From assembly GCA_017404685.1 (NCBI GenBank), contig JAFRBW010000009.1, positions 1 through 37,759 on the forward strand: 37,759 bases of DNA. Direction: 5' to 3'. This DNA comes from Candidatus Saccharimonadota bacterium. GTDB taxonomy: Bacteria > Patescibacteriota > Saccharimonadia > Saccharimonadales > Saccharimonadaceae. Below the pieces are notes generated by a model that was not told the DNA's origin, did not search any database, and saw nothing but the letters and a program-made list of their open reading frames with translations. The translations under genes were made by a program, and so were the position numbers. Of the stretch, positions 1 to 37,759 are shown in pieces; the first letter of the stretch is position 1, and each line of letters starts with the position of its first letter.

Positions 1-533
1 CCCGCCTTTTCCGTCCGCATGAGATCCAGCGTTTTCGTCATATTCAAATATTTTTCTGGTTTCCTAAGAACGTATTTACTCCTTAAGTCCAAATCCAAAA
101 TTCCCATTTCCGCACCAATCAGCCTCGTGAGAATCACCATCCCATTTTTCTCGCTGATGAGTTTCACCCCAAAGCTCCAGCCTTTCCCAATTTTCCGCAA
201 AGTAAACCGTGTCTCTTTCAGCTCATCGTCATCATTTTCCATCCGTTCCTTTAGTGTCACCAGTGTATCGCCACTTCTGTATTTCATAATCCTAGATCTA
301 AAGCTAGCATTTACACCCTCATCGTCCGTTTCTCTAATCACAAACCCATCTGCCCCATTCACAAAATACGGCATCTTTTTTCTCGTCGCAAGAAAAATCC
401 TCAGCATCCCACCATCAAAGCAAAAACTCACCTCCGCCCTTTCCATCTGCCGAGAAATTCTCATAATCTCACTAAAAAACTTCTCAAACTCTTTCACCCC
501 CACCACTTTATGTGTCAAAAACACCTCGTACAT
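1..533 (-). CDS. Unknown protein, C-terminus cut by window edge
   Basis: This minus-strand frame is open for 177 codons from the ATG at 531-533 to the window edge, so the C-terminus is missing. I do not recognise the family. The protein begins MYEVFLTHKVVGVKEFEKFF and is rich in charged residues, with no signal peptide or membrane segment visible. It lies 51 bp downstream of pnp in the same direction. A TGCTATAAT box ends 7 nt before the ATG, which suggests its own leaderless transcript. The ATG abuts one arm of a perfect 13-bp inverted repeat. The overlapping plus-strand frame is judged a shadow because it runs into pnp and has no start signals. Confidence 0.6.
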   Translation of the reverse strand, partial: MYEVFLTHKVVGVKEFEKFFSEIMRISRQMERAEVSFCFDGGMLRIFLATRKKMPYFVNGADGFVIRETDDEGVNASFRSRIMKYRSGDTLVTLKERMENDDDELKETRFTLRKIGKGWSFGVKLISEKNGMVILTRLIGAEMGILDLDLRSKYVLRKPEKYLNMTKTLDLMRTEKA

Positions 534-566
534 ACTACCAATTATAGCATATCACGAGGTGTTTTT
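517..566 (-). terminator. Hairpin: pnp terminator overlapping a promoter and start codon
   Basis: A perfect 13-bp inverted repeat (517-529 and 554-566) is followed on the minus strand by a run of T, as in an intrinsic terminator for pnp. The loop carries the -10 box (541-546) and the ATG of the next gene, and one arm encodes that gene's first codons. Confidence 0.55.
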
Positions 567-584
567 TAAAAGCTCCTGCCGCGT

Positions 585-2756
585 TTACTTATCCACCCCA
601 ATCATCGAAAGCGACAGCTTCCCCTTCTCAATCGCTACCAGTCTCACACGTACCTTATCGCCTACATGCAAAACTTCTTCCACCGTCTTGAGGCGCCTAC
701 CTTCCACAATCTGCGAAATATGCAACATCCCATCCACCCCTGGCAAAATGTTCACAAACGCACCAAAATCCTTAATAGACACCACGGTTCCTTCGTAAAT
801 CTTCCCCACTTCCGGTTCCTCCACCAGCGACTTCACCCATTCCACCGCCCGCGCAATACTTTCCGCGTTCGTCCCCGAAATCGTCACCAGTCCGTCTTCT
901 TCAATATCCACCTGCGCGCCAGTCTCCGAGGTAATCTTATTAATCATCTCACCACCTTTACCAATCACCGTACCAATCTTATCCTTAGAAATCTGCACCT
1001 TTTCAATCCGTGGCGCATATTCAGAAATCTTCGTCCGTGGCCCAGAAATCACACTCACAATATGTTCCAGAATATGCATCCGCCCCTCGTGACTCTGTTT
1101 CAAAGCCTTTTCCATAATCTCCACCGGCAACCCATGCACTTTCATATCCATCTGAAGCGCCGTAATCCCCTCCGTCGTACCAGTCACCTTAAAGTCCATA
1201 TCCCCAGCAAAATCTTCCGCATCCATCAAATCCGTGAGAACATACGCTTTGTCAATATCCGCCTCGGTAATCGGCTGTCCCTTTGGCACATCCACCATAA
1301 GCCCCATCGCCACGCCAGATACCGGCCGCTTTAGAGGCACGCCCGCATCCATGAGGGCCATACAAGACGAGCAAGTCGCCGCCATCGAAGTCGACCCATT
1401 CTGCGACATAATCTCCGTCACACTTCTAATCGCATAAGGGAAATCTTCCGCCGAAGGCAACACCGGTATCAAAGCTCTTTCCGCCAAATACCCATGCCCA
1501 ATCTCACGCCGTCCAGGGCTCCCCATCCGGCCACATTCCCCCACCGTATAAGCTGGCGCATTATAATGATGCATATACCGCCGCTTCCCATCCGAAACTT
1601 CCATCGTATCCACTTCTTGCGAAAACGATAGTGGCGCCAAAGTCACGATATTCATCGCCTGTGTGAGCCCCCGCGTAAACAGCGAAGACCCATGCACTCT
1701 CGGCAAAATTGAAACTTGCGACGAAAGCGGCCGTACCTCCGTAAGCTTGCGCCCATCCGGCCGTTCGCCGTCCTCAATAATCCCCCGCCTCACCTCAGCA
1801 TGTACCGCCAGATCAAACGCCTGGTCATACTCAGCCTTGAGCCGCATCTCGTAATCAGCCAATTTTTCTTCCTCAGTCTCCCCCTCGCCATGACGCACTG
1901 CCATCTCGGCATTCATTTCATCGCGCAGGTTATTAAGCAACTCCTGCCGCTCCATCACATTTCCACGCACTCCTACCTTGCCACTGGTCCATTCGTTCAC
2001 TTCAAGCAGAATCTCATCACGCGGCAAGACCAACTCATACGGCAGCTCCTCTGGCGCCACTTTCTCTCGCAACTCCCGCTGCAAATCCAGCACTGGCTGC
2101 ACATTTTCCACCGCCCAGTGCATCGCTTCAATAATCGTTTCCTCCGGTACTTCATTCGCACCAGCTTCCACCATCATCACCTTGCCATCTTTACAGGCCA
2201 CCACAAGATCCAGCGGCGAAATTTCCCGCTCCTTCGCACTAAGGAACCCCTTAAACTCGCCCCCAATTCTACCAATCCTAATCCCCGCTACCGGCCCATC
2301 AAACGGAATCCCCGCATTAAGAAGCGCCGAAGACGCCGCAATCATCGCCACACAATCTGGCCGGAAGTTCGGATCCATCGAAAGCACCGTACATACCACC
2401 TGCACCTCTTGGCGATAGCCCTTCGGGAACAGCGGCCGAATCGGCCGATCAATCAGCCGCCCCACCAGCACCGCTTCATCCGCCGGTTTCCCTTCACGCT
2501 TGATAAACCTCGACGACGAAATCTTCCCCGCCGCGTAGAACTTCTCTTCGTAATCTACGCTCAAAGGGAAAAAGTCCTGCGTCACCGGGTTTTTTGATAC
2601 CACCACGCTCCCCAGCACCACGGTATCACCATAGGTCACCAAGACCGAAGACGTAGAACGAAACCCCACTCTATTCACCTCTAGCGTCAATTTTCGCCCC
2701 AACCAATCGCACGAAACTTGCAAAGTCTTCTTCCCATTTGGGTTAATTATATCCAT
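585..2756 (-). CDS. pnp: Polyribonucleotide nucleotidyltransferase (PNPase)
   Basis: PNPase is a phosphorolytic 3'-5' exoribonuclease that degrades mRNA as a trimer. The 723-residue product has the full family layout: a first RNase PH domain, a helical linker, a second catalytic RNase PH domain, a KH domain with IGKGG near residue 595, and a C-terminal S1 domain starting near residue 648 (FGAFV, GMLHIS). I chose the ATG at 2754-2756 over the upstream in-frame ATG at 2789 because an AGGAAAGGA SD-like stretch precedes it and family N-termini resemble MDIINPNGKK. A short stem (TTTCCT/AGGAAA) could hide that SD, which would fit post-transcriptional control, though this is inference. rpsO lies upstream on the same strand, but an opposing gene separates the two. 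Confidence 0.96.
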   Translation of the reverse strand: MDIINPNGKKTLQVSCDWLGRKLTLEVNRVGFRSTSSVLVTYGDTVVLGSVVVSKNPVTQDFFPLSVDYEEKFYAAGKISSSRFIKREGKPADEAVLVGRLIDRPIRPLFPKGYRQEVQVVCTVLSMDPNFRPDCVAMIAASSALLNAGIPFDGPVAGIRIGRIGGEFKGFLSAKEREISPLDLVVACKDGKVMMVEAGANEVPEETIIEAMHWAVENVQPVLDLQRELREKVAPEELPYELVLPRDEILLEVNEWTSGKVGVRGNVMERQELLNNLRDEMNAEMAVRHGEGETEEEKLADYEMRLKAEYDQAFDLAVHAEVRRGIIEDGERPDGRKLTEVRPLSSQVSILPRVHGSSLFTRGLTQAMNIVTLAPLSFSQEVDTMEVSDGKRRYMHHYNAPAYTVGECGRMGSPGRREIGHGYLAERALIPVLPSAEDFPYAIRSVTEIMSQNGSTSMAATCSSCMALMDAGVPLKRPVSGVAMGLMVDVPKGQPITEADIDKAYVLTDLMDAEDFAGDMDFKVTGTTEGITALQMDMKVHGLPVEIMEKALKQSHEGRMHILEHIVSVISGPRTKISEYAPRIEKVQISKDKIGTVIGKGGEMINKITSETGAQVDIEEDGLVTISGTNAESIARAVEWVKSLVEEPEVGKIYEGTVVSIKDFGAFVNILPGVDGMLHISQIVEGRRLKTVEEVLHVGDKVRVRLVAIEKGKLSLSMIGVDK

Positions 2757-2857
2757 AAAATCCTTTCCTATCAGGAAAACTTCAGGCACAAATTGTCAAT
2801 ATTCGCCAATTGACCCCTTATGTCTGCCGTCTTCCTGATTATTAATATCCTCCTTTC

Positions 2858-2886
2858 ATTATACCAAATCTTGACTTTTTTGCCAA
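2858..2886 (-). promoter_or_regulatory. pnp promoter
   Basis: TTGGCA (2881-2886), a 17-bp spacer and TATAAT (2858-2863) on the minus strand predict a leader of about 95 nt before pnp. It overlaps the divergent plus-strand promoter at 2871-2899, so the two may interfere with each other. Confidence 0.75.
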
Positions 2887-2899
2887 CATATGCTATAAT
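2871..2899 (+). promoter_or_regulatory. Promoter of the 2958 gene
   Basis: TTGACT (2871-2876), a 17-bp spacer and TATAAT (2894-2899) predict a leader of about 50 nt ending in the SD AGGTGG before the ATG at 2958. Confidence 0.8.
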
Positions 2900-2957
2900 T
2901 ATACATAAGGGGTTACTTTTGCATGTAGCCTGTACATTTTACATAAAGGTGGTAAGT

Positions 2958-3545
2958 ATGAAGAAAAACAATATTGACGTCAATGGTATTGCGTTCTCCG
3001 AGAAATGCAGTGGACACATCGGTTCGCTGCTTATCAACGGACTCGTCCTGCCAAGGACCAACTCCTTCGATCCCTTAGTCAAAATCTGGACTTCGGTCCG
3101 GAAGCGTATCTTCGAGAAAGCCGGCCTTGACGTGGTTGGTATCTTCGCTCACGATGTCGAACAAGAGCTCATCGTATGCTCGTTCTATCTCGTCTATGGC
3201 GACGAAGTGATCGACATCGAGGATCACACAAGGAAATTCGAGAAGAGTTTCCACAAACAAATGGCCCTCTTTGAAGACACGCTGCTCAAATTCCTGGAGT
3301 CGGACGTCGGCTACGAAACCTACGTCAAAGTCCTGGAGGCCGACACCGAGGCCATTTTCGCCAACGTGCTCAATGAATTCCTAAAGTCCATCGGCATCCG
3401 CACTAAAGCCGACGAGAGACGCTCCCGCGAGAAGGATGCTCGCATCGCGGAGGCGTCTCGCAAGACCGAGAGCAAAAAAGCCGAAAAGGCCGAAAAGGTC
3501 GAAACGGCCGAAAATGCCAAAAAGACCAAAAAGACCAAAAAGTAA
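2958..3545 (+). CDS. Unknown protein with Lys/Ala/Glu-rich tail
   Basis: This encodes a 195-residue soluble protein that I do not recognise. The start is the ATG at 2958, preceded by an AGGTGG SD with suitable spacing; the longer open frame from 2820 runs through the promoter and is not credible. The first 150 residues look globular and acidic. From about residue 155 the sequence becomes a low-complexity charged tail built on repeats of KAEK and ending KKTKKTKK, probably disordered and possibly nucleic-acid binding. The gene stands alone with its own consensus promoter and terminator. It sits in opposite orientation between rpsO and pnp, which are usually adjacent, so it looks like an insertion into that locus. 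Confidence 0.75.
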   Translation: MKKNNIDVNGIAFSEKCSGHIGSLLINGLVLPRTNSFDPLVKIWTSVRKRIFEKAGLDVVGIFAHDVEQELIVCSFYLVYGDEVIDIEDHTRKFEKSFHKQMALFEDTLLKFLESDVGYETYVKVLEADTEAIFANVLNEFLKSIGIRTKADERRSREKDARIAEASRKTESKKAEKAEKVETAENAKKTKKTKK

Positions 3546-3553
3546 ACCACCGC

Positions 3554-3582
3554 AAAAAAGTCCCCGCTCCGCGGGGATTTTT
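3554..3582. terminator. Bidirectional intrinsic terminator
   Basis: A TCCCCGC/GCGGGGA stem with a TCC loop (3561-3577) is flanked by an A-run and a T-run. It can end both the 2958 gene (plus) and rpsO (minus), which converge here. Confidence 0.9.
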
Positions 3583-3586
3583 ATAA

Positions 3587-3853
3587 CTATTTCCTAAGTC
3601 CGAGCTTTGCTACAGTCTTCTTGTACAGGTCAAAATCGGTCGTCTCTAGGTATTTGAGAAGCTTCTTGCGCTTCCCTACCATCTGCATCAAACCTCTTTT
3701 GGCCATAAAGTCATGTTTATTATTCTTTACGTGCTCAGTCACTTCTTTAATGCGAGCCGTCAGAATAGCAACTTGAACTTCAGGAGAACCAACATCCGCC
3801 TTGTTCCGGGCGACGCTGGCAATAGCCTTGTCTTTATTCTCTTTTGTTATCAT
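3587..3853 (-). CDS. rpsO: 30S ribosomal protein uS15
   Basis: uS15 is a primary binding protein of the small subunit that contacts 16S rRNA helices 20-22 and bridges to the large subunit. The 88-residue product has the usual length and the family motifs GSPEVQVAILTARI, HKHD-like NNKHDF, RGLMQMVGKRKKLL and YL at the expected positions. A TATAAT box ends 9 nt before the ATG, so the transcript would be leaderless or have a 2-3 nt leader. In most bacteria rpsO is directly followed by pnp; here the pair is separated by an opposing gene. Confidence 0.97.
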   Translation of the reverse strand: MITKENKDKAIASVARNKADVGSPEVQVAILTARIKEVTEHVKNNKHDFMAKRGLMQMVGKRKKLLKYLETTDFDLYKKTVAKLGLRK

Positions 3854-3862
3854 AGTACATCC

Positions 3863-3868
3863 ATTATA
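3863..3868 (-). promoter_or_regulatory. rpsO extended -10 box
   Basis: TGATATAAT on the minus strand, ending 9 nt before the rpsO ATG. Confidence 0.65.
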
Positions 3869-3877
3869 TCACACCTC

Positions 3878-3906
3878 TTGAAAAATATCAACGTCCATAT
3901 TACAAT
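3878..3906 (+). promoter_or_regulatory. truB promoter, predicted leaderless
   Basis: TTGAAA (3878-3883), a 17-bp spacer and TACAAT (3901-3906). The -10 ends exactly 6 nt before the truB ATG, placing the transcript start at or next to the A of the start codon. Confidence 0.7.
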
Positions 3907-3912
3907 ATCTTT

Positions 3913-4770
3913 ATGGACGAAAATCAAATCATCTTGATAGACAAACCTGCCGGAATCTCAAGCTTTGGTGTTGTTGCTAAAATCCGCGGCTATCTTCGCG
4001 CAAAATTTGACCACAAAGTCAAAGTTGGCCACACCGGCACTTTGGATCCTTTCGCCACCGGCCTTCTTATCATCTTGACCGGCAAAAACACCAAAAAATC
4101 CGACGAGTTTTTGAAAAAAGACAAAGTTTACGAAGCCGAACTAAAACTCGGCTACACCTCCACCACCGGCGACCCAGAGGGGATTATCGAAGAAGTTCAA
4201 CATCAATCTTTTTCGGAACATACGCGAACCGAACAATGCCCAAACGAAGGGCCAACATGGGCTGGTGACGCCGCTTGGGGAAAAGATGAGGTCCACAAAG
4301 TTCAACATCAATCTTTTTCGGAACATACGCGACCAACGGGGAGCGTACAAGCGACTAAGCCCCGTAACGACGGGCGCGAAGGAGCGTGTCCGAAAAAGAT
4401 TGATATTGAACTTACTTTACGCTCGTTCCTAGGCGAAATCACACAAACTCCCCCAAGATTCTCCGCGATTAAAGTGGGCGGCGAGCGCGCCTACAAACTT
4501 GCCCGAAAGAACGTAGATTTTAAGTTACCATCTCGTAAAGTTACCATCTATAGCATCGATATTCTAGAATACGATTACCCAACACTCAAAATCCGCACTC
4601 ACGTCAGCTCCGGCACCTACATCCGCACTCTCGCCGAAGACATCGGCAAAAAACTCGGCACTGGCGCCTATCTCACCGCCCTCCGCCGCATCATAATTGC
4701 CGAATATGACGTAAAAGACGCGCATCAGCTTTCCGAATTCACAAATCCATCGCAAAGTGATATAATATAA
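3913..4770 (+). CDS. truB: tRNA pseudouridine-55 synthase TruB with in-frame repeat insertion
   Basis: TruB converts U55 in the T-loop of tRNAs to pseudouridine. The 285-residue product begins with the KPAGISS motif and carries the catalytic-aspartate motif GHTGTLDPFATG (Asp near residue 45). It continues with KVYEAELKLG, FLGEITQTPPRFSAIKVGGERAY and the SSGTYIRTLAEDIG motif. Residues about 94-166 are not TruB-like: the DNA there holds a 35-bp direct repeat 105 bp apart plus an inverted arm, all kept in frame. The insertion falls between conserved motifs, probably in a surface loop, so the enzyme may remain active. The stop codon overlaps the region of the next gene's promoter. Confidence 0.93.
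   Translation: MDENQIILIDKPAGISSFGVVAKIRGYLRAKFDHKVKVGHTGTLDPFATGLLIILTGKNTKKSDEFLKKDKVYEAELKLGYTSTTGDPEGIIEEVQHQSFSEHTRTEQCPNEGPTWAGDAAWGKDEVHKVQHQSFSEHTRPTGSVQATKPRNDGREGACPKKIDIELTLRSFLGEITQTPPRFSAIKVGGERAYKLARKNVDFKLPSRKVTIYSIDILEYDYPTLKIRTHVSSGTYIRTLAEDIGKKLGTGAYLTALRRIIIAEYDVKDAHQLSEFTNPSQSDII
4193..4411 (+). repeat. Palindromic repeat element inserted in frame in truB
   Basis: A 35-bp unit at 4193-4227 is repeated at 4298-4332, with a period of 105 bp (a multiple of 3). A diverged inverted copy lies at about 4384-4411. Both direct copies are read in the same frame (VQHQSFSEHTR). The remaining sequence is GC-rich and not TruB-like, so this looks like a small palindromic element tolerated inside a protein. 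Confidence 0.75.
4761..4766 (+). promoter_or_regulatory. Extended -10 box of the PRC-barrel gene
   Basis: TGATATAAT lies inside the last codons of truB and ends 6 nt before the ATG at 4773, predicting a leaderless transcript. Confidence 0.65.
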
Positions 4771-4772
4771 TT

Positions 4773-5345
4773 ATGTTAATCTACGCAAGCAGGCTCATCG
4801 GCACTCCAGTCCTCAGTATGCAGGCCAGTTCCCGCGTCGCTTCCATCGCCGCCCCTATCGTAGATCCAGACTCTCTCAAAATCATCGCCTTCTACCTCTC
4901 CGAAGTCGGCCGCGAGACCAACATTCTAGACGCCAAATCCATCCGTGAATATTCCAATTTCGGCATGGTTGTCGATTCCGAAGACGAGTTCGTGAGTAAA
5001 GACGACGTTATCAAGATCGAAAAAGTCCTCGCTCTCAATTTTGACCTCATCAACAAAAAAGTCGAGACCAAAAAAGGCACCAAGCTCGGCCGCATTTCCG
5101 ATTTCACCATCACAAGCGACAATTTCTCCGTCCAGCAAATCATCGTAAAACGCCCGCTCATCAAATCTTTCCTCGATCCAGAACTCACCATCCCCCGCAG
5201 CGAAATCGTCGAAGTCACCGACGACAAAATCGTCGTAAAAGACGAAGAAAAAACCATCCGCGCCCGCGCCGAAAAAGAAGATTTCATTCCCAACTTCGTC
5301 AACCCTTTCCGTACTACCGCCCACGCAAAAGAAAAGGATAGTTAA
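4773..5345 (+). CDS. PRC-barrel domain protein
   Basis: The 190-residue product resembles PRC-barrel proteins, the small beta-barrel fold shared by RimM and photosynthetic reaction-centre subunit H. Two related halves are visible. The first (about residues 1-85) starts YASRLIGTPVLS; the second (about 90-165) includes KKVETKKGTKLGRISDF and ends in IVEVTDDKIVVKDEE. There is no signal peptide. The ATG follows the truB stop by 2 nt, but a TGATATAAT box 6 nt upstream suggests independent leaderless expression. The specific role is unknown. recX converges on it with a gap of 6 bp. Confidence 0.8.
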   Translation: MLIYASRLIGTPVLSMQASSRVASIAAPIVDPDSLKIIAFYLSEVGRETNILDAKSIREYSNFGMVVDSEDEFVSKDDVIKIEKVLALNFDLINKKVETKKGTKLGRISDFTITSDNFSVQQIIVKRPLIKSFLDPELTIPRSEIVEVTDDKIVVKDEEKTIRARAEKEDFIPNFVNPFRTTAHAKEKDS

Positions 5346-5351
5346 CGACAC

Positions 5352-6209
5352 CTATATTTCAGTACCATTCTCTTCCTTTACCATCTCTTTTGCAAGCTCA
5401 TACGAAAACCCTTGCCGACAAAGATATGCTATTAATTTCTCATCATCATATCGTGCTCGCTTCCGTAAAATCATTTTACGTATCTCATCGCGCTCATTAC
5501 GTTTTGACCCCTCCAATACCTCATCAATAATCTCTCGTGCCACCCCCTTCTGCATTAACTCTTGGCGAAGCCTCCGCTCACTCGCCCCTTTTTTCACAAA
5601 CCGATTCTCTACGTAATATCTCGCAAACTTTACATCATCCACATATCCCCGCTCCATCAATCTCTTTGTCACCATTTCAGAAAGTTTAAGTGACATCTCT
5701 GTGGAAATCTCATGTTTTTTCGATACTCTCCCATCCGGCAAATCAGAATCGCTTGTTTTTCTATAAGGATTGTCCACCATCACGGCTCTTTTCTTCGATC
5801 TCCGTAATAGATAATCACGAAGTTCCCTCTTACTCCTCGGCCGCATTAATACCCATTCGAGCGCCCTCTGATACATCTTGCCAAATTCCGAAGCTTGTTT
5901 TAACTCTTCATATTCTTCTTTTCTAAGCTCTCGCCCCACTTTTACTTTTAGTTCTACCACCTGAGAAATATCAAGCGAAAACGAGTATTCCCCATTCACG
6001 TATATATTGACACGATTCGCATTTCGTACCGCCTGCTTGATATCCGTAATCTTAAGCTCACACGCACCTCCCTCGTCACCGCGCTCATCAGGCATCCCAC
6101 CCGAGTTACTTCGCCCCACTTCACCGCGCTGCCCTCTCCCCACGGGCACCTCGTCACTCAGTTTATATATCTGAAGCGGCACTACATTACCCCATTCATC
6201 CGGAACCAC
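5352..6209 (-). CDS. recX: Regulatory protein RecX
   Basis: RecX binds RecA filaments and modulates recombination. The product has the all-helical tandem three-helix repeats of RecX: AL.WVLMRPRSKRELRDYLLRR, RLMERGYVDDVKFARYYVENR and KGASERRLRQELMQKGV, followed by YLCRQGFSYELAKEMVKE. It ends the recA-Nudix-recX operon, a typical RecX location. The start is uncertain. The frame opens at a GTG at 6207-6209, overlapping the Nudix gene by 28 bp, but the first 50 residues are glycine/arginine-rich and unlike RecX. They coincide with a GC-rich stretch containing near-repeats of GTGACGAGG. Family similarity begins near ELKITDIKQAVRNANRVNIY, so an internal start (ATG at codon 39) is possible. Confidence 0.88.
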   Translation of the reverse strand: MVPDEWGNVVPLQIYKLSDEVPVGRGQRGEVGRSNSGGMPDERGDEGGACELKITDIKQAVRNANRVNIYVNGEYSFSLDISQVVELKVKVGRELRKEEYEELKQASEFGKMYQRALEWVLMRPRSKRELRDYLLRRSKKRAVMVDNPYRKTSDSDLPDGRVSKKHEISTEMSLKLSEMVTKRLMERGYVDDVKFARYYVENRFVKKGASERRLRQELMQKGVAREIIDEVLEGSKRNERDEIRKMILRKRARYDDEKLIAYLCRQGFSYELAKEMVKEENGTEI

Positions 6210-6739
6210 TCACCAAGCAACGCAAAAGTCAGCCCGTCCTTCTTGAGCGGCTTTTTCGCAAACTTCTCACGAAACTCTTCCGTCTCCGAGAAAGCCACCC
6301 ACCTCACTTCGCTTACCTCATGGTCATCAAAATGAAATGCCTCCGGCTTTCCCGTCCAATCTACCGCATATATCCACGCGATACGATTACCGTTAAACGA
6401 CCGTATTGTCACAAACTTTAATTCGTCGGCGTCAAATTCCGCGCCAATTTCCTCGTGCGATTCCCGCACTGCCGCTTGAGCCGGCGTCTCACCAAGATTA
6501 ATATGCCCACCCGCCGAGATGTCGTAATCATTCGGGTATCTATCTATCTCTGGCGACCGCCTCTGCCACAAAAGCTCTAATACCCCCTCAGCATTCCGAC
6601 GATACACAAACACCACTGACACCCCCACTATCGCACTCGCACCAGTCTCCTCAGGATTACCTAGTGCCGAATCCCAACCCTCACCTACTACTGCTTCGCC
6701 GTTCGGCGCATACACTTGCCATGTCTCGTCTTTGCGCAT
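6182..6739 (-). CDS. Nudix hydrolase, isopentenyl-diphosphate isomerase-like
   Basis: Nudix enzymes hydrolyse nucleoside diphosphates linked to another moiety; IDI-like members share the fold but vary in substrate. The 185-residue product has a full Nudix box (G-x5-E-x7-REsHEEiG) at about residues 92-113. Its N-terminus (WQVYAPNGEAV) resembles the IDI/YfcD branch, as does LLWQRRSPEIDRYPNDYDIS. The SD AAAGGAG sits 6 nt before the ATG. It lies 31 bp downstream of recA and overlaps recX, so the three are probably co-transcribed. The substrate cannot be read from the sequence. Confidence 0.9.
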   Translation of the reverse strand: MRKDETWQVYAPNGEAVVGEGWDSALGNPEETGASAIVGVSVVFVYRRNAEGVLELLWQRRSPEIDRYPNDYDISAGGHINLGETPAQAAVRESHEEIGAEFDADELKFVTIRSFNGNRIAWIYAVDWTGKPEAFHFDDHEVSEVRWVAFSETEEFREKFAKKPLKKDGLTFALLGEWFRMNGVM

Positions 6740-6770
6740 TTCGTCTCCTTTTGCCTGCTACATATTCCTC

Positions 6771-7802
6771 TTATTGTTCTGCTTTTTCGCGTACCTTAGC
6801 TTCAATCTCCGCCATCAACTCTGGCTTCTCGCGGAACAACTTCTTCACCGCGTCACGCCCTTGCCCCAGCGTCTCACCATTATATTTAAAGAACGCACCA
6901 GCCTTATCAATCACTCCATACGTCACGCCAAGATCCAGCACATCACCAGTCTTCGAAATCCCTTCGTTATACATAATATCAAATTCCGCCGTCCTAAATG
7001 GCGCCGCAATCTTATTTTTCACTACCTTAATCTTCGTGCGATTCCCAGCAATATTCTCACCATCCTTAATCTGCCCAATCCGCCGGATATCAATCCTCAC
7101 CGACGCGTAAAACTTGAGCGCATTCCCACCCGTCGTCGTCTCCGGATTCCCAAACATCACACCAATCTTCATCCGAATCTGATTAATGAAAATCACCGTC
7201 GCCTTAGACTTCGAAATAATCCCGGTCAGCTTCCGCATCGCCTGCGACATCAGCCGCGCCTGCAGCCCCATCTGCGCATCACCCATATCGCCATCAATTT
7301 CCGCCTGTGGCACAAGCGCTGCAACTGAATCTACCACGATAAGATCCACTGCATTAGACCGCACCAAAGTCTCACAAATCTCCAGTGCCTGCTCGCCATT
7401 ATCCGGTTGCGAGATCAAAAGATCCTCCGTCTTCACGCCGATTTTCTTAGCATAAGCCGGGTCCAGCGCATGCTCCGCATCAATAAACGCCGCCTGACCG
7501 CCCTGTTTCTGAATCTCCGCAATCGCGTGAAGCGCCAAAGTTGTCTTACCAGACGATTCCGGCCCATAAATCTCAATAATCCGCCCCTTAGGATATCCTC
7601 CACCCAGCGCCAAATCCAGCGCCAGCGATCCCGACGGCAAAAGTTCTACGTCCATTTTTGGCGTTTCGCCCAATTTCATAATCGATCCATCACCAAATTG
7701 TTTCGTAATCTGCTGAATCGCAAGCTTCAGCGCCTCACTTTTACCATCATTTTTCCCCACTGCATTTTCAGTTTTGTCTGCCACCGCATCTTTTTTGACC
7801 AT
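6771..7802 (-). CDS. recA: Recombinase RecA
   Basis: RecA forms ATP-dependent filaments on single-stranded DNA and drives homologous recombination. The 343-residue product has the Walker A motif GPESSGKT near residues 80-87, Walker [11 protein letters not shown], the DNA-binding L1/L2 region with [23 protein letters not shown]-type residues, and [10 protein letters not shown]. The length and motifs are normal. The start is supported by an ACGAGGT SD. Unlike most genes here it has a leader of about 20 nt and a full promoter. No SOS box of the known LexA types is evident, but a palindrome lies in the promoter spacer. Confidence 0.98.
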
Positions 7803-7829
7803 ATATTACCTCGTTTTAACGTTATTGTT

Positions 7830-7858
7830 ATTATATCACAGGTTCACGTGAGCCGCAA
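7830..7858 (-). promoter_or_regulatory. recA promoter with palindromic spacer
   Basis: TTGCGG (7853-7858), a 17-bp spacer and TATAAT (7830-7835) on the minus strand. The near-palindrome GGTTCACGTGAGCC (7841-7854) fills most of the spacer and could be an operator; this is inference. Confidence 0.65.
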
Positions 7859-7940
7859 ACCTCGCCACCGCCTTCTCTTTACCACGAATGCAAAAATTTT
7901 TCAACCCCCCACCCATCTACCTCTGTTATTCAAAATGTGG

Positions 7941-7946
7941 TATAAT
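7941..7946 (+). promoter_or_regulatory. murB-folD extended -10 box
   Basis: TGGTATAAT ends 6 nt before the ATG at 7953; a leaderless transcript is predicted. No good -35 box is visible. Confidence 0.65.
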
Positions 7947-7952
7947 AGAAAA

Positions 7953-9914
7953 ATGAAGATTTTAGAAAACATCGCGCTAAAAAATCTTACTACCATGCGC
8001 CTCGGCGGCCCCGCTAAATATGTCCTAGAAGTCGAGTCAAAATCCGACATCCCCGCCGCTTTCAATTTTGCACGCAAAAAAAATCTCCCATTCTTCATTC
8101 TCGGCGGCGGCGCCAACACCATCGCCCACGACGAAGGCTTTGACGGTGTGATTGTCAGAAACACTATGGATGGCGTGACGCTCAGCATGGCGGGTGACGG
8201 CCGAAGGGGGACCCCCAAAACGTTTTACGACAGTAAAACTTTTGGGGGAAGAGGCCGGCAGGACCCGCCAGAGATTACGGCCGAGGACAGCGGTCGGCAG
8301 GACCCGCCAGAAGTTCTCCTCACAGTCATGGGCGGCACCGACTGGGACGCCGCCGTCGCATTCGCATGCGAACAAAATCTTACCGGCATCGAAGCCCTCA
8401 GCAAAATCCCGGGCAAAGCCGGCGCCGCCCCTGTCCAAAACATCGGTGCCTACGGCCAAGACATTTCCCAAGTTTTCGTGAGCGCCGAAGTTTACGATAC
8501 CAAAACCAACGAATTCAAAACTCTCTCCGCCTCCGACTTCCATTTTTCCTACCGTCATTCCATCATGAACACCACCGAAAAAAACCGTTATTTCGTCATT
8601 TCTATCACGCTAAAATTACAAAAAGGCGAAATGCCTCGCCCATTCTACAATTCCATCGAGCGCTTCATCGCCGCAAAAAACATCACCGATTTTAGTCCCA
8701 AAAGCATCCGCAAAATCGTTTCCGAAATCCGCAACGACAAACTTCCCGATCCTCTCGAAAAAGCCAGTTCCGGATCTTTCTTCAAAAACATTTATCTCAC
8801 AGAAAAAGAAGCCAAAGCCGCCGAAGAAAAAGGCTATCCAGTTTATAAAGGTCACGATGGCCTCAAAATCAATTCCGCTTGGCTGATCGAAAACGCCGGA
8901 CTAAAAGGTGCGCTTCTCCACGGCATGCGCGTGAGTAATTCCGCTCCGCTCGTCCTCATCAACGAGTCTGCGAGCAGCTATCAAGATCTCGCCGCCGCCC
9001 GCGCCGAAATCATCGCCGCGGTTAAAGCTAAGTTTGGCTACACATTAGAGCAAGAACCAGTGGAGATTAATGTGACGGGTGACAACCAAAAGATCATCAC
9101 CCAAAACAGAGGCCGAAAGAATCCACCAACAAAAATCTTAAACGGCTCCGAACTCGCCGGTTTTATCAAAGAACGTCAAGCCCATCAAGCAAAAAACATA
9201 CTCAAAAACCCGACGTTACTAATAATTCGCGACAATCCTTCCCCTGTTATTAACAAATATGTTTACTTAAAAACCCGCTATGGCCATGATATCGGCGTGA
9301 ACGTCATTGATTTTGTCGCTAAATCCACCGCCGAAATCAAAGCCAAAATTCTCGCCGCAAATCAGGACAAAAACATCCACGCTATCATTTTGCAACTCCC
9401 GATTTTAGATAAATCAAAGACCGATGAGCTCACCAATCTCATCACTCCGGCAAAAGATGTGGATGGCCTTGGCAAAAACAGCGAATTCGACTCCGCCACC
9501 GCCACCGCAATTTTGTGGCTTCTCGCCGGCTACGACATCGATCTCAAAAATCAAAAAATCGCCATCGTCGGTCGCGGCAAACTCGTTGGCGCTCCGCTTT
9601 TCAAAATGCTCACGAATTCCGGAAACGATGTCACACTTTTCCATCACGGCGACGATCTCACAAAACTCAAAAATCACAATGTCATTATCACTGCCACTGG
9701 TGTTCCCGGCCTTATCACTTCCGATATGGTCAGCCCCGGTACAGTCATCGTCGATGCCGGCACTGCCTCCGAAGATGGCATTATCAAAGGCGACGTAGCC
9801 GACGAAGTTCGCGCCCGCACCGACCTCGCCGCCATCACCCCAATCCTCGGCGGCGTCGGCCCACTCACCATCTCCTGCCTTATCGACCACGTCCTCACCG
9901 CCGCATCAAAATAA
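7953..9914 (+). CDS. MurB-FolD fusion protein
   Basis: One continuous 653-residue frame joins two enzymes. Residues 1-373 match MurB (UDP-N-acetylenolpyruvoylglucosamine reductase, peptidoglycan synthesis): TTMRLGGPAKYV, the FAD-binding GGGAN, KIPGKAGAAPVQNIGAYGQ, SSGSFFKN with the general-acid serine, and LEQEP with the late glutamate. Residues about 393-653 match FolD (methylene-tetrahydrofolate dehydrogenase/cyclohydrolase): YVYLKTR, ILQLPI, DVDG, GRGKLVGAP and TPILGGVGPLT. A 40-residue insertion (about 80-119) in MurB is a palindromic repeat read in frame. A degraded copy lies at the junction (about residues 375-391), suggesting the repeat removed the MurB stop. The start was chosen from the -10 box 6 nt upstream; the frame's upstream extension overlaps recA antisense. 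Confidence 0.92.
   Translation: MKILENIALKNLTTMRLGGPAKYVLEVESKSDIPAAFNFARKKNLPFFILGGGANTIAHDEGFDGVIVRNTMDGVTLSMAGDGRRGTPKTFYDSKTFGGRGRQDPPEITAEDSGRQDPPEVLLTVMGGTDWDAAVAFACEQNLTGIEALSKIPGKAGAAPVQNIGAYGQDISQVFVSAEVYDTKTNEFKTLSASDFHFSYRHSIMNTTEKNRYFVISITLKLQKGEMPRPFYNSIERFIAAKNITDFSPKSIRKIVSEIRNDKLPDPLEKASSGSFFKNIYLTEKEAKAAEEKGYPVYKGHDGLKINSAWLIENAGLKGALLHGMRVSNSAPLVLINESASSYQDLAAARAEIIAAVKAKFGYTLEQEPVEINVTGDNQKIITQNRGRKNPPTKILNGSELAGFIKERQAHQAKNILKNPTLLIIRDNPSPVINKYVYLKTRYGHDIGVNVIDFVAKSTAEIKAKILAANQDKNIHAIILQLPILDKSKTDELTNLITPAKDVDGLGKNSEFDSATATAILWLLAGYDIDLKNQKIAIVGRGKLVGAPLFKMLTNSGNDVTLFHHGDDLTKLKNHNVIITATGVPGLITSDMVSPGTVIVDAGTASEDGIIKGDVADEVRARTDLAAITPILGGVGPLTISCLIDHVLTAASK
8190..8309 (+). 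repeat. In-frame palindromic repeat element, copy 1 (murB)
   Basis: A 120-bp (40-codon) insertion begins GCGGGTGACGG, carries the inverted pair CCCCCAAAA/TTTTGGGGG, and ends with two direct copies of GGCAGGACCCGCCAGA. The same architecture recurs at 29902-29977, and in degraded form at about 9075-9128. Confidence 0.8.
9075..9128 (+). repeat. Degraded repeat element at the MurB-FolD junction
   Basis: The stretch retains GGGTGAC, CCCAAAAC and AGAGGCCG followed by a diverged CAGGACCCGCCA-like end in the same order as copy 1. It coincides with the linker between the MurB and FolD domains. Confidence 0.5.
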
Positions 9915-9940
9915 GCCCCATACTGGGGCTTATTTTATTT
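9910..9940 (+). terminator. Intrinsic terminator after murB-folD
   Basis: A 10-bp stem (AATAAGCCCC/GGGGCTTATT) with loop ATACT is followed by a T-rich tail. It overlaps the end of the convergent 48-residue ORF. Confidence 0.85.
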
Positions 9941-10081
9941 CATTTTTCTTGCTTTTTCCAGAATCTTCTGCTGATCTTCGTAGGCACGAATCATAGCACG
10001 ATCAAACACTGCCCTTGCTGCTGCGGACGGATGTCTAGACGCAAGATCCTTTGCTGTAACTTTTATCTGTTTCGGTGCCAT
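9935..10081 (-). CDS. Small 48-residue protein downstream of a zeta-like kinase
   Basis: This minus-strand ORF encodes a 48-residue basic, probably helical protein starting MAPKQIKVTAKDLASRHPSA. An AGGAG SD lies 6 nt before the ATG, which is the main support that it is real. It overlaps the 3' end of the zeta-like kinase gene by 47 bp in another frame, so translation may be coupled. No family is recognised. Because epsilon/zeta toxins are paired with small helical antitoxins, an antitoxin role is possible, but the gene order (kinase first) differs from classical epsilon-zeta modules and the sequence does not resemble epsilon. Confidence 0.55.
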   Translation of the reverse strand: MAPKQIKVTAKDLASRHPSAAARAVFDRAMIRAYEDQQKILEKARKMK

Positions 10082-10745
10082 CCTGTGCTCCTAAAATATA
10101 TTTAATTAACTTATCTTTATTATATTCCACGTTTAAAACTTTGTCAAATTCTTCAGCGTGTATATTCTCAATTCGCCGTCCGACCTTATTGTCCGGACGC
10201 TTTACAACAATGTCAATAGTAATTCTATCTCCAAATTTTTCACCTATCGCTTTAATATTATTAATTGTTTTGTAATATGCCTCCACGAAACCATCAAACT
10301 TAATTGCACGATGCTCTACTTTCTCGCGAGCCAGTGTAAACTCCCAAGCCAATTTTGGATCCTGGAATGCATATACAATTTTGACAGAAAACCCATGCTT
10401 CAAACTACGTTCAATATTGTCGCAAGCTTTTACGCTCCCAAAAGTTCCATCCATCACAAAGCTAATTTTATGATGAAGTGCATACCCAAATACTTCGCTT
10501 AATAGTATTGTAGCTGGCTTGCGAAATTCATCTGCTCGCTCTGGTACATAATCCGGCAATTTTTCAGCAATTTCATCCATATCGATTCTCAAGAAATCCA
10601 CTCCGGATTCAGAAATAATATTCCGCGACAACTCCGTCTTCCCAGCCCCCGGCAACCCAGCCATAAAAATCGCCGCCGGTTCCTCCTCTGGTTCCGCATG
10701 ACATTCTTCTATCAACTTTTTTACAAATTCTTTTTTATTTACCAT
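10035..10745 (-). CDS. Zeta-toxin-like P-loop kinase
   Basis: The 236-residue product has the Walker A motif GLPGAGKTE near residues 30-38, followed by a conserved acidic IDMDEI and FVMDGTFGS, the pattern of zeta toxin/UDP-N-acetylglucosamine kinase and related P-loop kinases. Zeta toxins phosphorylate UDP-GlcNAc and block peptidoglycan synthesis; some relatives phosphorylate other substrates. I start at the second ATG (10743-10745): a TTGAAA-17-TATGTT promoter ends 6 nt before it, matching the leaderless geometry elsewhere. A 48-residue ORF overlaps its 3' end. Whether this is a toxin or a housekeeping kinase cannot be decided from the sequence. Confidence 0.8.
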   Translation of the reverse strand: MVNKKEFVKKLIEECHAEPEEEPAAIFMAGLPGAGKTELSRNIISESGVDFLRIDMDEIAEKLPDYVPERADEFRKPATILLSEVFGYALHHKISFVMDGTFGSVKACDNIERSLKHGFSVKIVYAFQDPKLAWEFTLAREKVEHRAIKFDGFVEAYYKTINNIKAIGEKFGDRITIDIVVKRPDNKVGRRIENIHAEEFDKVLNVEYNKDKLIKYILGAQDGTETDKSYSKGSCV

Positions 10746-10751
10746 GCTACG

Positions 10752-10780
10752 AACATACCACACCTCAAAAAAATTTTCAA
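10752..10780 (-). promoter_or_regulatory. Promoter of the zeta-like kinase, predicted leaderless
   Basis: TTGAAA, a 17-bp spacer and TATGTT (10752-10757) with a TGG extension on the minus strand. The -10 ends 6 nt before the ATG. Confidence 0.6.
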
Positions 10781-10793
10781 CCCCCCACTAACA

Positions 10794-10829
10794 AATAATA
10801 AAGTCGCCACAAAGAGCGACTTTATTATT
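10794..10829. terminator. Intrinsic terminator after the VirB6-like gene
   Basis: A perfect 14-bp stem (AATAATAAAGTCGC and its complement) with an 8-nt loop ends 1 nt before the stop codon of the minus-strand gene. The outer A/T arms allow termination on either strand. Confidence 0.8.
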
Positions 10830-10830
10830 A

Positions 10831-13800
10831 TTACGCCTGCCCATTCGGCGGGCTTGGTGGATTTGGTGGATTCGGTGGATTTAGTGGATTACCCCCACCA
10901 CTATACCTATTATACCAACTGTCATTTTGTGAAGAAGGTGTCTGCGTTGCACCAAACCCAGGTCGTTGCTGAATCTGAACACTTGTATCCGCAACATTGC
11001 CACCACCATTGCCACGCTCAATTCCCAAAATATCAAGCACTTGCCCAGTCGTCCGGTTTTTAATTCGAACATCGGACTTGATAGCTTCGATTTGAGGCGC
11101 CAATTCTTGCCGCAGAAGATTCTGTCCCTCCGCGAGAAGCGCAGCATTTTGTGCCTTCTCCAGCTCAACGCCAGCAAGCTCAGGATTCTGAGCTGCCACA
11201 TTCGCACGAATTTGTTGCGCCCTCACAGCATTTTTCTCGGCAAGCCCCATCGCCATAGCTTGCGCCATCGAACCACGCATCGAACCAATCATATCAGCCG
11301 TAAGCCCCATATCAGCAATATTCATCTGTCCGCTGCTAATCCGCTTTTGCAAGGTCGCTTCTGCCACAGTCTGCACTTTTGCATCCTTAGAGTTCACTGC
11401 CGCACTTGCAAGCATACCGGTAAGCTCAGTCGGGTCAGACATTGTGCTACTAATCGCATTAAAGTTACGCTCCACAAACTGCATTTCATCCTTAGAAACA
11501 TTGTTCAAAGCTCCATAGCCATTCTCAGAAAGATAACTACCATACGATGCCGCCTTAAAACCACTATCCTTTGCATCTCCCGCCATCCATCTATTAAAAC
11601 CAATCCCAGCTTTCCCGGCACTCCCACGATACTTAGAGAAAGCCTTAAATACGTCTACATTCGTAGCCCCCATTGCCTGAATTAGTTTCTGCTGCACACT
11701 ATCATTCATTCCCTCCCACACGCCATCTTTCTGCAAAGCATTCATCGCCTCAGTTATACCACCACGATTAATCAATGCCTTAAGCGCCGATGCTGCATAC
11801 TCACCATCATTTCCTGAAAGTGAACGTATAAAACTTGATTCAATTACACCGCGATCAGACTCAAACTCAAAGTTCCGATCATACATTTTCTCGCGCTCAC
11901 CAGCAAACGCCGCTTCTTGGTTTTTCATCCGAATCGCCTGAAACTCAGCATCAGATCCAATTTCAGCCTCACGCTCCCGTCTGTCTCTCGCCGCTTGCGC
12001 CATATATGCTTTATTCAACCTATCCCTCTGCCTTTTCGTCAATTCGGTCCTACCGCTCAAACTCTTCACTACTTTATCAGCCCTTGCCGCCGCCGTTTTG
12101 TCCTTCTGGAATTGCTGAAAGTCCTTGAATCTCTCCGAATTCTTAATTCCGCCAGTCAATGCGCCACCAGCGCGTTTTCCAATCGACCTTCCTGCCGCCG
12201 ACAATTTTGCGCCCACATTACCTAGTCCCGCCAACGAATTCTTGAGCAGCATCGGGATAAAGAAGAACGGCAAAACCTGCACGATCATCGACGCCAACTT
12301 CATCCCACCATTATCTACCGTTCCTAACGCCCGACTCGCCAAAGCCCCCGCGCCAATCGCCAGCGAACAAAGCGGATACACCACCAAAAGCGCCTCCATG
12401 ATACTGAGCCACCTCTTGAATAACTTTTCCGTGTTCGGCAAAGCATAACACACAATCGCAATCGGTGCAATCGCCACCATCAGCACGATTCCTGCCTCAC
12501 GTATCACTAGTATCAGATAAAGCACTATAATCCCTGCCACCAAAGATATCACAAGTCCTATCGCAGCCAGCCCAACCGCCACCGGTATTCCAACCAGCCC
12601 TAAACTATTAAGCGCTGCAAATATACCAGCCGCACCAGCACCAATTCCAATATCCACCGCCAGCCCGCCAACAAACACACCGGTATCATTTCCACTCGAC
12701 GGAATATTAAGTGCCGCCGTCGTGAAAATCCCTTTCGCCCCAGCACCCACAATGTTGCTCGCATCAATCGCTAGCTCACATATTACAAAACTCAAATTCG
12801 CCAGAATCGCCACCAAAATCAGTCTTGGTAAAAGTCGTTTAATGCCATAATTATCAATCCCAACGCCAGTCAGTTGCGAGAAAATCACAAAGGCAAACAA
12901 CACAATAAATAGCACATTCGCGATGTTTTGAATTAGCTCCCAAGCCCTACGCGTCCCGCCATCATCCACGAAAATCTCCTTAGCCGGCACCTCCAGCAAA
13001 ACTTCGATGATATTCTCCCACAAAGTTTGCCCAATACCGCTTACCGCCTGAATAATCGGACACAAAATCCATCCTAGCGGCCCAGAGCCATTTTTGCATT
13101 CCGTCTCAGCATCGGCAACTGTTGTTGTTCCATCCTCGCTCTCATTATAGCTGGTATTATCCCCATTTGCTTCCCCTCCAACCATGCCCGCTACTGTCAA
13201 AGAGTTTCTAACCGCATTAAGCTCCTGCATCAGCTGCTGCCAAGTTTTTTCAGAGCCATCAAAATACCTTGAATTATTCAAACCATTAACTTTGGCAGTT
13301 GTGTTTTGTGTTGCCTTTGCGTAACAAACCCTAATTTGCCCATCGACAAGCCTAGGCAATTGTTCGTAGCCTCGATCATTATGCATGACATCATACGATT
13401 CAGTTGCGCTACATATCACGCCATCACTACCATTGACGCCATAATAGTTAACTAAAAACGCATTATATAACTGGAACATTTCATCAGGCGAATAGCGCAT
13501 ATCGGAAACTGACGAAAAACTCCCGCCCAATAAATTCGTAGCCGCCTTAAAAGCGCCAGTTGCGACTGCTGGGCGACCAGAAGAACCAATCTGATAAGTT
13601 GCATTCTTAGATTCTTCCATTCCGCCATAATTCACAAAACCAGTACTCACATCGTAATTTGGACAATATGTAGTCTGCATACCAACCATTGTTCCCACTT
13701 CAGAAACACAACTTCCAAAATGCGAATTCATTGCCGCCCGAATCGCAGCACTTAATGCATCGAAACTTTTATACTGAGTTAGATCAAAAGTCGCATCAAC

Positions 13801-14493
13801 AAAAGCCTGATTATTTATATTACCATTCCACATTCTCGCCGTCAACGTATTCCCACTTAATTGATATACCAAAGAACCAATATCAATCGTAGTCGCAGCT
13901 GCACTTTTAGTATTATTAAGCTCCAATTGATCAGCATTTGCACTTCCGTCTTTGCTGCACAGCTGAGCAGTCTGCACTGCGGAATATAATCCATTAGCAG
14001 TTGTTTTTCTCTTCAGATTAAAACTTAGACACTTACCATTATTATTTTCCACAGTAACGACGTAGCCCAATTTATCAAGCAAGGTTCGTTTCCCCACTTC
14101 GCTAACTGGATTAGCATCAACATCCGCATTCTTAAGCAACCCCCTGAAAGAACCACTTGTTGATATATTAACGCCCAATGTCCCTAAAGCACTAGCGAAT
14201 GCGCCCAATGAAACGTTCGAACCACCGAATAGCCCACGACAACTCATTTTAGCACCTGATGGCAAAATTACATAATTACTTTCGCTATCGCCTATCACGG
14301 ATTTATATCCAGAAAAATTATTGAGCGAAATACTATCGGCGATAATAGGATTTTTGTAACACCTATATATATTATATGCTAACGCTTTCTGCTCGACATT
14401 AGTGTACGCCGAAACCGACTTCTGCATAAATAAACCAAAAAGCATTGATATAAAAACACCTATCCAACATAGTAGCTTTTTATTCTTCATCAT
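10831..14493 (-). CDS. VirB6/TrbL-like polytopic membrane protein
   Basis: A 1,220-residue envelope protein. It starts with a signal-type hydrophobic stretch (CWIGVFISMLFGLFM) and an approximately 450-residue cysteine-containing extracytoplasmic region. At least six hydrophobic helices follow at about residues 520-790 (for example VLFIVLFAFVIF and GIVLMVAIAPIAIVCYALP). After these come a long charged, coiled-coil-like cytoplasmic region and a proline-rich tail of NPPNPP repeats. The hydrophobic core resembles VirB6/TrbL inner-membrane proteins of type IV secretion, a family often seen in Saccharibacteria. The start overlaps the preceding membrane-protein gene by 14 bp and has a GGTGAGGT SD, so translation is probably coupled. 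No VirB4 or VirD4 ATPase is in the window, so a working secretion system cannot be claimed. Confidence 0.75.
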   Translation of the reverse strand: MMKNKKLLCWIGVFISMLFGLFMQKSVSAYTNVEQKALAYNIYRCYKNPIIADSISLNNFSGYKSVIGDSESNYVILPSGAKMSCRGLFGGSNVSLGAFASALGTLGVNISTSGSFRGLLKNADVDANPVSEVGKRTLLDKLGYVVTVENNNGKCLSFNLKRKTTANGLYSAVQTAQLCSKDGSANADQLELNNTKSAAATTIDIGSLVYQLSGNTLTARMWNGNINNQAFVDATFDLTQYKSFDALSAAIRAAMNSHFGSCVSEVGTMVGMQTTYCPNYDVSTGFVNYGGMEESKNATYQIGSSGRPAVATGAFKAATNLLGGSFSSVSDMRYSPDEMFQLYNAFLVNYYGVNGSDGVICSATESYDVMHNDRGYEQLPRLVDGQIRVCYAKATQNTTAKVNGLNNSRYFDGSEKTWQQLMQELNAVRNSLTVAGMVGGEANGDNTSYNESEDGTTTVADAETECKNGSGPLGWILCPIIQAVSGIGQTLWENIIEVLLEVPAKEIFVDDGGTRRAWELIQNIANVLFIVLFAFVIFSQLTGVGIDNYGIKRLLPRLILVAILANLSFVICELAIDASNIVGAGAKGIFTTAALNIPSSGNDTGVFVGGLAVDIGIGAGAAGIFAALNSLGLVGIPVAVGLAAIGLVISLVAGIIVLYLILVIREAGIVLMVAIAPIAIVCYALPNTEKLFKRWLSIMEALLVVYPLCSLAIGAGALASRALGTVDNGGMKLASMIVQVLPFFFIPMLLKNSLAGLGNVGAKLSAAGRSIGKRAGGALTGGIKNSERFKDFQQFQKDKTAAARADKVVKSLSGRTELTKRQRDRLNKAYMAQAARDRREREAEIGSDAEFQAIRMKNQEAAFAGEREKMYDRNFEFESDRGVIESSFIRSLSGNDGEYAASALKALINRGGITEAMNALQKDGVWEGMNDSVQQKLIQAMGATNVDVFKAFSKYRGSAGKAGIGFNRWMAGDAKDSGFKAASYGSYLSENGYGALNNVSKDEMQFVERNFNAISSTMSDPTELTGMLASAAVNSKDAKVQTVAEATLQKRISSGQMNIADMGLTADMIGSMRGSMAQAMAMGLAEKNAVRAQQIRANVAAQNPELAGVELEKAQNAALLAEGQNLLRQELAPQIEAIKSDVRIKNRTTGQVLDILGIERGNGGGNVADTSVQIQQRPGFGATQTPSSQNDSWYNRYSGGGNPLNPPNPPNPPSPPNGQA

Positions 14494-15430
14494 TTACCTC
14501 ACCATCATCATCGTCTTCTTCATCAAAAACTCTTTTACCATTAAAAGCATCATTAATCTCAGCACATTCTCGTTTTATATTATCTACTGCTACAAAAACC
14601 ATGCCCTCCATAGTGGTATTCACCTCACCCAATTGCGACGCATATTCGTTTATCGTGTCACCGCTAAGTCCATCCATACATTTCTCATCGAAAGTATTAC
14701 CAACTAAACACCCCGCATCTTTATAAACCTGCCAATAATTTGCCTCAATTATAGATTTGCGAACATCATATTGTTCATACTCAATAATAATACCATTCTC
14801 ATCGTCAACGTCTAAATCGTCATATGTGCCAAAGTATGTTTGTGCATACTCAATCGCCGCATCCTTTCCCTGCTCAATCACTAAAGTTTTGATCTCATCC
14901 GGATCAATCAACTGCACATCATCATACGCAATCAAAAAATTCAAATATTGCAATGTATTACTTAGCGACATTCCAGACAATATGGCGGTTGGCTGTTCAG
15001 ACTCATCATCATAAAACCTTCGATATGATATCATTGCAGTGTCTAAATAATCTTCATTATTGTATTCCTCATCTATCGTATACTCAGAATAAGGATCAAA
15101 ATCCTCCACATTATCGCTTTTCTGTTCGCCGTACAAAATATAATTAGCATATTTGTTAAAATCATCTCTCGCACCTGCGTCACCATCCCCCTTCGGCCAC
15201 ACCATCCACAAGGTCACCCCAACAATCGCCGCAAGCGCCAAAACCATCAAAAACGCCACTAAGCCTTTCCGCCCACCAACAGAAGTCTTCCCGCTAGGCG
15301 CCAGCACTATATCGCCAGAATCAGCCGCCCGAGAAGCGCCAACACCCCCACCCACCGGCATCGCCGGCTCGTTCGGCGACACAATCGCCCCCGGAATACC
15401 AGCATCAGAATTGTTGTTCATTGGATCCAT
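14480..15430 (-). CDS. Single-pass membrane protein with acidic extracytoplasmic domain
   Basis: The 316-residue product has a glycine/proline-rich N-terminus of about 55 residues, one membrane helix (LVAFLMVLALAAIVGVTLWMV) and a large acidic C-terminal domain ending in a run of Asp and Glu. I do not recognise the family. It overlaps the VirB6-like gene by 14 bp in the same direction, so the two are probably made together and may act in one envelope complex. A TGGTATAAT box ends 8 nt before the ATG, suggesting a near-leaderless transcript for the pair. Confidence 0.7.
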   Translation of the reverse strand: MDPMNNNSDAGIPGAIVSPNEPAMPVGGGVGASRAADSGDIVLAPSGKTSVGGRKGLVAFLMVLALAAIVGVTLWMVWPKGDGDAGARDDFNKYANYILYGEQKSDNVEDFDPYSEYTIDEEYNNEDYLDTAMISYRRFYDDESEQPTAILSGMSLSNTLQYLNFLIAYDDVQLIDPDEIKTLVIEQGKDAAIEYAQTYFGTYDDLDVDDENGIIIEYEQYDVRKSIIEANYWQVYKDAGCLVGNTFDEKCMDGLSGDTINEYASQLGEVNTTMEGMVFVAVDNIKRECAEINDAFNGKRVFDEEDDDDGEVNDEE

Positions 15431-15438
15431 ATACGTCC

Positions 15439-15444
15439 ATTATA
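15439..15444 (-). promoter_or_regulatory. -10 box of the membrane-protein/VirB6-like operon
   Basis: TGGTATAAT on the minus strand, ending 8 nt before the ATG at 15428-15430. Confidence 0.6.
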
Positions 15445-15492
15445 CCATAACCACCATTAAAATAACACAGCCATTTTTTAATAATCTTACGC

Positions 15493-15521
15493 TTGAATAT
15501 CCTAGTTACTTTTGTTAAAAT
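15493..15521 (+). promoter_or_regulatory. Promoter of the CdiA-CT-like nuclease gene
   Basis: TTGAAT (15493-15498), a 17-bp spacer and TGT-extended TAAAAT (15516-15521), ending 6 nt before the ATG. Confidence 0.65.
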
Positions 15522-15527
15522 ATTTTT

Positions 15528-15941
15528 ATGAAAAAAGTGGAGATACGGAAGGTCCCAATTGATAAAATCGGGCGCATCAATAAAAATGGAGTGAAAACCG
15601 AACCCAGCGAAGATTATACTTGTGTCCATCTGACCCAATTTGGCTTCAATATCGAACTTATCCGCCCAAGCAACACAACAAAAACCAATAATCCAGACGT
15701 ACTAATGCTTGGCACTATATGGGAAATTAAAACTCTCATCAGCAACAACGAAACCACCATCAAAAACCGTTTCAGTAAAGCATCAAAACAAGCGCACAAA
15801 GTTATTTTTGACTTGCGTAAAGTCAAAAACGATTCAGACAAAGTTGAAAAATTTATCGTCAAATTATTCAAGCAACCAGGCAACATAGATCACATTATGA
15901 TCATCAGGAAAAATGGGCAACTCCTTGACTTCATAAAATAA
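15528..15941 (+). CDS. PD-(D/E)XK nuclease-like protein resembling CdiA-CT toxin domains
   Basis: The 137-residue protein contains NPDVLMLGTIWEIK (Asp57, Glu67, Lys69), a PD-(D/E)XK-type active-site pattern. The surrounding layout (DYTCVHLT, RFSKASKQAHKVIFDLR) is like the C-terminal tRNase domains of contact-dependent inhibition CdiA proteins and related phage or mobile-element proteins. It has no delivery domain or signal peptide and stands alone. Possible roles are an orphan toxin, an internal defence nuclease or a domesticated fragment. No immunity gene is identifiable beside it: downstream lies a tiny RNA candidate, and upstream a divergent envelope operon. The family assignment is from motif memory. 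Confidence 0.6.
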   Translation: MKKVEIRKVPIDKIGRINKNGVKTEPSEDYTCVHLTQFGFNIELIRPSNTTKTNNPDVLMLGTIWEIKTLISNNETTIKNRFSKASKQAHKVIFDLRKVKNDSDKVEKFIVKLFKQPGNIDHIMIIRKNGQLLDFIK

Positions 15942-15953
15942 ACGCGCTATAAT
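15925..15953 (+). promoter_or_regulatory. Near-consensus promoter of a candidate tiny RNA
   Basis: TTGACT (15925-15930), a 17-bp spacer and TATAAT (15948-15953). It overlaps the 3' end of the nuclease gene and points at a terminator hairpin only 15-50 nt downstream. Confidence 0.75.
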
Positions 15954-15960
15954 AAAACCA

Positions 15961-16008
15961 ATGAGGGCGACCTGGTTCTTAACTGAGCGAGGCCAAGCCC
16001 TCTTTTTT
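15961..16008 (+). ncRNA. Candidate approximately 48-nt small RNA
   Basis: The predicted transcript starts about 7 nt after the -10 box and ends at a GAGGGC/GCCCTC stem (15963-15968, 15997-16002) followed by six T. The internal sequence is an approximately 28-nt loop with some further pairing (TGG/CCA). A 29-codon ORF starting at 15961 exists but runs through the terminator, so an RNA or attenuated transcript is the better reading. Confidence 0.5.
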
Positions 16009-16033
16009 CACGCACACGTCAATTTCACACACA

Positions 16034-16076
16034 AAAATAGACCCCCATAATCCAAAGATTACAGAGGGTCTATTTT
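16034..16076. terminator. Intrinsic terminator after the surface-protein gene
   Basis: An 11-bp stem (AAAATAGACCC/GGGTCTATTTT) encloses an inner TAATC/GATTA hairpin. It can act on both strands; on the minus strand it ends the gene whose stop is at 16195, leaving a 3' UTR of about 120 nt in which I see nothing else. Confidence 0.8.
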
Positions 16077-16194
16077 AACCACCCACATGAAGCGGTCATG
16101 CGACGAATATTACACGTCTCGTCTGGCGCAATTCATTTCCATTACAAAACGTAAGGAACACGCTAGACGTACATTGTACGAATACTAACGTAGA

Positions 16195-17400
16195 CTACGC
16201 CAATTTCTTCCGGCTAGCGATAAAGTAACCACCTGCAGTTACAAGCGAACCTGCGCCAAGAGCGACGCCAGCGATCTCACCTGCACCAGTATTAGGCATC
16301 TTTTTCTGCTTTGGCAAACAGTTTTCAGTCTGGTTCACCATCACAGAAGCATCGTCCTTACCAGCAACTGCAGAGTTCACGGTTGCATTTGCCCAGTTTA
16401 CAAGCTGGTTGTAACCACAAACCAAGTTCTTGTTAGTCACCTTAGCAGTAAAGCGTACATAGGCATTACCACGAGCATTGTAGCTACCGATGTTAATACC
16501 AGAAGTAGTTACAGTGTCATCAGTCACCTTCACACCATCCTGATAGTTAGAGTTGTAAAGCACCGTAGAACCAGCAACATACTCCATGTTGTCAGGCAAA
16601 ATGTCACGGATCATCACATTCTCTACCTTATCAGCAGCAAGGTTTTCGTACTCAATCTGGAACTCCACCTCGTCACCAACCTTAGCATCAACCTTCTCAG
16701 CGAATTTCTCGCCAGAACCCTTGATACGTACGGTCTTAGAAAGTAGCGTGTTCACAGAAGAATGTACCTTCACCTGAATCGTAGCCTGACCATCATATTC
16801 ATAACAACCAGGAATCTCGCCATTCATAGAGGTAAACCCAACCTTCGCACCAGAGATGATTACATCATCAGAAAGCGCAAAAGTACCTTGAGTGTTCGTG
16901 TACTTAGCAGAACCTTTTACATATTCAATATAAAAATCGTCACTAGACGTAAGTTTTACTTCGTCCCAAATCCGGCCTGGATTTGCGTTCGAAGAATCCA
17001 AATAACCAACAATGGTATGCGACTTAGCCACAGTCGTTGGCAACGAGAAAAGTGCCTTCACGCCAGTAGCAACGCCGTTAGTCCCAAGTGGGCTATTATT
17101 GTGCACGTAAAGACGGATCGTATAAGTTTCACCATCTTTTACAGCAATCTCGTTGGCGTTCCACACAGTCGTGCTAGACGAACTGAGCTTTGCACCCACG
17201 AAGTTACGCTCATCACCAATTTTACCATTAGTGATAGAGTTTAGCGTAATGCCAGTACCAAGATCGCCCGCATTGATTTGCTCAAGCGTGTAAGTGGTAC
17301 GACCATTATTGCTATCGCCCCAAGCCAAAACATTAGCTGGAACCATAGAAACACCTGCGATCACTGCAGTAGCAGCAATTGCGAAAATAGTCTTTTTCAT
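16195..17400 (-). CDS. DUF11-type surface protein with MPNTG sorting signal
   Basis: A 401-residue exported protein. Residues 1-26 are a classic signal peptide (KK, then a hydrophobic run, ending VLA). The body is beta-rich; the segment around residues 230-345 (VGDEVEFQIEYENLAADKVENV, IRDILPDNMEYVAGS) is a DUF11-type conserved repeat of bacterial surface proteins. The C-terminus has MPNTG, a hydrophobic helix and RKK, the layout of a sortase sorting signal, with Met in place of Leu in LPxTG. It is therefore probably anchored to the cell wall. The AAAGGA SD lies about 9 nt before the ATG, so it has a real leader. A structured RNA element sits in the upstream intergenic region. Confidence 0.85.
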   Translation of the reverse strand: MKKTIFAIAATAVIAGVSMVPANVLAWGDSNNGRTTYTLEQINAGDLGTGITLNSITNGKIGDERNFVGAKLSSSSTTVWNANEIAVKDGETYTIRLYVHNNSPLGTNGVATGVKALFSLPTTVAKSHTIVGYLDSSNANPGRIWDEVKLTSSDDFYIEYVKGSAKYTNTQGTFALSDDVIISGAKVGFTSMNGEIPGCYEYDGQATIQVKVHSSVNTLLSKTVRIKGSGEKFAEKVDAKVGDEVEFQIEYENLAADKVENVMIRDILPDNMEYVAGSTVLYNSNYQDGVKVTDDTVTTSGINIGSYNARGNAYVRFTAKVTNKNLVCGYNQLVNWANATVNSAVAGKDDASVMVNQTENCLPKQKKMPNTGAGEIAGVALGAGSLVTAGGYFIASRKKLA

Positions 17401-17543
17401 ACTTTATTCCTTTCTTAGATAAATCTTATAAAGACTTTTACTAATTCTTTGAGCTTCATTTCAGAAACTCGCATAGGTTTGCTAGCCGAATGAATTGTTA
17501 ATATTCGTCTGCCAACCGAATCATCTCAACCTTCAAACTTCTT

Positions 17544-17612
17544 GGTGAGGCCCGGCAGCCGAAGCTGCCGGACTCGCATAAGGTACTTGAGCGTCCAACT
17601 CTGGACCTCACC
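17544..17612 (-). ncRNA. Compact multi-branched RNA element of unknown class
   Basis: On the minus strand a closing stem GGTGAGG/CCTCACC (69 nt apart end to end) encloses a GTCCA/TGGAC hairpin, a weaker CTC/GAG arm, and a perfect CCGGCAGC/GCTGCCGG stem with a TTCG tetraloop. No T-run follows, so it is not a simple terminator. It has a tRNA-like size and closing stem but no T-loop consensus or recognisable anticodon arm. It lies between two same-strand envelope genes. Confidence 0.5.
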
Positions 17613-17636
17613 GTTAGTTAGATAAACGCCAAAAGG

Positions 17637-19517
17637 TCAATCCGGAGGTCCCCCCCAATGGTCCCCAGCCGGATCGTCCGCAGTGGTCGTAGATCCACCG
17701 ATGTTCGATTTCACGTGCGTATTCTGCACGGGAGTAGTGACGTCAATGCCACCATTTCCCGTGCCAACATCGTCGTTGGAATGAACAGTAGCATCCTGCC
17801 GCGCAGGCGGCGTATAGGTAGGAGCGTAATGTCCATCGTCGCCCTTCTTGGAATGACTCTCAGCGATCTCGTTTGCTTCCTTGGTCTCGTCGATCAACTC
17901 AACGTACTCTTCGTACGAGTTAAGATGCGCCGAATTTGTCGGCTCTTCGACACGAGACCATTCAGCTCCATACCCGTTGTTAGTATTAGGTCCCGGTCCG
18001 GGAACATCATTCTTCCCAACGGGTGTACCGAGCGTCGGATCCTTCGGGTTAGTGATGACTGCACCGCCGCCAGAAGAAGACGGCTTCCCACCGCCAGAAG
18101 AAGACGACCGTCCGCCGCCAGAAGACGGCTTTGCCGGTGTATTCGGATTCACCTTGGGCGTTACGCCCAGCTTCTCCGCGCAGTTCGTCGGCTGATATCC
18201 GCACACCGTGCGGTACATCACCGTTACTTCCTGCGTATTCTTTACGATATCCTTATACACCAGGAAGAACCCGCCATGGTCCGATGTTTTCATTACAATC
18301 ACATCGGGCTGCATACCGACAACGAGACCATCCATATACATCTGGTCGGTCAACGCCTTATCGCTGTAGTACAGCAGGACGTCGGCATGCTCCATGTGCG
18401 CCACGATATTTTCATATGCAGTCTGGAACAACTCCGGATCCTTGATCCAGGTGTCCGCCGCGCCATTTATCGTGCGCATCCAGGCTTCTTCCTGGCCCTC
18501 GTAATTCACCATGAAGTCGCCAATCAACCGAGTATGAAAACTCACGTCCCACCACGCGGCAGTTCCAGCGGTCAGGGTCGGGTCGACCCTCATACGAAGA
18601 AACTGATCTGCGCGAACGTCTTCCGGCGTCACAATCGCAAAAAACTTCTCCGCACCGAGCTTCTTGTACACCTCTACGGCATCCAAGAGTTCATAAAAGT
18701 CTTCCATCTCCTGAAGCTCAGCGAGTTCATAGTTGCCCTTAGCGATCTTTTCCTTAGTCATCTCATCGATGACCTTCATGGTGTCGTCGTCGACTTCGCC
18801 AGCGCGAATCTTCTGTAGCAGGATTTCCTGCACCGGGTTCGTACCGAAGTCGAAATCATTAGCTTTGTCGTCGTCCGTCAGGACATCGTCATGCCAAAAC
18901 TTAATTTCAGTCTTAGGTGCAGGCGCTTCCGTGGCAACTTCCATCGCCTTAGTCGGCTCCGGTGCCGGGGCTTCCTTCTGCCAATCCAGGCCAAATGCCA
19001 GCGCAAAAATAGCGCCAACCACGGTCAAAATCGTCAGAATAGTCGCGAGTGTCTTGTGCCCCTTCTCTCTCAATAAATCGATCAAGAAGTACGCAATACT
19101 CACTTCCATGAGCAATAAAGGAACGAGGCGCAGTGCACTTACAAGAAGTGCTCCAGTCACCAGCAGGTCAGCCAGCCACGCACCGGTCACCGCCGAGAAC
19201 ATCCCGACAGTCGCCGTTACGACCGAAAACCAGAGGAACTCAAGCCACTGATTTCCCTCTTCAGACCACCAAATGATCATGTTGGCCTGAAGAACCAGCA
19301 TCGCTAAAGAGCACACCCACGCAAGCCACAGAATCTCGAGACCTTTCGCGGCAAAAATACCGCTCGCGCAGGTCGCGCCCGCCGCCGCCAGGCTGAGAAG
19401 GCAAACCTTCCAGCCAGGCCAAAAAGAATCGCTTTTGGTGATTGCATTCTCAAGCGTCCATGTCAAAATGACAAGTGCCAGAGAAAGAAGAATCGGCATA
19501 ACTATGTTGCTTAACAT
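17637..19517 (-). CDS. Polytopic membrane protein with serine/glycine-rich linker
   Basis: A 626-residue protein of unknown family. The first 180 residues hold about five or six membrane helices (MPILLSLALVILTW, VCLLSLAAAGATCASGIF, ILTILTVVGAIFALAFG). An Ala/Pro-rich spacer follows, then an acidic globular domain of about 240 residues (about 210-450) with a CGYQPTNC cysteine pair. The last 170 residues are a low-complexity SSGGG and Asn/Pro/Asp-rich tail, probably extracellular and disordered. A strong AAGGAGGT SD precedes the ATG by 8 nt. It has a perfect consensus promoter and a leader of about 160 nt, unlike the leaderless genes around it. A surface or cell-contact role is plausible but not shown. 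Confidence 0.7.
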   Translation of the reverse strand: MLSNIVMPILLSLALVILTWTLENAITKSDSFWPGWKVCLLSLAAAGATCASGIFAAKGLEILWLAWVCSLAMLVLQANMIIWWSEEGNQWLEFLWFSVVTATVGMFSAVTGAWLADLLVTGALLVSALRLVPLLLMEVSIAYFLIDLLREKGHKTLATILTILTVVGAIFALAFGLDWQKEAPAPEPTKAMEVATEAPAPKTEIKFWHDDVLTDDDKANDFDFGTNPVQEILLQKIRAGEVDDDTMKVIDEMTKEKIAKGNYELAELQEMEDFYELLDAVEVYKKLGAEKFFAIVTPEDVRADQFLRMRVDPTLTAGTAAWWDVSFHTRLIGDFMVNYEGQEEAWMRTINGAADTWIKDPELFQTAYENIVAHMEHADVLLYYSDKALTDQMYMDGLVVGMQPDVIVMKTSDHGGFFLVYKDIVKNTQEVTVMYRTVCGYQPTNCAEKLGVTPKVNPNTPAKPSSGGGRSSSSGGGKPSSSGGGAVITNPKDPTLGTPVGKNDVPGPGPNTNNGYGAEWSRVEEPTNSAHLNSYEEYVELIDETKEANEIAESHSKKGDDGHYAPTYTPPARQDATVHSNDDVGTGNGGIDVTTPVQNTHVKSNIGGSTTTADDPAGDHWGGPPD

Positions 19518-19677
19518 AATTCGTTACCTCCTTTTTTAGTGTGGGGGCAACGCCCCCAAAGTTTTTTTTGGGGGGGATGTAGGCATTTATCTAAACAGGT
19601 TTCGTTTGAAACCTGAGATGATTCGGTTGTTAATGGTCTTCGTTGCCTTAAGAGAGACTCCCAAAAACTCAGACTGA
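19518..19677 (-). promoter_or_regulatory. Structured 5' leader with alternative hairpins
   Basis: The approximately 160-nt leader has a perfect AGGTTTC/GAAACCT hairpin. Downstream of it, a CCCCCAAA/TTTGGGGG stem competes with GGGGGC/GCCCCC for the same G-run, just before the SD. The mutually exclusive pairings suggest translational or transcriptional control. Confidence 0.5.
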
Positions 19678-19681
19678 TTCC

Positions 19682-19710
19682 ATTATAGCACACATACCCT
19701 TTTTTGTCAA
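19682..19710 (-). promoter_or_regulatory. Consensus promoter of the 17637-19517 gene
   Basis: TTGACA (19705-19710), a 17-bp spacer and TATAAT (19682-19687) with a TGC extension on the minus strand. Confidence 0.85.
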
Positions 19711-19757
19711 TAGCTCTACCATTTTATTGCGTTAATGTCTAAATAATTATAAGCACA

Positions 19758-19790
19758 AGAAAAATCCCAGCTGGCTGCTGGGAATTTTTC
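19758..19790 (-). terminator. Intrinsic terminator after the 19813 gene
   Basis: A TCCCAGC/GCTGGGA stem (19765-19771, 19777-19783) is followed on the minus strand by a T-run; it lies 23 bp beyond the stop codon. Confidence 0.85.
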
Positions 19791-19812
19791 TAAAGTGCTA
19801 GGATCAGAAGGA

Positions 19813-20271
19813 CTAGTCGTCGGCGTCGTCGCCGACCACCTGCACCGGCACGAAGCCGGTGTACTTACCATCCTTCTGCCGGAAAGCGTAGCCAAGCTCG
19901 ACGCACCCGTCAGCATCAAGCCGACGCGCCTTCAGCTCGGCGTTCTCCTCGTCGGCAGGCACATAGCCAACCTCACCGTCATCGTCCTCGTAGCGATAGA
20001 CGAAAACCGGTTTCCCGATTTTCTTGTCAATCGCGAGGCCAGCGGCCGCGCGCAGCTCCGCACGGAGCTGGACCATGCCGTCGGCGAAGCTCTTGGCCAT
20101 CGCCGTCATAGCATCAACGCGGTCGATCAGGTCATCCGGATACGCCGGAGAGCTCTCCATGTTCTCCAACGTTTCCTTGAGGATCTCGATCGCCGCCTGC
20201 CTGTCGTCCTTCGGCGCCGTCAGCGCCTCAGCCCTTTCCCTGTTAATCCTGCTGTGCTTGTCCTTACTCAT
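19813..20271 (-). CDS. Small acidic protein of unknown function
   Basis: A 152-residue soluble protein starting MSKDKHSRINRERAEALTAP. The first half is predicted helical (AAIEILKETLENM and a segment around DAMTAMAKSFADGMVQLRAELRAAAG). The second half includes FVYRYEDDDGEVGYVPADEENAE-type acidic sequence and ends VVGDDADD. I do not recognise the family. The start at 20269-20271 follows a GGGGGA SD; the longer frame overlaps the promoter. The gene is monocistronic, with a consensus promoter and its own terminator. Its GC content appears higher than that of most neighbours. Confidence 0.75.
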   Translation of the reverse strand: MSKDKHSRINRERAEALTAPKDDRQAAIEILKETLENMESSPAYPDDLIDRVDAMTAMAKSFADGMVQLRAELRAAAGLAIDKKIGKPVFVYRYEDDDGEVGYVPADEENAELKARRLDADGCVELGYAFRQKDGKYTGFVPVQVVGDDADD

Positions 20272-20326
20272 TGTAAGTCCCCCTTTCAATTTTTGTTGGT
20301 CAGCACATAATCCCAACGTTAAAACC

Positions 20327-20355
20327 ATTATATCACACTTTACCAAAAATGTCAA
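20327..20355 (-). promoter_or_regulatory. Consensus promoter of the 19813 gene
   Basis: TTGACA (20350-20355), a 17-bp spacer and TGA-extended TATAAT (20327-20332) on the minus strand; the leader is about 50 nt. Confidence 0.85.
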
Positions 20356-20385
20356 TGCTTAGACCATAAAATCACCATACAACCA

Positions 20386-20411
20386 CCAAAAATCCCCTGC
20401 TTATCAGGGGT
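20386..20411 (-). terminator. Terminator of the tRNA operon
   Basis: A CCCCTG/CAGGGG stem with an ATAAG loop is followed on the minus strand by ATTTTT, about 12 bp past tRNA-Pro. Confidence 0.8.
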
Positions 20412-20422
20412 ATGTCTATTCA

Positions 20423-20498
20423 TGGTCAGGGTGATCGGACTTGAACCGACGGCCTCAGCGTCCCGAACGCTGCGCGCTACCAACTGCGCCACACCCTG
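20423..20498 (-). tRNA. tRNA-Pro (CGG)
   Basis: A cloverleaf with acceptor stem CAGGGTG/CACCCTG, anticodon stem CAGCG/CGCTG and loop TTCGGGA gives anticodon CGG (codon CCG). The T-loop is TTCAAGT. CCA is encoded. It is the last gene of a three-tRNA operon. Confidence 0.95.
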
Positions 20499-20504
20499 CC
20501 AAAA

Positions 20505-20579
20505 TGGTGCGGGTAGAGAGAATCGAACTCTCATCTCAAGTTTGGAAAACTTGCATACTAACCACTGTACTATACCCGC
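20505..20579 (-). tRNA. tRNA-Gly (TCC)
   Basis: Acceptor GCGGGTA/TACCCGC, anticodon stem CAAGT/ACTTG and loop TTTCCAA give anticodon TCC. The T-arm is GAGAG TTCGATT CTCTC. CCA is encoded. It lies 6 bp upstream of tRNA-Pro. Confidence 0.95.
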
Positions 20580-20594
20580 AATACCATAGATACC

Positions 20595-20672
20595 TGGGGT
20601 GGGATATCGGGATCGAACCGACGACCTTCTGGACCACAATCAGACGCTCTAACCATCTGAGCTAATCCCACC
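20595..20672 (-). tRNA. tRNA-His (GTG)
   Basis: Acceptor GTGGGAT/ATCCCAC carries the extra G at -1 opposite discriminator C, the hallmark of tRNA-His. The anticodon loop TTGTGGT gives GTG. The last anticodon-stem pair is an A-C mismatch. CCA is encoded. It is the first gene of the operon. Confidence 0.95.
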
Positions 20673-20681
20673 ATATATTAT

Positions 20682-20710
20682 ATTATACACTCTCGCCCCT
20701 ATTTTGGCAA
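20682..20710 (-). promoter_or_regulatory. Promoter of the His-Gly-Pro tRNA operon
   Basis: TTGCCA (20705-20710), a 17-bp spacer and TATAAT (20682-20687) on the minus strand; it overlaps the end of the upstream gene. Confidence 0.8.
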
Positions 20711-21265
20711 GAGTAGAAATGCCACTGTTCCCGCCGCCGCACCAAGAATAATCGTAATCAAAATCGTCACCACCATTCCAATCCGCGAATCTTTTTCTGG
20801 CTTCTGAATAATCGTCACCGGGCCATGTGGCTTTTCCTCTGGCACCACCACTTTCTTCTGATACACATTCTTAGATAGCGGCCGCTTCGTCACCTTCTCT
20901 GTATTCACAAACCTCGCCTGCGGAATATTCAAAGTCTTCGGATCTTTCTCCGCCTTCTTCACTGTCTCCCTCAATACCTTTTCCGACACCTCAGTCTTTT
21001 TTGTCTTGACGCCAAAAGTCGGCATTTTAGCCATCACCTTCTTAGCCTTAGCCTCTTTTACCGCCCCAGCCCCAACCGGCTTAGCTCCAGCCAACGTCGT
21101 CTTCGCCATCCCAGTCTTCACCATCTCATCCGCAAAATCCTTCGGCACCTTCATCTCCGGCGCCGCCTTACTTCTCGCCGTCATCCGCGTAGCGTTTGGT
21201 GTCTCTCTGAAAACCGTCTTACTCTTAGCCTGCTTCGGCACGAAATCTATGTATTTTTTGTTCAT
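20699..21265 (-). CDS. Lysine-rich tail-anchored membrane protein
   Basis: A 188-residue protein with a long, Lys/Ala/Val-rich, probably disordered cytoplasmic region. A single C-terminal membrane helix (IGMVVTILITIILGAAAGTVAFLLL) follows, with only PK after it, so it looks tail-anchored. The family is unknown; similar Lys-rich single-pass proteins occur in Saccharibacteria. Its ATG overlaps the tpiA stop (ATGA), so it is translationally coupled to tpiA. The link to glycolysis is positional only. Confidence 0.75.
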   Translation of the reverse strand: MNKKYIDFVPKQAKSKTVFRETPNATRMTARSKAAPEMKVPKDFADEMVKTGMAKTTLAGAKPVGAGAVKEAKAKKVMAKMPTFGVKTKKTEVSEKVLRETVKKAEKDPKTLNIPQARFVNTEKVTKRPLSKNVYQKKVVVPEEKPHGPVTIIQKPEKDSRIGMVVTILITIILGAAAGTVAFLLLPK

Positions 21266-22032
21266 AACCTCACTCGCTTTGCTACCTCAATTATATCAAG
21301 AAACTCGCTAAGAATCAAGCTCGAAGCCGCAAACATCACGCCATTCACGCCCGGAATCGTAAGATACGCTCCCGCGTTCGACGGATTCACACTCCCGCCA
21401 TACAAGATCGCCGTATTTTCCGCCGCCTTTGGCCCGTACATATCTTTCAAAACTTCGCGAATGATCCGCACCGCCTCCGCCACCTCATCTGGGCTTGCAA
21501 TCCGCGCTTCTCTCACCGACGAAATCGCCCACACCGGCTCATACGCAATTATCACCTTAGAAATATCTTCCTCAGACACATCGCGAAGCCCCGACAGCAC
21601 CTGATCACGCAAAATATCCGTCGTCTCAAGAAACGCTCGCTCGTTTTCCGTCTCCCCTACGCAGAGAATCGGCGTAATTTTATTCCGCACTGCCGCCGCC
21701 ACTTTCTTCCCCACCATCTTATCATCCTCGCCAAAAATATACCGCCGCTCCGAATGCCCCACAATCACATAATCAGTAAGCCCCCTCAGCTGATTAAACG
21801 AAGTCTCGCCCGTATATGCCCCATAATCCTGATAAAACGCATTCTGCGCCGCCAGTTTCATCTTATGCCGATCAATCTGGAGCGACAGCGGTTGCAGCGC
21901 AACAATAGGCGGCGCAATCACCACCTCCACGTCACGATAAGTCGGGAGTTTTTTCTGCAATTTATGAAGATAGATCGAGGCCTCGCCCACATTAAAATTC
22001 AGCTTCCAGTTGCCCACAACATAAGTTTTCAT
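21262..22032 (-). CDS. tpiA: Triose-phosphate isomerase
   Basis: TIM interconverts dihydroxyacetone phosphate and glyceraldehyde 3-phosphate. The 256-residue product keeps the catalytic Lys in GNWKLN, His in GHSERR and Glu in AYEPVWAI, plus YGGSVNPSNA. Two places deviate from the family. Catalytic loop 6 after PVWAI reads SSVREARIASPDE and is longer than the usual IGTGKTATPE. The phosphate-binding GGASL near the C-terminus is AASSL. The enzyme is probably active but may have altered kinetics. The -10 box ends 6 nt before the ATG, and the promoter is the mirror image of that of the divergent HAD gene. Confidence 0.95.
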   Translation of the reverse strand: MKTYVVGNWKLNFNVGEASIYLHKLQKKLPTYRDVEVVIAPPIVALQPLSLQIDRHKMKLAAQNAFYQDYGAYTGETSFNQLRGLTDYVIVGHSERRYIFGEDDKMVGKKVAAAVRNKITPILCVGETENERAFLETTDILRDQVLSGLRDVSEEDISKVIIAYEPVWAISSVREARIASPDEVAEAVRIIREVLKDMYGPKAAENTAILYGGSVNPSNAGAYLTIPGVNGVMFAASSLILSEFLDIIEVAKRVRL

Positions 22033-22069
22033 ATTTTTATTATACCATGTTATAATAAAAATATGAAAA
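22026..22069. promoter_or_regulatory. Mirror-image divergent leaderless promoters
   Basis: A perfect 19-bp inverted repeat (22026-22044, 22051-22069) with a 6-bp centre holds, on each strand, a TGn-extended TATAAT followed 6 nt later by ATG. Both start codons (tpiA 22030-22032, HAD gene 22063-22065) are inside the arms. Confidence 0.8.
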
Positions 22070-22827
22070 AAGTTTTAGCATTTGATATTGACCAAACTTT
22101 AAATATTGCCAAGACCCCGATTCCAGACGAAATCGCCGATCTGCTCACGAAATGTCTCGACCATTTCGAGATTTGTCCTATCTCCGGACAAAAGTTCGAC
22201 CAATTCCTCATCCAAATCGTAAACCGCTTAAAAGAGCGTGGCGCCACCGATGAAGAATTAAAACACCTTCATCTCTTTGTCGCCCAAGGTACGCAGTATT
22301 ATAAATATAACGGCACCGACTGGGAGCAGGTTTACAATTATCCTCTCACTGATGAGCAAGTCACAAAAATTACCTCGGCTCTAGAACAAGCCGCAAAAGA
22401 ACTCGGCCTCTGGGAAGAGGACAAACTCCAGCCTGGCGACGAAATTATCGAAAACCGTCTTTCTCAAGTTACCTTCTCTGCCCTCGGCCAGCATGCCGAC
22501 ACCGAAGCCAAATACGCCTGGGATCCAGACTGCAAGAAACGCGAGCAGATTGTCGCTCGCGCCAAGGAACTCGCCCCAGAGTTTGACTACGAAATCGGCG
22601 GTACCACTTCCATCAACGCCATCGTTCCTGGCATGAACAAAGTTTTCGGCATGACCCACCTTCTAGAAGAACTCAACGTCACAAAAGAAGACATTCTCTA
22701 CTTCGGCGATATGACTCAGCCTGGTGGCAACGATTATCCTGTCGTCAAAATGGGCATCGATACCATCACCGTCCGCAGTCACGAAGACACCGCCTACGCC
22801 TTGCGCGGAATCTTAGGTGTGCTATAA
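22063..22827 (+). CDS. HAD-superfamily phosphatase, eukaryotic-type phosphomannomutase-like
   Basis: The 254-residue product starts with the HAD motif I FDIDQTL. It also contains PISGQKFDQF, GGTTSINAIVPGMNK and FGDMTQPGGNDYPV, which align with phosphomannomutase of the eukaryotic PMM type (FFGNxTxPGGNDxE) in the HAD-IIB branch. It could therefore be a phosphomannomutase supplying sugar nucleotides or a related sugar phosphatase. The start is fixed by the -10 box 6 nt upstream; the upstream extension of the frame runs through tpiA antisense. Its stop codon lies inside the -10 box of the next gene. Confidence 0.85.
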   Translation: MKKVLAFDIDQTLNIAKTPIPDEIADLLTKCLDHFEICPISGQKFDQFLIQIVNRLKERGATDEELKHLHLFVAQGTQYYKYNGTDWEQVYNYPLTDEQVTKITSALEQAAKELGLWEEDKLQPGDEIIENRLSQVTFSALGQHADTEAKYAWDPDCKKREQIVARAKELAPEFDYEIGGTTSINAIVPGMNKVFGMTHLLEELNVTKEDILYFGDMTQPGGNDYPVVKMGIDTITVRSHEDTAYALRGILGVL

Positions 22828-22828
22828 T
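22823..22828 (+). promoter_or_regulatory. Extended -10 box of the PfkB/aldolase-like gene
   Basis: TGCTATAAT contains the TAA stop of the preceding gene and ends 6 nt before the ATG at 22835. Confidence 0.65.
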
Positions 22829-22834
22829 TATTAT

Positions 22835-24244
22835 ATGCATATATTCATCGTGGGCAATGTCTTGAAAGATGTTTACCTCAGCCTTGATGAAAGGTCCGAA
22901 CATTTTGAGTCCGACAAAAATGGCATAAATTGGCTCAATCTCAGTTTCGACGCTTCAAAACATCACTATTTTCGTCGCACCAGCAGCTTTGGCGGCGCCG
23001 CTGTTTCCATGGAAGTATTAAACAAACTCGGCCTCAAGGCCAGCATCGTCAGTTCCGACTTTTCCTTTGACGACACCGGCATCAAAAACTCCGCCCCAGC
23101 CGACGCTTACCGTTACATTCTCACCGCCGACGACGCCGTCACTTATCTCACTCCCACCAAATTCCAACGCACGCCATTCATCGCCCCAGCCACCGCTCCA
23201 GATTATATTTGCATTGATCGTTCCGCCAATTTCGACCAGCTCGTCATGGACGAAATTAGATCCTACCTAGACGCCCACCCTTACATCGGCCTCATTCTTC
23301 ATCTCAAAAAATCTTCCGATCCAATCAAAAACTCCCTCATCCCCTACGCCAATCTCATTTTTTCCGAAAACCCATCCCTCCCAGAGCTAAAATCCATCGC
23401 CCAAAGCAAGATCATCTACCTTACAGACAATGCCCTCACTTACCAAAACATCGTCGAGCCAATTTCTGTCGATCGCATCGACACTCTCACTCATCTTTCG
23501 ATGTTTTCCATCGCCGCTGCCACCGTGCTTGGCGGTTTCCTGCTCGGCCGCACCGTAGAAGACAGCCTGGGTCTCGCCCGCGCCAATGTAGAGAACTCTA
23601 GGCTAGACACTTGCCTAACTCTAAAAGAGCTCGAAGAACTCTCCGCCGTCTATTCAGACAACCCCCGCCTTCTCGCCGCCGCCTATATGTCGTCCACTCG
23701 CGGTATTCCAAAAAGCCTCGTTTTCACCGCTAATAACATTCCAAAATCCATCAAACTCTTGCCACGTTTTGCAAAATCCGCCTACGAAAACGGTTTCCGT
23801 TTCATTCCATTATCTCTCGCCAACCCATCCTTCGAAGATCAGCTAGAAAACATCACCAAATCTGGCCTCGTCCCGATTATCAGCCTAGACAATCACAAAA
23901 AGGGCTCCTCCATCACCGAAATCGCCGCCGAGACCGGCAAGCTTCTAGACAATTTGGCAAGCACCATAAAAAGCACAAAAATAGACCCTCGCGCCTGTTT
24001 AATCAGCCTAGATTTTATCTCCGCCGATGCTACTGCTAGCGACAAATCCACCATAAAAGACATCGTCGCCGCTACCACCGAAGTTTTACGTCATCACGTG
24101 CCGTCAAATCTCGCCGGCATCATCTTCGCGCCGAGCCTTAGTAAAGAAGACCCAGAAAAAACCGCCGCCATCATGAGTTCCATTCTGGCGAGCGGTCCTT
24201 ATCCTTACTTTGTTTCGCTTAAGCCTCAGCTTCTTCCGGCTTAG
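22835..24244 (+). CDS. PfkB-like/class I aldolase-like fusion, both active sites degenerate
   Basis: A 469-residue protein with two recognisable halves. Residues 1-265 follow the PfkB/ribokinase fold: VGNVLKDVYL, SFGGAAVSMEVLNKLGLKASIVS and VLGGFLLGRTVEDSLGLARANVENS. The catalytic GAGD expected before GGFL is absent. Residues about 270-469 align with class I fructose-bisphosphate aldolase: SGLVPIISLDN (family GIVPIVEPE), ACLISLDFISA (family GTLLKPNMV), LRHHVPSNLAGIIFAPSLSKEDPE and PYPYFVSLKPQLL. The Schiff-base lysine and the EPE glutamate are both replaced. If the assignments are right, neither domain has standard catalysis, so a regulatory, structural or changed activity is likely. Its 3' end overlaps bL25 by 26 bp tail to tail. 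Confidence 0.72.
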   Translation: MHIFIVGNVLKDVYLSLDERSEHFESDKNGINWLNLSFDASKHHYFRRTSSFGGAAVSMEVLNKLGLKASIVSSDFSFDDTGIKNSAPADAYRYILTADDAVTYLTPTKFQRTPFIAPATAPDYICIDRSANFDQLVMDEIRSYLDAHPYIGLILHLKKSSDPIKNSLIPYANLIFSENPSLPELKSIAQSKIIYLTDNALTYQNIVEPISVDRIDTLTHLSMFSIAAATVLGGFLLGRTVEDSLGLARANVENSRLDTCLTLKELEELSAVYSDNPRLLAAAYMSSTRGIPKSLVFTANNIPKSIKLLPRFAKSAYENGFRFIPLSLANPSFEDQLENITKSGLVPIISLDNHKKGSSITEIAAETGKLLDNLASTIKSTKIDPRACLISLDFISADATASDKSTIKDIVAATTEVLRHHVPSNLAGIIFAPSLSKEDPEKTAAIMSSILASGPYPYFVSLKPQLLPA

Positions 24245-24890
24245 ATCCGTGCTCTGCTGGCACATCTGCCGCATCCACCGGCTCCGCCGCCTCAGCTTCC
24301 TCAGCCTCACGCTTCTCTGCTTCTGCCGCTGGATCATAGAGCGATGCTACCACCTGCTCAGGATCGAGCTCTTTATCTGCAAACTCCACGCCATTAGGCA
24401 ACTTAATATCAGAAATCGTGAGCTTATCTTCCACGTTCGCCATCGCGCTAGCGTCAATCTCTAGCTCTTTTGGCAAATCCGCTGGCTTTGCCTTCACCTC
24501 AAGCTCTTCAATCGATTGCGTCATCGCAAAATGATACGTCTTCGACGCTTCGCTTGCCTCAAAGTTCACAATCACGACTGGCGTAGTTGCAGTCACCGCT
24601 TCTTTCGCCGAAATCGCCTGGAACTCCACGTTCAAAATCTTCCGCGAAACCGAGTCGATCTGCACGTCCTTCACGATTGCCAGCTGTTTCTTCCCAGCCA
24701 CATCAAGATCAATCGGCGAGTGATACCCAGCCACGTCTAGCACCTTCTCAGTCGCCACATACTCAGAGCTAGCCAGCATCGGCTCTTTCCCACCATAAAT
24801 CACCGATGGGATTAGCCCCTTCTTTCTCAAATCTTTTAATTTCTTACCTGTCACTTCACGCTTTAAAAGCGTCAATTTGTATTCAGCCAT
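24219..24890 (-). CDS. rplY: 50S ribosomal protein bL25 (long CTC/TL5 form)
   Basis: bL25 binds 5S rRNA. The 223-residue product has the N-terminal bL25 domain (YKLTLLKREVTGKKLKDLRKKG, IPSVIYGG) at about residues 1-95. The C-terminal beta domain of the CTC form follows (VEVKAKPADLPKELEIDASAM-like segment, ISDIKLPNGVEF), then an acidic Ala/Glu-rich tail. The AAAGGA SD about 7-8 nt before the ATG indicates a leadered mRNA. Its last 26 bp overlap the PfkB/aldolase-like gene on the other strand, and no terminator is visible between them. Confidence 0.95.
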   Translation of the reverse strand: MAEYKLTLLKREVTGKKLKDLRKKGLIPSVIYGGKEPMLASSEYVATEKVLDVAGYHSPIDLDVAGKKQLAIVKDVQIDSVSRKILNVEFQAISAKEAVTATTPVVIVNFEASEASKTYHFAMTQSIEELEVKAKPADLPKELEIDASAMANVEDKLTISDIKLPNGVEFADKELDPEQVVASLYDPAAEAEKREAEEAEAAEPVDAADVPAEHGSKPEEAEA

Positions 24891-24976
24891 AATTATTCCT
24901 TTATCTACTAATTCCCCTTATTTTACCACTTTAATCGTAAAAAGTAAAGCTCCCCCATGCAACCAAAAGCACAAAC

Positions 24977-25013
24977 ATTTCTCAAAAGGCGATTTTTTGC
25001 GAGTTTGAGAAAT
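24977..25013 (-). terminator. Stem-loop downstream of the DGR reverse transcriptase
   Basis: A perfect 10-bp stem ATTTCTCAAA/TTTGAGAAAT with a 17-nt loop begins 3 bp after the RT stop. A long T-run is lacking, so it may be a weak terminator or a 3' stabiliser. Confidence 0.5.
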
Positions 25014-25016
25014 ACG

Positions 25017-26132
25017 TCACTTCATCATATCCGGCACCTTATCAATGCTCCAGCCGCCAGAAGCTGGCGATTCATACTCAAAATACCCCCGATACGACTC
25101 GCGCGAACGCTCATATTTTTCAAAATCATGCTCTTTCAAAAGCCTCAGCCTCTTTTTCACGCGCCGCACCGTCCTAGACATACACACTATCCTGAGCACC
25201 TGATTCCCCTTCCGAGTGCGCTCCAGATAATATCTATATCCCAGAAAAGAAAACCCAGTTTTAGAGGAGCAATTATATATTGCCGACTTCGGATTCATCT
25301 TCAATTTGTGCTCCACTATTTTTACTTCAATCTTTCTCATCCATTCATAAAGCTGTTTCTTATCCGTGCCAAGAAGAATAAAATCATCCATATATCTAAT
25401 ATAATACACACATTTTAGCCCTTCCTTAATATAATGATCCACTTCATCCAAATAGAAAATCGCCAAAAACTGCGATGCCATCGCGCCAATAGATAACCCT
25501 CTGCCCTTACCATAGTGTGGTATATTAGTATGATAACACTGGTTAAACTTATCAATCACATTATTGATATATGGCTTATTGGTTTCATCGATGATTCTTC
25601 TCAAGATCTCCAGCACATCCTTGTCTTTCACTCTTCTTCTCAATTTCTCAAACAAGATTTCATGATCTATAGAGTAAAAATATTTAGAAATATCGATTTT
25701 TAGCGCATATATTTTCGCTTCAGGATTTTCTGCCAAAATTCTTGCAAAATATTGCTTCATTTTCTTTGTCGCATAAGATGCACCCAGCTTCAGTCTTGTT
25801 GCCACGTTCGTATCTACTAATGTATTTTCAAGCAGCGGTATCAAATACCGTTTTGCCACAAAATGATTCACCACCTTATCTCGGATAGACTGACTCATTA
25901 CTAGCCTCGGCTTTGGTTCAAAAATCATAAAACACCGAAACTTATTCGGATAATACTTTCTCGCTTTCAGTTCATTTAGCAATCTACTCACTCTCGCATG
26001 TCCATACATCGCAAACTCAAATAGTCCCTGTTTGTTCTTACAAGTATGCAAAACCGTATTCCAAGCGGCATATAGGTTCTCATACGTCAAGGCCTCGTCA
26101 TAGATTTTTGGAGATTTACGATGTTTCTTCAT
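25017..26132 (-). CDS. DGR reverse transcriptase
   Basis: A 371-residue retroelement-type reverse transcriptase. The motifs in order are KIDISKYFYSIDHEIL (catalytic Asp near residue 147), the DGR-type motif 4 SIGAMASQ (214-221, compare IGNLTSQ in other DGR RTs) and the polymerase YMDD at 247-250. Then come KLKMNPKSAIYNCSSKTGFSFLGYRY, the finger/thumb segment typical of bacterial RTs. There is no maturase or endonuclease domain. In DGRs the RT with Avd copies the TR RNA, misincorporating opposite adenines, and the cDNA replaces VR. Its ATG overlaps the avd stop (ATGA). With a matching TR/VR pair nearby, the assignment is firm. Confidence 0.96.
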   Translation of the reverse strand: MKKHRKSPKIYDEALTYENLYAAWNTVLHTCKNKQGLFEFAMYGHARVSRLLNELKARKYYPNKFRCFMIFEPKPRLVMSQSIRDKVVNHFVAKRYLIPLLENTLVDTNVATRLKLGASYATKKMKQYFARILAENPEAKIYALKIDISKYFYSIDHEILFEKLRRRVKDKDVLEILRRIIDETNKPYINNVIDKFNQCYHTNIPHYGKGRGLSIGAMASQFLAIFYLDEVDHYIKEGLKCVYYIRYMDDFILLGTDKKQLYEWMRKIEVKIVEHKLKMNPKSAIYNCSSKTGFSFLGYRYYLERTRKGNQVLRIVCMSRTVRRVKKRLRLLKEHDFEKYERSRESYRGYFEYESPASGGWSIDKVPDMMK

Positions 26133-26587
26133 AATTCCTCTTTTTCGTTTAGTCCAGTGGTACCAGATGTATTAGCCGCCAGTTTCTTGGTTTCATTCTT
26201 TACCCACGCCCACACTATATTCATAACTTCCTTTTGTTTATCAGCACAGATTTCGAATCTTCGTGCAGATTTTGCATCCAGTTTTTTCTTTTCCTTTCCA
26301 CGATAGCACACATCGCGTATTTCCTTTAGGTATGTCTCCACCATCGCCATCTCAATCTTCAGTTCAATCAGACGATGTTGCCTTTCTCGCCTAGTTGTTA
26401 GAGAGGCATAATACATCGCGTGCCATGCCCTATCCATCGTCACGCGCAATGCCTCCCGATATTCAGAAAATCCCGCCGGGATTTGCGGGATAATAAATAT
26501 TCTCAAATACTCATCCAGCTGTAGCATTGCGACCTTAATTTTAAATGGTTGGAATACTGGTTTTTTGTCATCCGATTTTTGTATCAT
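26129..26587 (-). CDS. avd: DGR accessory variability determinant (Avd-like)
   Basis: A 152-residue, basic, almost wholly helical protein. Helices around residues 24-34, 45-66, 70-100 and 108-135 fit the four-helix bundle of Avd, which forms a pentameric barrel that binds the DGR RT and template RNA. Family-like features include YLRIFIIPQIPAGFSEYREALRV-type spacing, AWHAMYYAS and RLIELKIEMAMVETYLKEIRD. The GAGAGGAAA SD precedes the ATG. It is translationally coupled to the RT by an ATGA overlap and lies downstream of TR. Confidence 0.88.
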   Translation of the reverse strand: MIQKSDDKKPVFQPFKIKVAMLQLDEYLRIFIIPQIPAGFSEYREALRVTMDRAWHAMYYASLTTRRERQHRLIELKIEMAMVETYLKEIRDVCYRGKEKKKLDAKSARRFEICADKQKEVMNIVWAWVKNETKKLAANTSGTTGLNEKEEL

Positions 26588-26898
26588 TTTTCCTCTCTTT
26601 ATTTCTTATCAGCTTCAGCGAGCCCGACTCTTCAAGCATCTGCTCTACTTGCCAGTCTCGCCTCCACTTGTTATGATATTCAAGCTAGGAATACTAGATT
26701 CCCTCACTTAAGCAACCTACCTATTTCACTTATCTTCGTCCATCATTAGAGCCTATCTTTTCAGAATAGGATTATGATGTATCTCTGCAAGGAAAATTAA
26801 TTCCAAGCGATTAAGCAATGGGGCCTCCATACAAGACAATGTTTTTATAAAAAACAACCAGTATCTTAACCCCAGCTTACGAAAAAGTTCGTGAAAGT
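26588..26898 (-). ncRNA. DGR RNA spacer between TR and avd
   Basis: This 311-nt non-coding stretch lies 3' of TR in the transcribed (minus) direction, where DGR template RNAs carry a structured part needed for cDNA priming. Two hairpins are visible: CCTAT-CT/AG-ATAGG with a GAAA tetraloop and one bulge (26752-26770), and TATTC/GAATA (26677-26693). No convincing ORF is present. The functional role is inferred from DGR biology. Confidence 0.5.
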
Positions 26899-27035
26899 GC
26901 CGGACGCACCCCATTCGTGTTGTTCACGTTGTTGTTGTTGAGGTTGCCATTCGAGTTCAGGTTGAAGACGTTCGCGTTGCCGTTCGAGTTCCGGTTATAC
27001 GGAGAGAGCAACCAGAAGTTAGAGCCGGAGCGAAG
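26899..27035 (-). repeat. DGR template repeat (TR)
   Basis: This 137-nt repeat is matched without gaps by VR at 27383-27519. In the minus (sense) orientation it is full of AAC/AAT codons (36 adenines by my count). Twenty-four adenines differ in VR and none of the 101 other bases do. Identity stops sharply at both ends, with partial similarity beyond the 3' side (IMH-like region). Confidence 0.95.
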
Positions 27036-27306
27036 CCGACTCCAGAAATCAAACTGGACACTCGGCAAGATACAACACGGTGCACAATCTCGTTTTTACG
27101 ATAAGCTGCTTCGGAGTCTTAGTGGCTCCGCTTCTACCCAGAATGATCTTATTCTATCCAGGAGCGGAGCCACTAACACAGCAAACTTTAAGGTTTCGGG
27201 GGATGCTTCGCATCCGCCCTTGTGGTGGCTCCGGCAGAGCCTTCGCCGCCACATTTTTTGGGCTATCGCTACGCGATAGTTTTCTGGAACGTCTATATTT
27301 ACTCCT
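27036..27306 (-). other. Stem-loop-rich spacer between target gene and TR
   Basis: This 271-bp non-coding spacer contains a perfect 13-bp inverted repeat (27120-27132, 27163-27175) with a nested GAAT/ATTC, a CTATCGC/GCGATAG hairpin (27263-27279), and GGATGC/GCATCC and GGCTC/GAGCC hairpins. DGRs often have a stem-loop after VR that aids homing; which, if any, plays that role is unclear. Confidence 0.55.
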
Positions 27307-30093
27307 TTACCATGTTACAGTCCAAGGACTTGCTGCGGTGCCATCGCCACCACTGATCATCGTTCCAGAGGCGAGGGAAATGGCCGGACGCACCCCATAC
27401 GCGTCGCTCACGCCGCCGTAGTTGAGGTCGCCATCCGAGTACAGGAAGAAGACGACCGCGTAGCCGACCGAGGACCGGTAATACGGAGAGAGCAACCAGA
27501 AGACAGAGCCGGAGCGAAGGAAGGAATTTGCGTTATAGGAAGAACCATTAGTAGCGGTTGAGCTACCAGAACCAGCAAATGATGCTTCGTCAGCAGTAAT
27601 TAATGCTACTGGGTAAGTAAGCTGGCCATTACCACCACTGGCGGTAGTAGTACTATAAGTGTCCACTATACCACGTGGGCAACCTAGGGTTGGGGTTTGG
27701 GCAGAGTTGTAGTTTCTCGCATATGCGCCATAGCGATAAATTGTCATACTGGAAGTGCCATAAGGAATTACAGTAGTGGATTCTGCCAGTTTACTGCTGA
27801 GAGCGTAGGAACCATCCGGGTAAGTTGTTCTATCTGCACAGTAACCGGCATTGGCTTCTAGGTGGGATGTGTAGCTAGTCATATTAGAGCTATACCAGGA
27901 TTCTATATACTTCTTAATGATGGAGCTATTGGTATTAGTAGTAGTATCATTGCCAGATGAACCAAATAGGGTGCTGAGAGCAGTAGCAGAAGTGGTGCTT
28001 GCAGCTACATTACTATATGTGTAACCCACAGCATGCATATTCTTATACTGGAGACCAGTGTAGCTAGTGCCGGCAACTGTAGCGGAGCTAGTATTAAATG
28101 GTGCAGTAGTGAGCTCAGCGTTTGTCCCGGCATTTGCACAGGTAGAACCAGTCCAAGTGCCGTTGTAGATCATCTTCACGCCACCGGAGCCGGTAGTGCG
28201 GAGGATACGCCAGCAGGTATTGTTGTCTAGCTTTACGTAGTTTGGATAGGCGGCGCCATCACCGTCAGAGCCATAAGAGCCAGTAGTATTGTCTAGAATG
28301 CCGCGATAATAGTAGATGGTGCTGGTGTTAGCGGCGTCGCTAGCCGCACCGAATACTGACGAATTGTAAGTATATACACCCGAGTTGGAGGCGCTAATAC
28401 TTTCTTGGAGCTGTGCGGCGGTCTGAGTGCCCTTAGTCATCGCAGCAATCGTATCATAGAGAGATAATGCACTACTCTTTCCAGTAGCTGTCAAGGCACC
28501 AGCACCTGCACCAGTCAGTGTAACAGTCGTAGGGTTCGTCGTAGTATTAGACACGTTGATATTAGTACCAGCCGTCCAGGAATCAAACTCGTAGTTCTCG
28601 CTAAGACTCATCGTAGCAGTATACGCAGTGCCATATTTCAGTTGTACAGTTGAACTTGCGGATGTAGCTGTAACAATATCAGTATTGTCAGAAGCATTAG
28701 TAAATACTACCTGGTTAGCTCCGTCTTGAAAGGTTACAGTGACACCATAAGAGTTCAGGGTAGCGCTTGGAGTAATGGTAGCATTGCCTGCCCCTACAGT
28801 ATAAGTTATATTATTATTGCTAACAGTTACTTCACCGGCAGTAGCGTTCCAAGAGCCCAAAGAATACCCAGCAGCCAGCGTCACAGCTAACGTATAGTCC
28901 TTACCATAGATAAGCGTCTTAGTACAACCTGCACCAGACACTGCCGCAGTACATACTGTGCCATCTAAGGTAACACTGCTAATACCAGCGACCGTACCAT
29001 ACTTGATAGAATAGGTATTTATATTCCACATCGCTTTTAGTGTCACCGATACCACTTCGTCTATGTCAAAGGTGATATCGCTCCCAGCCGCATATTCTGT
29101 ACCGGAGCAGGTATCATTCGCATAAGCTGTACTCGTGACCGTACCAAGGCACCACTTATTAAACGTGTGGCCCGTCCAGGTTGGAACGTCTGAGGAGAGT
29201 GTAACCGTGGTTGTAGAGGCGTTGTTTAGAGCATCGGATTGATTTCCCGGGAGGCCGGAAGCGGAGTTTCCGGCAGCACCGGCGTTGTAATAAATCCCGT
29301 AGGTGGTTGGATGAGCGGTGGCAGCGAAGGACATGGTAGTAGAGTAGTTGCCGGCAGTTAGGCTACTATCTACTTTTGCTCCAACACGAAGATTAGATGT
29401 AACGCCATTGGTTTTGGTGTAGATTTCGTCAATCTTAGTGCCATCACTACCTGGAGCAGCAATATAGGAAGTTGCGTCATCTTGCGTTAGCTTATAACCC
29501 CAACGATTGGTAGTAAAAGAACAGGTCGAAGCGGTGGCTGTAGTACAAGTGAAAGTTCCCGTACTAGCGAGAGTAGAAAGCGTATTGGAACTAGTAGTAG
29601 TCAAGGAACCGTCTGCATTGGTCGTAGAGAGAGTAAGATAATACCCCGTGGCATTAGAAGTGGCCACAGTGACGTCTAAATCTGAATACCCAAACACTGG
29701 AGTACCATCAATGTTTGGTTTGATATTGAGACCAAGGCTAGTTGGGCTAGTAGTAAGACCATCGCCTGCTAGCACTATTTCTAGAGTTGGAGTGGCGTCC
29801 ACGGATAGTGAAAAATCTACATCATTTGATCCAATCTCGGCATAGGCATTGCAAGAGAGGCAAGCAATGCCTAGCGCTAGTGCAGGAATTAATATAACCG
29901 CGCGGGTGGCAGCTGCGGAGGGGGTCCCCCAAAATTGCCGCCAATTTTGGGGGAGGACAGCAGCTGACAGGACCCGCGCCATATGTTTAATAATCCTGCA
30001 CGTAGAGTTATTGCTGCATTTTTTGCGCGTATCCAGAATAACTCTACGTGGAGAATTGTTAAGTTTTACTTTGATTTTTTGTATGACCTGCAT
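27307..30093 (-). CDS. DGR target: secreted InlB-repeat/DUF6273-like variable protein
   Basis: A 928-codon frame for an exported protein that is diversified by the DGR. A signal peptide occupies about residues 65-85 (AVILIPALALGIACLSC, cleavage near AYA). Next are a beta-rich Thr/Ser/Asn-rich domain, an InlB B-repeat (Flg_new-type, about 280-370, ending VTLKAMWN), divergent InlB-type repeats (about 375-560) and a C-terminal domain. The C-terminal domain carries CWRILR, FWLLSPY and GVRPAI, resembling DUF6273/C-type-lectin-like folds used by many DGR targets. VR covers residues about 859-904. The start is uncertain: the ATG at 30093 has a closely spaced AAAGGA, while the ATG at 29982 gives a more normal signal peptide. 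A palindromic element encodes residues about 39-64. Confidence 0.88.
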   Translation of the reverse strand: MQVIQKIKVKLNNSPRRVILDTRKKCSNNSTCRIIKHMARVLSAAVLPQNWRQFWGTPSAAATRAVILIPALALGIACLSCNAYAEIGSNDVDFSLSVDATPTLEIVLAGDGLTTSPTSLGLNIKPNIDGTPVFGYSDLDVTVATSNATGYYLTLSTTNADGSLTTTSSNTLSTLASTGTFTCTTATASTCSFTTNRWGYKLTQDDATSYIAAPGSDGTKIDEIYTKTNGVTSNLRVGAKVDSSLTAGNYSTTMSFAATAHPTTYGIYYNAGAAGNSASGLPGNQSDALNNASTTTVTLSSDVPTWTGHTFNKWCLGTVTSTAYANDTCSGTEYAAGSDITFDIDEVVSVTLKAMWNINTYSIKYGTVAGISSVTLDGTVCTAAVSGAGCTKTLIYGKDYTLAVTLAAGYSLGSWNATAGEVTVSNNNITYTVGAGNATITPSATLNSYGVTVTFQDGANQVVFTNASDNTDIVTATSASSTVQLKYGTAYTATMSLSENYEFDSWTAGTNINVSNTTTNPTTVTLTGAGAGALTATGKSSALSLYDTIAAMTKGTQTAAQLQESISASNSGVYTYNSSVFGAASDAANTSTIYYYRGILDNTTGSYGSDGDGAAYPNYVKLDNNTCWRILRTTGSGGVKMIYNGTWTGSTCANAGTNAELTTAPFNTSSATVAGTSYTGLQYKNMHAVGYTYSNVAASTTSATALSTLFGSSGNDTTTNTNSSIIKKYIESWYSSNMTSYTSHLEANAGYCADRTTYPDGSYALSSKLAESTTVIPYGTSSMTIYRYGAYARNYNSAQTPTLGCPRGIVDTYSTTTASGGNGQLTYPVALITADEASFAGSGSSTATNGSSYNANSFLRSGSVFWLLSPYYRSSVGYAVVFFLYSDGDLNYGGVSDAYGVRPAISLASGTMISGGDGTAASPWTVTW
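27383..27519 (-). repeat. DGR variable repeat (VR)
   Basis: This 137-nt repeat lies in the 3' end of the target gene, same length and phase as TR. All 24 differences are at TR adenines, with A changed to G, T or C (sense strand). It encodes the FWLLSPY...GVRPAI part of the lectin-like domain. Confidence 0.95.
29902..29977 (-). repeat. In-frame palindromic repeat element, copy 3 (DGR target)
   Basis: This 76-bp palindrome has the murB element's architecture: GCGGGT ends, a GCAGCTG inner pair and CCCCCAAAATT/AATTTTGGGGG core, ending CAGGACCCGC. It encodes the stretch just before the signal peptide's hydrophobic run. Confidence 0.75.
29999..30050 (-). repeat. Perfect 14-bp inverted repeat near the target start
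   Basis: CACGTAGAGTTATT (29999-30012) and its complement (30037-30050) surround a 24-nt loop. It lies between the two candidate start codons and would form a strong hairpin in the mRNA. Confidence 0.7.
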
Positions 30094-30142
30094 GTTCCTT
30101 TTGCCTCTCTTATCGACGGATGCAGCACCAACCTACAAAAAT

Positions 30143-30279
30143 GGAGCTACAAGGTGAACCCCTCACGATGTCAAACAAATTTAATTTGTTCAAGCATACA
30201 CGAAGTCCTTATAGCTCCGTTTTTATGCTCGAACAACAATGATTTATTGTTTTATTAACTCTTTATCGTGAGGGGTTCA
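30143..30279 (-). ncRNA. Pseudoknotted structured leader RNA upstream of the DGR target
   Basis: A 15-bp closing stem (30155-30169/30265-30279) encloses three hairpins: AACAAT/ATTGTT (30235-30251), an AGCATA/TATGCT arm (30193-30229) and AACAAAT/ATTTGTT (30174-30190). The middle hairpin's loop (30207-30218) can pair over 12 bp, with one G-U wobble in the minus-strand RNA, with 30143-30154 just outside the closing stem. It lies in the predicted leader of the target gene. I recognise no known class. Confidence 0.65.
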
Positions 30280-30308
30280 TTTCTCGTCGTTAAATTGTTA
30301 ATACTTCC

Positions 30309-30337
30309 ATTGTATCGCACTTTTCAAAAAACCGCAA
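30309..30337 (-). promoter_or_regulatory. Promoter of the DGR target transcript
   Basis: TTGCGG (30332-30337), a 17-bp spacer and TACAAT (30309-30314) on the minus strand. The -35 hexamer is the same as that of recA. It predicts a leader of about 210-320 nt depending on the start codon. Confidence 0.65.
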
Positions 30338-30382
30338 GTCTTTTTCCACAAGATTTCTTCATACACTTTTTGCAACTTCTAC

Positions 30383-32470
30383 CTACTCCCACACCGGCAA
30401 ATCATCCGGAAACGGATCGGCATCAAACCCAAAATCATCCTGAGAAAAAGTTCCCGCCTGATCGCTAAAACTATCCGTAAACCCATCGCCATCCTCGTCA
30501 CGATACCCGCTAAAGTCAGTCGGCGCGCCATATGGATTATACCCAATCTCCGTCAAAAATCTCGATGGTATATTGTAGTTCCGGCTCCCAAACGAATACC
30601 TAGACTGCGCATACGTCAAATACAACTTTTTCATCGCCCGCGTCATCCCCACATACATCAACCGCCGCTCTTCTTCCATTTCATCGTCGCTCTCATACGC
30701 ACGCGATCCTGGAAATAGCCCCTCCTCTAGCCCCACCACAAACACCACCGCAAACTCCAACCCTTTCGCCGCATGGAGCGTCATCAGCGTCACCGCATCT
30801 TGCTCCGTCTCTTCATCCGCCGACGAAAACAGCGCCGCATCCACCAAAAACTCATCAAGACTCGCATAATCTTCCGCAATTTTTATCAAAACTTTCAAGT
30901 TCGCAATCCTATCTTCACCATTGTCCACTTTTGTCTCAAAAATCGTCTCAAAATCAAAATAATCTATAACCCGTTTGATAATCTGGCTTGGCACCGCCGC
31001 ATCTCTCATTTCCCAGAGAAAATCCACCAGCCGCTTCATTCCGTTTCGCGCTTTCGCCGTTTTCAAAACGTCCACCAACTCCGGATCAAGCAACGGCTTA
31101 TCCGTAGCTTGTTCCTCCGAAATCACATCCACCGCCATCAAAACCTTATTCACCGAAGCATCGCCCACGCCAGACAACACATTTTTCATCACTCTTTCAA
31201 GGCTCACTTTGTCCTTTTCATTCGCAATCAAATGCAAAATCGCCAGCACGTCCTTAATTTCACGCCGATCATAAAATCTCACGCCACCCACCACTTTATA
31301 GGGCAACTGTAATTCCATAAAGGCTTTCTCAAACGCATACGATTGTGCGTTTGTCCGATACAAAATCGCAAAATTATCATATCCGCCATATTTAGCGACC
31401 AGCGCCTGAATTTTCCTTCCCACAAACGCCGCTTCCGCTTCTTCATCCGCAAGTTGCACAATTTCCACATCTTCGCCATCGCCCGCTTCCGTAAACAACT
31501 TCTTATCCGTTCGCGTTTTATTTTCTTGAATTATTTTTTGCGACGCTTCCAAAATCTTTCCCGTCGAACGATAATTCTGCTCCAACTTTATCACTTTTGC
31601 TCCCGGAAAATCTTTCTCAAAACTCAAAATATTCGTAAAATCCGCTCCGCGCCACGAATAAATCGACTGCCAATCATCCCCCACCACGCAAATATTTCGT
31701 TCTTCCCCCACAAGCAGCCGAATAATCTGATATTGCACTGCATTTGTGTCCTGATACTCATCAATCAAAATATGCCGAAACCTCTCCTGCCACTTTTTCC
31801 GCACATCTTTATTATTCTTGAAAAGCTCCAGCGTCCTTAGCAGCAAATCATCAAAATCCAACGCCCCCATACTATTCTTTTCGCGTTCATACTCACGATA
31901 TATTTCCGCCACTTCGCGATGATTTCTGAAATACTTTTTCTTCGAATCATGCTCATATAGCTCTGGCGTTACACCTTTATTTTTTTCGCTCGATATCAAA
32001 GAAAGCACGTTCTTCGGCTTCAAATCTTTCGTATTTATTTCAAGCCGCTTCATAATCCGCTTCACAAGCGTAGCTTGATCGTCAGAATCATAGATCGTAA
32101 ATCTCCTATCAATCCTCGCCGCCTCCGCCTCAATCCTCAGAATCCTCACGCATATCCCATGGAACGTCCCCATATACGGCATAAAAGACCTAGGAGGATT
32201 CGCCGCATCGACTGGCGCGAGCGAAGCAGGTTGAGAAAAGTTCGCAACAAGATTCCAGAGCCGTACCCTCATCTCGTTTGCCGCCTTATTCGTAAACGTC
32301 ACCGCGAGAATATTCTCCTGCCGTACTCCATGTAGAATCAAATTTGCAATCCTATGCGTCAAAGTCTTCGTTTTCCCCGACCCAGCCCCCGCCAAAATTA
32401 AAATCGGCCCTTCTAGCGTCTCCACCGCTTCCCTTTGTGCTGTATTTAATCCCTCCGTCACCATATCCAT
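30383..32470 (-). CDS. UvrD/PcrA-type superfamily 1A DNA helicase
   Basis: A 695-residue 3'-5' DNA helicase with the SF1A motifs in order: LNTAQREAV (Q motif), AGAGSGKTKTL (Walker A), VTFTNKAANEM (Ia), DEYQDTN (II), VVGDDWQSIYSWRGAD (III), EQNYRST (IV), VTLMTLHAAKGLEF (V) and LMYVGMTRA (VI). These enzymes act in repair, recombination and replication restart. About 15-20 extra residues (NFSQPASLAPVDAANPP) lie before GTFHGIC and are unusual. The C-terminal tail is acidic, rich in Asp and Phe. The start at 32468-32470 is 6 nt after TATAAT. Confidence 0.95.
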   Translation of the reverse strand: MDMVTEGLNTAQREAVETLEGPILILAGAGSGKTKTLTHRIANLILHGVRQENILAVTFTNKAANEMRVRLWNLVANFSQPASLAPVDAANPPRSFMPYMGTFHGICVRILRIEAEAARIDRRFTIYDSDDQATLVKRIMKRLEINTKDLKPKNVLSLISSEKNKGVTPELYEHDSKKKYFRNHREVAEIYREYEREKNSMGALDFDDLLLRTLELFKNNKDVRKKWQERFRHILIDEYQDTNAVQYQIIRLLVGEERNICVVGDDWQSIYSWRGADFTNILSFEKDFPGAKVIKLEQNYRSTGKILEASQKIIQENKTRTDKKLFTEAGDGEDVEIVQLADEEAEAAFVGRKIQALVAKYGGYDNFAILYRTNAQSYAFEKAFMELQLPYKVVGGVRFYDRREIKDVLAILHLIANEKDKVSLERVMKNVLSGVGDASVNKVLMAVDVISEEQATDKPLLDPELVDVLKTAKARNGMKRLVDFLWEMRDAAVPSQIIKRVIDYFDFETIFETKVDNGEDRIANLKVLIKIAEDYASLDEFLVDAALFSSADEETEQDAVTLMTLHAAKGLEFAVVFVVGLEEGLFPGSRAYESDDEMEEERRLMYVGMTRAMKKLYLTYAQSRYSFGSRNYNIPSRFLTEIGYNPYGAPTDFSGYRDEDGDGFTDSFSDQAGTFSQDDFGFDADPFPDDLPVWE

Positions 32471-32476
32471 CATACC

Positions 32477-32482
32477 ATTATA
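32477..32482 (-). promoter_or_regulatory. Helicase gene extended -10 box
   Basis: TGGTATAAT on the minus strand ends 6 nt before the chosen ATG (32468-32470); a nearer ATG (3 nt) lies directly upstream in frame. Confidence 0.6.
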
Positions 32483-32519
32483 CCACACATTTATGCTTGC
32501 AAAATTATTCATGCCGTGA

Positions 32520-32525
32520 TATAAT
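32520..32525 (+). promoter_or_regulatory. murA extended -10 box
   Basis: TGATATAAT ends 7 nt before the ATG at 32533; a leaderless transcript is predicted. Confidence 0.65.
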
Positions 32526-32532
32526 TCATTTC

Positions 32533-34083
32533 ATGAAAAAACAGAAGACTTATCAGCAAGTCATTGGCGAAACTATCGAGCAAATGCGCACCGAAAAAGG
32601 TTGGACCCAAGGCGAGCTCGCCGAAAAAATCGGCACCAGCCAGTCCGCCATTCATCGCGTTGAAAAAGGTGGCCAAAACATTTCCCTCGAAATGATCAAG
32701 AAACTCTCCGAGGCCCTCGGCACTCAGATTCTCTCTATAAATGACTCCGCCTCGCAGAGTTATCGCATCCGCGGCGGCAAAGAATTACATGGCGAAATCA
32801 CCATCAACACTTCCAAAAACGCTGCCGTTAGTATCCTTTGCGCCGCACTTCTAAACTCCGGCAAGACCACCCTTCGCCGCGTCGCTCGCATTGAAGAAGT
32901 TTATCGCATTATCGAAGTTCTAGAGTCAATCGGCGTCAAATGCCACTGGCAAAACCGTCATCGCGACCTAGAAATTATATCACCACGCGAATTAAAACTC
33001 GACGAAATGAATATCGATGCTGCACGAAGGACCCGTTCCATCATTATGTTCCTCGGCCCATTTCTCCATCGCTACAAAAAGTTCCACATTCCATACGCTG
33101 GCGGCTGTTCGCTCGGCACACGCACGGTAGAGCCGCACATCCAAGCTCTCAAATCTTTCGGTCTTGATGTCGATGCAGAGTGCAATAGCGGCTTTTATGA
33201 AGTCTCCGTCCGCGAAGAAACTTTGCATAAATACACCGATCGTTACATCGTCCTTTCCGAACGTGGCGATACTGTCACCGAAAACGTCCTCATGGCCGCC
33301 GCTCTCGCGCCAGGCAAGACCACCATCGTCGGCGCTTCGCCAAATTACATGGTCCAAGACCTCTGCTTCTTTCTCGAAAAACTCGGCGTCAAAATCTCCG
33401 GCATCGGCACCACCACTTTGACCATTCGCGGCCGTTCCGAAATCAACGAAGACGTCGAATATTTCCTTTCCGAAGACCCCATCGAGGCCATGAGCTTCAT
33501 CGCCGCCGCTCTCGTCACCAATTCCGAAATCACCATTCTTCGCGCTCCTATCGAATTTCTCGAAATCGAGCTCGAAGTCTTAAAAACCATGGGCGCCAAG
33601 ATTGACAAAACTCGCGAATATCGTTCCATGAACGACCGCACTCGTCTCGTCGATCTCACCATCAAAAAATCCGAGCTCCACGCCCCGGTCGACAAAATCC
33701 ATCCTATGCCCTTCCCAGGTCTTAATATAGACAATCTCCCATTTTTCTCCGTCATCGCCGCCGTTGCCACTGGCCGCACTCTTATCCACGACTGGGTTTT
33801 TGAAAATCGCGCCATCTACACCACCGAGCTTGCCAACCTCAATGTCAAAGTCGAGCTCCTCGACGCTCACCGCGTCTATGTCGAAGGCCCTACCAACTGG
33901 CACCCAGCCGAGCTCGTCGCTCCGCAGGCTCTCCGCCCAGCCGTCGTGATTCTCATCGGTATGCTTGCCGCTCCTGGCACTTCCATTTTGCGCAACGTCT
34001 ATCCTATCAACCGCGGTTACCAAGATTTCGCCGCTCGTCTCCGCCATCTCGGCGCCGACATTACTCCGCTCACCGGTATTTAG
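32533..34083 (+). CDS. murA: XRE helix-turn-helix-MurA fusion
   Basis: MurA transfers enolpyruvate from PEP to UDP-GlcNAc, the first committed step of peptidoglycan synthesis. The 516-residue product has an XRE/Cro helix-turn-helix at about residues 8-66 (GWTQGELAEKIGTSQSAIHRVEKG), joined directly to a complete MurA from about residue 77. MurA signatures include TSKNAAVS (Lys95-Asn96), AGGCSLGTRTVEPHI with the PEP-binding and fosfomycin-target cysteine (Cys192), and the C-terminal NRGYQDFAARLRHLGADI. The DNA-binding part suggests the enzyme could report substrate state to transcription, possibly of its own gene; this is inference. The start is set by the -10 box 7 nt upstream. The longer frame is antisense to the helicase. 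Confidence 0.93.
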   Translation: MKKQKTYQQVIGETIEQMRTEKGWTQGELAEKIGTSQSAIHRVEKGGQNISLEMIKKLSEALGTQILSINDSASQSYRIRGGKELHGEITINTSKNAAVSILCAALLNSGKTTLRRVARIEEVYRIIEVLESIGVKCHWQNRHRDLEIISPRELKLDEMNIDAARRTRSIIMFLGPFLHRYKKFHIPYAGGCSLGTRTVEPHIQALKSFGLDVDAECNSGFYEVSVREETLHKYTDRYIVLSERGDTVTENVLMAAALAPGKTTIVGASPNYMVQDLCFFLEKLGVKISGIGTTTLTIRGRSEINEDVEYFLSEDPIEAMSFIAAALVTNSEITILRAPIEFLEIELEVLKTMGAKIDKTREYRSMNDRTRLVDLTIKKSELHAPVDKIHPMPFPGLNIDNLPFFSVIAAVATGRTLIHDWVFENRAIYTTELANLNVKVELLDAHRVYVEGPTNWHPAELVAPQALRPAVVILIGMLAAPGTSILRNVYPINRGYQDFAARLRHLGADITPLTGI

Positions 34084-34086
34084 TGA

Positions 34087-34092
34087 TATAAT
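34087..34092 (+). promoter_or_regulatory. pgk extended -10 box
   Basis: TGATATAAT starts 3 bp after the murA stop and ends 6 nt before the pgk ATG. Confidence 0.65.
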
Positions 34093-34098
34093 AATACC

Positions 34099-35151
34099 AT
34101 GAAAACCATTCGTGATATAGATGTAAAAGACAAAACCATCCTCGTTCGCGTGGACTATAATGTTCCGATAAAAAACAACAAAATCGAAAGCGATTTTCGC
34201 ATCCGCGCCAGTCTGCCAACTCTAGAATATCTTCGTAAACACGGCGCAAAGAAAATCATTCTACTTTCCCATCTCGGCCGTCCAGAAAAGCCAGACAAAT
34301 CCTTTTCATTAAAGCCAGTCGCAGATCATCTCAATCATCTCATGGGTAATGTCTTTTTCACACCAGATTTATCAAAATCCGCTCTAGCGTCCGCCGTGAA
34401 TAAACTCCAAAACGGCCAAATTCTCCTTGCCGAAAATCTTCGTTTCAATCCCGGCGAGACCGCTAATTCCGCCGATTTCATCAATAGTATCGTCGAAGCA
34501 ACAAAAGCAGATTTTTACGTCCAAGACGCTTTTTCCGTCACTCACCGCGCCCACGCTTCCACCATCAAAATCGCCGATTTTCTCCCTGTTTACGCCGGAC
34601 TTTTATTAGAAAAAGAGCTCGCGAATCTAGATAAAGCCACCAAAAATCCTAGCCACCCATTTCTCCTCATCATTGGCGGTTCCAAAGTAGAAGACAAATC
34701 CCCTCTCATCACCAAATTCGTAGAATTAGCCGACCACGTCGCAGTTGGTGGCAAAATCGCCGCCGATGGTTACGCGTCAAATAATTCCAAAATCTACGTC
34801 GCCACCGATTTTGACGAAGATTCCACCGGCAAAAAACTCGACATCGGCCCAGTTTCCACCGCAAAAATCGCAGATCTCGTAACCGACGCAAACACCATCA
34901 TTTGGAACGGCCTCCTCGGCTACGCCGAAGATCCCGCCTACGCCACCGCTTCCACCATCATTGCCGAACTCCTCGGCGAGAAAAAAGACGCCACCACCAT
35001 TATTTGCGGCGGCGACACCACCGGCTTCATCCTTGAGCTCATGAACGAACACGAACACCTAGACTACACCCTCATTTCCACCGGCGGCGGTGCCACTTTG
35101 GAGTATCTCTTAAGCGGCACTCTTCCCGGCCTTGAAGTCATCGCGTCGTAA
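34099..35151 (+). CDS. pgk: Phosphoglycerate kinase (short form)
   Basis: PGK transfers phosphate from 1,3-bisphosphoglycerate to ADP. The product is 350 residues, about 40 shorter than typical bacterial PGKs. Family motifs are present: LVRVDYNVP, DFRIRASLPT, LLSHLGRP, LAENLRFNPGE, VQDAFSVTHRAHAS, LLIIGGSKVEDK, WNGLLGYAE and YTLISTGGGATLEYL. The shortening seems to fall in the C-terminal nucleotide-binding domain. It runs after murA with 15 bp between, but has its own leaderless-type -10. The pyk gene converges on it with a gap of 10 bp and no visible terminator. Confidence 0.95.
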   Translation: MKTIRDIDVKDKTILVRVDYNVPIKNNKIESDFRIRASLPTLEYLRKHGAKKIILLSHLGRPEKPDKSFSLKPVADHLNHLMGNVFFTPDLSKSALASAVNKLQNGQILLAENLRFNPGETANSADFINSIVEATKADFYVQDAFSVTHRAHASTIKIADFLPVYAGLLLEKELANLDKATKNPSHPFLLIIGGSKVEDKSPLITKFVELADHVAVGGKIAADGYASNNSKIYVATDFDEDSTGKKLDIGPVSTAKIADLVTDANTIIWNGLLGYAEDPAYATASTIIAELLGEKKDATTIICGGDTTGFILELMNEHEHLDYTLISTGGGATLEYLLSGTLPGLEVIAS

Positions 35152-35161
35152 CCGACCAAAT

Positions 35162-36592
35162 CTATACATATCTTACTTTAATCGTATCAGTCCCAATGTT
35201 ATTTTTGTTCCCCGACACAATCACCGCCAAAAGGTCTTTTTCTCCATCTTTCGTTTTCAGATATCCGCCTTTCAGCTCCTTCGCCAACTCAAATCCAAAA
35301 TCCGGACTATACGGTCGTACAAAAGCCGCGTTCGCATAAATCAGCGCCAGCTGATTCGCCACGCGCACATTTGGCGTCACCGACACAATTGGCACATTCG
35401 GCCTCTGTCCAGCCATCGTCATCGCCGTTGCACCAGATGCAGTCTGGCAAATTATCACATCCGCATCGATTTTTTCCGCCATTCTTGCCGCCGCGCTAGA
35501 AATCTCACTTTGGATCACATTCTCCGCCTCAGCTTTTTTGGAAATCGCCGCCACCCGCGAATGATTTTGCGTGTAAAGAATCACTTTTTTCATTTCTTTC
35601 ACCGCTTCAATCGGATACTTTCCGTTCGCCGTTTCATCCGAAAGCATCACCACGTCCGCACCTTGCACCACCGCCGTCGCCACGTCCGAGACTTCCGCTC
35701 GCGTCGGCTCTGGCGAGTCCACCATGGAAGACAACATTTGCGTCGCTACAATGCACGGCTTTCCATACGCTCTACACATCGCAATCAATTTCCGCTGAAT
35801 AATCGGCACCACTTCCGCCCCCGCTTCCACCGCCATATCGCCCCGCGCCACCATAATTCCGTCCGCCGCTTTCACAATTTCTTCCAGATGCTCATCGCTC
35901 GAAATCGCCTTTTTCGTCTCAATTTTCGCAATCACTTTCGCCTCGCTTCCAAGCGCAAGCAGCATCTGCTTCAGTTTCAAAATATCACCCGCATTCTGCA
36001 CAAAAGACAGCGATACGTAATCATAATCACACCCCGCACCATATTCAATATCAGCAATATCTTTTTCCGTCAAAATATCCCCACCAAAATCCGTCTCCGG
36101 CAAATTCAGCCCCTTTTTCGACATAATAAACCCATCGTTCAAAATCTCAACTTTTATCGCCGTCTCCGTCACGATGTCCACCACCTTCGCCTTGATTTTC
36201 CCATCAAACATCGAAAGCGGTTCCCCCACCTTCACCTTATCCGCCAAATTATATTGCACCGGCACTCGCATCGACCCATCATGTTCGTATCCAACCCCCG
36301 CTTCGAGAATCAAATTATCTCCGCGTTTCACATCCAAATGATTATCTTTCAAAATCCCCAACCGAATTTTCGGCCCCTGCAAATCTTGCAAAATCGCAAT
36401 CGCGCGTCCCTTCTTCTCCGCCGCTTCGCGAATCCACTTTATCTGCTGATCACGTTCTTCATTCGACCCATGCGAACAATTCAGCCTGCATCCATTCACC
36501 CCCGCCATAATCATTTCTTCAATAAGTTCCGGCGTGTTTGTCGCTGGCCCCACCGTCGCCAAAATCTTAGTTCGCTTAAAAAGTTTACTCAT
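35162..36592 (-). CDS. pyk: Pyruvate kinase
   Basis: Pyruvate kinase makes ATP and pyruvate from PEP and ADP. The 476-residue product has RTKILATVGPAT, GVNGCRLNCSHG, ILQDLQGPKIRLG, the B domain, IAKIETKKAI with the catalytic lysine, VARGDMAVEAGAE, and the C-terminal allosteric-type domain (VIICQTASGATAMTMAGQRPNVPI). The length is normal for the bacterial enzyme without an extra C-terminal domain. A TGATAAAAT box ends exactly 6 nt before the ATG. It is convergent with pgk; with tpiA and pgk it makes this window rich in lower-glycolysis genes. Confidence 0.97.
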   Translation of the reverse strand: MSKLFKRTKILATVGPATNTPELIEEMIMAGVNGCRLNCSHGSNEERDQQIKWIREAAEKKGRAIAILQDLQGPKIRLGILKDNHLDVKRGDNLILEAGVGYEHDGSMRVPVQYNLADKVKVGEPLSMFDGKIKAKVVDIVTETAIKVEILNDGFIMSKKGLNLPETDFGGDILTEKDIADIEYGAGCDYDYVSLSFVQNAGDILKLKQMLLALGSEAKVIAKIETKKAISSDEHLEEIVKAADGIMVARGDMAVEAGAEVVPIIQRKLIAMCRAYGKPCIVATQMLSSMVDSPEPTRAEVSDVATAVVQGADVVMLSDETANGKYPIEAVKEMKKVILYTQNHSRVAAISKKAEAENVIQSEISSAAARMAEKIDADVIICQTASGATAMTMAGQRPNVPIVSVTPNVRVANQLALIYANAAFVRPYSPDFGFELAKELKGGYLKTKDGEKDLLAVIVSGNKNNIGTDTIKVRYV

Positions 36593-36598
36593 ATTACG

Positions 36599-36604
36599 AT
36601 TTTA
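36599..36604 (-). promoter_or_regulatory. pyk extended -10 box
   Basis: TGATAAAAT on the minus strand, ending 6 nt before the ATG at 36590-36592. Confidence 0.65.
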
Positions 36605-36626
36605 TCACATTTTATAATTTTTATGG

Positions 36627-36632
36627 TAAAAT
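36627..36632 (+). promoter_or_regulatory. Extended -10 box of the 36639 gene
   Basis: TGGTAAAAT ends 6 nt before the ATG at 36639; it is divergent from the pyk promoter 23 bp away. Confidence 0.65.
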
Positions 36633-36638
36633 ATAAGT

Positions 36639-37196
36639 ATGGTGGCATCAAAAACAAAGAAATCAACCATCAAAAAACCTGCGAAAGCCAAGGCTTCGCC
36701 TAAATCAGGCCGGCCGGCCAGCTCCAAGATCCACGTGTCTAAGACCCGCGTTCGTTCTTCACGCCTCGCTCGTTCCAAAGATTTCAGCCGCAAATCCTAC
36801 CACATTCTGCGCCGCGTGATTTTTGTCGTCATTATCCTCGCTATGCTCATCGTCATTCTCGCCACTTTACTTTCCCATTTTTCCGACCCAGAGCGTCTCG
36901 TCAAAACCCGCATCGAAGACATCGCCGCCGATTATTACGAAAATTATTTCTACACCAAGATCGAAAGTTACACATCCCAGCCAACCGAAAAAATCCTCGA
37001 ATCTTACAAAGACAAGGGCACCCAAAAATACTCTCTCGATTATCTTCTTCTCTTCGATGGCGAACGTCATTCCGATTCCGCCGCTGTCCTCACCAAATAC
37101 TGCGACGAAAACGACACCTACGTCAAATACTTCCCAGTCGAGCCTTACGGCAAGACCGATTACCGCGCCGAAATCACCTACGCTTGCATTTTCTAA
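36639..37196 (+). CDS. Single-pass membrane protein with Lys/Arg-rich N-terminus
   Basis: A 185-residue protein. Residues 1-58 are strongly basic and Ser/Ala-rich (cytoplasmic, probably disordered). One membrane helix follows at about residues 59-81 (VIFVVIILAMLIVILATLL), then an approximately 100-residue extracytoplasmic domain with two late cysteines (KYCDEN, TYACIF). The family is not recognised; it is one of several single-pass proteins here that have a basic cytoplasmic tail. The leaderless-type -10 lies 6 nt upstream. tRNA-Glu follows on the same strand. Confidence 0.75.
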   Translation: MVASKTKKSTIKKPAKAKASPKSGRPASSKIHVSKTRVRSSRLARSKDFSRKSYHILRRVIFVVIILAMLIVILATLLSHFSDPERLVKTRIEDIAADYYENYFYTKIESYTSQPTEKILESYKDKGTQKYSLDYLLLFDGERHSDSAAVLTKYCDENDTYVKYFPVEPYGKTDYRAEITYACIF

Positions 37197-37212
37197 CATT
37201 ATTTGCTATAAT
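37184..37212 (+). promoter_or_regulatory. tRNA-Glu promoter
   Basis: TTGCAT (37184-37189), a 17-bp spacer and TGC-extended TATAAT (37207-37212), about 20 bp before the tRNA. Confidence 0.75.
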
Positions 37213-37232
37213 TACAAAGTAAGCTCTTTTAT

Positions 37233-37307
37233 GGTCTCTTAGTATAACGGTTAGTACAACGGGTTTTCATCCCGTCAATGCGAGTTCGACTCTCGCAGAG
37301 ATCACCA
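37233..37307 (+). tRNA. tRNA-Glu (TTC)
   Basis: Acceptor GGTCTCT/AGAGATC (one G-T pair), anticodon stem ACGGG/CCCGT and loop TTTTCAT give anticodon TTC. The T-arm is GCGAG TTCGACT CTCGC. Discriminator A and CCA are encoded. The 3' part is duplicated just downstream. Confidence 0.95.
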
Positions 37308-37327
37308 CGCCTCCAGAGGGCTTTTTT
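37308..37327 (+). terminator. Terminator after tRNA-Glu
   Basis: A short CCTC/GAGG stem followed by GC and six T. Confidence 0.65.
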
Positions 37328-37329
37328 GT

Positions 37330-37391
37330 CGAGAGTCGTTCTTCGAATCGACTCTCGCAAAGATCACCACGCCTCCAGAGAGGCTTTTTTT
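37330..37391 (+). repeat. Duplicated tRNA-Glu 3' end and terminator
   Basis: A 33-bp segment at 37348-37380 copies 37286-37318 (T-loop, acceptor 3' strand, CCA and terminator start) with one mismatch, and is followed by a perfect GCCTC/GAGGC terminator stem plus T-run. Its left part forms a CGAGAGTCG/CGACTCTCG hairpin (37330-37338, 37349-37357). It may be an attachment-site remnant or a tandem duplication. Confidence 0.75.
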
Positions 37392-37410
37392 AATTTTTAT
37401 GTCCTTATTA

Positions 37411-37439
37411 TTGACAAAACCGCTTATGTGTGATATAAT
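37411..37439 (+). promoter_or_regulatory. Consensus promoter of the terminal secreted-protein gene
   Basis: TTGACA (37411-37416), a 17-bp spacer and TGA-extended TATAAT (37434-37439); the leader is about 110 nt. Confidence 0.85.
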
Positions 37440-37509
37440 TAAGGTATCACCCTGTTTTGAGTGACGTACCTTAAGTTTTTAGCGTTTATTAGGGTTAGCG
37501 TCACTTTTT
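37439..37509 (+). promoter_or_regulatory. Dyad and possible attenuator in the leader
   Basis: TTAAGGTA (37439-37446) overlapping the start site is repeated inverted at 37467-37474, a possible operator. GTGACG (37461-37466) can pair with CGTCAC (37499-37504), which is followed by five T, a possible early terminator. Confidence 0.4.
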
Positions 37510-37555
37510 CATATAAAAGTTCCACAAATTTTATCATAAAAAGGAGACTTGCACC

Positions 37556-37759
37556 ATGAAAAAGAAGATTACGCGCGTTCTATCCCTGACCATCGCTCTG
37601 ATGATGGTCATAGGCCTGAGCATTCCGGCAGCTTATGCCGCCTGGAATCGCATCCAAGACCTCGCCCACGCAAATGCCAACAATTATCGCGCAATGGGTT
37701 TCAGCGCTCCGTCGGCACCAATCGCGGTAAACAACGACATTTGGTTCTGGGGCGGCGGC
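37556..37759 (+). CDS. Secreted protein, C-terminus cut by window edge
   Basis: The first 68 residues are visible. They begin with a clear signal peptide: MKKKITR, a hydrophobic run (VLSLTIALMMVIGLSIPA) and a likely cleavage after AYA. The mature part (WNRIQDLAHANANNYRAMGF, then NNDIWFWGGG) is not recognised. The AAGGAG SD lies 8 nt before the ATG. It shares with the genes at 2958, 17637 and 19813 a consensus promoter, a real leader and a strong SD, in contrast to the leaderless genes. Function unknown. Confidence 0.8.
   Translation, partial: MKKKITRVLSLTIALMMVIGLSIPAAYAAWNRIQDLAHANANNYRAMGFSAPSAPIAVNNDIWFWGGG

Follow-up and report, generated by a model that had tools for sequence, protein, structure and literature searches.

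Saccharibacteria spend their lives attached to other bacterial cells, and diversity-generating retroelements (DGRs) of the Patescibacteria/CPR are reportedly the subject of work by Paul et al. from 2017. In the DGR of the Bordetella phage BPP-1 (mtd, avd, TR, brt), where the variable repeat (VR) of a tail fibre gene is followed by avd, the template repeat (TR) and the reverse transcriptase (RT) gene, the role of the spacer is to recruit RT-Avd, and cDNA is primed in IMH* by an internal adenine (PMC12875486). DGRs of CPR hosts are chromosomal with lectin-fold targets, and those of CPR clade 2 usually have targets without recognisable extra domains (Roux et al. 2021, PMC8144416). In Treponema denticola, up to seven dispersed targets are known for the DGR, and leftover VR genes occur in RT-less strains (PMC4891356); cyanobacterial DGRs have remote lectin-domain paralogues (PMC7517822). 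Thus, CPR DGRs, lectin-fold targets and remote targets have all been published, and the cassette described here is a further example; our literature search, with most subscription papers outside its reach, found no paper devoted to Saccharibacteria DGRs.

The window (that is, the whole stretch of 37,759 nucleotides analysed) is contig C30 from a host-dependent gut bacterium, whose genome comprises 670,103 bases in 37 contigs and is 92.9% complete; here as elsewhere in this work, a species is represented by one assembled genome. The relatives of this genome are Saccharibacteria, two of which originate from goat and sheep gut. Between the ordinary chromosomal genes uvrD/pcrA and rplY, the window carries a cassette whose elements follow one another on the minus strand (to which all coordinates below refer) in the order target, TR, avd and RT, with 25017-30093 as outer coordinates; both the order and the limits had been given correctly by a sequence-only reading of this DNA. 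We consider it very probable that the locus is a chromosomal DGR re-randomising the lectin-like tip that a secreted protein carries on a stalk.

The locus shares with the BPP-1 DGR a homologous RT and Avd, adenine mutagenesis, a GC-rich VR 3' end, and a spacer RNA after TR, with an AATAGG stretch in both spacers. However, it lies in a chromosome rather than in a phage, it is ordered VR-TR-avd-RT rather than VR-avd-TR-RT, and its target is a secreted stalk protein instead of a tail fibre. It resembles the published CPR DGRs in its CPR host, its chromosomal location and the lectin fold of its target, but differs from the clade-2 targets in the signal-peptide-like N-terminus and the large shared stalk. 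The T. denticola arrangement finds its counterpart in another DGR of the same genome (on contig C20), which has one TR, one RT and several remote VRs, whereas the window DGR has one target, and the 0.67-Mb genome contains three DGRs of two RT lineages. As in cyanobacteria, lectin heads are found on different N-termini, scattered through the genome; unlike there, the bacterium is reduced and host-dependent, and the heads belong to a family of secreted stalk proteins.

Repeats, proteins and spacer RNA of the cassette

The two repeats, each of 137 nt, lie at 27383..27519 (VR) and 26899..27035 (TR, with 36 adenines in 19 codons), and a mechanical repeat search returned them as a pair of 143 nt, 82% identical and spaced 484 bp. 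Over the 137 nt, VR departs from TR at 24 of the 36 TR adenines (12 changed to G, 11 to T and one to C) and at none of the other 101 bases, which are exactly the counts and exchanges of the sequence-only reading. A 140-nt count, which also covers three boundary bases, a differing A and a differing C among them, gives 25/37 adenines against 1/103 other bases (Fisher p = 1.5e-17); these two boundary differences are a conserved end-of-homing mark and no product of mutagenesis. When the TR DNA was searched genome-wide, it matched itself and the window VR only. Adenine changes in the 19 variable codons never yield a stop codon, and the protein combinations of TR amount to 1.6e21. The adenine-only differences between the repeats support the recent mutagenesis that had been proposed: the diversification of VR is well supported, and it was probably recent.

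At its 3' end VR carries a GC-rich, IMH-like stretch of 14 nt, GGGGTGCGTCCGGC (27383..27396). Directly 3' of this block, VR has CA and TR has AC in all five same-genus species, and the three cassettes of a sister genus show an analogous mismatch; it distinguishes VR from TR, as an IMH/IMH* boundary does. Unlike in BPP-1, no hairpin stands directly after VR: a search for stems of at least 6 bp with a loop of 3-10 in the 90 nt that follow VR found none, leaving the position of the Bordetella hairpin empty. The nearest conserved hairpin, CTATCGC-GTA-GCGATAG (27263..27279), lies about 100 nt 3' of VR, shortly past the target stop codon; its GNA-like loop is found in several orthologues, with similar GAA-loop hairpins after orthologous targets.

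TR is accompanied by conserved non-coding blocks, one directly upstream (27072..27117, from a five-species alignment) and one downstream (AAGATAAGTGAAATAGG). The TR 3' tail UUUCAC (26891..26896) forms the 5' arm of a helix predicted by RNAalifold, whose 3' arm, GUGAAA, belongs to the spacer element GUGAAAUAGG (26720..26729), with the motif GAAAYAG present in eight loci; in contrast to BPP-1, this helix uses sequence 5' of AAUAGG. Over the eight loci, the six-pair helix shows standard pairing in all 48 cells, two of its pairs change on both sides, and the covariation score was reached by 9/500 shuffles (0/500 for a ten-pair version, which is destroyed by sliding the partner), counts that lean towards the helix, its segments having been picked after it was known and aligned by hand. 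In single sequences of the window genus the helix alone is not beyond chance, so that its support comes from covariation rather than from single sequences. A search of Rfam gave sub-threshold chance matches only. By analogy with BPP-1, we infer that the window spacer would have the same role in recruiting RT-Avd and in priming.

The RT (371 aa, 25017..26132) has the motifs YMDD and IGAMASQ, the latter replacing the common IGN..SQ, and its gene overlaps avd by 4 nt (26129-26132). Among solved structures, the Bordetella DGR RT 8ub7 is its closest relative (6e-26), followed by a group II RT (7e-10), and it matches phrog_1423 at 1.4e-79. In a maximum-likelihood tree, DGR RTs are split from three group II RTs (support 100/100), and the window RT falls among Avd- and TR-linked RTs, in a clade of seven that contains Saccharibacteria only (100/100). 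The phylogeny named by the sequence-only reading as a possible refutation places the RT inside the DGR clade and not outside it. The profile search suggested for Avd (152 aa, 26129..26587, a predicted four-helix bundle) gave a weak result with the window protein alone (E = 0.005) and a clear one through its orthologues, 8/8 of which match phrog_3206 (best 2.3e-10) and 3/8 Pfam bAvd, and through the fold, since Foldseek ranks Bordetella Avd first for the predicted model (TMt 0.84, probability 1.00, with E just 0.02).

On nearly all the sequence features considered, among them the RT clade, the Avd fold, the adenine-only differences, a lectin-like fold with VR at the 3' end of its gene and the conserved end mark, the locus is a complete DGR. 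In such an element, the transcribed RNA spanning TR and the 3' spacer would be bound by RT-Avd, the helix that joins the TR 3' tail to the GAAAYAG element of the spacer would set the start of cDNA synthesis, and the RT would copy TR, misincorporating opposite adenines. The mutated cDNA would then replace VR, the GC-rich 3' block acting as the homing boundary, and up to 19 codons would be re-randomised in the lectin-like tip of the target.

The target protein and its lectin-like head

The target gene (27307..30093), examined through the ORF list, a profile search and a stalk comparison, encodes 928 aa as listed, although its true start is perhaps an inner ATG (MARV...). The protein begins with a signal-peptide-like N-terminus (ending in ...CNAYA before EIGSNDVDF), after which come a stalk, a weak InlB-like repeat and a lectin-like head. 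The earlier picture of a secreted InlB-repeat protein with a lectin-like variable domain is refined in one point, the InlB B-repeat match of the target, which at 20.3 bits stays under the Pfam cut-off of 23.6.

The C-terminal head (377 aa, 27310..28440) is C-type-lectin-like and DUF6273-related; VR corresponds to about residues 308-353 of it and stops 76 nt short of the gene's end. Prediction of its structure, which the sequence-only reading had called for, gave a confident model (AlphaFold2, pLDDT 93). The model was unrecognised in the PDB by Foldseek alone (no E < 0.6), and a second structural alignment returned residues 37-304 of the T. ramosa IgA peptidase (Z 12.6), the Legionella Lcl domain (Z 5.3) and many C-type lectin domains (Z ~4). 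Phage DUF6273 proteins match the head at E ~1e-4, and 17/42 relatives have a DUF6273 match. The Z values for C-type lectins are modest and must be considered supportive of such a fold rather than decisive.

A lectin fold is no proof of binding, and reading the target sequence by eye revealed neither a membrane nor a wall anchor. If the protein is displayed at the surface, its variable tip would bind ligands, most likely other cells or particles, and the predicted architecture is consistent with adhesion to a host bacterium. It is possible, even if rather unlikely, that the target acts instead as a receptor decoy or as a surface protein for phage escape, its diversity being directed against phage rather than serving host adhesion; such a role has been raised for cellular targets (Roux et al. 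2021, PMC8144416), but an adhesin-like stalk bearing a lectin head fits either role. As to the cassette itself, searching viral_contigs with the RT retrieved zero relatives, so that no phage carrier is indicated.

Orthologous cassettes and the state of the locus

Seven orthologous cassettes were found in six other Saccharibacteria of two genera, namely four in the same genus (G024, G066, G059 and G146) and three in two genomes of the sister genus (two in G288 and one in G360, with an RT identity of 50-55%). All seven are adenine-biased, and three of the four same-genus relatives (G024, G066 and G059) have no non-adenine change inside VR. The fourth, G146, has stop codons in the RT, a shortened avd and eight non-adenine changes besides the boundary and is an internal control for drift and loss of function. 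Since 0/101 non-adenine sites changed in the window, whereas the decayed G146 orthologue does carry such changes, random drift is excluded, as the sequence-only reading had maintained.

These relatives also bear on the idea that the window holds a recently silenced DGR, in which the rewriting of VR is over and the cassette is now dead. Such a state does exist in G146, and the RT of G059 has a frame break; in the window, however, RT, avd and target are all open, YMDD is kept and none of the 101 non-adenine sites differs, which makes silencing improbable. Between species RT and avd are, judging from their substitutions (pN 0.14-0.26, the synonymous sites being almost saturated), under purifying selection. 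That two duplicated lectin heads exchanged sequence by gene conversion or ordinary recombination, without any reverse transcription, is highly improbable: the genus is rich in head paralogues and G035 (locus L128) bears a scar of TR-by-VR recombination, in which another VR and gene end replace TR, but such exchange yields no adenine-only pattern, and the window TR is non-coding, lies in a conserved RNA context and has Avd and an RT of the DGR clade nearby. We retain the reading of a DGR rewriting its target's tip, and the cassette may be active at present.

The genes flanking the cassette differ between species (FtsH in G066, a ComEC-like gene in G059, a ribosomal-protein cluster in G146 and an aldolase near rplY in G024, as read from the ORFs), so that it does not occupy one fixed place. 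An empty uvrD/rplY site was sought, but no relative has the two genes adjacent, and the insertion at the present spot is therefore undatable. In two sister-genus loci TR comes after the RT; the position of TR thus moves within the lineage, and the suggestion that the layout might be new does not hold, since the same lineage has both VR-TR-avd-RT and target-avd-RT-TR. The TR-spacer helix and the TR/VR end mark, present across two genera, can serve as markers to find further cassettes.

Further DGRs and dispersed heads

The two further DGRs of the genome, on contigs C20 and C24, have RTs of a different clade from the window RT, a TR on the strand opposite to the RT, an ORF in the place of avd (371 or 279 aa), and targets with Fib_succ_major heads. 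TR and VR of the C24 element differ at 24/44 adenines against 1/113 other bases. The C20 TR has seven matching VRs at dispersed sites in the genome, of which the cis VR is changed at 20/41 adenines and 0/87 other bases, and five others at 13-17/41 and 2-7/87, respectively; the remaining one aligns with a gap and was left unscored. Some of the C20-matching VRs are internal and are followed by a second head.

Outside the head, the C20 target is 67% identical to the window target over 443 residues. The secreted N-terminal stalk of the latter recurs at about 25 genomic places, several of them with 77-93% identity, and it is carried by several DGR targets. The shared stalk, together with the several VRs, suggests that one genome diversifies several heads on one stalk family.

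Heads like that of the window are present in 39 of 174 genomes, many of which have several copies. The unlinked head copies of G059 and G050 vary at 49-78% of the TR-adenine columns against 5-16% of the others once misaligned rows, such as L113, and strongly diverged ones are left out, and in the flanks, codons that specify identical residues show a divergence of 16-62%. Those of G059 were considered as current targets of the assembled TR and rejected, most of them differing at 8-14/98 non-adenine sites, and no fitting TR was found in the assemblies of G059 and G050 (the latter searched by pattern). These dispersed heads may once have been targets, may be targets of a TR missing from the assembly, or may have been copied from diversified heads.

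It is tempting to speculate, although we regard the idea as doubtful, that the three DGRs, of two unrelated RT lineages, act on one stalk-sharing family of secreted lectin-head proteins, and that the cis target passes copies of its hypermutated heads to unlinked stalk genes, thereby diversifying in cis and archiving in trans a large, partly stored recognition repertoire. The 670 kb contain three DGRs and about nine VRs, so that a considerable number of surface proteins seem subject to programmed mutation. For host recognition by Saccharibacteria, a DGR acting on the tip of such a stalk protein offers a concrete candidate that can be tested, and this genome context makes the candidate a stronger one.

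Relatives of the window cassette with missing or interrupted parts

In the Saccharibacteria relative G035, the region 1600-2436 of locus L128 (contig C10) represents the scar of a cassette resembling that of the window. The target, the hairpin and the block upstream of the TR are still present, and a diversified VR with a different gene end sits in place of the TR; both the RT and avd have been lost. In the same-genus genome G059, the RT of the window orthologue (locus L042, 6609-7713) is interrupted around its YMDD motif, where the reading frame breaks and divides the gene in two. The TR/VR pair of this orthologue is nonetheless unchanged at non-adenine sites, and the break itself might represent either an assembly error or very recent damage.

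Dispersed VRs and the other main DGR lineage

The single TR of a second DGR of the window genome (locus L044 on contig C20; VR loci L170-L174) matches seven VRs scattered over contigs C20, C28, C1 (two VRs), C10, C14 and C6. The cis VR is unchanged at non-adenine sites; five of the remote VRs carry non-adenine changes at 2-7 of 87 sites, and the alignment of the sixth contains a gap. Differently from the usual 3'-terminal VR, several remote ones (L172, L174, L171 and L170) are internal to the protein, with a second lectin-like head following the VR.

In this other main DGR lineage of the genus, the TR lies in most cases on the strand opposite to the RT, as in L044 (9118-9233) and L045 (5757-5886); loci L047-L059 resemble these two, and the majority of them share this arrangement. 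In L044, L045 and most of L047-L059, moreover, the position expected for avd is occupied by an ORF of 265-383 aa; no Pfam match was obtained for the two of these ORFs that were tested.

The window target and its surroundings

Downstream of the target, the interval separating it from the TR contains runs of short hairpins with GTA/GAA-type loops (27116-27279), and an inverted repeat, CCCCCAAAATTG...CAATTTTGGGGG, lies within the 5' coding end of the target (29925-30062). The window also harbors a MurA-like gene (32344-34083) with an in-frame N-terminal HTH_3 domain (residues 78-129) preceding the EPSP synthase fold (residues 143-565).

The top structural match of the head model (residues 64-377; window 27310-28440) was the N-terminal part of the Thomasclavelia ramosa IgA peptidase (9qa6; Z 12.6 over 200 residues, 15% identity), which scores far higher against the predicted head than ordinary C-type lectins do. 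Lastly, the stalk region of the target (28894-29976) has about 25 matches in the same genome, several of them 77-93% identical and some located at contig ends, which suggests a family of recombining stalks.
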